DNA from: Vairimorpha ceranae
Lineage: Eukaryota; Microsporidia; Nosematidae
Direction of reading: 5' to 3'
DNA length: 64,000 nt
NCBI RefSeq assembly: GCF_000988165.1
Contig: NW_020169301.1
Coordinates: 62,001-126,000, forward strand
Made by a program: the position numbers and the translations under genes. This document shows, in pieces, positions 1 to 64,000 of this stretch (the stretch's first letter is position 1; each line of letters begins with the position of its first letter). Under the pieces are notes generated by a model. The model saw only the letters and a list, made by a program, of their open reading frames with translations. It was not told where the DNA came from and searched no databases.

Positions 1-267
1 ATTTAATGTCTATAAAAGACTTTTAATAAATAACCAAATAGTCTCTAAAAAATAGGTTTAATTAGTATTAAGGTCATTGGCTAGTCAAACTTATATAAAG
101 GACGAAACTGTTTTATATTTTCAATCTTGTACACATCTAAGCTTTTTATATTAAAATTTAATTTAATAAAAAATAAATTAATTGTTTAAATAATACATTT
201 TTTTAAAAATTTATAAATTGTAGGTTTTACTGTTTCTACAAAATAACGAATATTTTTTACCCTTAAA

Positions 268-2253
268 ATGAGTTACAAGTATACACTAGACTTCTACAAT
301 CTAAAAAATAATAAAATAAAATCTTATCACACCAATGCAGACATAATATCAATAGGCAGTGGACTGTTTAATAGCATACGAATTCAAATACCTTCAATTC
401 TCGAATTACATATTAAAATATTTTTAGATAAAAAAAAGATACTTGTTTTTGGTGAGGACGTTACACTAAAAAATGAAGAACTAAAAATTGGTTATAAATA
501 TGATTTCGAATTGGGTGATAGTATAAAAATACACGAGAGAACTCTTCGGGTGCGACATACAGATTATAATGAGTTAATTGATAAGAATAACATTGTCAAA
601 GAGTCTCCTGATACTTTAAAAGATGTTATAAATTATCAAGAAATCGGAGCTGATTTGTTTATTAACGGTAATGAAAATAAATTTAGCATAAATAGTGAAA
701 ATAATTATCCCCAAGAAATGATGACAAATGGAGATGAGAAAAAAAATAAAAAAGAAATGGAAAATAATGTGAATGATGAAGGAAATACTATTTCTAGTAA
801 TTTAAATCCAGAAGGCTTTATGCAGCCTAAAAATCAAGAATATATGGAAATTATAAATGAAGAAAATGTAGAAATTATGAATGAAGAAGAAGTAAAAATG
901 GATAAAAAAGAAGAAGAAGTAAAAATGGATAAAAAAGAGAATGAAATCAAAAATATTTACATTGAAGATAATGAAATTATTGCTAGTGAAGTATGTGGGA
1001 ATATAAAAACAGAAAGAGAAACTAATATACACAGGGAAGTAGTAAGTAGTCATTATATCAAAGAAGGAGTTATTTATGAAGAAGTAAAAGAAAATGTACA
1101 AGTAGAAGATCTTAAAAAAATTGAATTACAGGAAAATGAAACTATGAAGGATACAGATTCTGAAATTAAAAATAATTTTGAGGTACAAGCTGCTGCAAAA
1201 ATTATAGACGCTTCCTCGTCTGAAACTAAAGTTGAGGATGCTTTGGAAAATGATGATATTAATTATGTAAAGGAAGCAATAACATCTAAACAACAAGATT
1301 TGGATGAAAAAATTAATGATTGCATTGATGTTACTGCTGTTGATACACCAATTAACCCTTTTTTATTGAAAAAACAACCAGTAGATTTGGGTGATGTTAT
1401 TATTGAAAAAGAAATTTTAAAAGATGCAGAAAAAATTGTAGAAGAAAAAATAAATCAATCAAGTGAAAATTTAAATTTATCAGAGCAAGAAAATGTAACT
1501 GAAGAACCATTGAATGAAGTTAAAGAAGAAAAAGTACCGGAAATTAGTGAATATGATCTTAATTTAACAAAGCAGGAACAAAAAGTTGAAGAAGGAACTG
1601 TATTTATTAAAGAAAAAGAAGAAAATAATATGCCAATTCTTACAGAGCAGGATATTAAAAATATTAATCAAAATAATGAATCCCTTCCAGTAAAAAAACA
1701 AACATCTGAAATCGTACCTGTAACAGACAATACAGCTACATCATCTTCTGAAAATTTGAAAGGTATTGAGGATGATAAGGTGAATATTAACACCGAAAAA
1801 GCGAATATTGTAGAGGACACTGAGCCGCCACTAGAAAGCATTGGTAAAGATGAAGTTAAAAATTTTCCTAAGAAAAATATTAAAAAAACAGCTACTGAGG
1901 ATAGTAAGCCTATTGTAGATGATGTAAACAAGGCAAAACAAAAAAGGAAAGCATCAGTGAAAAATGTTGTGGTTGATGAAAATAAGAAATCTGAACCTAA
2001 AAGAAAAAAAGTTGAACCAGAAAAAGAAGTTGGATCAGGATTTGAAAATTTAAGTGTGGAGAATCAAAAACCTAAAACAATGTCAAAATTAACTTTAACA
2101 CCACGATCTACGCGTAAGGCGTCAATGACCACGAATCAGAAGTCTGAAGTTCCTAATACTGCAATATCTAAGCGTGTACGGCGAAATGCATCTGTAAGTT
2201 CTGACTCTAAATCATCTGCAGAAGATTTATCTAAAAAAAATAAGAAGAAATAA
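268..2253 (+). CDS. FHA-like domain protein with long acidic/lysine-rich tail
   Basis: This is a 661-residue protein. Residues 1 to about 100 have the spacing of a forkhead-associated (FHA) domain: a glycine after the first strand (IGSG), a histidine where the Ser-x-x-His loop falls (LELH), and an L-x-x-GD-x-I strand near residue 90. The usual phosphothreonine-binding Arg is not obvious. The rest is low complexity, rich in Glu, Lys, Asn and Asp, with a short internal duplication (EEVKMDKK twice near residues 208-225). The last ~80 residues are basic with Ser/Thr-Arg patches (TPRST, RVRRNAS), as in chromatin-associated proteins. The start follows ACCCTTAAA directly. An FHA head with a disordered basic tail suggests a nuclear scaffold, but this is inference and no ortholog is recognised. 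Confidence is high for the gene, moderate for FHA. Confidence 0.6.
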   Translation: MSYKYTLDFYNLKNNKIKSYHTNADIISIGSGLFNSIRIQIPSILELHIKIFLDKKKILVFGEDVTLKNEELKIGYKYDFELGDSIKIHERTLRVRHTDYNELIDKNNIVKESPDTLKDVINYQEIGADLFINGNENKFSINSENNYPQEMMTNGDEKKNKKEMENNVNDEGNTISSNLNPEGFMQPKNQEYMEIINEENVEIMNEEEVKMDKKEEEVKMDKKENEIKNIYIEDNEIIASEVCGNIKTERETNIHREVVSSHYIKEGVIYEEVKENVQVEDLKKIELQENETMKDTDSEIKNNFEVQAAAKIIDASSSETKVEDALENDDINYVKEAITSKQQDLDEKINDCIDVTAVDTPINPFLLKKQPVDLGDVIIEKEILKDAEKIVEEKINQSSENLNLSEQENVTEEPLNEVKEEKVPEISEYDLNLTKQEQKVEEGTVFIKEKEENNMPILTEQDIKNINQNNESLPVKKQTSEIVPVTDNTATSSSENLKGIEDDKVNINTEKANIVEDTEPPLESIGKDEVKNFPKKNIKKTATEDSKPIVDDVNKAKQKRKASVKNVVVDENKKSEPKRKKVEPEKEVGSGFENLSVENQKPKTMSKLTLTPRSTRKASMTTNQKSEVPNTAISKRVRRNASVSSDSKSSAEDLSKKNKKK

Positions 2254-2772
2254 ATCTTTTATTGTTTTTTTTATTATTTGAGAATGCAGTATCTTTAAAT
2301 TAATTCTTTCAAAAATTGTCATTAAAAGCTTTTAATATATATTCATTATTATTTATGGTTTGCTCTGTAAAAATAAATAAATCATAATTTTTTATTAAAT
2401 CTTTGCTACATTTCAAAAATAATTATCTAAATTTTATTTAAATAAAAAAACACTGAAAGATACTATAGCAAGAAAACATACTAATAAAATTATTAGATTA
2501 TTGTATTATCAGCAATATTTTAATTTTCATTGTATGTCTTATAAAGTAAACCTTTATAAATTTACACAATTAAATTATGTCAAAAAATTAAAATTTTACA
2601 AATTTTTTATAAAAATCTCTAACAACATAAATCTTTTAATTTACAATTACGACTATTTTAATTATAAAAATCTCTAACAACATAAATCTTTTAATTTAAG
2701 AACATTCCTTTACGCACTTATTTGCTTTTTACATTTAAGCATAAATATTAACAACCTTTTTATAATTTTAAT
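2254..2772. other. Intergenic AT-rich gap
   Basis: This lies between two convergent genes. Apart from the 37-base direct repeat at 2607-2698, I see no gene or RNA. Confidence 0.6.
2607..2698. repeat. Two-copy perfect 37-base direct repeat
   Basis: A 37-base unit beginning TTATAAAAATCTCTAACAAC occurs at 2607-2643 and again at 2662-2698 without a mismatch, giving a 55-base period. It lies between the convergent FHA-like and P4-ATPase genes and is probably a small local duplication. Confidence 0.85.
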
Positions 2773-5730
2773 TTATTCTACATTTTTAGTACTTACAATT
2801 CTATAAAATATTTTACTTAAACATAGTTCAGCCATATAAGAAAATAAAATAATAAATAGGAATGTAAAATATGCGGAGGGTATACTCATCAATATCCACA
2901 TGTTTCCTCCTAGTGATGTGTCTTGTATTAAATACAGTGTTATAAAAAATAGAAAAAGACTTAAAAAAATAGCTATGTATGAATAAATAGTGTAGTAAGA
3001 AATAAGTCTTACTTGTCCTAGAAAAACAGAAAAGAATACAATTAATGATACTAGATTGTTCAATCCATTGTATCCTCCTACTCTACCATAAGGATTCATT
3101 AAATCTTTAACAAACACAACCCCAAATAATAATATAAAAACTATAAGACCTTGTAGAATTCCATAAATTATTCCTAGAATGATTACTGATTTACAGAAAA
3201 AAGCCTTGGTAGACATGTATTCCTCAGGGTGTTGAAGTAAATAAGCCTCGGGGAGATCCTTATCAAAGCAGCAGATTGAAGCTGGAATTAAAGATGTAAA
3301 GAAAACGTTATAATAATTTAGAAAATAATTATTGTAGACCGGTTTTCCTGAAAATCCAGTAAAAAAGTTATATAAATATTGAATAATTATTAAATAAATA
3401 TTTTTGTACAAAGCATTTAAGGTCACCTTAGAAAATCTTATAAAGTTGTATCTTCCGTGTAAAAATATTAAAAATTTAAGGCTTCTAAAATCTGGGATTG
3501 CAAAATCTGCAGATATACCTGCCTGATTACCTTCTTTGCCTAATATTCCTACACCCACATTTGCTGTAAGCAACATTGCTACATCGTTGTTACCATCACC
3601 AATGGCTAGTGTATTTTTTTTATATTCTCGAAATTTTTCAGCTATCTCGCTTTTTTGTTTAGGCGTAGATCTATATAAAATAACAGATTTATAAGATAAA
3701 ATGTCAATGGAAGAAACTTCTTGATTAAATCTAGTACCTTCAATTGCTATCACTTCGTTATCATTCATATTTTTCATAAGACCGCAATCTATTGCGCAAC
3801 TAATGGCAGTCTCTTTTTTATCACCTGTAATCATCCATATTTTAATGCCGGCCTTTTTTAACATATCAATTGTCTCTTTTACTTCTTCTTGTAATTCATC
3901 TTCTATAAAAGTAGTACCAAGATAATTCATATCTTGTTCAATCCTCTCAAAAATCTTTTCCTCTTTTTCTTCACGATTAATTAAATCTACTGAATTATAA
4001 TCTTTTACAAATTTATCAAATTCATCTTTGGCCAGTTCGCGATAGGCAGTAACTAGTGTTCTATAACTCGAATTTGTATTAATAATAGATGTTACATCAT
4101 CAATAGACGATGTCTTACATTTTATTTTTTTTCTATCTAACATCATTTGGTCTGATCCTTTAGATAAAACGTAATATTTATTAAAAAGTAATATAACAAC
4201 AGACATTCTTTGTCTGGATGAACTAAAATCTAGTGTATACTTTATATCACATCTAATAGTAATTTTACTAATTTTAATTAATACATAAGTATCTTCTCGT
4301 CGCAAAAGTTCAACATTAATTTCCCTCAACTTTTCCAGAATAGAAATCTCATCTTGCGATATTCCTTCTAATTTACCGTTTAGTGGTTCAACACTATTAC
4401 AACATGTTAATACTAACACTAAAAATATTTTTTGGAGTGCAAGACTGAAGTTGTTAGAACTTAAAAAAGAAGAAAATTCTTCTACATTGTAAAAATTAGA
4501 CTGTAATGCGTTAATTTCTAACAGGCTCTGATTCCCAAGAATATGTATTTTTTTAAATACCATTTTATTTTTTGTTAGGGTTCCTGTTTTATCACTTAAA
4601 ATGTATTCTATCATCCCTAAGTCTTCTGTCACATTAGAATTTCTACACACAGAATGAACATTATCTTTTATCATTTTCTCATCATTTGAAATGTAAGCTG
4701 AATGAAACATTCTAGAAACCTCTAATGTAACAAATAAAGATAATGGTATCAAATAACTAAACATTATATAATTTGTACCTGTCAATTTAAGTGCATCAGC
4801 CGTTAGGAACTCTCCAAGATATAAATAAGTTATATTAGTTTTTCTTAAAAATAAAGATCCCAATATCGCAGTCGATACTAAAAGTGAGAAATATATAGCA
4901 AATATCAACATTACCACTTTTGTAAGTTCCATCTCAAAAAGAGATGTTCCTTTTCTACTCTTAACATTACTTTTTCCTAATTTCGTTTGCGCACCGACAG
5001 CTACAGTGTATACAAGAACACTATCAACGTTTTTGACTTTCATACCACGAAGTAAAACGTTTCGTTCATTACATAACTCGTGACGTCCATAAAAAGTCAG
5101 TGTACATTCAAATTTGTTAAAAACATCTCCTGTATCTTTAATTTGTGAATCTGTTACATTTTTTATAAAATCGCGATCGCATTCACAAAATTCGTGTAAA
5201 ATGTTCTCGCTTGTACTCGCTGCTGTTTTTTCTTTACAAATATTTGTTATAAATGATGTCTTTTTCTTTAGATTTGATTCACCGTCAAGATTACTCGAAT
5301 CTATAAAACAATATTCCTTACATTTACCTTTAATTTTACTTATTAAAAGTACACAATCGCCCGGTACATCTTCATTGCCTTTTAAAATAACAAAATCGCC
5401 TTTTTTTAAATCTTCAACATAAATATCTTTATTAATTATTGTATTGTTTTCTATATAAGCGACGGTTACAGGTTTTGTATTTACTTTTTTATCTTCTTTG
5501 TGTCTTTTAAAATCTTCTATACCGTCTTTTATCATAGATGTACCTGTTACCAAGGCAAAGGCCAGTAAATAAGTGTAAGGGTTAAATGGAGATATTGTTG
5601 GGATAGTAAGCAATATCATAGTTAATAGAAAGAAAAGATTGCTGGGCTTGCTTAGTTGATGGTACATGTTAACAAAGAAGAAAGTATATTTATTATACTT
5701 TGATGTAATAATTTTATTTTCTTTTTTCAT
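2773..5730 (-). CDS. P4-type ATPase, phospholipid flippase
   Basis: This 985-residue protein is a type IV P-type ATPase that moves phospholipids to the cytosolic leaflet of Golgi, endosome or plasma membranes. Visible motifs in order are: two N-terminal membrane spans with the P4-style sequence after them (IKDGIEDFKRHKED); the actuator loop LDGESNLK in the place of the usual DGETNLK; the phosphorylation site DKTGTLTKNK; the P-domain motifs MITGDKKETA and GDGNNDVAML; and six C-terminal spans. It is shorter than yeast Drs2 or Neo1, as expected for microsporidian reduction, and I cannot assign it to Drs2, Dnf or Neo1. The ATG follows CACCCTTTAT. No Cdc50-type partner is visible in this window. 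Confidence 0.95.
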   Translation of the reverse strand: MKKENKIITSKYNKYTFFFVNMYHQLSKPSNLFFLLTMILLTIPTISPFNPYTYLLAFALVTGTSMIKDGIEDFKRHKEDKKVNTKPVTVAYIENNTIINKDIYVEDLKKGDFVILKGNEDVPGDCVLLISKIKGKCKEYCFIDSSNLDGESNLKKKTSFITNICKEKTAASTSENILHEFCECDRDFIKNVTDSQIKDTGDVFNKFECTLTFYGRHELCNERNVLLRGMKVKNVDSVLVYTVAVGAQTKLGKSNVKSRKGTSLFEMELTKVVMLIFAIYFSLLVSTAILGSLFLRKTNITYLYLGEFLTADALKLTGTNYIMFSYLIPLSLFVTLEVSRMFHSAYISNDEKMIKDNVHSVCRNSNVTEDLGMIEYILSDKTGTLTKNKMVFKKIHILGNQSLLEINALQSNFYNVEEFSSFLSSNNFSLALQKIFLVLVLTCCNSVEPLNGKLEGISQDEISILEKLREINVELLRREDTYVLIKISKITIRCDIKYTLDFSSSRQRMSVVILLFNKYYVLSKGSDQMMLDRKKIKCKTSSIDDVTSIINTNSSYRTLVTAYRELAKDEFDKFVKDYNSVDLINREEKEEKIFERIEQDMNYLGTTFIEDELQEEVKETIDMLKKAGIKIWMITGDKKETAISCAIDCGLMKNMNDNEVIAIEGTRFNQEVSSIDILSYKSVILYRSTPKQKSEIAEKFREYKKNTLAIGDGNNDVAMLLTANVGVGILGKEGNQAGISADFAIPDFRSLKFLIFLHGRYNFIRFSKVTLNALYKNIYLIIIQYLYNFFTGFSGKPVYNNYFLNYYNVFFTSLIPASICCFDKDLPEAYLLQHPEEYMSTKAFFCKSVIILGIIYGILQGLIVFILLFGVVFVKDLMNPYGRVGGYNGLNNLVSLIVFFSVFLGQVRLISYYTIYSYIAIFLSLFLFFITLYLIQDTSLGGNMWILMSIPSAYFTFLFIILFSYMAELCLSKIFYRIVSTKNVE

Positions 5731-6300
5731 ATAAAGGGTGATATTAATAATTAATTTTAAAGGCTATGATTCATTAAATGTATTACTTAAACAAACAAAA
5801 ACAAGTTATAAAAGAAATGTTGTTAAATCAGTGCAGATAAAATAAAAAATGAAAATAATGATTTATTCATAAATAATATTAAATATTGTTGACGTATAAA
5901 GTAGTCAATGGTCAACTTTTACATATAGCTATGAAAACTTTAAGTATAATAAAACAATGTTGTAATTATTTCCAAAGAAGTTTTAAATAAAAAAATCGTA
6001 AAAATAAAAGTCTATTAAAAAAAAATCTTTTATATCAAAAAAATTGATATTTCTTTTATCAACGTTTTTGGTATGTTTTAATTCAAAGAACGATTTTTAA
6101 TCAAATATGAAAAATTTTTACTGTAGCGCCAACGTATTTTTGACTCTAAAAAATCAACTCTCTTTACAGAAACAATACATTATCGTCTTTGTAATATTAA
6201 ATTTATTAAGCGTTAAAAACAACAGATTTCTATAAAGTACATTTGTGCAAGAATGTTTATACTCAATTTGTACATTAACTCGTAAAAAACAATATTTAAT
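5731..6300. other. Intergenic gap
   Basis: AT-rich, between two minus-strand genes. It must hold the promoter of the P4-ATPase at its left edge (CACCC before the ATG). Nothing else is recognised. Confidence 0.5.
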
Positions 6301-7452
6301 TCATTCTCTTCTTATTAGAGCAGCTACACCTTGCCCCGTTCCTACACACAGTGAGACAACACCAAATCCTTGCATATTATTAAGGCCCATAACATTCAAT
6401 AGACTTGCTACTAGCCGTGAACCTGTACATCCAATAGGATGTCCCAAAGCGATTGCTCCCCCATGTAAATTTACTCTCTTCTGATCAATTTCTAGCTCTT
6501 TGATGCAAAAAAGTGCCTGACATGCAAATGCTTCATTTATTTCAAAATAATCAATATCGTTTATTGCCAAATTATTCCTGTGCAGTAATTTTCTGATGGC
6601 TGGTACTGGTCCTTGTCCCATAATAGAAGGGTTTGTACCAACACACACATAATCAATTAAACTTCCTAAAATGTCTTTTTCTAACTCCTCTGCTTTATGT
6701 CTTTTCATAAGAAGAACAGCCGACGCACCATCTGATAACTGTGAAGAATTTCCCGCTGTACATATCCCACCCTTTCTAAATACAGATTTTAGAGAAGCAA
6801 GTTTTTCCAAATTTGTAACACGAATACCTTCATCTTCAGTTATGACACTATTATCGATTTTTACAGGAATAATTTCGTTAGTATACAGTTTATTAATAGT
6901 TGCATAAGCTGCGCGTTTATGACTATTCATTGCAAAAATATCTGACTCTTCCCGTGTAATCGAATATTTTTTAGCCAAGATTTCAGCTGTTTCTCCCATC
7001 GAAATAAAACATTCTTTGACTTTATCTACATCATCTTCATAACATGTTATTTTTCCTTGATTTATCGGGTAAAAACTCATCGATTCAAACCCTCCCGCCA
7101 GGCCTATTTCTATTTCACCCACCCTTATTTTATTAGCTATAATACTAACTGAATCTAAACCCGATCCACATTGCCTATTAAAAGTTGATACAGGTGTTAC
7201 AAGAGATAGTCCTGCTCTAAGTGCACCTATCCTTAAAGCTGTTGATCCGTTCATCGGAGACAGCCCGTGCCCAAAACACACTTCATCAATAAGACTAGGA
7301 TCAATTCTTGTTTTATCCAATATTCCCTTAATTGCATGATAAACTAACATATCGTTTGTAAGACCTCTAAATGCACCCCTTCCTGCTTTAGCAATGGGTG
7401 TTCGCAGTGCAGAAACAATAACGATATCATCTTTGTTTTTTTGACAGCACAT
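6301..7452 (-). CDS. Thiolase (acetyl-CoA/3-ketoacyl-CoA acyltransferase)
   Basis: The protein has 383 residues, normal for the family. Thiolases condense or cleave acyl-CoAs using two cysteines and a histidine. All are present: C95 in NRQCGSG, H338 in GGAIALGHPIGCTGSR, and C369 in SLCVGTGQG, with INEAFACQ in between. The block around C95 followed by GGFESMS resembles peroxisomal 3-ketoacyl-CoA thiolase (POT1/ACAA1) more than cytosolic Erg10. Microsporidia are thought to lack peroxisomes and beta-oxidation, so a biosynthetic acetoacetyl-CoA role feeding the mevalonate pathway is the more likely use; that is inference. There is no PTS1 tripeptide at the C-terminus. A GGG motif (GAGGGCTA) lies just before the ATG instead of CCC. 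Confidence 0.95.
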   Translation of the reverse strand: MCCQKNKDDIVIVSALRTPIAKAGRGAFRGLTNDMLVYHAIKGILDKTRIDPSLIDEVCFGHGLSPMNGSTALRIGALRAGLSLVTPVSTFNRQCGSGLDSVSIIANKIRVGEIEIGLAGGFESMSFYPINQGKITCYEDDVDKVKECFISMGETAEILAKKYSITREESDIFAMNSHKRAAYATINKLYTNEIIPVKIDNSVITEDEGIRVTNLEKLASLKSVFRKGGICTAGNSSQLSDGASAVLLMKRHKAEELEKDILGSLIDYVCVGTNPSIMGQGPVPAIRKLLHRNNLAINDIDYFEINEAFACQALFCIKELEIDQKRVNLHGGAIALGHPIGCTGSRLVASLLNVMGLNNMQGFGVVSLCVGTGQGVAALIRRE

Positions 7453-8339
7453 TAGCCCTCATTAAAAAAAAATATTTATACTAAAAAACTAATTATCAGA
7501 AATAATGAATTAAATTAAAGCATTGACTTTTATAATTATTTATTGCTTCTTGTATTTGTGAAATAAATAATTTTTATTAAAATAATTTATTAATTAAAAG
7601 TAAAGCGGCTATCTTAATAAAAAAATAATGATAATTTAAATAATAAAACTATGTACATGTAGACTATTTATATTATAAATTATAAACATATAACAATAAA
7701 TCTTCTTTAGAATTATTTTATAATTTATTAAAAATTATAAAGGCAGTCATGATTAAATTAATAAATTTTTGACAGAACTGAGAATAGTTTGAGAAAACGA
7801 CATTCTGCCCAAGAATACAGCCTGTTTAAAAATAATATTCTAACGAACTAATACAATAATGCACGTTTACATTGGTTAAGTTTGTTTGTTATTTAAAATA
7901 GCGTTTTTTAATCATCTGTTCATTGTAAATGCCGTTCTGTTTTCATAAATTTTCTTTTTATGATTTAAAGTTCGTAAAGAACCAATAGCCAATGCGAAAA
8001 ATTATAATTTGTCCTCACCTTGAAAAAATTAAAATTTACATGCGGGATTAGAATCACAGTAATAAAGTAGTATTTAAATACACAAATATATAACTTATTA
8101 TAGTTATCTGAATTATTGATAAAATAATTTAATTAATTTGCTTTTGACTTATAATAATCTTAAATAAAAAGAAAACTTATAACATTATTTAACTTTAAAA
8201 GGTGCTATTAATAAACACTTAAATACAATATAATTAACTTTTTAAAATAAAGCTTCTTTATTAACTGTAAAAATTATCCTTCTTCTAATTATGCAAAATT
8301 AATAAAAAATAAATTAAAAAAACAGTAAATTACAATAAT
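7453..8339. other. Intergenic gap
   Basis: About 890 AT-rich bases. The stretch at 7,780-8,060 is somewhat less AT-rich, but all six frames are broken and I recognise no family in it. It may be an old decayed insertion. Confidence 0.4.
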
Positions 8340-9182
8340 TTATTTACATTTGTGTATACAGTACAATTTATTATCATCATTAGATATTACTCTATCAGTT
8401 AGACATATTTTATTTGTTTTTGTATGTCTTGAAATTTTATATGTATCTTCCATACGAGCATAAAATAATCCTTTAAACGTTCTTGTATCAATTAGTTCGT
8501 AGTTTACGACTATCTTTACTTTAATTTTTTCTTTTTTGGAATAAACAATGTTAGAAACTTCAGTAAAAAATCTATTTGCAAAAGAAATGCTATCTTCTTT
8601 GTCTTTAAAAGCAATAAGAAAAGAATCCCCTTCATTTCTTACTTGTATACCATTATACTGTTTAATTAATGTACTACAAATCTTATCATGTTCAAAAATA
8701 CATCTAGCCATTTTAAATCTGTCTTTATTCCACAAAAATGTACTCTGTGCAATATCACTAAGAACGACATAAACACCCTCGCATTCAAGTCTAACAGATC
8801 TTTTCATTTTCTCTAATAATTTATAACGCTCAGAATAATGTTTAAAAAGGTCTATAATAGTAAAATCAGTTTCTAAAAACTTATTATTTTTATAATCCCA
8901 GCATTTTACATAATCTTCTCTGTCTTTTAAACTGCTTTTGGTTTTCCTTTTATTTTGTTTAATATCCAAATTCTTTATATCTCCATCGTATATTATAAAC
9001 ACTTTATCATCTGGTTTGGCAATCTCTTTACTTTTATAAAACAAGTAAAACGTATCGTAAAAAAAATTGCATAAGCAGTGGTACATTTCTTGGATATTCA
9101 CATTGAATATTATAAAATATATTATCAGTTCGTATACCATGTTAAATAATATTTTTACATGTTTGTTTTTCAAAAATTTCAT
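8340..9182 (-). CDS. Small membrane-anchored class III nucleotidyl (adenylate/guanylate) cyclase-like protein
   Basis: In this 280-residue protein, residues ~10-50 are hydrophobic and probably anchor it. Residues ~136-265 match the class III cyclase core, which makes cAMP or cGMP. Both metal-binding aspartates are present: D143 in VVLSDIAQSTFLW and D186 in VRNEGDSFLIAF. The text around them is closest to fungal Cyr1-type adenylate cyclases (DI-x-x-ST-x-LW and EGD-x-F-x-x-AF). The position that is Lys in adenylate cyclases is R182. In the C-terminal half the transition-state Arg appears kept (R252), but the Asn four residues before it is Tyr (Y248). The segment between the two halves is shorter than usual. 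There is no leucine-rich repeat, Ras-association or phosphatase part as in yeast Cyr1. The ATG follows CCCCACCCCG. Activity cannot be judged from sequence; a degenerate regulatory domain is possible. Confidence 0.75.
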   Translation of the reverse strand: MKFLKNKHVKILFNMVYELIIYFIIFNVNIQEMYHCLCNFFYDTFYLFYKSKEIAKPDDKVFIIYDGDIKNLDIKQNKRKTKSSLKDREDYVKCWDYKNNKFLETDFTIIDLFKHYSERYKLLEKMKRSVRLECEGVYVVLSDIAQSTFLWNKDRFKMARCIFEHDKICSTLIKQYNGIQVRNEGDSFLIAFKDKEDSISFANRFFTEVSNIVYSKKEKIKVKIVVNYELIDTRTFKGLFYARMEDTYKISRHTKTNKICLTDRVISNDDNKLYCIHKCK

Positions 9183-10173
9183 TTTTTCGGGGTGGGGTTA
9201 AAAAATTTTATGTTTGTAAGATAAAAAAAGATTTTTGAATTTAATTTAAAAAAATAAACAAAAAATAATTTTATAAGAGAAAATTTAGAAAGCTATTTAC
9301 AATTATAATTAAAATTATATTTATTATAGTTGATTAAAATAGTATTTATATTTGTCTAAAAAAGGAAGTTGGACTAAAGAGGTAAATTATAGCTTTATAA
9401 TTTAGCCAATAATGTTTTATAATAGATTAAGATTTTACTTTTTAAATTGTTGAGATATTTGATGTGTCAAGATAATACTAATTAAACAATTAGCTTCTAG
9501 CTAATTTAATATTAACAAAGTTATTTTACTTCTTTTTGGTTTTTAAAAATTATGTAACTCATATTAAACTACTAAAAGTCACATATTTATTTTATCATTT
9601 TAACAGATTTTAACAAATACATCTTGTAGTATTATATTGTCACATAATATTACAAGATGTATTTTTTATCCTCCAATTTAGTGTATATAAAACACTCAGG
9701 AAATTAGTAAAAACATAAAGTTCAATGTTTAATTTTAAATATCAAAAATATAAACTGTACCTTAAAAGTTAAAAAACTTGCTTTTTTTTATTTAAAACAA
9801 AGTAAAAATATTATTTGTAATTGTGTGTTATTTAATAAATAAAGTTTTTAATTAAGTCTTATAAATCATCAATAGTAAATGAAAATGTATAAAATTATAA
9901 TTTAATCAAAATTGATTTGTAAAGAATTAGATATTTGGTTTTACAACTTCTTTAGATATTCAAAGTTAAAATATTTATCAGGTAATAAGCCTTTTTCTTC
10001 GAAGTTTAGATAGGTAGAAACAAAAGTAAATTAAAAGCAATGGCGGGTGGTAAATAATGCCATAAAGATGTAAATTTTAAAAAATCTTAAGAGAAAGATT
10101 TTTAATAAATAAAGTTAGTTCAAATATAACTTTTAAACATCAAATAAGTTTAAAAAATACAACTGTAAATTAA
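9183..10173. other. Intergenic gap
   Basis: About 990 AT-rich bases between two minus-strand genes. The cyclase promoter (CCCCACCCC) is at the left edge. I see no gene, RNA or transposon signature. Confidence 0.5.
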
Positions 10174-11769
10174 TTATTTATTACCTGATACTATAACATC
10201 GTTAATTTTTAAAATTGTACTAGCAAACTGTGTAGCCATCTGTAACTGCCTAATTTTACTTTTTAAAGTATCAAAAATATTAAGTTTTTTCATATTTTCT
10301 TCAGAATTTTCAAGACAATCAACTCCTAAAAAATGATTTTTTGTTCCATTTTGTTTTTTCCTTAAATTAGTAAGAACTTTTAAAGCATCAAGACCACTAT
10401 TTTTAGCAAGCAAAAGAGGTATTTGTTCCAATGCTCTACTAAATGCAATCATACACTCTTCCTCTTCTCCAACACAAGTTTTACTTTCCTGTTCAAGATG
10501 TAAAGAAATCGATATTTCTGCAGATCCACCGCCATAAACAATACGATCACTAATAAGCACATTTCTAACAGCACACAACCCATCTTGTATAGATCTCTTA
10601 GCCTCTTCAATTATCATATCATTACCTCCTTTAACAATTATAGTAACTGCCTTACTTTGTTTATTATTCTGTATAGTAATAAACTTTTCGTTATCTGTAC
10701 CATCTGAGGTTTCTTTAACATCTGCTTGTCCTAAATCTTCCTCTTTAATGTCTTCAAATCTAGAAATAATATTCCCTTGAATGTGTAAAGCTATCAAATC
10801 AAGATCATTTCCACCCACCCATCTTATAGCTGGTAAATTATTTTCCATTAACAAAGAGTTGGCTTCATCATCAAATCCCCATTGACACATAACTAAATCA
10901 ACTTTAGCATCTTTTAAAAATTTAATCATATCGAGAAATACTTCTCTTTCATATTTTTGCAAGGCTTTGTATTCTTCAGGATTTTTAATTAATAAATTAT
11001 GTTTATTTTTAAGTTTGGGTGGTTCAAATGGACATGCTAGAAGTGCGATTTTCACATTTTTAAATTCCTTTTTCATTTGTGGATGACTAAATTCTTTTTT
11101 TATAACCATTCCCCTAACAAGTTCCGTTTCCGCTACATCACACCCAATTCTTTTTTCGTAATTAATTAAACTAAAATCAACATCTTGTCTTTCAATGTCT
11201 GCAACAGATAAAATTGCTTCAACACAAATATTAGCAAATTTATCAATTGCTTTAGACACCACTTTACTGTGTAAACTTGTTCTTGCAGCATTTAACATAG
11301 CCTCTTTTTTATTATTTATTGATTCAGATATATTTTTAAGATGTTCAATAGCCTTGCTAAGTGCCGAATCGTAAAATTCAGCAATTCTTATCGGATGAAT
11401 TCCTTTATCCATAAGTTGTTTACTATTTTGTAATAAACCATTAGCCAGTATTAATACACCTGTTGTACCATCACCAATTTCATTATCTTGAGATTCACTG
11501 AGCTGTACAAAAAGTTTAGCAATGTCATTATCTGTCATATCCATCTCTTTAAGTATTGTAGCGCCATCATTAGTCACAGTAATTTCATCGTCTTTACTTT
11601 GTAAAATTTTATCCATTCCACAGGGACCGAAAGATGTTGATATGAAATTAGTAATATTATTTACTACAGAAATGTTTGTATTAATGGTAGTAAGTCCGTG
11701 TAGTCTAATATTAGATTCATCAGTTACTTCAAAGGCCTGACCTATTTCATCAGTTAAAAGTTGAGACAT
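10174..11769 (-). CDS. CCT5: T-complex protein 1 subunit epsilon (CCT5)
   Basis: CCT5 is one of the eight subunits of the cytosolic chaperonin TRiC/CCT, which folds actin and tubulin. Group II chaperonin motifs are clear: TSFGPCGMDK, VTNDGATIL, EIGDGTTGVLILA (ATP site), VKGGNDMI and GGGSAEISISL near the C-terminus. The pattern SQDNEIGDGTTG plus KGIHPIRIA points to the epsilon subunit. The longest frame begins at 11823, but the ATG at 11769 (protein MSQLLTDEIG, 531 residues) is directly preceded by CACCCTT. The longer start would also overlap the end of the upstream gene, so the inner start is chosen. It lies 28 bases downstream of the Cwc24-like gene on the same strand. Confidence 0.93.
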   Translation of the reverse strand: MSQLLTDEIGQAFEVTDESNIRLHGLTTINTNISVVNNITNFISTSFGPCGMDKILQSKDDEITVTNDGATILKEMDMTDNDIAKLFVQLSESQDNEIGDGTTGVLILANGLLQNSKQLMDKGIHPIRIAEFYDSALSKAIEHLKNISESINNKKEAMLNAARTSLHSKVVSKAIDKFANICVEAILSVADIERQDVDFSLINYEKRIGCDVAETELVRGMVIKKEFSHPQMKKEFKNVKIALLACPFEPPKLKNKHNLLIKNPEEYKALQKYEREVFLDMIKFLKDAKVDLVMCQWGFDDEANSLLMENNLPAIRWVGGNDLDLIALHIQGNIISRFEDIKEEDLGQADVKETSDGTDNEKFITIQNNKQSKAVTIIVKGGNDMIIEEAKRSIQDGLCAVRNVLISDRIVYGGGSAEISISLHLEQESKTCVGEEEECMIAFSRALEQIPLLLAKNSGLDALKVLTNLRKKQNGTKNHFLGVDCLENSEENMKKLNIFDTLKSKIRQLQMATQFASTILKINDVIVSGNK

Positions 11770-11797
11770 AAGGGTGAAAATATTGCAAATTAAAAAT

Positions 11798-12061
11798 TTA
11801 TTTTTTGTAATAAAATACGCCATAAAGTTCTTTTTGACACACTACACATTTTTCTAAGGAATCTCTGTTAAGTTTAACACAATCTAAGCAGTATTCATGA
11901 CTACAGTTTGTAGAGACAGCATTTAAAATTTCTTTATTGCATAAAGGACAAAGAATGGTGTCTGAACATGTGTTAAGTCTTATATGTGAATACTTACAAG
12001 TATTACCATATTTACAATAACCAGTTTTATTAAAAGGAGTGCATATTGATTTATGTTCCAT
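11798..12061 (-). CDS. CCCH zinc finger plus RING protein, Cwc24-like splicing factor
   Basis: Only 87 residues. A CCCH finger (C7-x8-C16-x5-C22-x3-H26) is followed at once by a RING finger (C38, C41, C53, H55, C58, C61, C72, C75). This order and spacing is that of yeast Cwc24 / human RNF113A, which binds the 5' splice site region in the activated spliceosome before the first step. The N-terminal and C-terminal extensions of the yeast protein are absent, leaving little more than the two fingers. The ATG follows TTCCCTTATA. The U2 snRNA at about 43.0 kb supports a working spliceosome. The call rests on domain order, so another CCCH-RING protein cannot be excluded. Confidence 0.8.
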   Translation of the reverse strand: MEHKSICTPFNKTGYCKYGNTCKYSHIRLNTCSDTILCPLCNKEILNAVSTNCSHEYCLDCVKLNRDSLEKCVVCQKELYGVFYYKK

Positions 12062-12471
12062 TATAAGGGAATATTATATTCGGTAAAAAAAAGATACCTA
12101 AATTGGTCTAGTGATGATATATAAAATATATTTTAAGAACATTTTGATACTTTTTCATAAAATAATGTTATACATACATTTTACTGATAAAAAGTAAGTT
12201 GAATAAATTGAGGGATCTTAGTATTTTGATGTAAAACAGAAACTAGAAAAAATATCTCTATTTAGCAAATTTCCATTTTACAGCATTTTAAAAAATCAAA
12301 CTAAATTTAGAAAAAAGTGCATTAATACAATTAATAAGAAAAAAAAATACCTAAGCAACCAGACAATAAATACTTACGTAGTTGTTTAAAATAAACATTT
12401 TTTTTGCACCAGAAAAATAATATTTTTTTACATTTTGATCAAATTCCTTATTGTTTATCCCTCAACTGTTT
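12062..12471. other. Divergent promoter region
   Basis: About 410 bases between the Cwc24-like gene (minus) and the RING gene (plus). CCC motifs sit at each edge; the middle shows nothing I recognise. Confidence 0.5.
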
Positions 12472-13134
12472 ATGCCATTTTACACAAACAAAGTAGTTTT
12501 AAAGTCAAAAACAAGAGGTCTTGAATATTCAAACGTAAGCTATTTTATTAAAAAATATGTTTCAGACTGTTCAATCTGCTTGCAATTTCCTAAAAATAGC
12601 TTATTAACAGAATGTAATCATGTTTTTTGCAAGAACTGTTTGACAGAAATGATAAAATTTTCAGACCGATGTCCAATATGCGCACTATTTGTCAAACATG
12701 TTTTTAATGTAAAATTAATACTTTTAAGAGAAATAAAAGATTTTATTTGCTTTAAAAAAGTAAAAACTTCTTATAATGCAGAATATTTTAGTTATCCATT
12801 TTTATCAATTTACTATGAAACTCCAGCTATATTTAAAAATACAAAATTAATTTATCAATCTGCTGACGGACAACCTTATTTTTTATGTCAACAAATTGTA
12901 AATAAACTTAATAGAAAAAAACATCTACCAGATATGATATGTGGGTTTATTAGAAATATCAAAGAAGTTGTTGTGAAAGGACAAGAAAACATTATATCAC
13001 ACAAAAACTATAAAAATTATTTTGATGTTATGTCTATAAATGTAACGAATAATACTAAATGTACCACTTATATTAATTCAGATCATATTTTAGAAGGTTC
13101 TGTTATATATATTGTAGAAATAATATTAAACTAA
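12472..13134 (+). CDS. RING finger protein of the RNF10/Mag2 family
   Basis: A C3HC4 RING (CSIC ... CNHVFCKNC ... CPIC) occupies roughly residues 33-72. The downstream block YQSADGQPYFL, followed by a segment about 30 residues later resembling the family's conserved IKEVVV...Y...L region, matches RNF10 and yeast Mag2. These E3 ligases monoubiquitinate 40S ribosomal proteins (uS3, uS5) on stalled initiation complexes. The frame opens at a TTG at 12451; the ATG at 12472 preceded by TCCCTCAACTGTTT is the better start and gives 220 residues. Human RNF10 is over 800 residues, so this is a strongly reduced version. Its stop codon overlaps the stop of the next, convergent gene by four bases. Confidence 0.75.
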   Translation: MPFYTNKVVLKSKTRGLEYSNVSYFIKKYVSDCSICLQFPKNSLLTECNHVFCKNCLTEMIKFSDRCPICALFVKHVFNVKLILLREIKDFICFKKVKTSYNAEYFSYPFLSIYYETPAIFKNTKLIYQSADGQPYFLCQQIVNKLNRKKHLPDMICGFIRNIKEVVVKGQENIISHKNYKNYFDVMSINVTNNTKCTTYINSDHILEGSVIYIVEIILN

Positions 13135-13478
13135 ATTTCGTATTCAGATGAGTCATCAATTATTGGTTCACTTTTAAATTTATACACACCTATTCTTTTT
13201 TCATGCATCTCATGTAAATCCTGTACTAATGAATTAATACAACACACACTTTTTAAAGCACTTGTTTCGTATCCTTCGTCTATTTCCAATTCCTCAACCA
13301 CATATCGACGTATTCCATAAACACTGAATGGTACAAGAAAAAGAGCGAATACAGAAAATTGCTTGTTTTTAAATATTCTGGCATATAAAATAGAAGACAC
13401 ATAACAGGAACATAACGAAGTAAATAAAAAATATCTTGGACTCAAAAACGGACAGAAGTAGGGAAGAGAATAAGACAT
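13131..13478 (-). CDS. Small membrane protein of unknown function
   Basis: This 115-residue protein has two hydrophobic segments (about residues 14-32 and 41-57) linked by a short basic turn (RIFKNK), so it is probably a hairpin membrane protein. The C-terminal half is soluble and acidic, ending DDSSEYEI. I do not recognise a family. The ATG has a CTCC rather than a CCC element about 10 bases upstream. It ends inside the stop codon of the convergent RING gene. Confidence 0.6.
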   Translation of the reverse strand: MSYSLPYFCPFLSPRYFLFTSLCSCYVSSILYARIFKNKQFSVFALFLVPFSVYGIRRYVVEELEIDEGYETSALKSVCCINSLVQDLHEMHEKRIGVYKFKSEPIIDDSSEYEI

Positions 13479-13553
13479 AAAAAGGAGAAAAAAAAATTAT
13501 AAATTATTTTAAACATAAAGGAGAAAATTTATTTTTATAATTTGTAAAAAATT

Positions 13554-13907
13554 CTATTTCATTAAAGATGAAAAAAATTCGTCAATTTTATTTGCATCCC
13601 ATTTTACAACAGCTTTTCTGTTTGTATAAAATCCATATAATTTTGTGTAACATTTCTCTAATGATTTGTCTTTAATCTTCTTAGTTCTAAAAATATTACT
13701 TATTTCATTTTCAATATCTTCAATAGATGTAAGTTTATTACATTCAATTTTAATATTATATAACTTAAGCAAGTTATTTATTTTAAATTCTAACTTATCA
13801 ATATTTTGTGTTTCGCAAATTTTTGTATCAAACTTGTTAACCATTTTACGTCCTTTGATATTTTTTATTAATTCGTTAATTTCATTTTGCAGCGTATCAT
13901 TTTGCAT
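13554..13907 (-). CDS. Small coiled-coil protein, unknown
   Basis: The longest frame starts at a TTG (13961). The ATG at 13907, preceded by TACCCACAAATTA, is preferred and gives 117 residues (MQNDTLQNEI...). It is mostly helical with heptad-like Leu/Ile spacing over residues 5-60. The C-terminal stretch (NRKAVVKWDANKIDEFF) looks like a small folded or binding segment. Family unknown. The gene lies 75 bases downstream of the membrane-protein gene's start, on the same strand. Confidence 0.5.
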   Translation of the reverse strand: MQNDTLQNEINELIKNIKGRKMVNKFDTKICETQNIDKLEFKINNLLKLYNIKIECNKLTSIEDIENEISNIFRTKKIKDKSLEKCYTKLYGFYTNRKAVVKWDANKIDEFFSSLMK

Positions 13908-14316
13908 TAATTTGTGGGTAAAATTTAAAAAAATTAAAAATACATAATAACTTAAATACAATTATCATGTAATAAGCGTGATTTTAATAATGATGTATTA
14001 TTGCATTTTAATGCCAATATTAAAGATAAAATTTAGAAAATGTCATTTTGATAACCTATAAAAAATATTTTTGCAAATCAATACTTAAGAAATAAAAAAA
14101 CACGAATTTAAGTGGTAGAAAAATAAATTAAAACGTAGGTAAAAGTCTTGTAAAAAACTCTAATACCACCATGACTTACCATACAAAATTTTTTCTGTAA
14201 AAAAATACAGAAAAGTTCACATTAACAAAAATCAACACAAAAAATCTTTTTTTTTGCCAAATTATTTGTGTGACTACCTAAAGAACTAATTATAAAAAAA
14301 AAATAAATAAATTTAA

Positions 14317-14840
14317 TTACTTACTCTTTTGCATTTTTAACGCCTTAGCTTGTTCTTCTAGTTCCTTAATACGTAACTCTGCAGCCTGCTTTTTAGCAAT
14401 ATGCTCTTTCATAGCCACACTATTTTTAAATAAATTACCTTTAGCTCTTCTTCTAAACAACTGGTATTCCTCAGTACTAATCTTTCCTTCTTCTTTCATG
14501 CTTTTTAATTCTCTTCTCATAACTCTAATCTTTTTAATCCATAAAGTCTTCTTGTTAAGCCTGGCATTAGCAGTACCAAGCCTTTTACCCAATCCCATGT
14601 GTCTTCCTTTAGCAACAGCTTCTTTGTAAATTCTAGATCTACCTTTGGAATTGTATTTATCAAGTTTTTTAATAATAACATTATCGTCTATTAACTGACG
14701 AATTTGATCTCTAGTGCTAACTTGATTAATCTGATTTTTAGAAGATGGGTCAAGCCAAATCTTGTTTTTACCGCAATTTAATATTTTTGCTGCCATAGCA
14801 CGTGCTTTCTCACTCTTGTTAACTTTTTTTTCGTTTTCCC
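14317..14840 (-). CDS. RPL19: Ribosomal protein eL19 (main exon)
   Basis: This is a large-subunit ribosomal protein. The core from residue [16 protein letters not shown] through [10 protein letters not shown] and [13 protein letters not shown] is typical eL19. The open frame with an internal ATG covers only 14317-14796 and would lack the conserved N-terminal helix; the frame stays open upstream ([14 protein letters not shown]), which restores it. Upstream at 14841-14865 (minus) is a 25-nt sequence GTAAGTG...TTTTAG beginning at the G of an ATG (14867-14865) that itself follows CCCCAAAAA, so a start-codon-splitting intron is likely. Splicing leaves the frame off by one at an A9 run (14824-14832 on the plus strand as T9); eight A would put it in frame. 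The 5' end is therefore provisional. Confidence 0.9.
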
Positions 14841-14865
14841 TAAAATTATAAATTTTTCACTTACA
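14841..14865 (-). other. Candidate 25-nt spliceosomal intron in eL19 start codon
   Basis: On the minus strand the sequence runs CCCCAAAAA-AT|GTAAGTG...TAATTTTAG|GGAAAACG. The donor is GTAAGT, the acceptor TTTTAG, with an A-rich TTATAA just before it as a possible branch site. Known microsporidian introns are of this size and often sit in or next to the start codon of ribosomal protein genes. See the eL19 entry for the frame problem. Confidence 0.6.
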
Positions 14866-15095
14866 TTTTTTTGGGGCTTAAAATCAAAAAATTAAATCTT
14901 CTTGAAAAAGGTTGAATACTTGTCTAATGCCGTTCAATTTACAAAAACAAGTTTATTTTAACATATGTAGATATTGAATATTACAAGTTTAAGATATTTT
15001 TGTATAAAATGTTATACTTTTACAACACATAAGTTTATATTAAAAATGCATCAACTGCTATTAACGTTTAAAAGTCAATTAAAAGTGAAGTCTAT

Positions 15096-15605
15096 TTATT
15101 CTGGTTCACAACCACAACTCCAAACACCTTCTACCTTTTTACAGTCCATAATGGGCTTTCCTAATCTTTTATTAACTATGTTATGTGCTTTACATAGCCA
15201 CTGGACAAATTCGTCATGTGTGGCAACTTGTGGAGGATTTAAGCTTAACAGTCTTTGAAAATGTCCACAACATTCTGCACAGGGGAAAAGAGATGATAAA
15301 AGGTAAATAAATTGAAGTGTATCTTTTTTATGTTGTACTGTAGGAAATGCAGGATAAACAGCTGCCATGGTATGTAAAAGTGTCCATGTTGCTCTCCCCA
15401 ATCTATCTTTAACTTCCTTATTTGTTAATTTTTGATTATGAATTAGACCTAATTCACCTACTTTTGGTGAAATAGATTGTAAAACAGATTTTCCAAGTGA
15501 GTTGTCTGCATGTGTATGCGGGAAAAAATGCTGTTTTGCTAAATAAACAATCCATACACCCAATAAGATAATAAGTCCTCTTAATACTTTCTGCTCTTTG
15601 TTCAT
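15096..15605 (-). CDS. Erv2-like FAD-dependent sulfhydryl oxidase
   Basis: In this 169-residue protein a hydrophobic segment (about residues 8-23) suggests an N-terminal membrane anchor. The Erv/ALR domain follows: GRATWTLLHTMAAVYP, the redox centre C109-A-E-C112, and the FAD-binding HNIVNKRLGKP. C138 and C155 form the family's structural C-x16-C pair. The tail ends CGC (C164, C166), which is the shuttle cysteine pattern of yeast Erv2 in the ER rather than that of mitochondrial Erv1. An ER oxidase passing disulfides to PDI would fit the PDI family at 48.7-58.1 kb. A mitosomal Erv1 role is the alternative. It lies downstream of, and convergent with nothing on, the plus strand at 14.9-15.1 kb. 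Confidence 0.88.
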   Translation of the reverse strand: MNKEQKVLRGLIILLGVWIVYLAKQHFFPHTHADNSLGKSVLQSISPKVGELGLIHNQKLTNKEVKDRLGRATWTLLHTMAAVYPAFPTVQHKKDTLQFIYLLSSLFPCAECCGHFQRLLSLNPPQVATHDEFVQWLCKAHNIVNKRLGKPIMDCKKVEGVWSCGCEPE

Positions 15606-15746
15606 GTTTATTTACAAATTAATTTAATATAAATAAGTTGTGAAACATGTTTCAAGATTTTTAATGTAAAATTATTTTACAATGAGAAATGTTTGGTTTT
15701 AGTTCTCCTTTAAATTAATATAAATATTATTAATCTGAAACAGAAT

Positions 15747-16379
15747 ATGATAAGTGTAAGCATTCTTGATTCTAATCTTTTAAATATAGAAAAATCTCTT
15801 ACTGAGCTAAAAAATAATAATATAAATCATTTACATTTAGACATTCTTGATACTTCTCTAGTACCTAATATTTCATTTGGTCCTAATATTATTAACCAAA
15901 TACTTAAATATGATTTTATATTTGATGTACACTTAATGGTAAAAGATCCTATTACTATCCTTCAACTTTTAGACTTAGAAAAAATTGATATTGTCTTTAT
16001 TCATTACGAAATAAATAACATGTTACATGTAGTGGAATTTCTTGTAAAAAACAATAAAAAAATAGGACTTACAATAAGCCCTAATATTTCAGTTAAAACC
16101 ATTTTCTCACTTCCTGAAAGAATCTTACAAAATGTTAATACAATTCTTATAATGACTGTACATCCAGGATTTGGAAATCAAAAATTTATAAACGAATGTG
16201 CAGAAAAAATAAAAATGATTGATAAAAAAAGATACAGTGTTGCAGTAGATGGGGGTATTTCAATAAATACAATACGAAATGTAAAAGGGTACGATAAAAT
16301 TGTAATAGGATCAGCCTATTTTAAGGCAGAGAATAAAAAAGTATTTTTAAATGAGATCGAAGAAATTTTAAAGAAATAA
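15747..16379 (+). CDS. RPE: Ribulose-phosphate 3-epimerase
   Basis: The enzyme interconverts ribulose-5-phosphate and xylulose-5-phosphate in the pentose phosphate pathway, in the cytosol. At 210 residues it is close to the normal length. Active-site blocks are all visible: HLHLDILD followed by PNISFGPNII, the metal-binding FDVHLMV, MTVHPGFGNQKF, and the phosphate-binding VDGGIS and IGSAYF near the end. The start has no CCC close by; ATG at 15747 is the first Met and gives the expected N-terminal beta strand. It is divergent from the Erv2-like gene, 141 bases apart. Confidence 0.95.
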   Translation: MISVSILDSNLLNIEKSLTELKNNNINHLHLDILDTSLVPNISFGPNIINQILKYDFIFDVHLMVKDPITILQLLDLEKIDIVFIHYEINNMLHVVEFLVKNNKKIGLTISPNISVKTIFSLPERILQNVNTILIMTVHPGFGNQKFINECAEKIKMIDKKRYSVAVDGGISINTIRNVKGYDKIVIGSAYFKAENKKVFLNEIEEILKK

Positions 16380-16716
16380 TAAAATTTTTAGTGAAAATAT
16401 TAAGAAAGTGATTTTATTTATTAAACTAAAAAGGAACAGTAATCTCATATATTAGGACAAATACAATATTTAAATGCTAAAAATATAGTAAACCGCACAA
16501 TTTTTTTATAAAAAAGTATAATTTATAATATAAGATTAAATTTTTAAGATAAATTAAAAAAAAATATTTTTGATTTGTAATACATTAAAAAGAATAGATT
16601 TTTAATCAATATATTAAACAGTTGTTTAAATTTACATAAATAAACATTGCTTAGCAAATTTTATAAAACATAATTGTGCTCTAAAACTAATTGTAACATT
16701 CTACAGTAAAGAATAA
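16380..16716. other. Intergenic gap between convergent genes
   Basis: AT-rich; I see nothing in it. Confidence 0.5.
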
Positions 16717-17736
16717 TTAAAACAATAATTTAATGTTGTAATTGATGTATCCTGTACCATAAGAATAAAAAGTTATCCCACCATTTTCTTTTTTAAGCTG
16801 ATAATTAAAATTAAAAACGTCTTTTAATAAATTTAACGTCTTTTTATTTAATTCGTCTAATTTTGACACTTGAATACAACTAACACTAGTACTTGATAAG
16901 GCTAAAAGTATAAATAATAAATTATTAAGTTTATAATCGTATATTCCTCCTCTACATATACTTTTAAAAAGAATGCGCACTGCCTCTTCTACTACCTCTT
17001 CGGGTTTATAAGTTCCTCCGTCTTTCGTAGCGTAAAATATTCCATTTTTTGATTCGCTAAACAACGTACACTGGAAACCTGGCGCTGGTCCAGAATTAGT
17101 TCTATTATAAATATTAGTAAACACTTTAAAATTGTATGAGTTGAGTAATTCGTTAGCTTTAGTTGACATATCGTGTACATATGTCGAATTAAGTCTAGCA
17201 CTTATAAGAAGAGCCCTAGTTTTTTCTAGTGGTTCTAATTTATTTAAATCAATAGCTTTTAATTCTTTAACAGTACCACATGTAAAAATCACTTCCCCCT
17301 GTGCATCAGCCTGGCCGTAAAATCCTCGTTTTTTAACTACAAGATCAAGATCAGGAATACTAAAAATTTTTAACATTTTAAAATAAGCTATACGAATAAT
17401 ATCAATACTGTTATCTTTATCAGTTATACCAGTAAAATTAATACAAGTTTTTTTATCACTAAAAGGAAGAATAAACAAAAGACTTATTATATAATTAAAT
17501 ATTTCATCTGTACATTTATAATCGTATGTACCACCGACTAATATTCCTGGCACAAAAAATAGTTTATTAGATTTAACTGTATATTTTGACCCTTTTGTAA
17601 GTTTACAAAGCAGTTTACAATAAGAAATATTCTTGTCTATGTCTGTAAGAATAACCTCTACTGGTTTTTTAGTTATTAGTGCCAGTGAAAGTTTTGTATT
17701 AAATATTGATATATCGTGAAAATTAGAAGTCTCCAT
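16717..17736 (-). CDS. RCL1: RNA 3'-phosphate cyclase-like protein Rcl1
   Basis: In this 339-residue protein the cyclase-like fold is shown by GILVGGTYDY, KRGFYGQADAQGEV in the place of the KRG...GGGEV block, and GFQCTLFSESKNGIFY followed by EVVEEAVR and the glycine-rich KSICRGGIYD. The catalytic His of true RtcA cyclases is not seen near the C-terminus, as in Rcl1. Rcl1 works with GTPase Bms1 in the small-subunit processome and is needed for 18S rRNA maturation in the nucleolus. The usual triple glycine is altered to ADAQG. The ATG follows TTTCCCTT. The gene shares a 46-base divergent promoter with the Myb gene. Confidence 0.88.
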   Translation of the reverse strand: METSNFHDISIFNTKLSLALITKKPVEVILTDIDKNISYCKLLCKLTKGSKYTVKSNKLFFVPGILVGGTYDYKCTDEIFNYIISLLFILPFSDKKTCINFTGITDKDNSIDIIRIAYFKMLKIFSIPDLDLVVKKRGFYGQADAQGEVIFTCGTVKELKAIDLNKLEPLEKTRALLISARLNSTYVHDMSTKANELLNSYNFKVFTNIYNRTNSGPAPGFQCTLFSESKNGIFYATKDGGTYKPEEVVEEAVRILFKSICRGGIYDYKLNNLLFILLALSSTSVSCIQVSKLDELNKKTLNLLKDVFNFNYQLKKENGGITFYSYGTGYINYNIKLLF

Positions 17737-17782
17737 AAGGGAAACAAAAATAACAAATAACTTAGCTAACCGTTATATTTTT
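17737..17782. promoter_or_regulatory. 46-base divergent promoter of RCL1 and Myb gene with Myb-type site
   Basis: The RCL1 side carries the usual CCC element next to its ATG. The Myb side has none, but at 17767-17775 it carries TAACCGTTA, which read on the minus strand contains TAACGG, a match to the Myb consensus YAAC(G/T)G. It lies 7 bases before the Myb ATG and could allow autoregulation (inference). Confidence 0.45.
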
Positions 17783-18586
17783 ATGTTACTGCCCCATAAA
17801 AAATATAAAAAGCAAAATAAAGATAGGCCAGTTTTAAAATCATATTTTAAACAAAAAAAGACTGTTAAGTATGACTTTAATATAGACATGTCAGTTATTA
17901 AGACGCCCACAGATTTATATTGGAATAAACTAGCAGATAAAATGAAAATAGACGTAAATTCGTGTTACACTGGATTTATTAAAAAATATTTTAAACAATT
18001 TAACTTTTTATGGACTGATGAAACTGACACTAGACTTTTAAATCTAATTGATCAAAATTTGTCATGGCACGCTATTGGATTTGTACTTAATGTTAATCCT
18101 CTTGATTGTATTAGGCGATATTACCGATTAACTAATAAAAAAACGTATTGGTCGGAAGACGAAGATAGAAAGTTGTTAGAATTGGTAGATAAATTTTCAC
18201 ACAGATGGGTACAAATCTCTACATTTTTTAGTGATAAATCAAGAGCTCAGTGTTTACAAAGATATAAAAAATTGAGTGAAGGAATTAAAAAAGGAAAATG
18301 GTCTGCAGATGAAGACAAGCTATTAAAAAGTGCTGTAGAAAAATACATAGATAGAGGATGGAAGTATATATCACAATTTTTACCTGCAAGAAGTGATTCT
18401 CAGTGTAGAGAGAGATGGGTTAATTCTTTAAATCCTAGCCTTAAAAAAGGGAAGTGGAGTAAAGAAGAAGATGAATTGTTGTTAAGTCTAATAGGACAGC
18501 CATGGTTAGATATTTGTAAAAAAATAGAAGGAAGAACAGCTAAGCAGTGTAGAAAAAGGTATCTTAAATTAATAAAAAAGACTTAG
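17783..18586 (+). CDS. Myb-like DNA-binding protein with four SANT/Myb repeats
   Basis: Of 267 residues, four Myb-type repeats lie at about 77-116, 123-163, 173-215 and 225-263. Repeats 2-4 show the regular tryptophans (YWSEDEDRKLLELV, KGKWSADEDKLLKSAV, KGKWSKEEDELLLSLI) and the recognition-helix pattern S-x-x-QC-x-x-R(W/Y). Repeat 1 is less regular. Four consecutive repeats with this spacing recall SNAPC4/Bas1-type factors; which one cannot be said. The N-terminal 75 residues are basic. It is probably a sequence-specific transcription factor in the nucleus. A candidate Myb site lies in its own short promoter. Confidence 0.85.
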   Translation: MLLPHKKYKKQNKDRPVLKSYFKQKKTVKYDFNIDMSVIKTPTDLYWNKLADKMKIDVNSCYTGFIKKYFKQFNFLWTDETDTRLLNLIDQNLSWHAIGFVLNVNPLDCIRRYYRLTNKKTYWSEDEDRKLLELVDKFSHRWVQISTFFSDKSRAQCLQRYKKLSEGIKKGKWSADEDKLLKSAVEKYIDRGWKYISQFLPARSDSQCRERWVNSLNPSLKKGKWSKEEDELLLSLIGQPWLDICKKIEGRTAKQCRKRYLKLIKKT

Positions 18587-18955
18587 AAGAATATTTGCAA
18601 AATATAGATAACAAATTAATTTATAAATTGTAGTTAAATGCAATTCTAGTGTTTTTAAATAATTACAAATTTCAACTAAAATATTAACCTAAAGATATTT
18701 TTAAAAAGAGAGCTCGAGTACTCTAGTTTCTTACATTTCAGCTTGTCGTTTAAAATTTTTACCCTCAGAAAACAAGATCAAAAAAAAGAAAGAGCGTAAA
18801 AAAATAAACAGAAAGTACACATTTTGTGCAATTTAAAGCAAATTGAATATCAAAATTGTTATTTTTTTGTAAAAAAGTTACTTTAAAATAACTTTTTAAA
18901 TACTTCAGGTTGATTGTTTCTTTTAATTGCAAAAAGCTTTAACAAATAGCTTATA
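18587..18955. other. Intergenic sequence left of Merlin relic
   Basis: AT-rich with a short mixed stretch near 18,710-18,800; nothing recognised. Confidence 0.4.
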
Positions 18956-19455
18956 TCTCTCTTATTACAATATCTAATAGACGTATTCGTCTTAACACCA
19001 TTCGAGTTCCTTCTATCGTATTAGTATGAACACCTGCAGTATTGTCTACGAAATTAGTTCTATGAAAAAATATGTAGTGTAAATAAACTTCTTTATGCAA
19101 ATTGCAATAATTTTTCCAACAATCTGTATAAATAAAATGCCAGGAATTGCATTATTCTTTAATTAAACTAATTAATGTTTCAAAATTTTTAATTTTAATA
19201 AGACAATACACCTTGCTAGTGGTCGTTCTACCATACTTAATACCTAAACACCTTCTACCATATAACCTTAATAGTACTTACGTTTGCCAAATTTGAATTA
19301 TTTATTTCCACTATCACGCCAGGGCCACCTATTTTAATATTATCAGAAATACATTTTACTGTTTTCTTTATAATACACGCCCTACATTTTTCTTGCTTAA
19401 ACATGTCAAAAAGTTTGAATCTTATTGTAGGACAGTAAAGATGTAGACATGTCAA
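18956..19455 (-). pseudogene. Decayed Merlin (ISXO2-like DDE) transposase
   Basis: Read on the minus strand through several frameshifts and stops, pieces of a Merlin/IS1016-type transposase appear in order: a start-region fragment (about 19,455-19,360), IGGPGVIVEINNSN (first catalytic Asp changed to Asn), VWVLSMVERP across a stop, then FIYTDCWKNY (second Asp kept) and TNFVDNTAGVHTNTIEGT (the Glu kept). No frame is longer than 66 codons, so the gene is dead. Merlin elements are common in Nosema. The repeat at 19426-19531 probably marks one end of the element. Confidence 0.85.
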
Positions 19456-19531
19456 TCAGCAGTATTGGGTTGATGGCTTCAACATGTCTGTTATATAAAT
19501 AATAATTATTAAACAAACTAATGTTTTATAC
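19426..19531. repeat. Dispersed ~106-base repeat, copy 1 (Merlin-associated)
   Basis: Starts TGTAGGACAGTAAAG and ends ATGTTTTATACC. A second copy lies at 46400-46505 with about eight differences. It contains two near-inverted ACATGTC blocks that could pair as a stem-loop. Confidence 0.85.
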
Positions 19532-20443
19532 CAACGCTTATAACTAACATTTTTAATGTCTAGGAAAATTACTTGTGTTATCTGTACCTAAGACTTTTTT
19601 GCATTAAAGAAAGGTTTATTTTTATTTAAAAAAATTCTCTTCTACATCCTCGTCTAGTACATCTCACCATGTTTAAAAACTCTTCATAAATGATAACTTA
19701 TCTAAACAAAATCTACAAAAGCGTTCTTGTACAATTTTATTGAGTGTAAATGTAGAATATTTTTTACTTGTTCATGCTACGCTTTCAATTTGATTTTGTT
19801 TTTTTGGGTTAAAAAATTTTAAACGGCAAGCTGAAATGTGGTGAACTAAAGTACGCTATAACCTTAAAAAATATATTGTCATAACACTTTCATTTAGTAT
19901 TTCTACCTTCTTCTTGCCAATAATTATTAATTTATAGTAGCTTATAAAATTGCTTTTTTTGATTATGAGATGATTGAACAGATACGACATATACCTTTTA
20001 AATAAAAATAAATTATTAATATTTAAATTGTCAAGTAGTTTCTAAATGATTATACACTTATTTAATGTTTATTTTTAAATGCTATTTAAGGAACGAAAGG
20101 TCTTTGTTTTTTTGTAAATATCAATAAACTTGTAAATATTAATTTTTCTATTAATTAGAACTATAAAATTTACAGTACTTAAAATGATACTAGGAAGATT
20201 GGCCATGGAAAGCCGCAAAGGGTGCTTAACTTCCATAAAAAATATCGAAGAAGTGAAGGTTGAAATGCAGAGAAAGCAAAAGATATTCAAAAAGCTAGTC
20301 GATATCGAATCCCAAGGAAAATAGAAGAAACCTTTGTAATACCCAAATAAATTAATTTTTAAAGTTTACATGAAAATATTTAACTTATTCATTACAATAA
20401 AATACATTTACAATTCTATAATGCCCCTTTACTTCCCCTAAAT
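19532..20443. other. Gene-poor sequence right of the Merlin relic
   Basis: Mostly AT-rich. The only notable item is a 46-codon frame on the plus strand at 20184-20324, listed separately. Confidence 0.4.
20184..20324 (+). CDS. Possible small ORF (46 codons) or coding remnant
   Basis: The frame runs MILGRLAMESRKGC... to a TAG, with a Lys/Glu-rich amphipathic helix in the second half. Its base composition is clearly less AT-rich than the surroundings, which suggests present or former coding. No CCC element precedes it and no family is recognised. It could be a fragment of an inserted element. Confidence 0.25.
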   Translation: MILGRLAMESRKGCLTSIKNIEEVKVEMQRKQKIFKKLVDIESQGK

Positions 20444-21223
20444 ATGATATACAAACATAATAAACCAGTAACCTGTTTATATTCTAGTAAAGATTACACA
20501 CTCTTTTTCTTTGACAAAGGCTGTGAAATATGGGGAACTGATACACGAACACTAAATCTACCGCATAAAGCTTTAGGCGTATACATAAAATCTAATATTA
20601 TTTATTACTATACAGATGTAAATGTCTTTAGTACTACATTTACTGGAGATATAGTTAAACTCTGCAGTAAAGAGACATTAGATTGTATTATTTTTCTAGA
20701 AAATATTTTCTATTTAGTAAATGACAAACATGTTGTAATTTACAACTATAGGGGAGAAATGACACATTCAGTAAATTTGATACATAAAGGTGTTTGTGTA
20801 AAAGGTGTATATGAAGATGTACTATATCTGGCATTTGAAGATGGTAGTATTTGTTACATACAAAAAAATAAATTAACAGAAATAATAAAAATGGATGAAA
20901 ACATAACTTCATTTGATGTACAAAACCAAATGATGTGTATAGCGTATTTTTATAAAAAAATAGCAATTTGTGACACTAAAGGAGAAAATTTTAAATACAC
21001 AGAAATTTCTTTTACACCCAAAATTATAAAATTCTGGAAAGAGCACATTACAGTGCTAGATGAAGAAAATAACTTCTTTTTGTTAAATCAAAATCTTAAA
21101 ATTTTATACTGCGAAAATTACGAAAACAAGCTTAGTTTTTTTGAAGTACAAAAAGATAAATTATTTTTAGTAATGAAAAGTGGTACAGTTATTTCTACTG
21201 ATAATATTACAGAATACATTTAA
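20444..21223 (+). CDS. WD40-like beta-propeller protein, unknown
   Basis: This 259-residue protein consists of short beta-strand-rich repeats of about 35-40 residues (CEIWGTDTRTLNL, HVVIYNYRGEMTHSVNL, IAICDTKGENFKY), as in a degenerate WD40 or similar propeller with six or seven blades. Such proteins are scaffolds in ribosome assembly, RNA processing or trafficking, but nothing here picks one. There is no signal peptide. The ATG follows TTCCCCTAAAT. It ends 27 bases from the stop of the convergent Cgr1-like gene. Confidence 0.6.
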   Translation: MIYKHNKPVTCLYSSKDYTLFFFDKGCEIWGTDTRTLNLPHKALGVYIKSNIIYYYTDVNVFSTTFTGDIVKLCSKETLDCIIFLENIFYLVNDKHVVIYNYRGEMTHSVNLIHKGVCVKGVYEDVLYLAFEDGSICYIQKNKLTEIIKMDENITSFDVQNQMMCIAYFYKKIAICDTKGENFKYTEISFTPKIIKFWKEHITVLDEENNFFLLNQNLKILYCENYENKLSFFEVQKDKLFLVMKSGTVISTDNITEYI

Positions 21224-21250
21224 AATATCAAATAATACATTAAAATAAAA

Positions 21251-21472
21251 TTATTTTAATAATTTATCTGCCTCTAATTTTTCAGCCTTTTGTCTTGCAA
21301 GATCTAAAAAATACTGTTTCTTCTTTTCTTTAAGACCTTTTATTTTCTCTCGTAAAATTTTGGCTTTCATTAATTTTTCTTTTCTCATTTCTTTCTGTTT
21401 TTCAAGTGAAAAAATTGCTGTTTTAGGTTTCTTTTTTTCATTTTTCCAAGATTTCTTTAATTTTGAAGCCAT
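21251..21472 (-). CDS. Short basic coiled-coil protein, possibly Cgr1 (ribosome biogenesis)
   Basis: The 73 residues are nearly all one long Lys/Glu-rich helix after [14 protein letters not shown]. The pattern of a Trp-containing KSWK start, then [28 protein letters not shown], resembles Cgr1/CCDC86, a nucleolar protein needed for 60S pre-ribosome processing. Low-complexity similarity makes this tentative. It shares a 38-base divergent promoter with ribosomal protein uS13, which fits a ribosome-related role. Confidence 0.55.
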
Positions 21473-21510
21473 TTTAAGGGTAAAATTTTTTATTTTTTTT
21501 TACCCTTAAA
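21473..21510. promoter_or_regulatory. 38-base bidirectional promoter with mirrored CCC elements
   Basis: Between the two start codons there are only 38 bases: TTTAAGGGTAAAA on the left and TTTTTTTACCCTTAAA on the right. The CCC elements and flanks form an inverted repeat, so each gene has TTTTACCCTTAA(A) next to its ATG and the 5' leaders must be almost absent. Confidence 0.85.
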
Positions 21511-21996
21511 ATGTCATCTGATGAACAAGAAACTAGACCGTATACAAGTGATCCACAAGAATTACAGCATATTATTCGTATTTTTAATACTAATGTAGAT
21601 GGTACTAAAAGAGTAGTACATGCTTTATGTGCTATAACTGGTATTGGAAAAAGAATGGCCACTGCTATTTGTAAGAGAACAGGTGTCGATGTTTTAAGAA
21701 GAGCTGGTGATTTAAACCAAGATGAATTAGAAAAGATTCAGAATGCTATTAATGATCCTAGTAGTGTAGGAATACCTTATTCATTTTACAATTATAAGAA
21801 AAATCCTGTTGATGGTACAAATACTCATTTAGTGAGTACAAGAATGGATGCTGAATACAGAATGATGCTTGAAAAAGGAAAGAAAATAAGACATGTGAGA
21901 TTATGCAGAGTAGCATGTGGCTTAAAGGTTCATGGACAGAGATCTAAATCTAATGGAAGACACATTAGAGCAGGTATGATTTTCCGTAGAAAATAA
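21511..21996 (+). CDS. RPS18: Ribosomal protein uS13 (S18 in eukaryotic naming)
   Basis: This 161-residue small-subunit head protein contacts the P-site region and the central protuberance. The uS13 features are clear: [26 protein letters not shown] (helix-two-turns-helix), [11 protein letters not shown], and the basic tail [27 protein letters not shown]. The start follows TTACCCTTAAA. It is transcribed away from the Cgr1-like gene. Confidence 0.97.
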
Positions 21997-22093
21997 ATTA
22001 TTATTTTGAATTTTATTTTCTATTGGTTTTATGCTGATAAATATTTTTTATGTTTCAAATAAATATTTTAAGTTTTTGACCCCTAAAAATAAA

Positions 22094-23032
22094 ATGTCAA
22101 CGATTATAAAAATAAAGTCTTATTTACAAAAATGTACAGACTGTGGTGAAACACAAAATATTATAGAAGACTATAGAAATGGTTATAATGTTTGTGGTAG
22201 ATGTGGATGTGTTGTCGGGAATCGTATTATAGATGAATCAAGTGAATGGAGATCTTTCTCTGACAGCAATAAGGCTGATCCTTGTCGCACAGGAAGCGTT
22301 AGTAATCCATTTTTGGATACTGAACAACTCGATACAATGATTTCTTCTGTTCCCGGCACATCTTCTTACAATTTACAAAAAATACAATTAAAGACTGCGA
22401 TGCGTGGACCAGAAAGATCTTTAAAACATGGTATTAACTTAATAACCGCTTTTTGTGAAAGAGCGAATATTACTAAGACGGTTATTGACAGAGCATGTCT
22501 TATTTTTAAAATTGTTGATGACAAAAAACTTCTTAAAGGTAAGAATATTGAAGGAGTAGTAGGTGCATGTATATACATTGCTTGTAGATTAGAAAACTGT
22601 CCTAGAACTTTTAAAGAAGTTAGTCTTATTACTTCTGTACAGAAAAAGGAAATAGGTAAAAGTTTTAAGTTAATAAGTCCACATGTTGAAAATTTAACAG
22701 TTGTGTCTACAAAAGACATTGTAGCAAGATTTTGTTCAGATCTTAGGCTTAATATTAAAATACAAAGATTGGCTTTTGCAATTTCAGCCAAAGTTCAAGA
22801 AGCTGGTATTTTAGCCGGTAAAAGCCCTGATTCTATTGCTGCTGCTATAATTTACATGGTGACTTATTTGGTCCCTGAAGGTAGGAAAGTGCAGAAAGAC
22901 ATACAATATGTTACAAATGTAACTGAGGTGACAATAAAGAACACTTATAAAGAATTGGCCATCTTTAAAAATGTAATTATTCCTACAGATATTGTTTCAC
23001 AGGAGGCTATTGATAATCTACCGAATAATTAA
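22094..23032 (+). CDS. Transcription initiation factor IIB (TFIIB)
   Basis: TFIIB bridges TBP on the promoter and RNA polymerase II. A zinc ribbon (C14, C17, C34, C37) is followed by the B-reader region (IIDESSEWRSF), then two cyclin-like repeats, the second containing LAGKSPDSIAAAIIYM. The longest frame opens at 22031, but the ATG at 22094 follows GACCCCTAAAAATAAA and gives 312 residues beginning at the normal distance before the ribbon, so it is preferred. It lies 97 bases downstream of uS13 on the same strand. TFIIIB subunit Brf1 also has this layout, but the length and lack of a C-terminal extension favour TFIIB. Confidence 0.93.
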   Translation: MSTIIKIKSYLQKCTDCGETQNIIEDYRNGYNVCGRCGCVVGNRIIDESSEWRSFSDSNKADPCRTGSVSNPFLDTEQLDTMISSVPGTSSYNLQKIQLKTAMRGPERSLKHGINLITAFCERANITKTVIDRACLIFKIVDDKKLLKGKNIEGVVGACIYIACRLENCPRTFKEVSLITSVQKKEIGKSFKLISPHVENLTVVSTKDIVARFCSDLRLNIKIQRLAFAISAKVQEAGILAGKSPDSIAAAIIYMVTYLVPEGRKVQKDIQYVTNVTEVTIKNTYKELAIFKNVIIPTDIVSQEAIDNLPNN

Positions 23033-23182
23033 TTAAACGAACCAAGGTTTTAAATTTTTTAAAATACATTCTTTCTTTTTACTTTTAATTTACTGATAAA
23101 TTAATTTTTTACAAATAAATATAATTTTAAGTTATTTTTGATGACAAACTAAAACACATAACAAAATCCCACGAAATTTATT

Positions 23183-23575
23183 TTAATCAAAAATAGAAGC
23201 TATACAGCACCAGCAAAAAATACAGAATCTAGTTAAAAAGCCATCTTTGTTTTTGAGACTATCTTGTTCACTGCCAGGTTGATTATCCGGGTCATTCATT
23301 TCTATTGACGTTACTCCATTACCTAAATTAGAATTGGGTTGCCTATCTTTTACTTGTTGTCCATCGTTAGTTAATGGTTGAAGCTCAATACTATCTCTAC
23401 TTGTATTATTGCCCGTTTTATTATCCAGGTTACTGGATTCGCTCGAAAACTGATTTAATCCTTCTCCTTGATTCTTAAAAAATTGTCTTTTTCCGGTAAA
23501 AATATCCGAAGATGTACTAGGTCTATTTGGAAATCCTGTTGTTACAACAAAATTAATTACAATTAGAAAAATCAT
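23183..23575 (-). CDS. Small secreted or tail-anchored protein, unknown
   Basis: This 130-residue protein has a hydrophobic N-terminus (MIFLIVINFVVTTG) that looks like a signal peptide, then a hydrophilic Asn/Ser/Asp/Gln-rich body with one N-glycosylation sequon (NTS). The C-terminus is a cysteine-rich hydrophobic stretch (FCIFCWCCIASIF) that could insert in a membrane or be lipid-modified. The ATG follows CACCCAC. No family is recognised; it may be a surface or secreted protein specific to this lineage. Confidence 0.55.
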   Translation of the reverse strand: MIFLIVINFVVTTGFPNRPSTSSDIFTGKRQFFKNQGEGLNQFSSESSNLDNKTGNNTSRDSIELQPLTNDGQQVKDRQPNSNLGNGVTSIEMNDPDNQPGSEQDSLKNKDGFLTRFCIFCWCCIASIFD

Positions 23576-24935
23576 GTGGGTGATTATTTAAAAATTTTTA
23601 AATAACCTTTTTTGAATTTAAAATATTCAAAAAAGGTAATATTTTTGTAAATTAGCAATGTATTATAATTACTATAGTTAAAAAAATTAGATCTTTATAG
23701 TTATATTTATTTTATTAACTAAAGAAATTTACTATAATAACTTGATTATACAGCAACGTCATTGTATTTTAAATGACTAGATTTAAGTATTAAAGAAGAT
23801 TATTTTTTACTTATTTAAAATAACACTCCTTATAAAAGATAACTTTATAAATATTTTTTTATAAAATATCCATAAGAGGAAATTTAAAGAAGAGAATGAA
23901 ATTAAAAGATGACGTGCAAGTTTGCATAAACATTAAAATAAAGCTAAATATAAAGAATTTTTTTCGAAGAATACAAGGTATTACTTATACATAACACTTT
24001 ATGAAATTTCATATTTTTAACCTTTAAAAGTAAATTGATTTAATAGCAGCTTAAAAATTTTACTAAATTTTTTATGTAAATTAAATGAAACTTAATATTA
24101 GTAAATAACAAAAAAGTCAATTTAATAATTTTATTTGAAGCTTTCAAAATAAAAATGTAGTGTTTTTGTACACTTTTATTTAAATAAGCAGATTTAAAGA
24201 TACAAAAAATACTATAAATATAAATTGTATTTTATACATAGTATTTATATGTTAAAAAGTTCATGTAAGTATTGGCTGTATAATATGTTAATAATCTAAA
24301 TTAAGATTTTAAACTTTTTGCAATAAAAATTCAAAAAATTTTAACAGATAATCAAATTCTAACGTGTAGTTTATATTGTAGTAAAATGAAATATCATGAT
24401 ACAACAAAGATAATATATTATTTTATTTATTAAAGGTATTAGTTTCTTCCTCACAATGGTTCTTTGCTTTCGTATCAATCTAACCCATTTTTTTAATGAC
24501 TTCCGTTCCTCTTGTCTTCATCAAATATCAATTTTGTTTTTAAGTCTAGCAAAACGCTCTTAAGGGTCACTGATCGTCGTATGATTAGATTAAATATAAT
24601 ATTTCCAGTTTCTTTATATATTTTGCGTAATTTTATCACTATCTTTTTTATGTTATAACATGTGAAATTTTTCATGTTTTATCCAATTCATTAATTAACA
24701 AATTGTATTCTCGGTCTTAACTTTTTAAAGGCTTTTTAAAGATGTGACACCCATTTTAACCAACAAGGATAGCATAAATAGACATTTAATTAAATATTTA
24801 TTTTCTAAAAATAATAAACTTTTGTAAAATATCTTATTTTTTACTTTTTTAAATTCTGCACATTATAATTCTTTAAAAATAAGATTTAGTGTTAAAATAA
24901 TAAATAACATTTTATAAGCAAATAATACCATTTAA
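23576..24935. other. Large AT-rich gene-poor region
   Basis: About 1.36 kb. A 60-codon frame at 24493-24675 (minus) lies in a less AT-rich stretch (24,430-24,680) but has no CCC element and matches nothing I know; it may be a decayed insertion. The rest is featureless. Confidence 0.4.
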
Positions 24936-27551
24936 TTAATACATTTCTATATCATGTTTTTTATAAATATCATCAACAATATATCTAATCTCTTCATTAT
25001 CTCTACAATCTTTATAAATACTTAATAACCACTGTCTTATAGCATTAATGTCCCATATATTTTTAAAATATAATAAACTTATTGCATAAATTTGGAGTTC
25101 CTTATCCCCCACATTTATGCATTTCGGGTTAAAATACAATCCTCCTGTCATTAAATTTCTAATATTAATTTTTAAAAGAAGATTTTTATCTTCATAATCA
25201 TCAATAAGTCTAACAATTGCATCAATATTATTCAATCTTAGTAAAGTAGTAAGACATTGCCTATATATCAATTTATTAGTGCATGAACCGGTAATTTCTT
25301 CTTTTATTATTTTTATAATTTTACTTTCTTCATCATTTGTTAGTTTATCATCAATTTTCATAAATAAAAATATTTTTTCGTAATCAGTTGCACGGGAATA
25401 CTTTCTAATAAATAAATCGGTATTCTGCACATCATAAGTGCATAAAATAGACTCATTTTTAATATCCAAATTAACCCCAGTTATTAATTTATAATATCCT
25501 AATAAATCATTAATAAAAGTTGTATTAGAATTATAGTAGTCATTTACTACAAATTTAATAAGTGAATCAATATTATTTCCGACTAATAGACGGGTCTTTA
25601 AATATGTTAAATATTCTAAAATATTAGAATCATCTAATTTATATTCTTTATCCGTTAAGTATTTACTAGGAACAGGTTTAGATACAAAATTATATGATTT
25701 TTCATTTTCACTTTCAAATGATGCGATATTAATTATTTTATGACTTAAAATCCAGAACACAGAAGAATCTGGTACTTCTAGTAATAAAAGGCCTTCTTCA
25801 TAACTCATTTCAATATTTCTATCAAAACTTATCATTTTTTTATAAATTCTAAATATAGAAGGATAGTACAAATTATTATTAGTTAAAAAAAGATTAAACC
25901 ATTTTTCATTGCTTTTTATAAATTTAACAGTATTACTTGTCATACATTCTTCAATAAACTTTAAACCTTCTTCTATATTATCAATTAACCTTTCTAAAAA
26001 TTTATCATTCATGTACCGTCCAAAATCTTTAAAAAGCCTGGCATATTCAAAAAACTTGTAATTTTCTGTTGACATTATAACATTGACTAGTAAAATATCA
26101 TCTAGTGTTACTTTTTTAGTAATTTGAAAGTTTATCAATAAATTAATAAAATCTGTATTTTTTAGTGCTGCACGGCGAATGTAATTAGAATTTAAAAGTA
26201 AACTACCAGAAATATCTACATTGGTTTTTTCAAATATTTCAAAACATGCTGATAATATTTTCGGATCTTCAGATCTAAGAGAGTAAATTGCTAAATCTGT
26301 TGCTAATTCTTTATTTATGTACCACAAAAATTTAATTAGCGTAGCACTAAGAGTCATGTTATTTATTATATTTTCTTTTGTAAAAAAATTTTTACTTTTA
26401 AAAAAATCTGTAATATTAAGAAATGTCTCCTTATCATTGCAATAATAAATTAAATACTCATAAATTATTTCATTATGTTTATTAGTACACAAACTAAATT
26501 TCATTAATGGATCACAAAACATCATACAAGTAATTTTTATCATTTCACTATTATTTTTATGTAAAATTTTTACTACTACTTCTAAAAGAAAAAATAAATA
26601 TTTTTCATCTCTAGGATCTACTTCTTGTTTTTCTGTTTCCATATTAAAAATAAGCTTATTAATGCCATTGTACATGTCTACATATACATCATGTTCCTGT
26701 AAAATTTTATAAGCTAAAAATGCTGTTTCCTCATTAATAATTAAAGAATACAGAAGCATCATATATTCATTGCTAAATATTCCATCAAAAGGTGGTTTAA
26801 TTAAACCCGGGAAATATAAAAAATTAACCTCATAAAAAATAAGATATACAAAATCTATACTTTTGGTGGTAAGTTTTACTTTGCTATCATAATATAAATT
26901 AGGACTTATTTTCAACTTTTCAATAAATCTATCATTCTGATTGTATTTTTCTTCTGTAAGTGAATTATATAAATTAATTAAAATTTTAGCTTTTAATTCT
27001 TCAGGAAGATCTTTTTTATAAATCTTCACCACATCATACAAAACAGAAAATGATGAAAATTTACTTAAATTTTCCAAGTCATAAGACCTAAATGTATCAA
27101 ATTTAAAAGTTAAAGCTATGCAAATATTTCTAAAATCAGGAATATCTTCCTTAGAAATAAATCTTTTTATTTGTGGAAAATCGTCAATGTTCCCACAATA
27201 AAATAATATTTTAATGCATAAAATCCATATTTTTTTTAATAAATCTTCCAACTGAAGACAAAAATCTACATTGATTTCAGGAATATCCTTAATTATTAAA
27301 TCTGCAATAGTATTCAGTAATTTTTTATCCTTGATAATTAATCCATTGTCAATAATAGTAAAAATAAGTCCTAGTACCTCTTTCTTAAATTCATAATCTG
27401 CTATAACATCATTTTTATTATGAATGTTTATTAAAGAAATATCATTTATATTTAAAAAGTCCGATAATGTATGAAGATCTTGGTAGTAAGTAGTGTCTGT
27501 ATTTTTGTAAATGTTTGTTTTTACTTCATTGAATTTTTTAATAACTTCCAT
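24936..27551 (-). CDS. Large helical protein, unknown (HEAT/ARM-like)
   Basis: This 871-residue protein has no signal peptide or membrane segment. It is helix-rich throughout, with regularly spaced Leu/Ile pairs reminiscent of HEAT-type solenoids. That architecture is shared by karyopherins, large nucleoporins, tubulin cofactor D and others, and I could not pick a family. It is rich in Asn, Ile and Lys like its neighbours. The start is well placed: ATGCCCATAAATTC lies just before the ATG. It is the largest unidentified gene in the window and a good target for structure prediction. Confidence 0.75.
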   Translation of the reverse strand: MEVIKKFNEVKTNIYKNTDTTYYQDLHTLSDFLNINDISLINIHNKNDVIADYEFKKEVLGLIFTIIDNGLIIKDKKLLNTIADLIIKDIPEINVDFCLQLEDLLKKIWILCIKILFYCGNIDDFPQIKRFISKEDIPDFRNICIALTFKFDTFRSYDLENLSKFSSFSVLYDVVKIYKKDLPEELKAKILINLYNSLTEEKYNQNDRFIEKLKISPNLYYDSKVKLTTKSIDFVYLIFYEVNFLYFPGLIKPPFDGIFSNEYMMLLYSLIINEETAFLAYKILQEHDVYVDMYNGINKLIFNMETEKQEVDPRDEKYLFFLLEVVVKILHKNNSEMIKITCMMFCDPLMKFSLCTNKHNEIIYEYLIYYCNDKETFLNITDFFKSKNFFTKENIINNMTLSATLIKFLWYINKELATDLAIYSLRSEDPKILSACFEIFEKTNVDISGSLLLNSNYIRRAALKNTDFINLLINFQITKKVTLDDILLVNVIMSTENYKFFEYARLFKDFGRYMNDKFLERLIDNIEEGLKFIEECMTSNTVKFIKSNEKWFNLFLTNNNLYYPSIFRIYKKMISFDRNIEMSYEEGLLLLEVPDSSVFWILSHKIINIASFESENEKSYNFVSKPVPSKYLTDKEYKLDDSNILEYLTYLKTRLLVGNNIDSLIKFVVNDYYNSNTTFINDLLGYYKLITGVNLDIKNESILCTYDVQNTDLFIRKYSRATDYEKIFLFMKIDDKLTNDEESKIIKIIKEEITGSCTNKLIYRQCLTTLLRLNNIDAIVRLIDDYEDKNLLLKINIRNLMTGGLYFNPKCINVGDKELQIYAISLLYFKNIWDINAIRQWLLSIYKDCRDNEEIRYIVDDIYKKHDIEMY

Positions 27552-27649
27552 GAATTTATGGGCATAAAAAATAAGAAAATTTTAGGTTAAGAAATTCAAA
27601 AGTTTAATGATGCACAAAAAGAAATATTTTAGATGATAATAAGTTTTAG

Positions 27650-27865
27650 AACAATTCTGTTTTCAGAAGACAATGAACTATTTCTCATACAAATTTATCA
27701 TAAAACAACTAAAAATAGAAGACTACATTTTTCCATAGAAAACAATAAACTACTTCTTGTACAAATTTATCAACTAAATTTTTTATAAAAATAACTAAAA
27801 ATAGAAAACTACATTTTTTCATAGAAAACAATAAACTACTTCTTGTACAAATATCTAAAGAATAA
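27650..27865. repeat. Degenerate tandem repeat from the 3' end of the adjacent gene
   Basis: The block ACAATAAACTACTTCTTGTA recurs at about 27669 (diverged), 27742 and 27828 with 72- and 86-base periods. The right-hand copy contains the last codons and stop of the membrane-protein gene that ends at 27836. Confidence 0.8.
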
Positions 27866-28357
27866 TATTAAAAAAACACTTATTGGAATTCCAACTGAAA
27901 TATACAATATTACTTCATTACAAGTTATTGTAGTTACATCTAAATTGATATTTTGAGGTACTAAACACTGTTTAGTTTCTGTTAAATTAACAAAACTGTC
28001 ATTAAACATACAACCAGTGTCTTTTAGTGTAAATAAAATATTATCATCTAAAATTCCTAAAATATGTAAATCAGATTTAGTACTTAAATTAAAACGCAAT
28101 ACTGTTACAGTTTGATTATTTGGGTATTTATACTCTTCTAATATATTTTTCGATGAATCACATTTATAATAATTTACAGTAAACAATGTAACATCCTCCT
28201 GTTTTACAGGAAAATCATTAACGATTTTTACAGAGAATAATTTTGTAATTTCGTAATTAAAAGAATAAAACGCCACTTCTACACTCAAAATGTCATCTGT
28301 TTGTTTTTTATAGATAGTATTAAAAGTGTTAGCCAGTAGCAAAAAATAAAAAATCAT
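27836..28357 (-). CDS. Type I membrane glycoprotein-like protein, unknown
   Basis: The frame opens earlier at a TTG/ATG (28390/28387), but the ATG at 28357 follows AACCCTTTTGT and starts a clean signal peptide (MIFYFLLLANTF), giving 173 residues. The lumenal part has four N-glycosylation sequons (NQT, NLS, NDS, NLT) and four cysteines. A C-terminal membrane span (ILYISVGIPISVFLILFF) is followed by RYLYKK. The layout suggests a secretory-pathway or surface protein. Microsporidia are thought to lack N-glycosylation, so the sequons may be unused. Confidence 0.6.
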   Translation of the reverse strand: MIFYFLLLANTFNTIYKKQTDDILSVEVAFYSFNYEITKLFSVKIVNDFPVKQEDVTLFTVNYYKCDSSKNILEEYKYPNNQTVTVLRFNLSTKSDLHILGILDDNILFTLKDTGCMFNDSFVNLTETKQCLVPQNINLDVTTITCNEVILYISVGIPISVFLILFFRYLYKK

Positions 28358-28414
28358 ACAAAAGGGTTTACAGAAAACTAAAAACATCAATAAAATAAAA
28401 GATGCTTTGTTTGT

Positions 28415-28897
28415 TTAATCATTAACAATTTGTACAATATTTTCTTCAACTAAATTAATATGATTAACCTCTATTTTCCACAAACTTACTCCTTTAACTT
28501 TTAATATACTGCCGATTTTAATGTCATGTTCAATTACAAGCTTGTACATGCAGGAGCAGCCTATACATCCAGTTTCGTCTATTAATTCGATATAGCAAAT
28601 TTCACTAGAATATTTCTCTATTTTTTTTACAAGTGCAACAACCATTTGATGTATTTTGTACTCCTTAAATTCTAAAATTTCTGATACAGTTATTTCTCCA
28701 CTAAGGCATTTTAACCTTTTAAAATCTAATTTCATAATTGTAAATGGAGTTACGGCAGAAGAATCTCCTTCAGATGTAGAAGGAAGTTCCAAAATGGTAC
28801 TATCATCTTCTTTATTATTAGTTTCCTTTTTTCGTTCTGAATTGGAATTTTGTACTTTTTGTGTTGATTTTCTTAATTGAGAAAGAATATTATCCAT
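28415..28897 (-). CDS. OB-fold protein resembling HROB (MCM8-9 recruiter) domain
   Basis: Of 160 residues, 1-55 are polar and disordered. Residues 80-158 form an OB-fold-like block (VVALVKKIEK...CYIELIDETGCIGCSCMYKLVIEHDIKIGSILKVKGVSLWK...HINLVEENIVQIV). The order of strands, the D-x-TG turn and the spacing to the G-x-x-L-x-L strand closely follow the OB fold of HROB/C17orf53, which loads the MCM8-9 helicase in recombination. A generic RPA-like ssDNA-binding OB protein is the alternative. It sits close upstream of the membrane-protein gene on the same strand. Confidence 0.6.
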   Translation of the reverse strand: MDNILSQLRKSTQKVQNSNSERKKETNNKEDDSTILELPSTSEGDSSAVTPFTIMKLDFKRLKCLSGEITVSEILEFKEYKIHQMVVALVKKIEKYSSEICYIELIDETGCIGCSCMYKLVIEHDIKIGSILKVKGVSLWKIEVNHINLVEENIVQIVND

Positions 28898-29182
28898 TTA
28901 TGCTTTATGGATAAAAAAAATATTTATAAAATCACTGAAAAGATGTGAAAAAAAAAAGATTATTATATTTTCTTAAAATTTAAAAATAACAGTAAATATC
29001 ACATTCAATATTTTATATAAAAAATTAATAAATTTATTTAAATATAGACAGTTGTTGTTTTTCATATGTAGACTGTACCATGCCTTTACTACTTCTACAA
29101 GTCCAAATTAAATATAAAAGTAAAAATTTGATTTTTTTTTATCAAAAAAAGAAAGTGCCATTTAATTAATAACCCTAAAGTA

Positions 29183-29893
29183 ATGGATAGTGTTAAGGGT
29201 GCGCTTTTAAAACAAAAAGAGGTACTGCTTAAACTATTAATTGAAAAAGATTATAAAAATCTCTGCAAAAAACTTAATAGTATTTGTATTCTTTTTTGTT
29301 TACCACGGACAAAATATGACAGAACATTTTTTACGCCTTACAATGAAGGAATATTTGATACACAAGGATATGTAAATTATTCTGTAATAACAACACAATC
29401 TAAAGGGATTACATATCGATACATAGCCGCATCAAAACCGCGTAAATCAAATGTACAATCATTTAAAAGACTGTTTAGACATTCTGATATTATTATTTCT
29501 TGTATTAAAGATATTAATTATGTAGACTGTCCTATTAAATCTGTACCAATAAAATTAAACAATAAAATAATTTTTTATGACGAGATCTATGAGGACTGTA
29601 GAATTTTAAGATTTGAGAATTGGAAAGATCACGATGTTTTAGATGTCGATGAAATCAAATTGTTTTATAAATATTATAAAAATCTAAATATATCTAACCC
29701 TCTTATACATTGTTTAGCAGGTGTTGGTAGAACAGGTTTTATAATAATGTATGATATTTTGTACTGTAGAAAAGTCAGAGTAGAAGAATTTTTAGATATT
29801 TTAATTGATCTAAGATCTCAAAGAAATGGACTTGTATATTCTGAGAAACAAATGAAATTTCTTGCAGAGACATTTATTGATGAAAGGCAATGA
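29183..29893 (+). CDS. Protein tyrosine phosphatase, classical type
   Basis: This 236-residue phosphatase has the signature PLIHCLAGVGRTG with the nucleophile C177 and R183. Upstream are YIAASKPR (substrate-side loop, usually YINAS) and RFENWKDHDVLD, the WPD loop with Pro changed to Lys but the general acid D149 kept. Downstream, LRSQRNGLVYSEKQMKFL is the Q-loop region with the conserved glutamines. So the protein is catalytically complete apart from the Pro to Lys change, which in other PTPs slows loop closure. There is no membrane span. The ATG follows AACCCTAAAGTA. Confidence 0.9.
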   Translation: MDSVKGALLKQKEVLLKLLIEKDYKNLCKKLNSICILFCLPRTKYDRTFFTPYNEGIFDTQGYVNYSVITTQSKGITYRYIAASKPRKSNVQSFKRLFRHSDIIISCIKDINYVDCPIKSVPIKLNNKIIFYDEIYEDCRILRFENWKDHDVLDVDEIKLFYKYYKNLNISNPLIHCLAGVGRTGFIIMYDILYCRKVRVEEFLDILIDLRSQRNGLVYSEKQMKFLAETFIDERQ

Positions 29894-30330
29894 GGAGATG
29901 AATTATCAAAAGTTATAAATTTTTTTATTTTTAAGAATTTCTTTTATTTTAATAAACTAAGTCTTGCATATGAGACATATTTAGAAAAAACAATTCTTTT
30001 ACATATAAATTTTTATAAACCAACTCTTAAATTAAAGGGCTTTTTTTATTTAAACTGCTTGTTGACATAAGATATTATAAATATATTTATCTACCCTTGT
30101 TTTATTTGATATAAAACACTTCTAATGTTCAAAATGTTTGTTTATACAACTATCATAATATTTTAATAATCTATCTTTAATTTATAATATTTTGATAATA
30201 CGAGAGTAGTCTAATAATAAATGTTTTAAATTCTTTTAAAAAAATAATACTTGTCTTCTACTTTTTGAATTTTTTTTATTTTAAATGAAGCATAAATTTA
30301 TAGAAAATTTCTTAAACCATAAAATTTTAC
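29894..30330. other. Intergenic gap
   Basis: AT-rich spacer between two plus-strand genes; I see nothing in it. Confidence 0.5.
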
Positions 30331-31266
30331 ATGTTACCGCCAAAAAGAAAAAAAAATGTTAAAATAGACAGCACAGAAAAATTTGAAGTTATTGATACTG
30401 AAGATCTTGATCCATTATATCTTGATGAATTTACACTACCACCTATTGATTCTGGTATGGAAGCAGAAGAAGAAAAAGAAGTTCATCTTAAAAAAATTAT
30501 AGAACAAAAAACTGGTGAAATTCCAGTTCCAGTAATTTTTGAAACTGAGAATCTTTTTGTAAAAAAATACATACATCCAGAAACATATGTGAAATATCAT
30601 AAAGATGTTAATATTGAATATTGCAAATCTGAAGAAGACAAAAATCTAATGTTAAGTTATAATATAAATGAAGAAGAATACAATTTAATTATACAACACA
30701 TTAAAAAAGAAATTGATGGAAGTAAAAGAGTATCAAGTGAAGATAATATTTTATATGAAAATGAAGTCTATAAAACAGTTTATGATGCTATAAAATATAA
30801 GTTTTTACTACGTGAGGATTTAAATGAATCATCTTCTTATGTTTGCTTTAGAAAAAGAATTATTAAGCCTAGTAGAAAAAATAGAAGAAGTGAGACACAA
30901 GCAAAAGAAAAAATAAGTCGATTATATACTGAATTTAATTTAATTCAAACAATGTGTGATTTAAGTAAAAAGAAACATGAGATAGATAATGAAATACTTA
31001 AAAATGATCTAGAAATTATTAACAAAGTTAATGAAATAACTTTCAAATATGAAAACACTAAAAATAAAATTCGTAATGTTTTAAACTGTAAAGAAATAAC
31101 GAAGAAGAATTTTGTTCTACAAGGAGATATCTTTCATAATATTTTGTATAATAGAGACAATATTAAAGCGCTAAAACGTAAGTTAAACAGTAAGTTGACA
31201 TTCAATGATGAAGATATAAAAAAAGAGTGGATAGCTTATCAAAAATACAAAAGTGATGAATTGTAA
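30331..31266 (+). CDS. EPL1: Enhancer of polycomb-like protein (Epl1, NuA4 subunit)
   Basis: Epl1 is the scaffold that links the Esa1 acetyltransferase to nucleosomes in NuA4. In these 311 residues the EPcA region is visible: a conserved start with IPVPVI, the FVKKYIHPETY block, NINEEEYNLI, YEVYKTVYDAIKYK, and the hallmark YVCFRKRIIKPSRKNRR. A coiled-coil Lys/Glu-rich segment follows (about residues 205-270). The protein is far shorter than yeast Epl1 (832). The ATG is the first in frame; the CCC element is missing, with CCG after the ATG instead. Confidence 0.82.
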   Translation: MLPPKRKKNVKIDSTEKFEVIDTEDLDPLYLDEFTLPPIDSGMEAEEEKEVHLKKIIEQKTGEIPVPVIFETENLFVKKYIHPETYVKYHKDVNIEYCKSEEDKNLMLSYNINEEEYNLIIQHIKKEIDGSKRVSSEDNILYENEVYKTVYDAIKYKFLLREDLNESSSYVCFRKRIIKPSRKNRRSETQAKEKISRLYTEFNLIQTMCDLSKKKHEIDNEILKNDLEIINKVNEITFKYENTKNKIRNVLNCKEITKKNFVLQGDIFHNILYNRDNIKALKRKLNSKLTFNDEDIKKEWIAYQKYKSDEL

Positions 31267-31284
31267 AAATATTTATATTTATTT

Positions 31285-31926
31285 TTACAAATAATCGTTC
31301 CAATTTTTTTTATTTGTATAACAATTATTTCCTTTTACGTAATTTTTTATAATTTCTACTATTTCTCCATCTAAAAATCTTGTATTTAGTGTTTTTTCAT
31401 AAATAAGTTTAAGTAATTCTTTTGTATTTTTTTTATAAAATTCTAAACGGCGACTAAGTGCGCCTATTCGCATAATATTATATTCCTCTTTTTTTTCTAA
31501 TATGGTGTGTTTCTTTTTGTGTCTATAGTATACACTCATACTACTAAAATCTATATTGCAAATCTTACAGCACCAAACTTTTTCACCACTTGAATTTTTA
31601 TTTAAATTTGGAACATGTGTTCTACAATGCGAATATACACCTCCTTTCGAAACATTAACTTCATTATATTTCTGGCATCCTATCCACATACATTTATATT
31701 CTGTCTGGTCTTTAAGATGATTAAGTTTTATGTGATTAAACATATCATCAATATTCGTTTCTCTGCATCCATCCCATTTACATTCATATCCATTGTCTAT
31801 ACTTGATTTGTTTTTTAAACTGTCTAGACTTGGTTCTGAGTTATTATTTTTACCCGACCTGACATTTTGATAATTTACAGAAGTTTGATTATACAAAAGA
31901 GTATCATCTTCTTTATTGTTATCCAT
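31285..31926 (-). CDS. Three-finger C2H2 zinc-finger protein
   Basis: The longest frame starts at 31983, but the ATG at 31926 follows ATACCCCTT and gives 213 residues (MDNNKEDDTL...). Three C2H2-type fingers lie in a row: C-KWDG-C...H-IKLN-H, C-MWIG-C...H-CRT-H and C-KI-C...H-KKK-H. The first two have four residues between the cysteines with a Trp in the loop, as in GLI/ARID2-type fingers. The C-terminal third is basic and helical. It is likely a DNA- or chromatin-binding nuclear protein; no ortholog is claimed. It shares a 78-base divergent promoter with eL36 and converges on the Epl1-like gene 18 bases away. Confidence 0.78.
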   Translation of the reverse strand: MDNNKEDDTLLYNQTSVNYQNVRSGKNNNSEPSLDSLKNKSSIDNGYECKWDGCRETNIDDMFNHIKLNHLKDQTEYKCMWIGCQKYNEVNVSKGGVYSHCRTHVPNLNKNSSGEKVWCCKICNIDFSSMSVYYRHKKKHTILEKKEEYNIMRIGALSRRLEFYKKNTKELLKLIYEKTLNTRFLDGEIVEIIKNYVKGNNCYTNKKNWNDYL

Positions 31927-32004
31927 AAGGGGTATTTTAAACTCTTTAAGAATAAATAAATTAACATATATTTTTTTTTTCACTTAACAAATTTACCCCC
32001 AAAA
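31927..32004. promoter_or_regulatory. 78-base divergent promoter (zinc-finger gene / eL36)
   Basis: ATACCCCTT before the minus-strand ATG and TTACCCCCAAAA before the plus-strand ATG; no other element is visible between them. Confidence 0.7.
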
Positions 32005-32292
32005 ATGAGAAGGGGATTAAAAAAAATACAAGTTCATCATAAAGTAACAAAAATTGACATTCCAAAAATTATGCCTAAATACAGAAAAAATGTTGCTAGA
32101 ATTCAAGAGAAAAAATTTGCAAAAGATCTTGTTCGAGAGATTAGTGGATTTGCACCATATGAAAGTAAAGCTATCAGCATTTTAAAGTTAAAAGATATAG
32201 CTAGGGCTACAATATTTTTAAAGAGACGTTTGGGATCTAATAAGCGTGCTTTAAAAAAAATGAAAGAATTACAGGCAGTTGCTAATGAATAA
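32005..32292 (+). CDS. RPL36: Ribosomal protein eL36
   Basis: This 95-residue, very basic large-subunit protein has the family block [18 protein letters not shown] and the [18 protein letters not shown] basic end, both typical of eL36. Full length for a microsporidian version. The ATG follows TTACCCCCAAAA, the same form of start element as the proposed eL19 first exon. Confidence 0.96.
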
Positions 32293-32493
32293 AATTTTTT
32301 TGATTTATGCTTTTTTAAATATTTTTATAACAAGATCATAAATTTGTTGATTTTTCTAAATTTAAATTAGTATAAAATTTAATTTTGCAAAACATAAGAA
32401 TATTGCAATTACAAAAAATAATTAATTTTATACATTTAATAGTAATATTATGATAATTAATATAGTGAGATGTACAATAATTAAAAAAATAAA

Positions 32494-32913
32494 TTAATTT
32501 AATTCTGCTAGATACTGATCTAACACATTTATAATTTTAGCTGTTATGGGCTTCATTTTCATATTGTCAAACGTAAAAATAAGTGCCAACTTGATAGATG
32601 TTATTAACATACCTCTTTTTTTATTATTTTTATCAAAATCAAAAGATACAAATATATAAACCAGGGGCTTTCCTTGTTGTTCAATACATCTAACGAAAAT
32701 GTATTTTAAACCATCATACACAATACTTCGAGCAGGCTCAGTTAACATTGATTTAATAAGTTTATTAATTATAGCATATTGTTCGTGATTTGTACCTGCT
32801 GTTCCTTTTTTAAGTGCTGATTTAGTATCATCTAATATCTCAATAGACACATCAATATCTTTTAAATCTTCTATTAGACTACCAAAATCGTATTCAGCTT
32901 CGGTAGACGCCAT
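32494..32913 (-). CDS. Small alpha/beta protein, unknown
   Basis: This 139-residue soluble protein begins acidic (MASTEAEYDF). The middle has alternating strands and helices (RSIVYDGLKYIFVRCIEQQGKPLVYIFVSFDF), followed by a hydrophobic helix (GMLITSIKLALIFTF) too polar-flanked to be a sure membrane span. I do not recognise it. The ATG follows ATACCCTTAA, and the gene is on its own between two gaps. Confidence 0.6.
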   Translation of the reverse strand: MASTEAEYDFGSLIEDLKDIDVSIEILDDTKSALKKGTAGTNHEQYAIINKLIKSMLTEPARSIVYDGLKYIFVRCIEQQGKPLVYIFVSFDFDKNNKKRGMLITSIKLALIFTFDNMKMKPITAKIINVLDQYLAELN

Positions 32914-33503
32914 TTAAGGGTATAAATTTATAATTACTTAATCCTAAAGGTTATATAGAAGTTTCAAATATTTATTCTAGAAATTGTTTAAATCTGAACC
33001 TTTGAACTAAAGATGATAAGTACATAAATTTATATATATTTTAAAGGGTTTTAGAATAGTAGCTATTATAATTTTTATGAATATAAATTGACATTTTTTG
33101 TTTTAACGAAAAAATAAAAGATATAAGCTATCTAAACTTTATTAATTTTATATAAAATAAATAGTATGGAGTAGAACGATTTTGTAATCAGCGCTTAAGA
33201 AATCGTAGGTAATATCTAATAAAAAGAATTATTTGTATATTATAGGTACGATATATTTGATCAACAAAATTAAGCTTTTAAAGTAATACTGAACTTTTCA
33301 CACTGATTTTTTTTAGAGTTAGTAGATTAAGTCCTTTTTATATTTTAAGAAATCATCATAAAAATTAAAAAAGTGTTACAAATAATTTGTAAGAGCTGGA
33401 TTTATTTAAACATATCAGTAGATTCTGATACAAACCAAAAATTTATAATGTCAAAATATTTAATACATTTTTAATAAAATTTTGCCTATATTATTTGTAT
33501 CTT
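32914..33503. other. Intergenic gap
   Basis: About 590 AT-rich bases between two minus-strand genes; no feature seen. Confidence 0.5.
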
Positions 33504-34445
33504 CTAACTTTGGTAAAATATTGAAATAAGATTTTCTATTTTTTCTATTTTATCTTCATTTTCATTGACCTCCGGCTTAATGCTATATATTTTACAATAA
33601 GGCCTTTCTGAATACATACTTTTGCGTTTTATTAAATTTTCTAGCATTAAAATATAACTATAACTTTTATATCTTAAAACGTTCTCGTGATTACTTTGCG
33701 GGAAATTATCAATGTCAAGAATTATAGATTTAAGTGAAATAAATGATTTTGTAACATGTGATAAAGGCATTAAACTATCAATAATTTTATCCAACAAATA
33801 ATAAATACACACCAAAGTTAGAGTCTCTCCTTCATTGAGTTTAGAAATGACTATATAGATCATAGAAAAATGAATGAGAGCATCATTAATATAACTACTT
33901 TCTATAGAATGTAGTAATGAGAATGTGTAGAATAATAAATTATATAATTCTCGTGAATGATGTCTGTAGTAAATTATTGAAGTAAATTTCTCTCTAAGAT
34001 TTAATAAAAAGCATGTAACTTTAGTAGTAGAAGATATATAACTATCTTGGATTGTATTTGTTGTTGTTAAATATTTATTCTTACAAATATAAAATAGATA
34101 TGAATATTTAGGAATCCTAAGTTCTACACTATTCCAATATAACAAATTATTAATGCTTTCCAAATAACATTTAAACACTTTTTTATATGAAGTCATACCA
34201 TCATACTTTTTCACAATTAAATTAATATCATAATATAAACTATAGTAATATACTTCTATATGAAATCTGTTTGGTCTTATCATGTCCTTATATACATCTT
34301 TTACATCTTTATCTAATAAACCCTGTGTCGTAAGCTTTAATCTATATATTATGGAATGATAAAATACATTAACTTTACTATCTAGGGAGTTAATGTTACT
34401 ATTTGATAAAGACGATACTATAAATAAAAAATAGAAAAAAAACAT
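33504..34445 (-). CDS. Secreted protein, unknown
   Basis: This 313-residue protein has an N-terminal signal peptide (MFFFYFLFIVSSLSNS) and no later membrane span; it is therefore probably secreted or lumenal. The body is rich in Tyr, Ser, Leu and Ile and appears mostly helical. It has few cysteines, so it is not a disulfide-rich type. No family is recognised. The ATG follows AACCCTAAGCT. Long secreted Tyr/Ser-rich proteins without homologs are common among candidate host-interaction proteins in this group; that is inference only. Confidence 0.65.
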   Translation of the reverse strand: MFFFYFLFIVSSLSNSNINSLDSKVNVFYHSIIYRLKLTTQGLLDKDVKDVYKDMIRPNRFHIEVYYYSLYYDINLIVKKYDGMTSYKKVFKCYLESINNLLYWNSVELRIPKYSYLFYICKNKYLTTTNTIQDSYISSTTKVTCFLLNLREKFTSIIYYRHHSRELYNLLFYTFSLLHSIESSYINDALIHFSMIYIVISKLNEGETLTLVCIYYLLDKIIDSLMPLSHVTKSFISLKSIILDIDNFPQSNHENVLRYKSYSYILMLENLIKRKSMYSERPYCKIYSIKPEVNENEDKIEKIENLISIFYQS

Positions 34446-36092
34446 AGCTTAGGGTTTAAAAGATTTATTTAAAAACCTCTATGGCAAAATAAAAATAATA
34501 AATTAAAAATTATGAGTAAGTCTTTAAAATAAAGAAAAACAATTTTAATAAATCATTATTTTATTATGCATATAAATTAAAAATTTCTCAAAAATTATTA
34601 AGTTTAAATTAATTTAAAAAATTAATTATGTATGTGTCGAATAAAGGAATTATTAACGAGTTAAAAGAAAAAAATGTTTTTTAATAAAAAATATCAAATC
34701 TTTTAGTAAGATTGCACAAAATTGTATAAACAATATTTTAAGTGATAAAATAAATTTACATATTAATTTTATAATTGGGGTATTCGCGAGGAATGTGGCC
34801 AGTGGTGAGGTACCTCTCTATAATGCCACTGTTTTGCCTTCTGTTTCATCCGGCCTCTTAAATAAAAGTTGTTTTTATTGTAAATTATTTATTTTTGTAT
34901 TTCTTGCTCTCACTTTCTAAGATATTTCTTTTTAATATAATTTATTAGAATTTTCTTATTTAAAATTTTTTATAAAATATCATAATTAATAAAAACTTAA
35001 TAATAATTGTCATAAAGAAAGCGACCAATTATTATACTTAAAAAGTTGTGATCAGAGGTTTCGTCACAAATTGCCTTTAACAATTGGTTATTAAAAAATG
35101 CATGTGGTTATTGACGACAATATCAAATAATTAATATTTGATAACTTAAATGATTATAGTCAAAACGAAAACAATGCTCATAGAGAAAGCTAAAAACGAT
35201 AATTAAAATTTTCTAGCTTTTATTTGCTTCTTCATCTTTCTTTAAAATGTATTTTTAAATAAGTCTTTTCCATCTTTTATAATCTAAATCACACTTTTTT
35301 TTATTTTATAAAAATAAATTTTAAAAAATCACTTTTTAATTATTTATAGAGCAAAAAAATAAAAGAATTATTTAGTAGGTTACTACAAAACATTAAAAAT
35401 TAGACAAATTTATTTACATTACAGGCCAATACATATATATCAACAAGATATACCTGCATTAAAAAATATGTGCATTTAGAAAATTCTTATAAATTAAATA
35501 ATTAAAAATAAGAGCACAATTTTAAAATTTTTTAATTTTATATAATCTGAATATAATTCATTTTAAAAAAAAACTTAATAAACTGAACTATTTAAATTAT
35601 ATTACTTGGCAATTTAAGCTTATTTAAAATAATTTTTAATTAAACAATTCGATCAATATTAATTAATTAAATGAAAAATTAGATCATTTAATTATTTTTG
35701 TGGTAGAAATTAATTTTTCTTTTTAGTGCACAAAATTTTTGAATAATATTTTAAATATTTATTTTTAAATGAAAATATAAGTTTTAATTAAGTAAATTGT
35801 TTTTTAAAGTATTTATAAATTTAATACTACATTTGGCAAGTTTTTTAAAAAGAAATAATTTTTTTTAAAAATAAAAGTTAAATTTTAAGAATTAATTTTA
35901 AAATTTATCATTCTTTTAGCCTTTTTTAATTCTCAAAATTTAAGAAAATCTTGCGTTAAGTATTGTTGTTTAAACTATGACGCGAATTTTTAAATTATTG
36001 GTCAGAAAAAAAACATACAGAATTTTTATGTAATATTTTACATTTTTTTAAATAATTTTGTATATTGTTAATATTTTTAAAATTTGCCCCTA
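34446..36092. other. Large AT-rich gene-poor region
   Basis: About 1.65 kb, very AT-rich except for a compact GC-rich island at 34,775-34,870, listed separately. At the right edge TTGCCCCTA precedes the LCB2 ATG. Confidence 0.5.
34775..34870. ncRNA. GC-rich island, candidate structured RNA (strand uncertain)
   Basis: Within very AT-rich DNA, about 95 bases are sharply richer in G and C. They contain self-complementary blocks: AGTGG (34801) with CCACT (34826), GAGGTACCTC (palindrome, 34807-34816), and GAGG (34788) with CCTC (34854). No frame is long enough to code. I tested by eye against U1, U4, U5, U6, U3, SRP and RNase P RNA signatures and found no match good enough to name. Confidence 0.35.
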
Positions 36093-37502
36093 ATGTATTC
36101 TTCAAGTTCATCTAATTTTTCTTTAATTACAACATATATATCTTATTTACTACTCATATTTATTGGATATATTAACGATTTAGCTAATAAACTATTTAGA
36201 TATAAAAAATGCAACGAAATTCCTATTTTAAGCGATCTACAATCTTTTTATTGTAGAAATTGTGAGAAAAGAATTCTTGATTGTGTAAACTTTCCAATAA
36301 AAGGAAAACCAGGACGTTTAATTAATGTAGTAGAGCGTAAAGTATTTAAAAGATCCGAAGAATTGCAACTTACAGGAAAAATAATGCCTTTAATTAATTT
36401 TGGATCTTATAACTATCTGGGTTTTGGTGTAACATCACCCAAACTTTTAAAAAAACTGCACCAGGCAATAGATAATAATCCTATAAATATAGCCGCATGC
36501 CCAAGAGATATTGGTAGACACAAACTTTTGAGAAAATTGGAGAAATCAATGGCTGATTTTTTACATAAAGAAGCTTGTATTGTATTTCCTATGGGATATG
36601 GCACCAATACTTCAAATATACCTTGTTTATTAAACGAAGGTACGCTTGTGTACAGCGATATTTTAAATCATGCGTCTATTATTACTGGTTTGAAAATGGG
36701 AAAAGCCACTGTTAAAACATTCAAACACAACGATATGGAAGATTTAGAGAAAAGGCTTGTATATGATATATCACAAGGACAACCTATTACCCATAGATCA
36801 TGGAGAAAAATAATCGTAATCGTAGAAGGAATATATTCAATGGAAGGTACGATATTAAAACTGCCAGAATTGGTAGCTCTGAAAAAAAAATATAAATTTT
36901 ACATTTTTATTGATGAAGCACATTCAATAGGTGCATTAGGAAAAACAGGTAGAGGTGTTTGTGAGCACCATAATGTAGACTTTGGTGATGTAGATATTTT
37001 AATGGGAACTTTTACAAAAAGTTTTGCAGGAATGGGCGGGTATATAGCCGCGTCTAAGAAAATCGTTGATCATTTCAGAATTTATAGCGATTTTACGCGT
37101 TTTGGCGAACAAATGACGCCTGTTGTTGCAACACAAATACTAGAATGTTTAAAAATTATTAAAGATACTAAAATAGGAACCAATAAACTAAAAAGACTTC
37201 ATCGGAATGTTAATCTTATGAGAAATGGACTCAATAAAATAGGGTTATTTGTATTGGGGGATGATTCATCTCCAGTAATTCCAATAATAATTTCTCATCC
37301 TGCCAAACTTTGCGAATTATCAAGATTATGTCGCGAAGAAGGTATTGGTGTTGTTATAGTTGGTTATCCTGGCGCACCAATTTTATATGGGCGAGTAAGG
37401 TTATGTATGTCAAGTTCACATAGTAAAAAGGATATTGAAAGAACTCTAGATGTTTTAGAAAAGGCAAGTAAACTCTTAGGCTTTCGTGTAAATAATAAAT
37501 AG
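36093..37502 (+). CDS. LCB2: Serine palmitoyltransferase subunit LCB2
   Basis: This is the catalytic subunit of the first enzyme of sphingolipid synthesis, joining serine and palmitoyl-CoA in the ER membrane. The ATG at 36093 follows GCCCCTA and gives 469 residues. An N-terminal membrane span (LITTYISYLLLIFIGY) precedes the alpha-oxoamine synthase domain: GSYNYLGF, IFIDEAHSIGALGKTGRG, and the PLP lysine in GTFTKSFAGMGGY, which is the LCB2 form (LCB1 lacks the lysine). VRLCMSSSHSKKDIE marks the end. Apn2 starts 34 bases downstream on the same strand. Confidence 0.95.
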   Translation: MYSSSSSNFSLITTYISYLLLIFIGYINDLANKLFRYKKCNEIPILSDLQSFYCRNCEKRILDCVNFPIKGKPGRLINVVERKVFKRSEELQLTGKIMPLINFGSYNYLGFGVTSPKLLKKLHQAIDNNPINIAACPRDIGRHKLLRKLEKSMADFLHKEACIVFPMGYGTNTSNIPCLLNEGTLVYSDILNHASIITGLKMGKATVKTFKHNDMEDLEKRLVYDISQGQPITHRSWRKIIVIVEGIYSMEGTILKLPELVALKKKYKFYIFIDEAHSIGALGKTGRGVCEHHNVDFGDVDILMGTFTKSFAGMGGYIAASKKIVDHFRIYSDFTRFGEQMTPVVATQILECLKIIKDTKIGTNKLKRLHRNVNLMRNGLNKIGLFVLGDDSSPVIPIIISHPAKLCELSRLCREEGIGVVIVGYPGAPILYGRVRLCMSSSHSKKDIERTLDVLEKASKLLGFRVNNK

Positions 37503-37536
37503 CATATTGTTTATATTTTTTGTCTAAAATATCCCC

Positions 37537-38781
37537 ATGAAAATAATTTCGTTTAACGTTAATGGAATCAAATCTTTTGATAAGTTCATTAAGCAAAATT
37601 ATAATCTTTCTTTCAATGATTATTTATTAAAAATTATGAAAGCTGATATTTTGTGTTTGCAAGAAATTAAATGTACAAAAAAAGACATGGAAGAGTTCAG
37701 CACACTAAAAGATTTTATTACGCTAACAAATTTTAATCAAAAAACCAATGGTATTTATGGAGTTAGCACATTCGTCTCTAAAAGACTGTATTGTAGAAGA
37801 CATAATATTTCTGTACCGTATTCTGAATATGGAAGGTCATTGCTTACAGATCATAAGAATTTTAAAATTTTAAATTTATACTGTCCTTTTTACGATCCAA
37901 ATGGAAACAAAACCAAAGAGTCAGTTATTAAGTTTTATCGTGACATTTACAATTTTATCAGTAAATATGATGATTTAATAGTTTTAGGAGATTTTAACGC
38001 TACTTATAGCATCTTTGATCATTATATTTATTATAACGAATTTAAGAAAAATTATAATCGTAAAAATAAAGGCCAGGACTACGTTTTAGAAATTTTAGAA
38101 ACATATTCTAACGACTTTAAAAATCAGACTACGCTTAAAAATTACAAAAAATTGTGCGACTCGCAAAATTTTACAGAAGACGAAGTTGATATAAATATAA
38201 AAAATAACAATACAATGCTGTCACAACTATTTGGCAAAAATATTTTATTATTTATGTATTCTTATAAAACCAACTATCTAAATTACATTTATTCGTCTAT
38301 TAATAATTTACAAAATGCCACATTTTCTTTCTCCAGAGAATCTTATAATTGTGATGTTGATTATAGTATTGATTTAATGGAAAAGACATCATGTTCATTG
38401 ACGGAATTGCCTTATCTCGTTGAAAATAATGCAACATTGTTGTTACTTTTTTACAGCACGTTTCAACGCAAATGGATGTTAAAATTTATACTTGAACTAT
38501 CGCACATAGATGCATTTAGACTTTTTCATACAGGATATGAAAAATACACGTGTTGGAATATACAATTAAATTTACGTCCGCGCAATTTAGGAAGTCGTAT
38601 TGACTATATTTTGATTCCAATAAAATTTTATAACAGAATCATGTTTTCAGATATAGAAAATCATGTATATGGCAGCGATCATTGTCCTGTGTATGTAAAC
38701 TTAAATTTAGAAACTGTTGATGACAAAGATAACATTTGTAAATCTAAAAACAACTTGTTAGGATTTTTAAAAAGATATTAA
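37537..38781 (+). CDS. APN2: AP endonuclease 2 (Apn2/ExoIII family)
   Basis: This 414-residue base-excision repair nuclease cleaves abasic sites and removes blocked 3' ends. ExoIII-family motifs are: SFNVNGIKS, LCLQEIKC (catalytic Glu), LGDFNATYS, RIDYILI and YGSDHCPVYV (catalytic SDH). The internal insertion between residues ~155 and 330 and the tail KNNLLGFLKRY, which resembles a PCNA-interacting motif, point to Apn2 rather than Apn1-like or APE1-like enzymes. The ATG directly follows ATCCCC. It ends 7 bases from the stop of the convergent next gene. Confidence 0.88.
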   Translation: MKIISFNVNGIKSFDKFIKQNYNLSFNDYLLKIMKADILCLQEIKCTKKDMEEFSTLKDFITLTNFNQKTNGIYGVSTFVSKRLYCRRHNISVPYSEYGRSLLTDHKNFKILNLYCPFYDPNGNKTKESVIKFYRDIYNFISKYDDLIVLGDFNATYSIFDHYIYYNEFKKNYNRKNKGQDYVLEILETYSNDFKNQTTLKNYKKLCDSQNFTEDEVDINIKNNNTMLSQLFGKNILLFMYSYKTNYLNYIYSSINNLQNATFSFSRESYNCDVDYSIDLMEKTSCSLTELPYLVENNATLLLLFYSTFQRKWMLKFILELSHIDAFRLFHTGYEKYTCWNIQLNLRPRNLGSRIDYILIPIKFYNRIMFSDIENHVYGSDHCPVYVNLNLETVDDKDNICKSKNNLLGFLKRY

Positions 38782-38788
38782 AAAACAT

Positions 38789-39358
38789 TTAATGTCCAAA
38801 AATAGCTAGCAGTTTTCGATACCCTAAATAAATATACATTTCAGGTTTAGACATACTAGATTGAATAAAACTTTTTTTTGCTTTTTTCTTTTTTTTCGTA
38901 GGTTCCGCATCAATTTCTGTTGTTGTCAAATTGCAGTATTTAGCAAATCGGTAGCAGTAATAAACAAAATCAACACATAATAGTAAAGCCAAAATAGAAG
39001 CAAATATCATTAATCGAGAATTTTTGTAATTATTTGAATTATCAAACATTAACCAAGGACTGTTAAGTATTTCTTCGTAAGCATCTTTATTTTTCTTTAG
39101 AATATCGTAGCAAGCAGTAACTAAATTTTTATAATCCTTAAGGGGCAGATGAAATCGAGGCGGTGTTTCTTTAGCAGTAATTAATTTTACAAATTTTTTT
39201 TGTATATCATCTACAGGCGTAAAGCTGTAAATATCAAACACTTCGTATAAAGTCTTAAAATCTGTATCCCTATGTAACCTTTTTATAACCTCTTGTATTG
39301 TTTGGTATTCTTTAGATAAAGCAAATACACAATAAATAAAAAAAAACAATACAAACAT
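38789..39358 (-). CDS. ER membrane protein with degenerate J domain
   Basis: The 189 residues begin with a signal or anchor (MFVLFFFIYCVFAL), then a helix-loop-helix region laid out like a J domain (FKTLYEVFDI...DDIQKKFVKLI...KDYKNLVTACYDILKKNKDAYEEIL). The catalytic HPD tripeptide between helices 2 and 3 is missing (TAKETPPRF). A membrane span follows at about 118-138, then a Lys-rich cytosolic segment (KKKKKAKK). The layout is like DNAJC1/ERj1 or Sec63-type ER proteins that have lost Hsp70 stimulation. The J assignment is moderate. Its start is 24 bases from a divergent small ORF. Confidence 0.6.
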   Translation of the reverse strand: MFVLFFFIYCVFALSKEYQTIQEVIKRLHRDTDFKTLYEVFDIYSFTPVDDIQKKFVKLITAKETPPRFHLPLKDYKNLVTACYDILKKNKDAYEEILNSPWLMFDNSNNYKNSRLMIFASILALLLCVDFVYYCYRFAKYCNLTTTEIDAEPTKKKKKAKKSFIQSSMSKPEMYIYLGYRKLLAIFGH

Positions 39359-39382
39359 TTTAAGGGATAAAAATTATCACCC
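39359..39382. promoter_or_regulatory. 24-base bidirectional promoter
   Basis: Only 24 bases separate the two ATGs. They contain TTAAGGGATAA (CCC on the minus strand) and TTATCACCC (CCC on the plus strand). This is the shortest divergent spacer in the window. Confidence 0.6.
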
Positions 39383-39490
39383 ATGGAACAAAAAAATGAA
39401 AATTTTGATAAATTAACACTAGACGCATTTGTTGACGATGAAGTAATTAACTTTAAATTTGATGATGTTATTATAAATGATAAAAATTAA
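39383..39490 (+). CDS. Putative 35-residue acidic protein
   Basis: An ATG directly after CACCC opens a 35-codon frame (MEQKNENFDKL...DDVIINDKN) ending 14 bases before the stop of Dph2 on the other strand. It is acidic (many Asp and Glu), without hydrophobic segments. The exact CCC placement and tight packing between neighbours, rather than any homology, support it. Small acidic partners such as Sem1/Dss1 come to mind, but the expected tryptophans are absent. Confidence 0.4.
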   Translation: MEQKNENFDKLTLDAFVDDEVINFKFDDVIINDKN

Positions 39491-39504
39491 ATATATTTTT
39501 AAAT

Positions 39505-40464
39505 CTATTCGTGTGTATATTCACTCGCTATACCACTTTTTCCTTCATATATTTCTAAATCGTCATCATCTTTACTCGAAAATTCTACTCCAAAGAAATC
39601 ACTATCTAAAATTAGCTTGCCTGCTCCTTGATATATACAAATATCCTTTTCTTTACAATTTTCAACAGAAATATCAAATTTATTAATTTCATATTTAGGA
39701 TCCCATTTTTTACTTAAAATGTATTGGACATCGGCTGGCGATAAAATTGGAAGTGTTACATCAATATTAAAATTATCATAGGCAGGACAATCTATTAAAA
39801 CCAGTGTATCTATATTTTCTATTGTGACCAATCTCGAATATCTAATATTTCTAAGAAATAAAAGGTATCCACATCTTCCTCTGTTTTCCAAGGATTTTTT
39901 AATTTTAACAGCTAGGCTTAAATAGGTTTCGTGCACAAAAATAATTGCAAAAGTTTTATTATTTTTTGCGATTTCTGCTAAATTAATTCTACGTGTAAGA
40001 TAATCGAATCGGTTTTCTATGTCAAAATTATAAAAAGGCTTGACATGCATTTTTCTTGAAAAATATCGTAAAATCGCTTCATTTTTTGTGACTACTAATA
40101 ATTCTTGATTTTGGATATAACTATGTGATTTGTATTGCAAATAAGTAGAATCAAAATACACGTTACTAAATGTATTAATATGTTTTATTTCTTCATCACC
40201 AAGTTTATCTTGTAGATAAATTGCATTTTCAAAACCATGCTCTGGACATTCTACGCCTAATAAAATAACCAAGTCCGTTTTTTTATGTTTGAGGCTACAA
40301 ATAATGTTATCGGCATTTATTATAAACAGATTGATTTCTTTTTTATGTTCTACAATTTTGTCATAAATATTTTCAACCAAATTAGAATATTCCTTAGAAA
40401 CGAGAATAAATGCTTCACTTATGTTCTCTATTTTTTTAAATACATCAACCCAATTCAATTGCAT
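39505..40464 (-). CDS. DPH2: Diphthamide biosynthesis protein 2 (Dph2)
   Basis: Dph2 partners Dph1 in the first step of diphthamide formation on elongation factor 2. The DPH1/DPH2 fold is recognisable: CSLKHKKTDLVILLGVECPEHG in the N-terminal third, TFAIIFVHETYLSL at the start of the last domain, and VLIDCPAYDNFNIDVTLPILSPADV as the family's C-terminal block. The lack of clear conservation in the radical-SAM cluster cysteines favours Dph2 over Dph1. The longest frame starts at 40545, but the ATG at 40464 follows TATCCCTTTT and gives 319 residues. Confidence 0.8.
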   Translation of the reverse strand: MQLNWVDVFKKIENISEAFILVSKEYSNLVENIYDKIVEHKKEINLFIINADNIICSLKHKKTDLVILLGVECPEHGFENAIYLQDKLGDEEIKHINTFSNVYFDSTYLQYKSHSYIQNQELLVVTKNEAILRYFSRKMHVKPFYNFDIENRFDYLTRRINLAEIAKNNKTFAIIFVHETYLSLAVKIKKSLENRGRCGYLLFLRNIRYSRLVTIENIDTLVLIDCPAYDNFNIDVTLPILSPADVQYILSKKWDPKYEINKFDISVENCKEKDICIYQGAGKLILDSDFFGVEFSSKDDDDLEIYEGKSGIASEYTHE

Positions 40465-40834
40465 AAAAGGGATAAAAATACTGACGATTTGTAGAAATTG
40501 TGTTGTATCTTTTTCAAGTAAAAAAATTCTTTTTAGAGCTGGCATAACACTAAATTTTTATTATAAAATATTTATATATTAATTTTACTATTGGAATGAA
40601 CAGTAAAAGGTATATAATATTAATATCTTAAATCCGCACAATTGTAATGAAGCGTATACTCGTTGACATTATATTTATGTAAAGCAATTTGTAAAATATT
40701 ACCTTATTAAAATTATTTATAAGAAACAAAAGATCTTAAACAGCGTGTAGATGAATTTGACGTGTTCTACTTCAATATCTTTATAATTTTTTCACTAGCA
40801 CTAAATTCTAAAAATATTTATTTTTTTACCCCTA
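40465..40834. other. Divergent intergenic gap
   Basis: About 370 bases between two divergent genes, CCC motifs at each edge; nothing else seen. Confidence 0.5.
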
Positions 40835-41371
40835 ATGTTAAACAAGATTACCAATTTATACTTTACAATTTTACCTTTTATTACATTTATAACTTCATTC
40901 ACACCACTAATATTACACGGTCATATTAAAAAAGGAATGTCTAAAAATTTTTTCATTTTTTTTTACATAAATTGTTTGATTTTTAATTTTTTTATCAAAA
41001 ATTTTAATTTATATTTACTACACATATTAAGAAGAGCTATAGAGTGTTTAATATTTAGATATAATCATAGTAAAATGAATTATATACAGTTTATACATGG
41101 TATCATATATTACATCTTTTTAAGCTTACATTTGAGAGATATAGAAGAAATTAATTTACCGGTATTTATTTTACTAAATGTATTCCAGACATTAACACAC
41201 ATTCTTGTGTTCAGATATAAAAGATTTGTGTATTCTCATTATTTTAGTGAATTTTTAATTTATTTATATTTATTTTATATAAAAAAAAGTAAAGAGTTAT
41301 TTTATAATACAATGTACTTAATAATATTTATATTAACATCTATTATAAATAGAAATAAAAAGTATTTGTAA
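40835..41371 (+). CDS. DFG10/SRD5A3-like polyprenal reductase, shortened
   Basis: The protein has 178 residues and about five membrane spans. The segment LLHILRRAIECLIFRYN...IHGIIYYIF matches the conserved LLH-LRR-YE-L-V...GL-YY block of SRD5A3 and yeast Dfg10, which take part in making dolichol in the ER. The later YSHYFSEFLIYLYLFY corresponds to the P-Y-AE-IY region of the steroid reductase fold. It is only about two thirds of the yeast length and lacks the first spans, so activity is uncertain. Dolichol is needed for O-mannosylation. The ATG follows TACCCCTA. Confidence 0.6.
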   Translation: MLNKITNLYFTILPFITFITSFTPLILHGHIKKGMSKNFFIFFYINCLIFNFFIKNFNLYLLHILRRAIECLIFRYNHSKMNYIQFIHGIIYYIFLSLHLRDIEEINLPVFILLNVFQTLTHILVFRYKRFVYSHYFSEFLIYLYLFYIKKSKELFYNTMYLIIFILTSIINRNKKYL

Positions 41372-41376
41372 ATTTA

Positions 41377-41997
41377 TTAACTTTGCTTGTCCTGTAATGA
41401 TGTACAGTAATTTTCTATCCTATAAAATAAAACATTATACATCTGTTTGTAGTAGTAAATACACAACCCCGCATATAACAACTTGTCCACAAAAAAATCT
41501 AACTGTACGATTCTCCAGTACGTAAACACAAAATTAAAAATTGACAGAAAACTGTTATAAAAAACTACTTTAAAAACAAGGATGTAAATAAATAGTGTCG
41601 TGATATGTAATCTTAAGTCCATGTACGATATAGTAGGCTTTTTTACATTAAATAAATCATATAATTCTACATTTGTGTGGATTAAATAAGAATTTGACAT
41701 AAATATTTTCAATACAAGAGAAATTAATAAATGTACTGTAAATAATACAAGCAGTGTACAAAAAAATAAAAAGATACTATTTGGTGTTACTTCGTCTTTA
41801 AGTTTGTAAAACGTTCTGCACTGCAAACATTTTTTCGCACTGTAATATTGTGATTTGTACCTCCACATCTTTAAACAGCTTTTATGAACGTATTTTAGCG
41901 TACCTTTACAATTACAAGGAGATATTAAATCATCGTTAGGTGAAACAGGATCTTCTTTTGAGTAACAGATTTTACATTTTGTTTCTAAATCTTCCAT
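41377..41997 (-). CDS. RING-CH (MARCH-type) membrane E3 ubiquitin ligase
   Basis: The frame opens at a TTG (42039); the ATG at 41997 (MEDLETKCKI) is the likely start, 206 residues. A RING-variant finger C4HC3 is complete: CKICYS...CNCKGTLKYVHKSCLKMW...CLQCRTFY. Three or four membrane spans follow. This is the layout of MARCH ligases and of the N-terminus of Doa10, which work in ER quality control, but the 14-span Doa10 body is absent. Ends 5 bases from the stop of the convergent reductase-like gene. Confidence 0.85.
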   Translation of the reverse strand: MEDLETKCKICYSKEDPVSPNDDLISPCNCKGTLKYVHKSCLKMWRYKSQYYSAKKCLQCRTFYKLKDEVTPNSIFLFFCTLLVLFTVHLLISLVLKIFMSNSYLIHTNVELYDLFNVKKPTISYMDLRLHITTLFIYILVFKVVFYNSFLSIFNFVFTYWRIVQLDFFVDKLLYAGLCIYYYKQMYNVLFYRIENYCTSLQDKQS

Positions 41998-42148
41998 AAC
42001 CTTACATAGATTTTTTAATTTATTTAGAAAAAATACCAATTATTTTAAAAGGATCACGAGCATAAAGGAGGGAGCAAATAAAAAAATTTAACAAATTTGT
42101 TTTATTAAAAAGTAAAATACATTTTAGTAGCAAATATTCTCAAAAAAG

Positions 42149-42940
42149 CTATTTATTGTATAATTCAAATATGTTCTCTGGATTTAGATCTTTAAAGTAA
42201 TTCTCTCTTTCTTCAAATTCTTCACTAAAAAAATATCCACTACTCTTGTCAATATTTAACTGCAGCAATTTCGTAGTATTTTTATCCTTGTAATTTAGTA
42301 CATGAAAATTATACACAAAATAATCACTCAAAAAAGAGGAAACCATTTTTTCATATTTTTCGTTAGTTTTAAGTAAATCTAAAACTTTTAGAGATGCAAT
42401 GTCTTCTAAAGAATATTCCATATCATACATATTGTATTTATCACATTTACTTATTACACAAATAAAAGGGACTTCCATTCTAAATATAGAAATATAAGTA
42501 AAAAGATAGGATGATAAAAGGGATGTATTGAAGAATACAAGATCTATAAGATTAACAATAACAACATTAATATCTTTTTTTGTTAAAAAATGAATGAGTC
42601 TTGTAAGGCTATCACCCGTTATAAAAAATTCAACTTGCCCAGGAAGATCAATTATAAGATAATTTTCTCTATTTTCTAGAAAATTATAGTAAAAATCTTC
42701 AATGTTATTAACAAAGTCTTTTAAAATATTTTTAGTAGCACCATTAGGACCCATTTTATTTTTAATTTGGTAGTCTTTAACAGTACAAGAGACATTATAA
42801 TCGTATAGACCAGTATAAATATTTCCAGGATCAAGATTAATGAGATACGGATTTCTGTGTTTTATGTCTTCTGCCTTTTTTTGTACGTATGTTGACTTTC
42901 CACTTCCCGGTGGTCCAATAACAATTTCACAGTAAATCAT
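42149..42940 (-). CDS. GPN2: GPN-loop GTPase, GPN2-like
   Basis: GPN GTPases help assemble and import RNA polymerases II and III. The ATG at 42940 follows TTCCCCTTTT and gives 263 residues. The P-loop GPPGSGKSTY (residues 9-18), the defining GPN insertion MGPNGATKNIL, the G3 block LIIDLPGQVEFF (usual FDCPGQ) and the G4-like SKCDKY are visible. VIGPPGSGKS plus a C-terminal LLQLNIDKSSGYFF favours GPN2 over GPN3. The U2 snRNA gene ends just upstream. Confidence 0.87.
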   Translation of the reverse strand: MIYCEIVIGPPGSGKSTYVQKKAEDIKHRNPYLINLDPGNIYTGLYDYNVSCTVKDYQIKNKMGPNGATKNILKDFVNNIEDFYYNFLENRENYLIIDLPGQVEFFITGDSLTRLIHFLTKKDINVVIVNLIDLVFFNTSLLSSYLFTYISIFRMEVPFICVISKCDKYNMYDMEYSLEDIASLKVLDLLKTNEKYEKMVSSFLSDYFVYNFHVLNYKDKNTTKLLQLNIDKSSGYFFSEEFEERENYFKDLNPENIFELYNK

Positions 42941-42965
42941 AAAAGGGGAAAAAATTAATAAAAAA

Positions 42966-43131
42966 ATGCACAAAGTGCCAGAGATCTATAAAAAATAGTG
43001 ATTATGCAAGCACATCTCCTATTTTACATCTCTACTTTTCTAAATATTAACTCCTTGCGGATATGTCAGGTGTTAAACTGACTAGAACAGATACTACACT
43101 TGATCAAAGCCGATAACTTTGAGAGCGAGGG
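42966..43131 (-). ncRNA. U2 spliceosomal RNA
   Basis: On the minus strand the sequence TTTGATCAAGTGTAGTATC and then TGTTCTAGTCAGTTTAACA are near-exact U2. Stem I pairs TCAAAG with CTTTGA around TTATCGG; the branch-site binding sequence GTAGTA is at 43092-43097; stem IIa pairs GTCAG with CTGAC. Further 3', an AT-rich segment around 43040 could hold the Sm site, and a GCAC-TTT-GTGC hairpin near 42970 may be the last stem. The 5' end is set at the CCTCGC after ACCCC; the 3' end is approximate. Confidence 0.9.
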
Positions 43132-43624
43132 GTAAAAAAAAAAGTAATTTTATGAAAAATTATTAGAACTGAATTGAACTTTAAACATTCATAAGAATGT
43201 ATTTTTTATTACATTGTTATTTATAATGTAGTATTTTTTTTATTTTATTTTTTCATAATAGAAACTTCTTTAAAGATGTCAAACCATTGTATTTATTTCA
43301 CTCAAAAAGAATGCAGTCTTTAAATGTCTAATTTTAAATATTCGTATTTTTCTTAGTGCAACAATATGCTTATTTAGTAATTATCATTTTCTCGTGTAAT
43401 TTATTAACATTTAACCAATAATTAATGACAAAAAATATCACTTTATGTGCTTTAAATCTAGTTTAGAAAATAAAAAGATAATCCTATACAAAAATAAATA
43501 TTCATTTTTTATTTAAAAATTAAATGACTAATTAATTAAATAACACTTGTTGCAGACCTATCAGATTTATTTAAAATCTATTTGCTGAAACATTTTTGTT
43601 TAAATAATATTTTACAAACAATAC
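43132..43624. other. Intergenic gap
   Basis: About 490 AT-rich bases between U2 (minus) and the transporter (plus); it should hold the U2 promoter. Nothing else seen. Confidence 0.5.
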
Positions 43625-44536
43625 ATGAATAAAACAGTACAAATTATTGTACTTATAACATTTTACTATCTAACATCATTAGGATTAGGATTCTTTACTA
43701 CATATTTTTTATCAAAATCTGCTTATAATTTTAGATTTCCTCTTTTTAAAAGTTCACTACAAAACCTAACACATTTTATTATAAGTTCATGCATTTTAAA
43801 AATAAAAAATAATGCCTCTAAAAAATCAGGATACATTTACACAACCATTCCTTGTGCCATAACAGGTGCCGTAGACATAGGGCTAAGTTCATATTCACTT
43901 AGAAACGTATCTTTAGCATTTTATACAATGGTTAAATCATCAGCACCCGTCTTTATTCTGCTATCGGGCATGGCCTTTGGAATAGAGAAGCCGTCTATAA
44001 GATTTTTTCTTATAATTTTTACAATAGGCCTTGGTGTGTTTATGACGTCATTTAAAAACTCAAATTTTGATTTTACTGGGTTTGGAATAATATCGTTTGC
44101 ATCATTTATGGCAGGATTTCGATGGGCATTTATTCAGTATTTATTACAAAAACGTGGTGTAAAAAAAGGAGGGATGTACGGCACTATTAGAGATTTAAGT
44201 CTTCCTATAGCTTGTATACTTTTTATTATGTCTTATTACAACGAAGGATTTATTGAAATTATACAGTCAGAATTCTTTAATAATTCTAAGGCAGCAGCGA
44301 AAAATCTCTCATTTATTATAGGAAGTGGCATTCTTTCATTTTCGCTAATATGCTCAGAATTTACACTTGTATCAAAAACAAGTGTAGTATTTTTAAGTGT
44401 AAGTAGCATTGTAAAAGAATTAATTATCATTATTACTTCATTGTATAAAAAAGAAATAGAACTAAATAATATAAATTATATAGGATTAGCAATTAGTATA
44501 ATAGGAATAATGTGTTATAATCTAAAAAGAAAATAG
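43625..44536 (+). CDS. SLC35-type nucleotide-sugar/triose-phosphate transporter family protein
   Basis: This 303-residue protein has about ten membrane spans. DIGLSSYSLRNVSLAFYTMVKSSAPVFILL is the hallmark of the drug/metabolite transporter subgroup including SLC35C2 and plant TPT-related proteins, and GFRWAFIQYLLQKRG is a second conserved block. Such carriers exchange nucleotide sugars or related phosphates across Golgi/ER membranes; the substrate cannot be read from the sequence. No CCC element precedes the ATG. A tRNA gene on the other strand follows 20 bases beyond its end. Confidence 0.85.
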   Translation: MNKTVQIIVLITFYYLTSLGLGFFTTYFLSKSAYNFRFPLFKSSLQNLTHFIISSCILKIKNNASKKSGYIYTTIPCAITGAVDIGLSSYSLRNVSLAFYTMVKSSAPVFILLSGMAFGIEKPSIRFFLIIFTIGLGVFMTSFKNSNFDFTGFGIISFASFMAGFRWAFIQYLLQKRGVKKGGMYGTIRDLSLPIACILFIMSYYNEGFIEIIQSEFFNNSKAAAKNLSFIIGSGILSFSLICSEFTLVSKTSVVFLSVSSIVKELIIIITSLYKKEIELNNINYIGLAISIIGIMCYNLKRK

Positions 44537-44556
44537 GTTTTGTGTTCATTTAAAAT

Positions 44557-44628
44557 CGAACACAAAGGGATTCGAACCCTTAACCTTCAGTTCCGTAGAC
44601 TGACGCTCTGCCGTTGAGCTATGTGTCC
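44557..44628 (-). tRNA. tRNA-Arg (anticodon ACG)
   Basis: The minus strand folds into a full cloverleaf of 72 bases: acceptor GGACACA/TGTGTTC, D stem GCTC/GAGC, anticodon stem TCAGT/ACTGA with loop CTACGGA (anticodon ACG, at 44594-44596), and T arm AAGGG-TTCGAAT-CCCTT. No intron. ACG is read as inosine-CG, decoding CGU and related arginine codons. Confidence 0.95.
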
Positions 44629-44751
44629 TAAAAAAATAATTTTGTAATACAATGTTAATAAACAATAAATAATATTTTCGTAACAAAAAAGTACAATTTA
44701 TCTTTATTTTGTCTAATTATTATATAAACAATCATTGATCTTAAATCTTCA

Positions 44752-45450
44752 TTACTCAACCCATTCTTCTTCACTATCCCACTGATAGTTTAAATCAAAA
44801 ATATTTTCTATTAAATGGTCATCCTGTCTTAGAGTTCTTCCTTTATTTTTGTAAAATGCTTTAAATTTTTTAATTCCTAATTTTCTAAATTTCTTCCTTT
44901 CATTTTCATTCATGTCGTACCATTCAAGAATTAAAATGTTAAGAATATGATCAGCATCTAAATTTAAATCCATATTCCAAATTGAATGTTTAATAAATTC
45001 CATAAATCCATTACATCTAAATCTAAATGTATCCAATATAATTTCAGAATTAATTTCACTTATTTCTTCAGCACAATCATTGTAATTTTGTATTAAAAAT
45101 AACATTCTGTCTTTAATGTATTTTAAATATTCTTTTTCAGTTTTTTTTATAAATTCTGTTGTGTCATCAATTTCTTGTTGTTTATCTTCCAATACTTCAG
45201 CATAAAACTCGCTCCATGTTTTAACAAGCGGTACATTCAAATTATTTTGGTTCAGTTTTTTTATTACATAATTTATTCGATCAGTTTCATGCGAAAACAT
45301 TACAGCAGAGGACAAAGCGGTATCTTTCTCACATTTACTATCTTTGTACTTTTTATTTTCAATATATTTCTTTTTATCTATTATTTTTTCTTTAGATATT
45401 TTTTGTTTTTTAGAAATATTCTTTTTACTAAATTTTGATTTTTTTAACAT
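44752..45450 (-). CDS. Basic-to-acidic helical protein, unknown
   Basis: The 232 residues begin with a very Lys-rich segment (residues 1-45, possible nuclear/nucleolar signal), continue with long helices, and end acidic (WDSEEEWVE). Near the end, MNENERKKFRKLGIKKFKAFYKNKGR could be a compact three-helix unit. I do not recognise the family. The ATG follows ATACCCTTTAA. It shares a 56-base divergent promoter with the HMG-box gene. Confidence 0.6.
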   Translation of the reverse strand: MLKKSKFSKKNISKKQKISKEKIIDKKKYIENKKYKDSKCEKDTALSSAVMFSHETDRINYVIKKLNQNNLNVPLVKTWSEFYAEVLEDKQQEIDDTTEFIKKTEKEYLKYIKDRMLFLIQNYNDCAEEISEINSEIILDTFRFRCNGFMEFIKHSIWNMDLNLDADHILNILILEWYDMNENERKKFRKLGIKKFKAFYKNKGRTLRQDDHLIENIFDLNYQWDSEEEWVE

Positions 45451-45506
45451 TTAAAGGGTATTTCCTTATTATGCCGCTTATATTTTTTTTATTTTTTAGT
45501 CCCCCA
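45451..45506. promoter_or_regulatory. 56-base divergent promoter (unknown gene / HMG-box gene)
   Basis: TTAAAGGGTAT on the left gives CCC on the minus strand; TAGTCCCCCA on the right lies directly before the HMG-box ATG. Confidence 0.7.
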
Positions 45507-46121
45507 ATGGCTGTAAGATCTGCTTCAAAAGAACTTAAAAAAAAGGCTCCTAAGAAGCTTAAAGATTTAAATGCACCGAAGGCTCCTCTGACACCTTATT
45601 TAAAATGGGGTCAAGAACAAAGAGAAAAAGATCCAGAAATCAAATCATTACCGGTTGGTCAACAAGGAAAGAAGCTTAGTTTGATGTGGCAAAATGTTAG
45701 TGATGAAATAAAAGAAAAATACAAAAGTGTTTACCAGAAGGAAAAAGAAGCTTACTTAAAAGAATTTGAGGACTACAAGAAAACTGATAGTTATAAAGAA
45801 TGGTTTAAACAAAAAGAAGCATTATCAAAAGAAGATGGATCTACCGGGAAAAGAAAGAAAAGAAGTGCACAGAGTGCATATAATGTTTATTTTAAGGAAG
45901 AATATCCAATTATGGCTAGTAGTATGAATACTGATGGAGAAAGTAAGCCTTCTATGAAAGACGTCACAGCAAAAGTAGCTGAAAAATGGAAGAATTTTAG
46001 TGATGCAGAAAAAGCGGCGTATCAGGAAAGAGCTGATGCTATAAATAAAGAGAAAAAGGAAGCAGAATTTATGTCTAAAGAAGAATCAAAGGAAGAAGAA
46101 GAAGATTCTGAAGATGAATAA
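45507..46121 (+). CDS. HMGB-type protein with two HMG boxes and acidic tail
   Basis: The longest frame starts at 45435, but the ATG at 45507 follows TCCCCC and gives 204 residues without the odd hydrophobic stretch. Box A (about residues 24-95) has APKAPLTPYLKWGQEQR and a WQNVSDEIKEKY core; box B (about 113-180) has RSAQSAYNVYFKEEYP and AEKWKNFSDAEKAAYQERA. The end is a run of acidic residues (EESKEEEEDSEDE), as in HMGB1. It is an abundant chromatin-bending protein, likely partnered by histones such as the H2B gene 1.3 kb downstream. Confidence 0.93.
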   Translation: MAVRSASKELKKKAPKKLKDLNAPKAPLTPYLKWGQEQREKDPEIKSLPVGQQGKKLSLMWQNVSDEIKEKYKSVYQKEKEAYLKEFEDYKKTDSYKEWFKQKEALSKEDGSTGKRKKRSAQSAYNVYFKEEYPIMASSMNTDGESKPSMKDVTAKVAEKWKNFSDAEKAAYQERADAINKEKKEAEFMSKEESKEEEEDSEDE

Positions 46122-46192
46122 TTTAATGAATAAAATTTATTTGGTTTTTACGTGCAGGTTGAATTTTATTCAGACAAATGTCAAAAAAATCA

Positions 46193-46315
46193 TTATAAAT
46201 TAATTTTTTAAAATTTTGCGCATAATTACAAAACAGTTACTTTTAAAAATTTTCAAACAATTCTTTATAAATTAATTTTTATTTTTGCGCATAATTAAAA
46301 AATAGTTACTTTTTA
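46193..46315. repeat. Imperfect ~55-base direct repeat
   Basis: The block TTATAAATTAATTTTT...TTTGCGCATAATTA...AGTTACTTTT occurs twice, at about 46193-46245 and 46265-46315, with small gaps. Local duplication. Confidence 0.75.
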
Positions 46316-46399
46316 AGTCAAATTTGTCAAAAAACAGCATATTGCAATAATAAGACTAATTGATTTTTTAGATGTTTTAAATATTTAAGAAATAATACA

Positions 46400-46505
46400 T
46401 GTAGGACAGTAAAGATGTAGACATGTCAATTAGCAGTATTAGGTTGATGGCTTTGACATGTCTGTTATATAAATAATAATTATTAAATAAACCCATGTTT
46501 TATCC
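46400..46505. repeat. Dispersed ~106-base repeat, copy 2 with perfect hairpin
   Basis: About 92% identical to 19426-19531. It contains AGACATGTCA and, 26 bases later, TGACATGTCT, an exact 10-base inverted repeat. No transposase sequence accompanies this copy. Confidence 0.85.
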
Positions 46506-47427
46506 TAACAATACATGCTACAGTATTTTTTGTTGGTGCAACAATTTTAGGTTTATTTTTTTAATTTAAGTTTTTACATTGCAATACGAATTGTACTATA
46601 TTTCTTATTTTAATAAGATAAATATTTAAAGATTGCTATGCAAAAGTAAACTTAATTTTATAAAATAATAAGTAAATTTTCTACAATAAAAATAAGATAT
46701 TTAATAAGATGAATAAGTTTTTTTTTTAGTAAATATCTAAACTTTATTGTTTAAGTAAACGCGCAGTAATACATATTTATGTCATTTAGATAAATTACAA
46801 GATAACTAAAATTTTCATATGACAATAATGTAATGCATTGATATTTTTAGGTTAAAATTCTAAGATGTATTAATTTGTTCAAATTTAAATGTATGCTTAA
46901 AGATCCATGTACTTCTTGAGATGTAATAACTTTGCATGTAATAAATTTTACATTAAAAATTCTTGTACGTTGTACATACAAAACATTGTATGCTTTTATT
47001 TATTAATTATGTATATGTATATTAAATGTAAGCTTTTTAACTAAATCTAATTAATTTTTTGTTTTATAAGACATTTATAGTTACTAATATATGTAAGAAT
47101 GAAAGGAACAAAGTAGAAAATTTTATGATATTTATGAGATTACTTTAACATGTCTATATTTAAATAATTTATAATTATTAAACCCATATTCACTTCAATA
47201 TTATTTAATACTTTTTTTTTGCCGTAAGCTTTTTCGTTCTTTAAATTTAACCTATAAAAAATATTTAGAAATTTACAAAAACCAATTATTTTTAAGGAAA
47301 ATTCTTTAGTCTTTTTATGCATTTTTTTATCTTCATTTTTTTTTATTTACTGTTTCCCTCCTTTTTTAATAACAAATATTATTTTTACCTCCAAAACATT
47401 TAAATATCAAAAATATTTGACCCCCCA

Positions 47428-47841
47428 ATGAATAAAGCACCAAAACAAAATACAGGTAAAGCGCCAATAAGTACTACACAAGTCGGAGATCTGGACAAAA
47501 AAAAGAAGAAGAAAATGTCTAATTTATGTTCTGGTATGCAATTCAAATCTGCAATAAAAAAGATTGCCAAGGATATTAATCCTGATCAAACAGTATTTTT
47601 AACTAGTCAGGCCATTGCTATTTTATGTGCTATTGCTTATGATATTGTTTCTACTTGTGGTGAAGTAGCCTCTGAGTTTTCTAAGAAAGTAAGTAAACAG
47701 ACTGTTGGTGCCGATGAAATTGTGGCCGCATTTGAAATTTTATTAAAAGGAGAATTAAAGAAATTAGCATTAAGAGAAGTACACACTTGTTTGTCCAAGC
47801 CAAGTGCACCATCTAAGCCTTCTAAATCCCTTAAAGATTAA
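47428..47841 (+). CDS. Histone H2B, divergent
   Basis: Of 137 residues, the first 35 form a Lys-rich tail. The histone fold follows with H2B spacing: FKSAIKKIAKDINPDQTVFLTSQAIAIL, then AYDIVSTCGEVASEFSKKVSKQTVGADEIVAAFEILLKGELKKLALRE, aligning with the H2B helices and the LLPGELAKHA block. The tail after it (SKPSAPSKPSK) is unusually long. Microsporidian core histones are known to be divergent. The ATG follows GACCCCCCA. Confidence 0.85.
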   Translation: MNKAPKQNTGKAPISTTQVGDLDKKKKKKMSNLCSGMQFKSAIKKIAKDINPDQTVFLTSQAIAILCAIAYDIVSTCGEVASEFSKKVSKQTVGADEIVAAFEILLKGELKKLALREVHTCLSKPSAPSKPSKSLKD

Positions 47842-48665
47842 TAAATAAAGGACTGTTTAAATATAATTATTTTTTTACATTGGAGATTTTGTATAATAAA
47901 GTACGCGATGCAAATACTAGTTGTTGTGTCTTTTAAGTTACTCACAAGTTTAAAGTTAAATTATGAAACGCTTATTTTAATTTAGACTGTTGTACTGACA
48001 AAGAATTTAAATTTTTGTTGTAACATTCATAAACGTGTGTATTTCTATGTTAAAGTTAAATATGTTTATAAATTAATCTTATAAACCAAGTTTATTCATA
48101 AAATATTAATTTTAACTGTTGTTGTTATTTTAATTAAGCAAATTTATTGATTAATGATTTGTTTATGTAAACATCTTTGCTGATCGTTTCATATCAATAC
48201 ATATTTCTTGAATGTAAAACCTCTTCTGTTGCAGACACTACTTTTGGCTGATAAAATAACTACAATGTCTACCCACAACAGTAACAAAACATTTTTTACG
48301 CTTTTAATAAATTTATCTATGTTGTATTACAGCAATTGAAAATAATAAATCAAAATTTAATTAGTTATTTTCTTATTCTTCTGTAATTCTGATGTGTTAA
48401 AATAAAAATAAATTTAAATGTGGTAAATTATACAAAAGTCTAACACTTGTTCTTATATTTTAGTTTATTATTTTACTAAATGTTAAATACTACGATCACA
48501 TTTGTAAAACGATCATCATATTACTTTTAAACATATCCTACGTAGAACTTAAAATTTTTTTTAATCTAAATGATTATCTTTTTTATTTATTCGTGCTTTA
48601 TTTTTTTATGATTAATTTAAAACATTTATACAGTTTTTTATAAATTAAAAAATATGTAATATTAC
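47842..48665. other. Intergenic gap
   Basis: About 820 bases, AT-rich, no recognised feature. Confidence 0.5.
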
Positions 48666-49181
48666 ATGTACTTCTACCTGCTCCTAATAAAAGTATCTTT
48701 ACAAGAAATTATAGATGACTGTGCTATCTATAAACAAGGATTGGTTCTATCAATGTATTATCATACAGAATGTACTTATTGTATGGAATATGAAAAAGTG
48801 TTAAAAATATTAGCCAATGAATCTGAAATGAAAGACATGCTGAAAATTCAAAAAGTAAATTGTGGTGTTTGTGATTGTGGACCGTCTAGTATAAAAGGGT
48901 TTCCTACAACAATTCTAAGAAACAATGGTACAGAGATCGGTAGAACGGTGGCAATGATGGATTTGAAAAAATTAAAATCTTTTATATTAAAAAAAAGTGG
49001 TAAAGAAAATGCGGGACATAAATTAACAAACGAAGAGGATAGCACAAGTTCAAAAGAGGAATTGCATGCTAAGACTATAAAAATTGTACCAGGCTCTTCT
49101 GACAATATTTATCCGATACGTTATGATCAAGATATGAAACCCATTTGTGTACCAATATGTGTGAGTAGAACTTGTAATTAA
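48666..49181 (+). CDS. Small secreted thioredoxin-like protein 1 (CTYC)
   Basis: The 171 residues begin with a signal peptide (MYFYLLLIKVSLQ). The thioredoxin fold is evident: LVLSMYYHTECTYC with the active-site C36-T-Y-C39, strand KVNCGVCDC, the cis-proline FPTTIL (P80) and a final helix. A second CxxC (C66, C69, with C71) lies just before the cis-proline loop, a feature shared with the other members of this cluster. After the fold comes a ~65-residue polar tail with a terminal Cys (RTCN). There is no ER-retrieval signal, so it may be secreted. It is the most diverged of three short tandem paralogs; the PDI at 56.7 kb is the longer relative. No CCC element precedes the ATG. Confidence 0.85.
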   Translation: MYFYLLLIKVSLQEIIDDCAIYKQGLVLSMYYHTECTYCMEYEKVLKILANESEMKDMLKIQKVNCGVCDCGPSSIKGFPTTILRNNGTEIGRTVAMMDLKKLKSFILKKSGKENAGHKLTNEEDSTSSKEELHAKTIKIVPGSSDNIYPIRYDQDMKPICVPICVSRTCN

Positions 49182-49649
49182 ATGTATTTATAAACTTTTA
49201 TAATTTCTTATTTTTTAAAAATTATGATTTCTCACTTTTATCTTGACAATTAATTTCTTAGATACTAATTGTTTAAATGTAAAAATTAAAGCAAAAGGGT
49301 TTGCATATGAGAAGCAACCAAGAATCTTTATGCCTGTTTTTAACATTTTTATTAATTTTGTATAAATTATAACAACTTTAATAAAATGCGCAATTATTTG
49401 CACTAAAAATGTCGTCATGGGTATTTTTAAACAACACAACCCAATGCATCTAGTAGAGCAAACGTGTTAACTTGAAGTTGTAAAAATTTTTAGGATTCTT
49501 AAGAAAAAAAAAATTATTAGAAGTGTATAAAAAATGAGGAGAAAGATTATTTGTATCAAAAAAATAAACTACAGACAAAAATACTAACCAGTAAAAAAAG
49601 TTCTTCTTACAATTCAAGCTAAATTAAAAACAATACAGTTTGCTAGAAA

Positions 49650-50930
49650 TATTTTTACTACCAATGTCGTAACAAAAATATAAATAATTATTACAATTTT
49701 AAAAAAATTAAATCATTATCCTGAAACTAAAAATCATGCGTTTTTGCAACTTTTTATTTTATAAATTTTATTATTTTAGTGTTGAGAGAAACGTATAATG
49801 ATAGCTTATTTTTAAATATTATTGATATTTTTATAATTGGAAACGATATTTTCTTTGACGTCACTTATTAAAAAGTCTTCATCTAAAAATATTTGACGAT
49901 TTGACTTTATTACACAAGTTTAACATTGAAATCTATCACAAATTTTTGATTTTTGTGTTACAAAACTACACAATTTTAAAACAAACTAACTTTAAAAAAT
50001 TAACTGTGACGTAGTAAATAATCTATCTTAAAATCGTTAAATTTTTGTTTTAAAAACTGATTATCTTAAAACCAAAATTGTTTTTGTGTATAAATTAAAA
50101 AAAATTACTGATTTTATGTTTGCTTTTCTGTTCTTAATTAAGTTATCTTACCAGTTAATTTTGGAAAATTGTAGTAGTGTACAGCCGGGACTAGTATTAT
50201 CTATGTATTATAGTCCAACATGTCCTCACTGTAAAAAATATGATCCAGTATTGACGGGTATAGCAAATAATGCTGCCGCAAAAGGAGTTCCAATTACGAT
50301 ACAAAAAGTCAACTGTGATATCTGTGACTGTGACAGTGTGAATGTCCTTAAAGTTCCTACAACGATTCTAAGAAATAATGGTGTTGAAATTGCCAGACAA
50401 AGCGGATTTATGGATTGTAAAACTGTCGGCTCATTTTTATCAAAAAATTTATGTGATGTAAATGGCCAGTTAATACCGAAAAATCAAAACAATACTAATG
50501 TATATGGATGGAGAAATAATAATATTGAACAGCCGTTACCAGTTGTACCAGAGACACCAACCAATGTTGTTCCAATAGGTGATTTACAAAAGAATCAACC
50601 GGCCTGTGCATTAGCTTCTAATTCAGGTACATGTAATTAAATTTTTATTTATCTTTGAGTTTATACAATCAAAATATAAATATATTAATATAAAATACAA
50701 TGAAAATAAATTTATTGAAATATCATTTATTAATGCTTTGGTTGCTTGAAAAATCTTTACCGTACTTGGGGGTTAAACATTTTCTCAACTGGCAACCAGC
50801 TTTATCTATTAGATACTCACAACATTAATTTATAAAGCGCAAAATCTATAAAGTAGTAATAATGATTCTAACAAATACAAATAGCATTTTATATAAATTT
50901 AAAATTCATCTTTGTGGTTAAAAAATTTTT
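49650..50930. repeat. Duplicated block A (thioredoxin-like gene 2 with flanks)
   Basis: This block, including about 450 bases upstream and 290 bases downstream of the coding region, matches 52515-53760 throughout. The gene-free stretch 49182-49649 to its left shows nothing I recognise. Confidence 0.85.
50116..50640 (+). CDS. Small secreted thioredoxin-like protein 2 (CPHC)
   Basis: The frame opens at a GTG (50086); the ATG at 50116 starts a proper signal peptide (MFAFLFLIKLSYQ), 174 residues. The active site is C36-P-H-C39, the strongest of the short paralogs. C67, C70 and C72 form VNCDICDC, and the cis-proline is P81 (VPTTIL). Other cysteines at 101, 113, 164 and 173 would be mature lumenal or extracellular residues. 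The Pro/Asn-rich tail ends SGTCN. It is about 75% identical to protein 3 and lies in the duplicated block A. A disulfide isomerase or reductase acting outside the cytosol is the likely role. Confidence 0.88.
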   Translation: MFAFLFLIKLSYQLILENCSSVQPGLVLSMYYSPTCPHCKKYDPVLTGIANNAAAKGVPITIQKVNCDICDCDSVNVLKVPTTILRNNGVEIARQSGFMDCKTVGSFLSKNLCDVNGQLIPKNQNNTNVYGWRNNNIEQPLPVVPETPTNVVPIGDLQKNQPACALASNSGTCN

Positions 50931-51328
50931 TAATTAAAATTTATTTTCATATAATTATTTTTGACTTTTTCATCAATTTATTTATACAAAAATTTAAGGA
51001 TAAAGAATTGTAACTTAATTAAAGATCTTTATAGTATCAAGCAGATGTTTGATAAATCCCAGCGGACAGTCTCTCATGCTGAGAAAATACTCTATAATAT
51101 TCAAAAGTAGTTTTTCTTTTAAATCAATACAAGTTTTATTTAAAGTTTATTAATTAATATAGTAATTGTAAACATCCTTATGTTTGTTGTTTTACTGTTT
51201 CATCTGATTTTCCATTTAAGGTTCGCCTTCTTTTTAAAATTTTTATTTATTGAAAAATAAATTCTAAAAAATACAAGATCATTTTTGATTAGCCAAAAAT
51301 AAAAAAGACATGTAGTCTATATACCACA
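50641..51328. other. Downstream part of block A and unassigned sequence
   Basis: Contains the conserved non-coding element at 50765-50835 (see findings) and, at about 51,015-51,110, a less AT-rich stretch with a short open frame lacking a start (IKDLYSIKQMFDK...), possibly a gene remnant. Confidence 0.4.
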
Positions 51329-51592
51329 CAAATATATCTTTAAACTTAATTTATGGGCAACTAAGGCCTTCTGCAGTTGGTTTTCTTTCGTTTTTATTTC
51401 TATTTCTTTTATATTTATTGTACAGAGCTAAAAAGTCGGCCGTAAAAAATATATTTTTATGGGTAATAATGTTTGCCAGTGTAGTGTATTGTTTTTATAA
51501 GTGCTATACTGCGTTTAAAAATTTTTACAGTATTGAAATAAATTATGAAGCGCCTATAGAAAATGAAACGCTTGTTACAAATCAAAATTGAT
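51329..51592 (+). pseudogene. 3' fragment of an AAAP amino-acid transporter gene
   Basis: This matches the last ~85 codons of the intact transporter at 60157-61473 at close to 90% DNA identity and stays in frame to the same stop (ETLVTNQN). In frame upstream there is a TAG at 51315-51317 and no homology, so the gene is cut off. Confidence 0.88.
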
Positions 51593-51699
51593 GTTCTTAC
51601 AACGATTAATCATTTAAATATCAAATTTTATTTTAGAAATGAAAAATAGTCACAAATTAAATTAACTTTACTGTATTGTTATTCCGATTTAATGAAAAC

Positions 51700-52343
51700 A
51701 AAATTTTTTTTTTTTCTCTAAAAAAATTTTTAATTTTTAACTTCAACATAAAACAAATAAATTTTAACAATTTGGCTTTTTTAAGTATATAAAATGTAAT
51801 ACAAATGAATAATAAATTATAAAAAAAATAATCTTGTTTAATTGGTTTTTGTACATATAGAATTACATCTTGTTAAATTTAAATTTTTTTAAACACTAAT
51901 CCTAAAGCTGCAAAATTAAAAACCCGCTTCGGGTTTGAAATAAATAATTTTAACTTATCGTATCAGATTTACATATTATATATTTTTTAGATTTCTTTAC
52001 ACATTTTTTGTACAAAGATATAAAAACTTGATAAATCACATTTTGTAAAATTTATACATTAATGACACAGAAATATAATCTTAATAAAAGTTACTTAAAG
52101 ACTTATGTTTTAAATAATGGTGTCGTCAATTTATTTTACAACAAATTTTTTAGTGTGAATTGTTTAAGGCGCAATTCATGCGTAAACCTTAAAGTTGGCC
52201 TAAAAAGCGAGATTAAAATGTTTAATAATTCCCAATCTATTTTCAAAATTTTGAATTTAAAAAATGCTTATTGTATATCTTTTTATATTAAATTTTTAAT
52301 AAGTTCAACTAAAAAGCAAAATTTATTTAATGAAGCTTTTTAA
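51700..52343. repeat. Non-coding repeat R, copy A
   Basis: Matches 62941-63605 over about 640 bases with scattered indels. It follows the transporter fragment, as copy B follows the intact transporter. The 93-codon frame inside it (52062-52343) is not conserved in copy B. Confidence 0.8.
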
Positions 52344-52362
52344 TATTGTTTTTATTTACACT

Positions 52363-52525
52363 AAAGTACTCAGATCCCTCAGTTCACCCGTTAGCTTGCT
52401 TTCCATTAGTTCAATTTCACCAATGCCGCTGCCAACTTCTTCAAGTCCCTTAAATAGTCCAGAAAGACCTCTCCATTGTTTTCTTAAAACTAGAGCTTGA
52501 ATGTAGGATTCCGTGATATAAAAAA
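52363..52525 (-). pseudogene. Coding remnant of unknown origin
   Basis: A stop-free frame on the minus strand reads ESYIQALVLRKQWRGLSGLF, then KGLEEVGSGIGEIELMESKL, to a TAA at 52363. The stretch is much richer in G and C than its surroundings and lies exactly between repeat R copy A and duplicated block B. It has no start codon. It looks like the C-terminal end of a real gene trapped in a rearrangement; family not recognised. Confidence 0.45.
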
Positions 52526-53760
52526 ATATAAATAATTATTACAATTGTTAAAAAATTTAATTATTTAACTTAAACCAAAAATCATGAATTTATTCAATTT
52601 TTGATTTTATTTTATATTATTTTGGTGTTAAAGGAAACTGTAAATAGAAGTTATTTTTAATATTATTTATCTTTTAAAAACATTGTTTTTGACGCCATTC
52701 ATTTAAAAAAGTTGACAGCTAAAATTTTTTGTCAATTTGATTGTAATAAATTAGTTTAACATTGAAAGCTATCACAAATTTTTGATTTTTGCGTTACAAT
52801 TGCACAAATTAATTAAATAAACTACTTCTTAAAAATTAACAAGGACGTAGTAAATAGTTTTTTTTAAAATCATTTATTTCTGTTTTAAAAGCTGATTATC
52901 ATAAAACCTAAATTTTTTTTGTGTATAAATTAAAAAAAATTACTGATTTTATGTTTGTTTTTCTATTCTTAATTGAGTTATCTTGCCAGCTAATTTTGGA
53001 AGATTGTGGTAGTATGCAGCCAGGTCTAGTATTAACTGTGTATTACAAACCAACATGCCTTAGTTATCAAAAATATGAACCAGTGGTGACTGATTTAGCA
53101 AATAGTGTTGCCGCTAAAGGAGTTCCAATTACGATACAAAAGGTCAATTGTGATATTTGTGACTGTAACAGTATGAATGTCTTTGAAGCTCCTACAACGA
53201 TTCTAAGAGATAATGGCGCCGAAGTTGCCAGACAAAGGGGATTTATGAATTGTAAAACTATCAACTCATTTTTATCAAAAAATCTATGCAATGTAAATAG
53301 CGAATTAATACCGAAAAATCAAAACAATACTAATGTATATGGATGGAGAACTTATAATATTGAACAGCCTTTACCAGCTATACCAGAAATACCAACCAAT
53401 GTTATTCCAATATGTGAGTTACCAAAGTGTCAATCAGCTTGCTCATTAGCTTTAACTTCAGGTACATGTAATTAAATTTTTATTTATCTTTAATTATACT
53501 ATCAAAATATAAATAATATTAATATTAAATACAAAAAAAAGAATTAATTAAAAATGCATTTATAAATGCTTTAATTGCTTAATAAGTCTTCACCATGCTT
53601 GGGGGTTTAGATCTTTTCTCAACTGGCAACCAACGTTATCTACTAGATACTCACAACATTAATTTATAGAGTGCAAAATTCCAAAGGTAGCAATAATGAT
53701 TTTTTACAAATACTAAATAACATTTTATATAGATTTAAAATTTAATTTGTCGTTAGTTGG
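52515..53760. repeat. Duplicated block B (thioredoxin-like gene 3 with flanks)
   Basis: Partner of block A (49650-50930). Coding and non-coding parts are both aligned, which shows a duplication of a ~1.25-kb unit. Confidence 0.85.
52951..53475 (+). CDS. Small secreted thioredoxin-like protein 3 with broken active site (CLSY)
   Basis: The ATG at 52951 (rather than GTG at 52921) starts a signal peptide (MFVFLFLIELSCQ), 174 residues. It is a paralog of protein 2 along its whole length. The active site reads C36-L-S-Y39, so the second catalytic cysteine is lost, while the second CxxC (VNCDICDC) is fully kept. The cis-proline context is changed to EAPTTIL. New cysteines appear in the tail (ICELPKCQSACS). 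The frame is intact, so it is probably expressed, either as a binding or isomerase-only protein or on the way to decay. Confidence 0.82.
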   Translation: MFVFLFLIELSCQLILEDCGSMQPGLVLTVYYKPTCLSYQKYEPVVTDLANSVAAKGVPITIQKVNCDICDCNSMNVFEAPTTILRDNGAEVARQRGFMNCKTINSFLSKNLCNVNSELIPKNQNNTNVYGWRTYNIEQPLPAIPEIPTNVIPICELPKCQSACSLALTSGTCN

Positions 53761-53822
53761 TTTTTAAATTAAAACCAATGTTTATAAAGTTTTTCTATGA
53801 CATTTTCGTCCTTTTCTTTATT

Positions 53823-55236
53823 TAGCTTGTTTTAAAAAAAAATGACACATAAATTTTACCAATATAAATTGATCAAACAAATTATCTGGCTCAATAAGTT
53901 TATGTAAAAAAAGTATTTAAAAAGCTTTATTTAGTTATATTTTTCTTAACTGATGTAAAAGTTTGATTTTCCGTTTTTTATAAAAAAGCGTTTCAAAACA
54001 ATGACTATTTTTTTAAAGAAAAGTGATCTGTAAATTTTCCCTAGAATCTTACTTATTTTACAATTTTTTTAAATCCCTGATGCAACTTACGCCTGAATTG
54101 GATTAAAAATTGTTGTCTTTAATACAAAAAATAGTGCAAGCTAAAATAGCCAAACAAATTGGTGTATCTAAGAGTACAAAAAAATTATACTACTTGTGCA
54201 TTTAAGAGGAAATAGGAGACCAAAGACTCTTTTTAAGGATAATATTAATACTATTTTGGCTTTAAATAAAAAACCTAAAACTTCTTTGAGAAAAATGTCG
54301 GTTGAGTTTTTAGAAAGAAGTAAAAAAGTGATATCTTATTCAACTATAAAAAGGACACTAAAATATTATGGTTTTGATGCATTCCTGGCAACAAAAAAGC
54401 CTGCCCTGTCAAAAAAATTTATTTTAGCAAGGAAAGAAAATTCTTAAAAAATTATTTGCATGTCTGATGTTACTACAAAGAGCCAATTTTTTTTCGATGA
54501 AAGTAAATTTAATCTCATTGAAACTAAATATAGATTTTTTCATTAAAATAAGCCGTGTACAGATATTTTTCTAAAAAAATTGTTGCTACAGTAAATACGG
54601 AGGAGAACTGTAATAGTATGAAAATGTTTCTAATATCATGAAGTAGAGAATCTGATTTTTATAGATGGTATTGTGGGTTCTGTGGCAAATGTAGATATTC
54701 TGGCTCATTTTTGCGCCCGACAGCCAATCAAACGAGAATGAAAATATTTATTTTTCAACAAGATAATGTTCTGAAACATACATCAAGACTTGCCAAGAAC
54801 TACTTTATTGAAAAAAAAATCGAGCTACTTTCTTGGCCACCACAATCTCTTGATTTAAACCTAAATGAGACACTTTGAGCTATCAAAAAACAGAAATTAT
54901 CTTAATTTTTCATAAAAACTAAGGAAGAGTAAAAAGCTGTTGTACAAGCTGTATGAATTTTAATAACAGTAGAAACCTGTCAAAAACAGGCGTTAAGTTT
55001 CAAAAAAGATCTATCAAGTTTTGGGTCTATGCACATGGTATAATTTTTAAATGTAGTCATGTTTTTAAACACTTTTTTATATAAAACAAAAAATCAAACT
55101 TTTTACGACAGCTAAGAATAATATAAACAAAAAAAGCTCTCTAAAGAACTTTTTTACATAAACTTATTAAATCAGATATTTTTATTGATCAATTTATACC
55201 AGAAAATTTATGTTCCGTTTTTTTTAAAGCAGGCTG
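53823..55236 (+). mobile_element. Tc1/mariner element with ~180-base terminal inverted repeats
   Basis: The ends 53823-54005 and 55056-55236 are inverted copies of each other at about 75-80% identity, with CAGC-type tips (right end TA-CAGCCTGC; left end diverged). A TA follows the right end. Inside is a decayed transposase on the plus strand. Confidence 0.88.
54130..54945 (+). pseudogene. Broken Tc1/mariner transposase
   Basis: Across several frameshifts and stops the plus strand shows IAKQIGVSKST (helix-turn-helix), an intact 83-codon frame at 54196-54447 (GNRRPKTLFK...SLRKMSVEF...YSTIKRTLKYYGF), then FFFDESKFNL (first Asp), and IFQQDNVLKHTSRLAKNYF and SWPPQSLDLNLNETLWAIKK (second Asp and the third acidic residue). 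It is non-functional as it stands. Confidence 0.88.
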
Positions 55237-55621
55237 TATATTAGTATTATAAGATGTTGTAACTTAACTTTAAGCTACTACGTAATATACATTATTTGTA
55301 AATTATTCTATAAAAAAGTTTTTAAGACAACATAACCAAGATTTTGATTATAATTAACACAAAGAACTTTTTAAAGCTATTTAAACATTAATTTTAAATA
55401 AAACATAAACTACCTGCCAAGAGACTTTATTGTAAATATAGACGTGATTAGTAAAAATTTAGATTGCACAAATTTAATCCTTAGATATCTTTTAAATTTA
55501 TCACAAATAATAAAGAGAGTTAAAACATAAACATAGTGTGCTATTTCGTTACAACCTGCATAATTTATTTAAAAGTACATTAGAAAAATATTAACGTGTA
55601 CCTATGAGCGAATACATCCAC
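55237..55621. other. Intergenic gap
   Basis: AT-rich; nothing recognised. Confidence 0.5.
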
Positions 55622-56290
55622 TTAAAATCTTTTAACAGCTCGTACATATGGATTATCTTTATCAACAACTTTAAACCCCTTATTTTCAAGAAAGTTAATA
55701 ACAGAAGGACGAAGAGATTGTGAATTTCCATCACGCCCAGTAATTAAATTGATTTCTTTAGGACAATACATTTGAATGTAATCACTAAGAAACATAAGTG
55801 CTTCTTTTGTATACAATCCGTGTAAGTCAATATTTTTGGCATTAAGTAACGATTTAGATAAAATCATCAAAGCACGTCTTCTATTTAGTTTATCAAGTTC
55901 TTCATACATTTGCTGTATTTCTTCTGACTGATATTCTAATACTCTCTTGTCCTTACAAAAATTTAATTTATTTTTTAGCAGTTTAATTTGAGAGTATAAC
56001 TCTTCTGCTTTGCGCCTATCGATGTCACCATCATAAACATCTGTTTCCTGCTTATAGAACAACTCGGGATAATAAAGATCCTTTTTTATCTGTTTTTGTA
56101 TTTTTTTGACTTGTGTGATATCTTTTAAATTAACATTGATTCCTTTGTAATTATTATCTAAAATTTTAGTAATTATAATATTCATATCTTCAGATGATAC
56201 AAAAAGATTTTCTACGTCTTCATCATTTAAAAATGGAAATATTTCTTTTATAAACGACTTTTCTTTTTCAATTTTAGCCAAATTAAACAT
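55622..56290 (-). CDS. CUE-like plus Smr domain protein
   Basis: The 222 residues begin with a three-helix CUE-like segment (FIKEIFPFLNDEDVENLF...MNIIITKILDN), then a helical middle with DxxxRRKAEEL, and a C-terminal Smr domain: NIDLHGLYTKEALMFL, INLITGRDGNSQSLRPSVINFLENKGF. The DLHG and TGRG-like (TGRDGNS) motifs are the nuclease elements. CUE and Smr together occur in Cue2/N4BP2, which cut mRNA on stalled ribosomes in no-go decay, and YPL199C is another Smr relative. ATG directly after AACCC. Confidence 0.82.
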   Translation of the reverse strand: MFNLAKIEKEKSFIKEIFPFLNDEDVENLFVSSEDMNIIITKILDNNYKGINVNLKDITQVKKIQKQIKKDLYYPELFYKQETDVYDGDIDRRKAEELYSQIKLLKNKLNFCKDKRVLEYQSEEIQQMYEELDKLNRRRALMILSKSLLNAKNIDLHGLYTKEALMFLSDYIQMYCPKEINLITGRDGNSQSLRPSVINFLENKGFKVVDKDNPYVRAVKRF

Positions 56291-56662
56291 GGGTTAAAAA
56301 ATTAGTTAAATTCAAAAGAAGTATTAACGACTTATTGCTAAATAAGCTACCAAATATATTTTACGTATTTAAAAATAGAACTATTAATAAAAGACAAAGC
56401 ATTAAAAAATTAAGATTTAGATTAGTTTAATATATAATAAAAACGGTGCAGAGATTATATTAATCTATAATATTAATGTCTAATCACTTAATAGTACTTT
56501 TTTCAATAAACATTATGTTACAATAATAAATAAATGTTAGAAATATATTTTATTTAATTTATAATTTAATTAATTAATATATTTATATATTAATTTTTTT
56601 AAAACATGTAAATTTGAAACAAAACAATTAAAACTATAAATTTAACTTTTTTATAAATAAAC
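56291..56662. other. Divergent intergenic gap
   Basis: About 370 AT-rich bases; nothing besides the CCC before the Smr gene. Confidence 0.5.
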
Positions 56663-58144
56663 ATGTTGTTAATATTTCTATTACACTTTAGTTTGCAGGT
56701 TGTAGTCGAACAATGTGCAGTTGAAAGTTCAGGATTTGTTCTTTTAGACTACTATCAAAAATGGTGTCCTGCCTGCCAAAAGCTTGATCCCGTGCTTGAA
56801 GAAATCGATAATACACTTGAAAGAAATGGTTATGATATTACTGTTCAAAAAGTTGATTGTAACAATTGCGAATTTAATAAAGAAGATATCAAGTCATTTC
56901 CGACAGTTGTTCTAAAAAACAATGGTAACGAAGTAGCGAGATTTTCTGGTTACAAATCATATAAAGAACTGGGTGAGTTTTTATCTACGCACTCTGATGT
57001 TGATAAATCCATTTTCGATAATCACATAGAAAGTAAACCAGCAGAATTACTTGAACTAATCGATTCAGATATGTATCAAGGACTTGATGGCCCATGGATT
57101 GTTTACTTTTACTACAAGGATCCTTCAAAATTTGAATCTACTATGTTAGAATTAGAAAAAATTTATAACGGAAAAATCAACTTCGGTAAAATAAGTTATG
57201 AACAATCTAAAGATTTAATACATCAATATAACATAAAAAGTTATCCTGCAATTTACGGTATTTTTAATGGTCTTATGGTCCCTTTTCTAGAGGCAGTAAA
57301 TTTAAACGAATTGTCAAAATTTGCAGATAAATTAATTGCGCCTAGTTTTAGAAAACTAAAATTAGCTGACTTTAAACAAGAAATACAACTACTGGAACAC
57401 GGTGAACCACTTTATCTTGTATTTCATACAAATCAATCAAAAGCTAATCAATATTTTGCTGAACATGCTCACAAATATAAATTTAAAACAAAAATTTTTA
57501 ATACTGATGATGCAGCATTATTTTCGATGGCTTCGATATTTCCGTCATCGAAAACAGAAAAGCAAAATCTTACCGATTCTGACGCAATAAAATTAGGAGT
57601 TTATAAAAACGGTCGATTTTATGAATATAAAGGAGATATTTCTAATGAAAATGATATTGCCGCATGGTTATTTCATACACATTTCAGCTACGTAACAGAG
57701 ATCAAAAGCTCAACTTTTACTTCTATCTTTAATGGATATAAGCCTGCCATGGTTTTATTAACAAAGGGTGAACAATTTATAAAAGAATTTAATGAATTTT
57801 CTGCAGACAGACATTTAGGGGCTCCTTTTATACACATCCTATTTGCTGTTTTAAATACTAATGAATACGAAAATTTTGTTCCATCATTGCTTCCAAAAAT
57901 GACCGTGCCCAATCTTGTTGTTTATGATCCAACTACTAAACAGTTTAGACATACGGACATGAATTTAACAAAAGAAACGTTCAAAGAAAGCGCTATGAAA
58001 ATGTTAAAAATATATGAAGAAGGTAAGTTACAGCTATATCCTCGTCCGCCGTCTCATAAGAAATATTATTTGCTTGCAGTAGGATTTGTTATATTAGGTG
58101 CGCTATTTATAGCAAAATCAAGTAAGAACAAAAAAAGAGTCTAA
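56663..58144 (+). CDS. Membrane-anchored protein disulfide isomerase with KKXX ending
   Basis: This is a 493-residue PDI-family protein of the ER. A signal peptide (MLLIFLLHFSLQ) leads into a thioredoxin a-domain with C35-P-A-C38 and the cis-proline P80 (SFPTVVL). C66 and C69 (VDCNNCEF) form the cluster-specific second CxxC. Two or three further thioredoxin-like folds follow without CxxC (for example ISYEQ...IHQYNIKSYPAIYGIF, about residues 175-205). A membrane span at about 468-485 is followed by SSKNKKRV, whose last four residues fit the dilysine KKXX retrieval signal. So this is a one-active-site, type I membrane PDI, like TMX-type enzymes. It is the likely parent of the three short paralogs. 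Confidence 0.92.
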   Translation: MLLIFLLHFSLQVVVEQCAVESSGFVLLDYYQKWCPACQKLDPVLEEIDNTLERNGYDITVQKVDCNNCEFNKEDIKSFPTVVLKNNGNEVARFSGYKSYKELGEFLSTHSDVDKSIFDNHIESKPAELLELIDSDMYQGLDGPWIVYFYYKDPSKFESTMLELEKIYNGKINFGKISYEQSKDLIHQYNIKSYPAIYGIFNGLMVPFLEAVNLNELSKFADKLIAPSFRKLKLADFKQEIQLLEHGEPLYLVFHTNQSKANQYFAEHAHKYKFKTKIFNTDDAALFSMASIFPSSKTEKQNLTDSDAIKLGVYKNGRFYEYKGDISNENDIAAWLFHTHFSYVTEIKSSTFTSIFNGYKPAMVLLTKGEQFIKEFNEFSADRHLGAPFIHILFAVLNTNEYENFVPSLLPKMTVPNLVVYDPTTKQFRHTDMNLTKETFKESAMKMLKIYEEGKLQLYPRPPSHKKYYLLAVGFVILGALFIAKSSKNKKRV

Positions 58145-59049
58145 TAAAACTCTTTTATTATAAAATTTAATTTATAGTTTAATTTTGTTTTTTGTACATA
58201 TACGTGAGTTAATCACTTAAAAAAGTTGGTGTGTAAAAAAATACATAAAGTCACCATTTCAGATTGCAAAATAATTGTATGTTTCATCCAAATCATATAT
58301 AAAATTTGTAGAAATATTGCTACACATTTTTTTTACATATGTTATCCAAAATAAACTGCAAAATTTTTAAAAGTTATTTTTTCTACAATTTGACGCATCA
58401 TATTTTTTTTACCTAGCTATAAAAATTATTAATATATAAAATTCCTTGAAATTATTAAATTAAAATTCAAAAAATTAAATTTATAGTTCCCTAAGAATTA
58501 TTAAAATTTAATTTATTTTTTATAAAAAACGATAAAATTAAAAAAACTTATACATTTTTTGTGTAAAACTTAAATGTTCAACAAACAACATGAAATAGTG
58601 TTTAAGTATTTCGTTATAAAACCAGTTTAAAACAATAGTTAAATTTTTTAAAAATCTATTTTTATTTTTCATGAATTAAAAGAACTTTAGTTTAAATCTA
58701 TTTAATACCTTGTATAATAGATATTTTATTGTACTTAAACAATATGTAACTAAATTTTATAAAATTACTTGTTCATTTTACACATTTTTATCAATATTTT
58801 AAATGCTGTTTGTATCAAAAATAAAAGTAAGTAATTTTTTGTGTGTTTGTGATTGTTTTTTCACTCTTTTTTACTATGATTTATTTTAAACGATTTTAAA
58901 AATTTGCATTAAATAAATTGGAAGGTATATGTTGATTATACGCTTTTTTTAAAAATTAGAAAAAATAAAAAAATCAATTTATTTTAAATAACGTTAACAA
59001 TTTTTCATTCTCTTTTGGTTATAAATATGATACGTATTAATAAATTTTA
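58145..59049. other. AT-rich gene-free gap
   Basis: About 900 bases of very AT-rich DNA; I see nothing in it. Confidence 0.5.
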
Positions 59050-59775
59050 ACAGATGGTTATAATACTGTTCCTGCAACAATCACCTGTTTTTTGAAAATA
59101 ACTTGATCTGGACCGCAGACCTTCTATAGATTGTGTGTGTACAGAAGGGCACAAAGGGTCACCTAAATTACTTGAATGGTTTATTGTTTTATGGATATAA
59201 TTTGGCACGAAGGATAAATTTAAAATTCTATTGCAACATTATATGCATGCCATTTTTCTGTTATAACAATTGTTTCATGCATAACATTTTCAGAAATTAT
59301 ACGCGCGATAGTAACTGCATTAGTACTTTTTACAGATACAATAAAGTCTCTTTTTGTCTCATTGTAATATCTTCGATGTACCATTGACCATTTATAATTA
59401 TTCCCGTTTATATTTTTTTTCAAAAAAAAGACTTTCGTCGATTTTTACAGCTTTTAGCATCCAATGCTCGTCTAACTCGCCTATACTAATTGTTTAAACA
59501 GCCATATATTCACAAACACATTTCTTAACCAAATCTACTATTCCACTTGCTGTTTGCCGCCATGTATTAAATTTATATGCAATATCTACAAAAGATAGTC
59601 TAGAAAGGTACTTATAGAAAGCTTTGAAAATGGTCTTAACAACAATCTTGAATGAATTAAAAAAGTATTCTGTTCTTAATGAACGTGTATGCATGCATGA
59701 TCTTTGACAAGCCCAACTATAGCCATTTGGTATAGTTTTGTTTTTTTCAAAAGCAGAGTATAATTGAAAAACCAA
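59050..59775 (-). pseudogene. Decayed Merlin (ISXO2-like DDE) transposase, longer copy
   Basis: On the minus strand, in order: NGYSWACQRSCMHTRSLRTE (the zinc-ribbon-like N-terminal region, 59494-59775), then across a break VKIDESLFFEKKYKRE (first Asp), then NYKWSMVHRRYYNETKRD... and ETIVITEKWHAYN, in which the second Asp is Glu (59220-59423). The last part is unreadable. The copy is dead but fuller than the one at 18.96 kb and from a different lineage of Merlin. Confidence 0.85.
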
Positions 59776-60156
59776 TTAAAATATTGTAAGAGTCATGTGA
59801 TCATCAAGTATTTTTTTAAAAAACTTTAATTTTTGGCAAAATGTTGAAGTTTTATAAAAAATTCGATGTTTTATATAAGATTACACTAATTAAAATTTTA
59901 TGACATTAAATCAAAACAGAATATTAATTTTTTAAAAGTATAGCTTTTTGCAACATTTTAAACAACATCGTTATTACTTTATTTAATTTAAAAATTTAAT
60001 AATGTTTTTCGTTTATTTAATAAATAATTTAAACATTTAAAATTAAAAAAGTCTATTTTTTCATTAATTTTTAAAAAAATAAAGAGTTTATTTCTTTTGA
60101 TAAATTAAAATGTTTAATATATTGTTTTAATGCAATAAGTCACCACCCCCACTTTA
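59776..60156. other. Intergenic gap
   Basis: AT-rich; ends in CACCACCCCCAC just before the transporter ATG. Confidence 0.5.
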
Positions 60157-61473
60157 ATGAGTGATTCTTATAGTAGAATATCTGCGGTTTTTTACATCAT
60201 AAATTCAATGCTGGGGACAGGGATTAATTTTATGCCGGCAACTTTTAACAATTCTGGAATAATACTTGGATTTGGTATGCTATTTTGCGTATCTTGTTTA
60301 ACTGCCTTTTCTATTTATATTCTTTTTAGAGTGGCTATAAAATTTCAAGGTGAATACGAACACATTACATTTGCGAATCTTGCTAACCCACCTTATTTAA
60401 GAAGAATGATAGATTATTCAATGGTTGCAGCATCATTGTTTTCCGCTATAGGTTTTCAAAAATTTGCAAAAGAATTATTCACATTATTTATTTCGGAATT
60501 TTTGCCCGATAAAACACCTATTTTTTACAAATATTTAGAAATAACCATTTTACTTGTGATAACAATAATATTTACAGGATTAGCAATGATAAAAAAAATA
60601 GGAAATTTAAAAATACTGTCTAAATTGTCCGTTTTTTGTGTTACATCCTTGATGATAGTTTTAACAGTACTAAATGTTTTTCTGCCCACTTCAAAGATCA
60701 GAAATTTAAAAGGGACCGACAATAAAATGAACTATACTTTCAGCCTATCGTGGTTTATTATGTCAATGTATACACAACCAAATATACCGATACTGTTTCC
60801 GCATCTAGAAGATAAATCACAAACTAATTTAATTTTTATTAGTGCTATAGCTGCTTTTTGTGGTTTTTTGATTTATGGGATGGCTGGATTTTTAGGGTTT
60901 AATCTTTTAGGACAACACATTGGAACAAGTGATATTATGAGAATTTTTTTAGATAATAATTCATCGTTAAATAATTATCTGGCATCAAATAGTGATATTA
61001 ATAGTACTATATCTAGAATTTTGTGGTATATGACAAAATATCAAGGTATCTGCGCCATAATAATACTAATGGTTGGTTTTCCATTGAGAATAGCACCAGC
61101 TACTAGATATTTTAAAAATTTTTTTTCTGATAGAATAAAAAATACCGATGGGGTACATAATATAATAGTTATTATTGAAATGTTTATAATTACAATGGTC
61201 AATCTAATTCCAAATATATCTTTGAACTTAATTTATGGGCTGCTGGGACCTTCTGCAGTTGGCTTTCTTTCATTTTTATTTCCATCCCTTCTATATTTCT
61301 TGTACAGAGATAAAAAGTCGGCTGTAAAAAATATATTTTCATGGATAATAATGCTTGCAAGTGTAGTGTATTGTTTTTATGGGTGCTATACTGCGTTTAA
61401 AAATTTTTGCAGCGTTGAAATAAATTATGAAGCGCCTATAGCAAAGGAAACGCTTGTTACAAATCAAAACTGA
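60157..61473 (+). CDS. AAAP-family amino-acid transporter (AVT-like)
   Basis: This 438-residue protein has about 11 membrane spans. The start SAVFYIINSMLGTGINFMPATFNNSGIILG is the classic first helix of AAAP/SLC38-type carriers (N-x-x-x-GxG-I-x-x-x-P). WFIMSMYTQPNIPILFPHLED is the middle conserved block. Such transporters import amino acids from host cytoplasm or move them across internal membranes; microsporidia depend on this since they lack most amino-acid synthesis. The ATG follows CACCCCCACTTTA. A 3' fragment at 51.3 kb and a 5' fragment at 63.74 kb show that it belonged to a tandem array. Confidence 0.92.
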   Translation: MSDSYSRISAVFYIINSMLGTGINFMPATFNNSGIILGFGMLFCVSCLTAFSIYILFRVAIKFQGEYEHITFANLANPPYLRRMIDYSMVAASLFSAIGFQKFAKELFTLFISEFLPDKTPIFYKYLEITILLVITIIFTGLAMIKKIGNLKILSKLSVFCVTSLMIVLTVLNVFLPTSKIRNLKGTDNKMNYTFSLSWFIMSMYTQPNIPILFPHLEDKSQTNLIFISAIAAFCGFLIYGMAGFLGFNLLGQHIGTSDIMRIFLDNNSSLNNYLASNSDINSTISRILWYMTKYQGICAIIILMVGFPLRIAPATRYFKNFFSDRIKNTDGVHNIIVIIEMFIITMVNLIPNISLNLIYGLLGPSAVGFLSFLFPSLLYFLYRDKKSAVKNIFSWIIMLASVVYCFYGCYTAFKNFCSVEINYEAPIAKETLVTNQN

Positions 61474-61789
61474 TGTTCTTATAACGATTAAACATTTAAA
61501 TATCAAATTTTGTTTAAAAAATCAAAAATATTTAGAGATCAAATTTACTTTACTATATTGCTATACTAGTGCCAAATAAGGATTGTTCACTTTACAATTA
61601 CAAATTTTAAAATATAACAAGTTGTTGCCATTTCCAAAGAGCATACAAAAATTTTTAGCCGTTTAAATCGCTAATTTAATTATTTTGAAAAACAACATCT
61701 TTATCAGTTAAATGAAAAAAAAATGGCAAAAAAAAAAATTTAAATAAGAATTATCATATCTATTTTTTACTCTTATTAGTTCACTGCAT
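61474..61789. other. Downstream flank of transporter
   Basis: The first ~90 bases match the flank of the transporter fragment at 51593-51680; homology then stops, marking the left edge of an insertion. Confidence 0.5.
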
Positions 61790-62345
61790 CCAATGTTCAT
61801 GCTCTCTAACTTCTTTTTACATGCTTCTACTTCAATTTTATTCCACTCCTCTTAAAAAATTTCTCTACTTCAATTTTATTCTTTTTTTTTTTCCGGCTTT
61901 TACCTTAAGAATATACCATAAAATTTTCTTATGGGTTCATGTCTAAAGATTGTGCAGGCCAAACTAATGTTAAAATTTTTTTATCTGCCAAAAAATCTTT
62001 AGTACATTTATTCATATGTTTCAGATCATTATATTGCTGCCAAATAAAATTTTTTAATTTAAAGTTTTGTTAAAGCATCAAGAAAATTGTCTAAATTCTA
62101 CATTATGCTTTGCTATTCATTATACTATCAATTATACATATCTTTACCAACTACATTGAAAAAAACATGACAAATATAGATATATTACCACCTCCATGTT
62201 TTACTGCGGGGTTTAAAATTTTTTTTTATCTTTGGCCAACTTTTCTCCATACGAAACTCTTTTATCAGAGCAAAATTTAATTATTTTTTGTTTTATCGCT
62301 AAAAATAACCATAGCTATCTCTAATTAGAGTAGCAAGCATGTTTG
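61790..62345 (-). pseudogene. Tc1/mariner transposase relic
   Basis: On the minus strand, NPAVKHGGGNIS, then WQQYNDLKHMNK (from QQDNDPKHT) and ILTLVWPAQSLDMNP (from the WP-QSPDLNP motif) appear in the right order with stops between. A poor upstream region may extend to about 62,540. The relic lies inside an approximately 1.35-kb insertion that splits repeat R from the transporter. No clear inverted ends were found. Confidence 0.82.
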
Positions 62346-62940
62346 CTTGCCCAATGTTTTTTTTCAAAATATGCTTTTTAGACAAAATGATCTTAACATG
62401 CAGTCATACCACGCAATCCTACTTTATACCAATTTTCTCGAATACATCGAACAAATAATTATTTTTTGTTCGTTTTTTAAGTTTTACAAAAGCTTAATGC
62501 TGCCAATTTGTGTATCAGCATTTTTTTTCAAATAGGATATATCATTACTATTAAGTAATGAAGGTCCAACAAAACCCGATTTTTTTACATTTTATTTGTT
62601 TTCTAAATTTTTTTTTGTGTTTGGACACTGTTGACTGGCTTATCGAGAACTTTTTTGAAATTTGTTTTTATTATGTGCCTATTTAAAATAAGCCTAATTT
62701 TCGGATTTTTACTTACAAAAAATTTTTTTTTGCCAAAAAAAAATTCCTTTTTTTAACCACCTAAAATACAAATTTCTGTCAATACCAAAAAGGTTTTAAA
62801 AAAACAATGTTCTCAATATATTCTATAATTTTTTAAAAAGTAAAATAATTGGTTGTTGTAACTATAAAATGTATGATTACTATACTATTATAATATTCCT
62901 TTTTTTGCCGCTACTTTTTTAGTTAATCAAAATAATAATC
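62346..62940. other. Right part of insertion
   Basis: T-rich, broken sequence between the Tc1/mariner relic and repeat R copy B. The 62-codon frame at 62347-62535 lies antisense to the likely transposase 5' end and is not a gene. Confidence 0.45.
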
Positions 62941-63605
62941 ATTTTTTTATTTCTCTAAAAAAAATTTTAATCTTAATACAAATCAAACATAAAACAAATA
63001 AAATTTGAACAATTTGTCTTCTGTAAATATAAAAAATAAAATACAAATGAATTATTAAACATTCAAAATAGAAAAATTAATCTTGTTTAATTGTTTTTTG
63101 TTTAAAGAGAATTACTTCTTCTAATATTTAATTTTTTTTAAACACTAATCCTAAAGCTGTAGAATTAAAAATCTGCTTTTGTTTAAATAAAAAAATTTTT
63201 ACTTATCGTATCAAATTTACATCTTATATAATCTTTAGGTCTCTTTACACATTTCTTTTCTTTTTTGCACAAAGATATATTTATTTTGAAAAATCAAATT
63301 TTGTAAATTTATACATTTATGACGCAAGAAATATAATCTTTATAAAAGTCACTTAAAGGCTTATCTTTTTAATAATGGTGTTAAAAATCATTTTACAACA
63401 AATTTTATGGTCTCACTAAAAAATACTTTAGAGTAAATTATTTATGAGGCGGTTTATGCGTAAACTTTGGATTTGGTCTAAAAAACTAGCTTAAAATGAT
63501 TAGTAATAGGAAATCCATTTTCAAAGTTCTAATTTAGAAAGGCAAATATATATTTGTTCATATTAAAGTTTATGTAAGTTCAACTAAAATATTATTCATT
63601 AACAA
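62941..63605. repeat. Non-coding repeat R, copy B
   Basis: Matches 51700-52343. Landmark words are AACACTAATCCTAAAGCTG and CTTATCGTATCAAATTTACA. Position between an intact transporter and a transporter 5' fragment suggests R is the spacer of an old tandem array. Confidence 0.8.
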
Positions 63606-63734
63606 TTGCAAACGAAAAATCTTTTTTAAAAAAAATAATTTTATCTCGTAAAAAAACACAATATTTATAATATTTAACCCTTAATCTATGACTAATTATT
63701 TACTATCTTAGTTGCAATTTTTCTATAAAAAAAT

Positions 63735-63790
63735 ATTGGAATTCGGTATTAATTTTATGCCAGCTGTTTTTAATAATTATGGTTATTTTT
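63735..63790 (+). pseudogene. 5' fragment of an AAAP transporter gene
   Basis: About 50 bases match the first membrane helix of the transporter (GGTATTAATTTTATGCCAGC versus the same region at 60222). The rest of the gene is not present before the window ends. Confidence 0.65.
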
Positions 63791-63834
63791 TTAGAATTGG
63801 CTACTTGTTGCTAGTAGCTATTTTTTACCGATCA

Positions 63835-64000
63835 AGGGGGAAAAAGAAACTTGCACAGGGACAGAGAAACTTGTGACTGTGATTCTTATCCAACTAATAC
63901 TATGAGGTTCTTACTGACTAGAAATTTCCCCCTATAAAGCTTGCCGGTGCAGCAAGCTCCGGTGTATCCATTTGACTTTGGCTCTGGGAGAATTTGTTAT
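63835..64000. other. Composition-shifted segment at window end
   Basis: The last ~160 bases are much richer in G and C than anything nearby, with an inverted pair AGCTTGC/GCAAGCT around 63937-63957 (loop CGGTGCA). All frames have stops. It may be the start of a repeat, an LTR or an RNA gene continuing beyond the window. Confidence 0.4.

What the first reader, a model, noticed from the sequence alone, without database searches (positions are those of the whole stretch)
48666..58144. Tandem family of secreted thioredoxin-like proteins derived from a membrane PDI, all with an additional CxxC
Three short secreted paralogs (CTYC, CPHC, CLSY) and one PDI (CPAC, C-terminal span, KKXX) lie within 9.5 kb. 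All four have a second CxxC (V-x-C-x-x-C) just before the cis-proline loop, where ordinary PDI a-domains usually have no such pair. The short forms add a tail ending in Cys-Asn and lack ER retrieval, which suggests export to the spore wall, polar tube space or host. This could be a lineage-specific redox system.
Basis: partly seen in the sequence, partly recalled or inferred. Interest (0 to 1): 0.78.

Follow-up and report, generated by a model that had tools for sequence, protein, structure and literature searches.

The report
Secreted thioredoxin-like gene cluster, Vairimorpha ceranae
A honey-bee parasite carries a membrane-anchored disulfide-handling enzyme and, close by, three short, apparently secreted relatives of it; their odd extra cysteine pair looks like a reworked version of a pair already known in ordinary enzymes of this type, so it is a modest new variant rather than a new kind of system.

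Summary
Three short thioredoxin-fold genes (CTYC, CPHC, CLSY; ending Cys-Asn) and one membrane PDI-like gene (CPAC, C-terminal span, KKRV) lie at 48666-58144, each with V-x-C-x-x-C before the cis-proline position. The genome is Vairimorpha (Nosema) ceranae by its diagnostic rRNA primer sites. The short forms group apart from the PDIs (100/100), together with one from a metagenome record.

The claim that ordinary PDIs lack such a pair is wrong in part. Of seven a-domains displayed, five (yeast Pdi1p, another PDI, three of TXNDC5) carry C-x6-C at this spot. Here the loop is two residues shorter, a middle cysteine has been added, and an N-terminal cysteine is invariant with it (12 of 12 distinct sequences). 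I read this as a remodelled non-catalytic disulfide cluster, not a second active site.

All four genes have a TATA box at -27/-28. Between the CPHC and CLSY copies there is no indel in 522 coding nt against 12 in the flanks, so CLSY is probably a kept single-cysteine form. Export to spore wall or polar tube is plausible but unproven. Verdict: new variant of a known kind.

The parts
48666..49181 (+). Short form 1, 171 aa, CTYC active site, C66-x-x-C69-x-C71, tail cysteines C161, C165, C170, ends TCN
   Evidence: (Pfam Thioredoxin 28.5 bits)
50116..50640 (+). Short form 2, 174 aa, CPHC active site, C67-x-x-C70-x-C72, extra C101 and C113, tail C164 and C173, ends TCN
   Evidence: 39.2 bits; thioredoxin fold; block pLDDT 64-86 over residues 21-110
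52951..53475 (+). Short form 3, 174 aa, CLSY (second active-site cysteine lost), C67-x-x-C70-x-C72, tail cysteines C155, C160, C164, C173, ends TCN
   Evidence: 26.6 bits; dN/dS 0.60 against form 2; 0 indels in 522 nt
56663..58144 (+). Membrane PDI-like protein, 493 aa: catalytic a-domain (CPAC, C66-x-x-C69), then three thioredoxin-like modules without cysteines (my reading of a weak model), helix 466-486, KKRV end
   Evidence: (mean pLDDT 63.4)
56858..56869 (+). Codons of the second CxxC of the PDI (C66-C69)
50314..50331 (+). Codons of C67-x-x-C70-x-C72 of short form 2
48639..48645 (+). TATAAAT at -27 of short form 1
50089..50095 (+). TATAAAT at -27 of short form 2
52924..52930 (+). TATAAAT at -27 of short form 3
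56635..56641 (+). TATAAAT at -28 of the PDI gene
49674..50867 (+). Block carrying short form 2, matching 52522-53701 in four pieces of 89-300 nt at 76-86% (spacing 2834-2848)
52522..53701 (+). Duplicate block carrying short form 3

Best explanation
A Vairimorpha/Nosema-clade branch of the PDI family working in the secretory pathway of V. ceranae. The parent is an ER membrane protein: one catalytic thioredoxin domain (CPAC) facing the lumen, three non-catalytic thioredoxin-like modules, a membrane span and a KKXX retrieval signal. A single-domain, signal-led version without the span or retrieval signal arose once and was then duplicated locally. The short forms should make or reshuffle disulfides on proteins leaving the cell, most likely the disulfide-linked polar tube and spore-wall proteins. 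The extra CxxC is a remodelled form of the non-catalytic cysteine pair known at the same place in PDI a-domains and human Trx1: the loop is two residues shorter, a middle cysteine was added, and an N-terminal cysteine lies beside it. It most likely forms one or two structural or regulatory disulfides beside the active site. The CLSY copy, with only the attacking cysteine left, should hold clients as mixed disulfides rather than turn them over. Shown by sequence: family, grouping of the short forms, cysteine pattern, hydrophobic C-terminal stretch and retrieval motif, promoter motif and kept frame. Inferred: compartment, disulfide pairing, activity, clients, and that the short forms came from the PDI.
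Against: No expression, localisation or redox data were reachable. Signal peptides were judged only by hydropathy and are short. The short forms have M or V where the window's PDI has D29, and three of four lack the tryptophan before the active site; in known enzymes this weakens turnover (recalled), so they may be poor catalysts. Silent excess between forms 2 and 3 is weak (p = 0.049). The window's PDI has 5 cysteines in all, so a neat set of disulfide pairs leaves one thiol over. C19 lies in a block of low confidence (pLDDT 51), and in the full PDI model residues 11-37 and 67-78 are under 50. Some polar tube proteins dissolve in SDS alone.
Confidence: 0.6

Rival explanations
1. The second CxxC is a true second redox centre: it passes electrons between the active site, the N-terminal cysteine and, in the short forms, the cysteine-bearing tail, making a self-contained relay in the secretory pathway.
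For: C18/C66/C69 are invariant in 12 of 12 distinct sequences while the third cysteine comes and goes. The short forms carry 2-4 cysteines in the tail, the penultimate one in 4 of 4, and the tail of form 2 is predicted without structure (pLDDT under 50 from 114). CLSY lost its resolving cysteine but has two tail cysteines that form 2 lacks. The canonical oxidase ERO1 was not found above cut-off in the held assembly.
Against: The known pairs at this place are structural or regulatory (for Trx1; Pdi1p and ERp57 recalled). Nothing shows exchange between the two pairs. The membrane PDI has the pair but no cysteine tail.
Confidence: 0.2
2. The short forms are host-directed secreted effectors that act on bee gut cells.
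For: Signal-like N-termini without retrieval signals; few relatives found (3 records); secreted thioredoxins are reported from a liver fluke and a plant-pathogenic fungus (PMC8131638, PMC10102666, listing only).
Against: No host-targeting evidence. The same features fit spore-wall or polar-tube maturation, and work inside the ER without retrieval is not excluded.
Confidence: 0.2
3. The short copies, above all CLSY, are decaying duplicates without function.
For: CLSY lost an active-site cysteine; dN/dS between forms 2 and 3 is 0.60 with p = 0.049; the locus also holds a truncated transporter copy and a degenerate transposon.
Against: 0 indels in 522 nt against 12 indel runs in the flanks; no stop codon (random changes leave the frame open in about 7% of runs at 39 changes and 1% at 77); TATA motifs kept; public records P0010 and P0011 hold forms 2 and 3 with one residue changed each over the shared length.
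Confidence: 0.12
4. C19, C67, C70 and C72 form a metal site rather than disulfides.
For: Four cysteines expected near each other in all four short forms and three PDIs.
Against: Five of eight PDIs lack the fourth cysteine; the secretory pathway is oxidising (general knowledge).
Confidence: 0.04

Closest known systems
Yeast Pdi1p a-domain (non-active-site pair IDCTENQDLC)
   Same: Thioredoxin-fold PDI domain with a cysteine pair after the third strand, before the cis-proline
   Different: C-x6-C, loop two residues longer, CGHC active site; the N-terminal cysteine is outside the aligned stretch and so not compared
TXNDC5 (ERp46)
   Same: Best solved-structure match by sequence for PDI and short form; all three domains carry a C-x6-C pair here
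   Different: Three catalytic CGHC domains; soluble (recalled)
Human thioredoxin-1 C62/C69
   Same: Second, non-active-site pair at the ends of a short helix (PMC9313168, passages); same place by recall
   Different: Cytosolic; C-x6-C; regulatory
Membrane PDIs TMX3 and Eps1p (architecture recalled)
   Same: N-terminal catalytic domain, further modules, one C-terminal span, lysine-based retrieval signal; a TMX3-like protein is a weak profile hit and Eps1p a weak match of the short form
   Different: Four thioredoxin-like modules in my reading of the model, CPAC, extra CxxC
Single-domain plant PDI-A (poplar; PMC5375154)
   Same: A PDI with one catalytic thioredoxin module (abstract start)
   Different: Active site WCKHC (passage); no sequence comparison was made here
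ERp44 / Eug1p (CxxS-type PDIs, recalled)
   Same: Like CLSY, one active-site cysteine left; ERp44 is among the nearest folds of the PDI model
   Different: CLSY is a short single-domain protein; the trapping role is inferred

Membership tests
Thioredoxin fold (Pfam PF00085) | Score above curated cut-off | tested here: met
   28.5, 39.2, 26.6, 76.8 bits against 23.5
PDI family | CxxC active site in a thioredoxin domain | tested here: met
   CPAC, CPHC, CTYC: 3 of 4; CLSY does not meet it
PDI family | Entry into the secretory pathway | tested here: inconclusive
   Hydrophobic N-termini rank 1, 4, 9 and 13 of 45 window ORFs by best 8-residue hydropathy; no signal-peptide predictor at hand
PDI family, ER-resident | ER retention or retrieval signal on the long protein | tested here: met
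   KKRV; KKxx in 7 of 8 clade PDIs
PDI family, ER-resident | ER retention or retrieval signal on the short forms | tested here: not met
   All three end TCN; they are filed as thioredoxin-fold relatives of the PDI, not as ER-resident PDIs
PDI family | Oxidase, reductase or isomerase activity | not testable with these tools
   Needs recombinant protein
Canonical a-domain non-active-site pair (Pdi1p type) | Cysteine pair between third strand and cis-proline | tested here: met
   C66/C69 or C67/C70
Canonical a-domain non-active-site pair (Pdi1p type) | C-x6-C spacing | tested here: not met
   C-x2-C, or C-x4-C to the third cysteine
TMX3/Eps1-type membrane PDI | C-terminal span with dilysine end | tested here: met
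   Helix 466-486 in the model, KKRV; no span predictor was run
TMX3/Eps1-type membrane PDI | Orthology by sequence | tested here: inconclusive
   Only a weak hit to a TMX3-like protein (8.9e-6, 18% of query)

The most novel reading that the evidence does not exclude
In an ER without a recognisable ERO1 (in the held assembly), this clade evolved a-domains with a four-cysteine satellite centre (C19, C67, C70, C72) beside the active site. The exported short forms carry this centre plus a cysteine-tipped flexible tail, so that they work as self-contained relays or covalent cross-linkers of the polar tube and spore wall, with CLSY as a dedicated trapping form.
Probability: 0.12. Interest if true: 0.72.

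Novelty: new variant of a known kind. Interest (0 to 1): 0.4.

Why it matters
Disulfides are held to stabilise the microsporidian polar tube (PMC10229552, passages), and I found no paper on which enzymes set them: the search for PDI with microsporidia and Nosema listed three papers, one of them on iridoviruses, and the passages of the other two do not treat this family. A clade-limited PDI with exported single-domain offshoots would be a direct candidate, testable by spore proteomics and recombinant redox assays, in a parasite of honey bees.

Tried and rejected
Rejected: that a cysteine pair is new to this place. The alignments show C-x6-C in 5 of the 7 a-domains displayed.

Rejected: that the ENA records P0010 and P0011 prove expression. 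Both start with ten extra residues, which correspond in the window to a GTG upstream of the ATG, as a table-11 gene caller would give, so they may be metagenome contigs. They show only that the frames stay open in other samples.

Rejected: that the transporter fragment between forms 2 and 3 is the relic of one block duplication with the PDI. It is 88% identical to its source over 354 nt, too young for a split at about 40% protein identity (inference).

Rejected: ERO1 at C82 (16.7 bits, below cut-off). The frame there reads to me as a multi-span protein with an HExxH motif; it was not scanned further. The ERO1 search had no positive control: it rang in 0 of the 14 control genomes. So did the Erv/Alr family, which nevertheless was found here.

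Led nowhere: viral-contig scan with A2 (49 pattern matches, none a relative). Structure models gave no coordinates, so cysteine distances could not be measured. The full PDI model is weak (mean pLDDT 63.4), its a-domain above all, and its listed fold matches have TM-scores of about 0.2-0.3. Paper searches for the Pdi1p pair and Trx1 pair gave listings, of which I opened PMC9313168, PMC5375154 (nothing on extra cysteines in the passages); a search for Cys85/Cys92 of ERp57 found none; PMC12561257 holds none of five terms tried. Three searches for secreted thioredoxins of Nosema/Vairimorpha showed nothing on this family in their listings (none opened). One for ERO1/Erv2 with microsporidia likewise; PMC5731054 passages add only general background. 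The profile search shares 5-residue words, so E. cuniculi and other microsporidia may be missed. The N. apis primers were not searched.
Full report
What is there. The window holds four genes of one family: three short ones at 48666-49181, 50116-50640 and 52951-53475 and a long one at 56663-58144. All four score above the Pfam Thioredoxin cut-off. Active sites read CTYC, CPHC, CLSY and CPAC. Each has V-x-C-x-x-C, the two cysteines 14 and 11 residues before the proline of the cis-proline loop; in the three short forms it is C-x-x-C-x-C. The short forms end in TCN; the long one ends KKRV after a hydrophobic helix (residues 466-486 in the model).

Whose genome. Both cores of the 218MITOC primers, used to tell Nosema (Vairimorpha) ceranae from N. 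apis, occur once each in the held assembly, facing each other over 206 bp. With their 5' tails of 7 and 6 nt this gives 219 bp; the published product is 218 or 219 bp (passages of PMC5797446). The N. apis primers were not searched. The assembly holds 4.56 Mb in 116 contigs, less than the 7.86 Mb published draft (abstract start of PMC2685015), so absences are soft.

How special the cluster is. The Pfam thioredoxin model rings at 8 places in the assembly, 7 of them over the cut-off. Five are in this cluster; the other three are a phosducin-like protein (my reading), a 441-residue PDI and a 112-residue thioredoxin. The short-form query itself finds only the four genes of the cluster. The 441-residue protein matches solved PDIs chiefly over the parts after the first catalytic domain (best hit: residues 81-422 on 113-463 of a 507-residue PDI), so it looks like the canonical PDI without that domain; its active site is CSYC and it has only one cysteine in the loop, no pair. 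The extra CxxC is thus not general even within this genome.

Relatives. The membrane PDI is found in V. necatrix, V. bombi, N. granulosis, N. bombycis and three unnamed sources, 8 sequences with the window's own. A profile of these returned, besides the eight, two distant animal proteins, one of them already listed. C18, C35, C38, C66 and C69 are invariant in 8 of 8. One of the eight, V. necatrix P0002, lacks a stretch after the proline; I kept it in the alignments but left it out of the tree. Short forms were found as two records that differ from forms 2 and 3 by one residue each over the shared length (P0010, P0011) and one from a JGI metagenome contig, P0012 (150 aa, CSAC, ends VCS), 49% identical over 75%. 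P0012 has no counterpart in the held assembly, so it probably comes from another species, which would make the short family older than this cluster. In a tree of 12 rows (t1-t3, P0012, seven PDIs, the 441-residue PDI) the four short forms and the seven PDIs fall on two sides of a branch with 100/100 support. P0010, P0011 and P0002 were not in the tree; the outgroup branch is very long and four of nine inner branches are open, so the root is not settled. That short forms derive from the PDI rather than the reverse is inferred from the wider spread of the PDI. Forms 2, 3 and P0012 also share C101 and C113, absent from form 1.

The cysteine pair. In one search the profile of the eight PDIs is aligned with solved structures; five chains are displayed, two of them repeats of the same molecules. 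Seven a-domains remain: five carry C-x6-C starting at the cysteine equivalent to C66 (TXNDC5 three times, yeast Pdi1p a, the PDI of 29te/9tpa a), two carry none (both a'), and none has C-x2-C. HMMER opens a two-residue gap in the loop and puts the partner cysteine opposite profile position 71. That is the third cysteine of C-x-x-C-x-C, present in 7 of 12 distinct sequences: all four short forms and P0003, P0004, P0008. So the pair C66/C71 looks like the known pair with a shorter loop, the middle cysteine (C69) is the addition, and in five PDIs the known partner is gone. The other invariant cysteine, C18/C19, sits just after the signal region. The model of short form 2 has block means of 71-86 from residue 21 to 110 except 64 for residues 71-80, and 47-51 before residue 21. 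It shows C19 just after a two-residue first strand; the third strand ends at 66 and a helix 67-70 holds the pair. Most listed alignments to thioredoxins start at model residue 11-15 against chain residues 1-4 and end at 112-114 against 106-109, while the active-site cysteines are offset by only four from E. coli thioredoxin (C36 against C32, recalled), so about six residues are missing in the first-helix region. In this fold the first and third strands are parallel neighbours (recalled), so C19 should lie beside C67/C70. No coordinates were available, so this is inference. The full PDI model does not help: residues 11-37 and 67-78 are under pLDDT 50.

Are the short genes alive? TATA[AT]A[AT] begins at -27, -27, -27 and -28 of the four genes. 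Among all 45 ORFs of at least 90 aa in the window 8 have it at -25 to -32, these four included; the intergenic chance is 3.3%. Forms 2 and 3 share their upstream sequence by descent and do not count twice. The published N. ceranae analysis found the same peak near -27, with a motif at -25 to -32 in 12.5% of genes against 4.1% in random sequence (PMC2685015 passages). Forms 2 and 3 differ by 77 substitutions with dS 0.24, dN 0.14, ratio 0.60; the excess of silent change is weak (p = 0.049), and in the stretch of codons 73-102 the ratio exceeds 1. But the coding part has no indel in 522 nt while the flanks, about 720 nt, have 12 indel runs. I conclude that both frames have been kept, CLSY included, with moderate confidence. 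No transcript or protein evidence was seen.

Mechanism. Shown: family, active-site letters, cysteine pattern, hydrophobic C-terminal stretch, KKXX, grouping of the short forms. Inferred: lumenal placement, export of the short forms, thiol-disulfide exchange, clients. The polar tube resists detergents and acids but is solubilised by DTT or 2-mercaptoethanol, and PTP1 and PTP2 are rich in cysteines, though other tube proteins dissolve in SDS alone (PMC10229552 passages). That makes secreted disulfide handlers plausible there. Against strong catalysis: the short forms have M or V where the window's PDI has D29, and three of four lack the tryptophan before the active site. The oxidant is open: ERO1 does not ring above its cut-off and the only Erv/Alr oxidase found lies in this same window (15096-15605). 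By sequence it is nearer Erv1/ALR than Erv2 (118 and 105 bits against 79); N. ceranae Erv1 was listed among mitochondrial proteins in 2009 (PMC2685015 passage), and I could not settle its place.

Verdict. A real, apparently lineage-limited branch of the PDI family with an unusual but explicable cysteine arrangement: a new variant of a known kind.

Noticed in passing
window 15096-15605 (-): The only Erv1/Alr-family sulfhydryl oxidase found in the held assembly, with a hydrophobic N-terminus and a C-terminal CGC; no ERO1 above cut-off and no CHCH (Mia40-type) domain rang.
   Followed up: partly
L008:619-1944: A 441-aa PDI that aligns with the later domains of canonical PDI but seems to have lost the first catalytic domain; CSYC active site, no extra pair.
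   Followed up: partly
window 51329-52314: A copy of the 3' end of the amino-acid transporter at 60157-61473 and of DNA downstream of it (51329-51682 matches 61211-61564 at 88%; 51689-52314 matches 62923-63589 at 76%), lying between short forms 2 and 3.
   Followed up: partly
window 53852-55209: A degenerate transposon with 166-nt inverted ends (72% complementary) and fragments that look like a Tc1/mariner transposase (recalled motif); three further nearly full-length copies at 76-77% in the assembly.
   Followed up: partly
window 45471-46121 (+): An HMG-box protein whose listed start gives a hydrophobic N-terminus unlikely for a nuclear protein; a downstream ATG (MAVRSASKELKKK) may be the true start.
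   Followed up: no
window 42956-43129 (-): U2 spliceosomal RNA, 66.4 bits.
   Followed up: no
window 47428-47841 (+): A small lysine-rich protein with a sub-threshold histone-fold match, next to the HMG-box gene.
   Followed up: no
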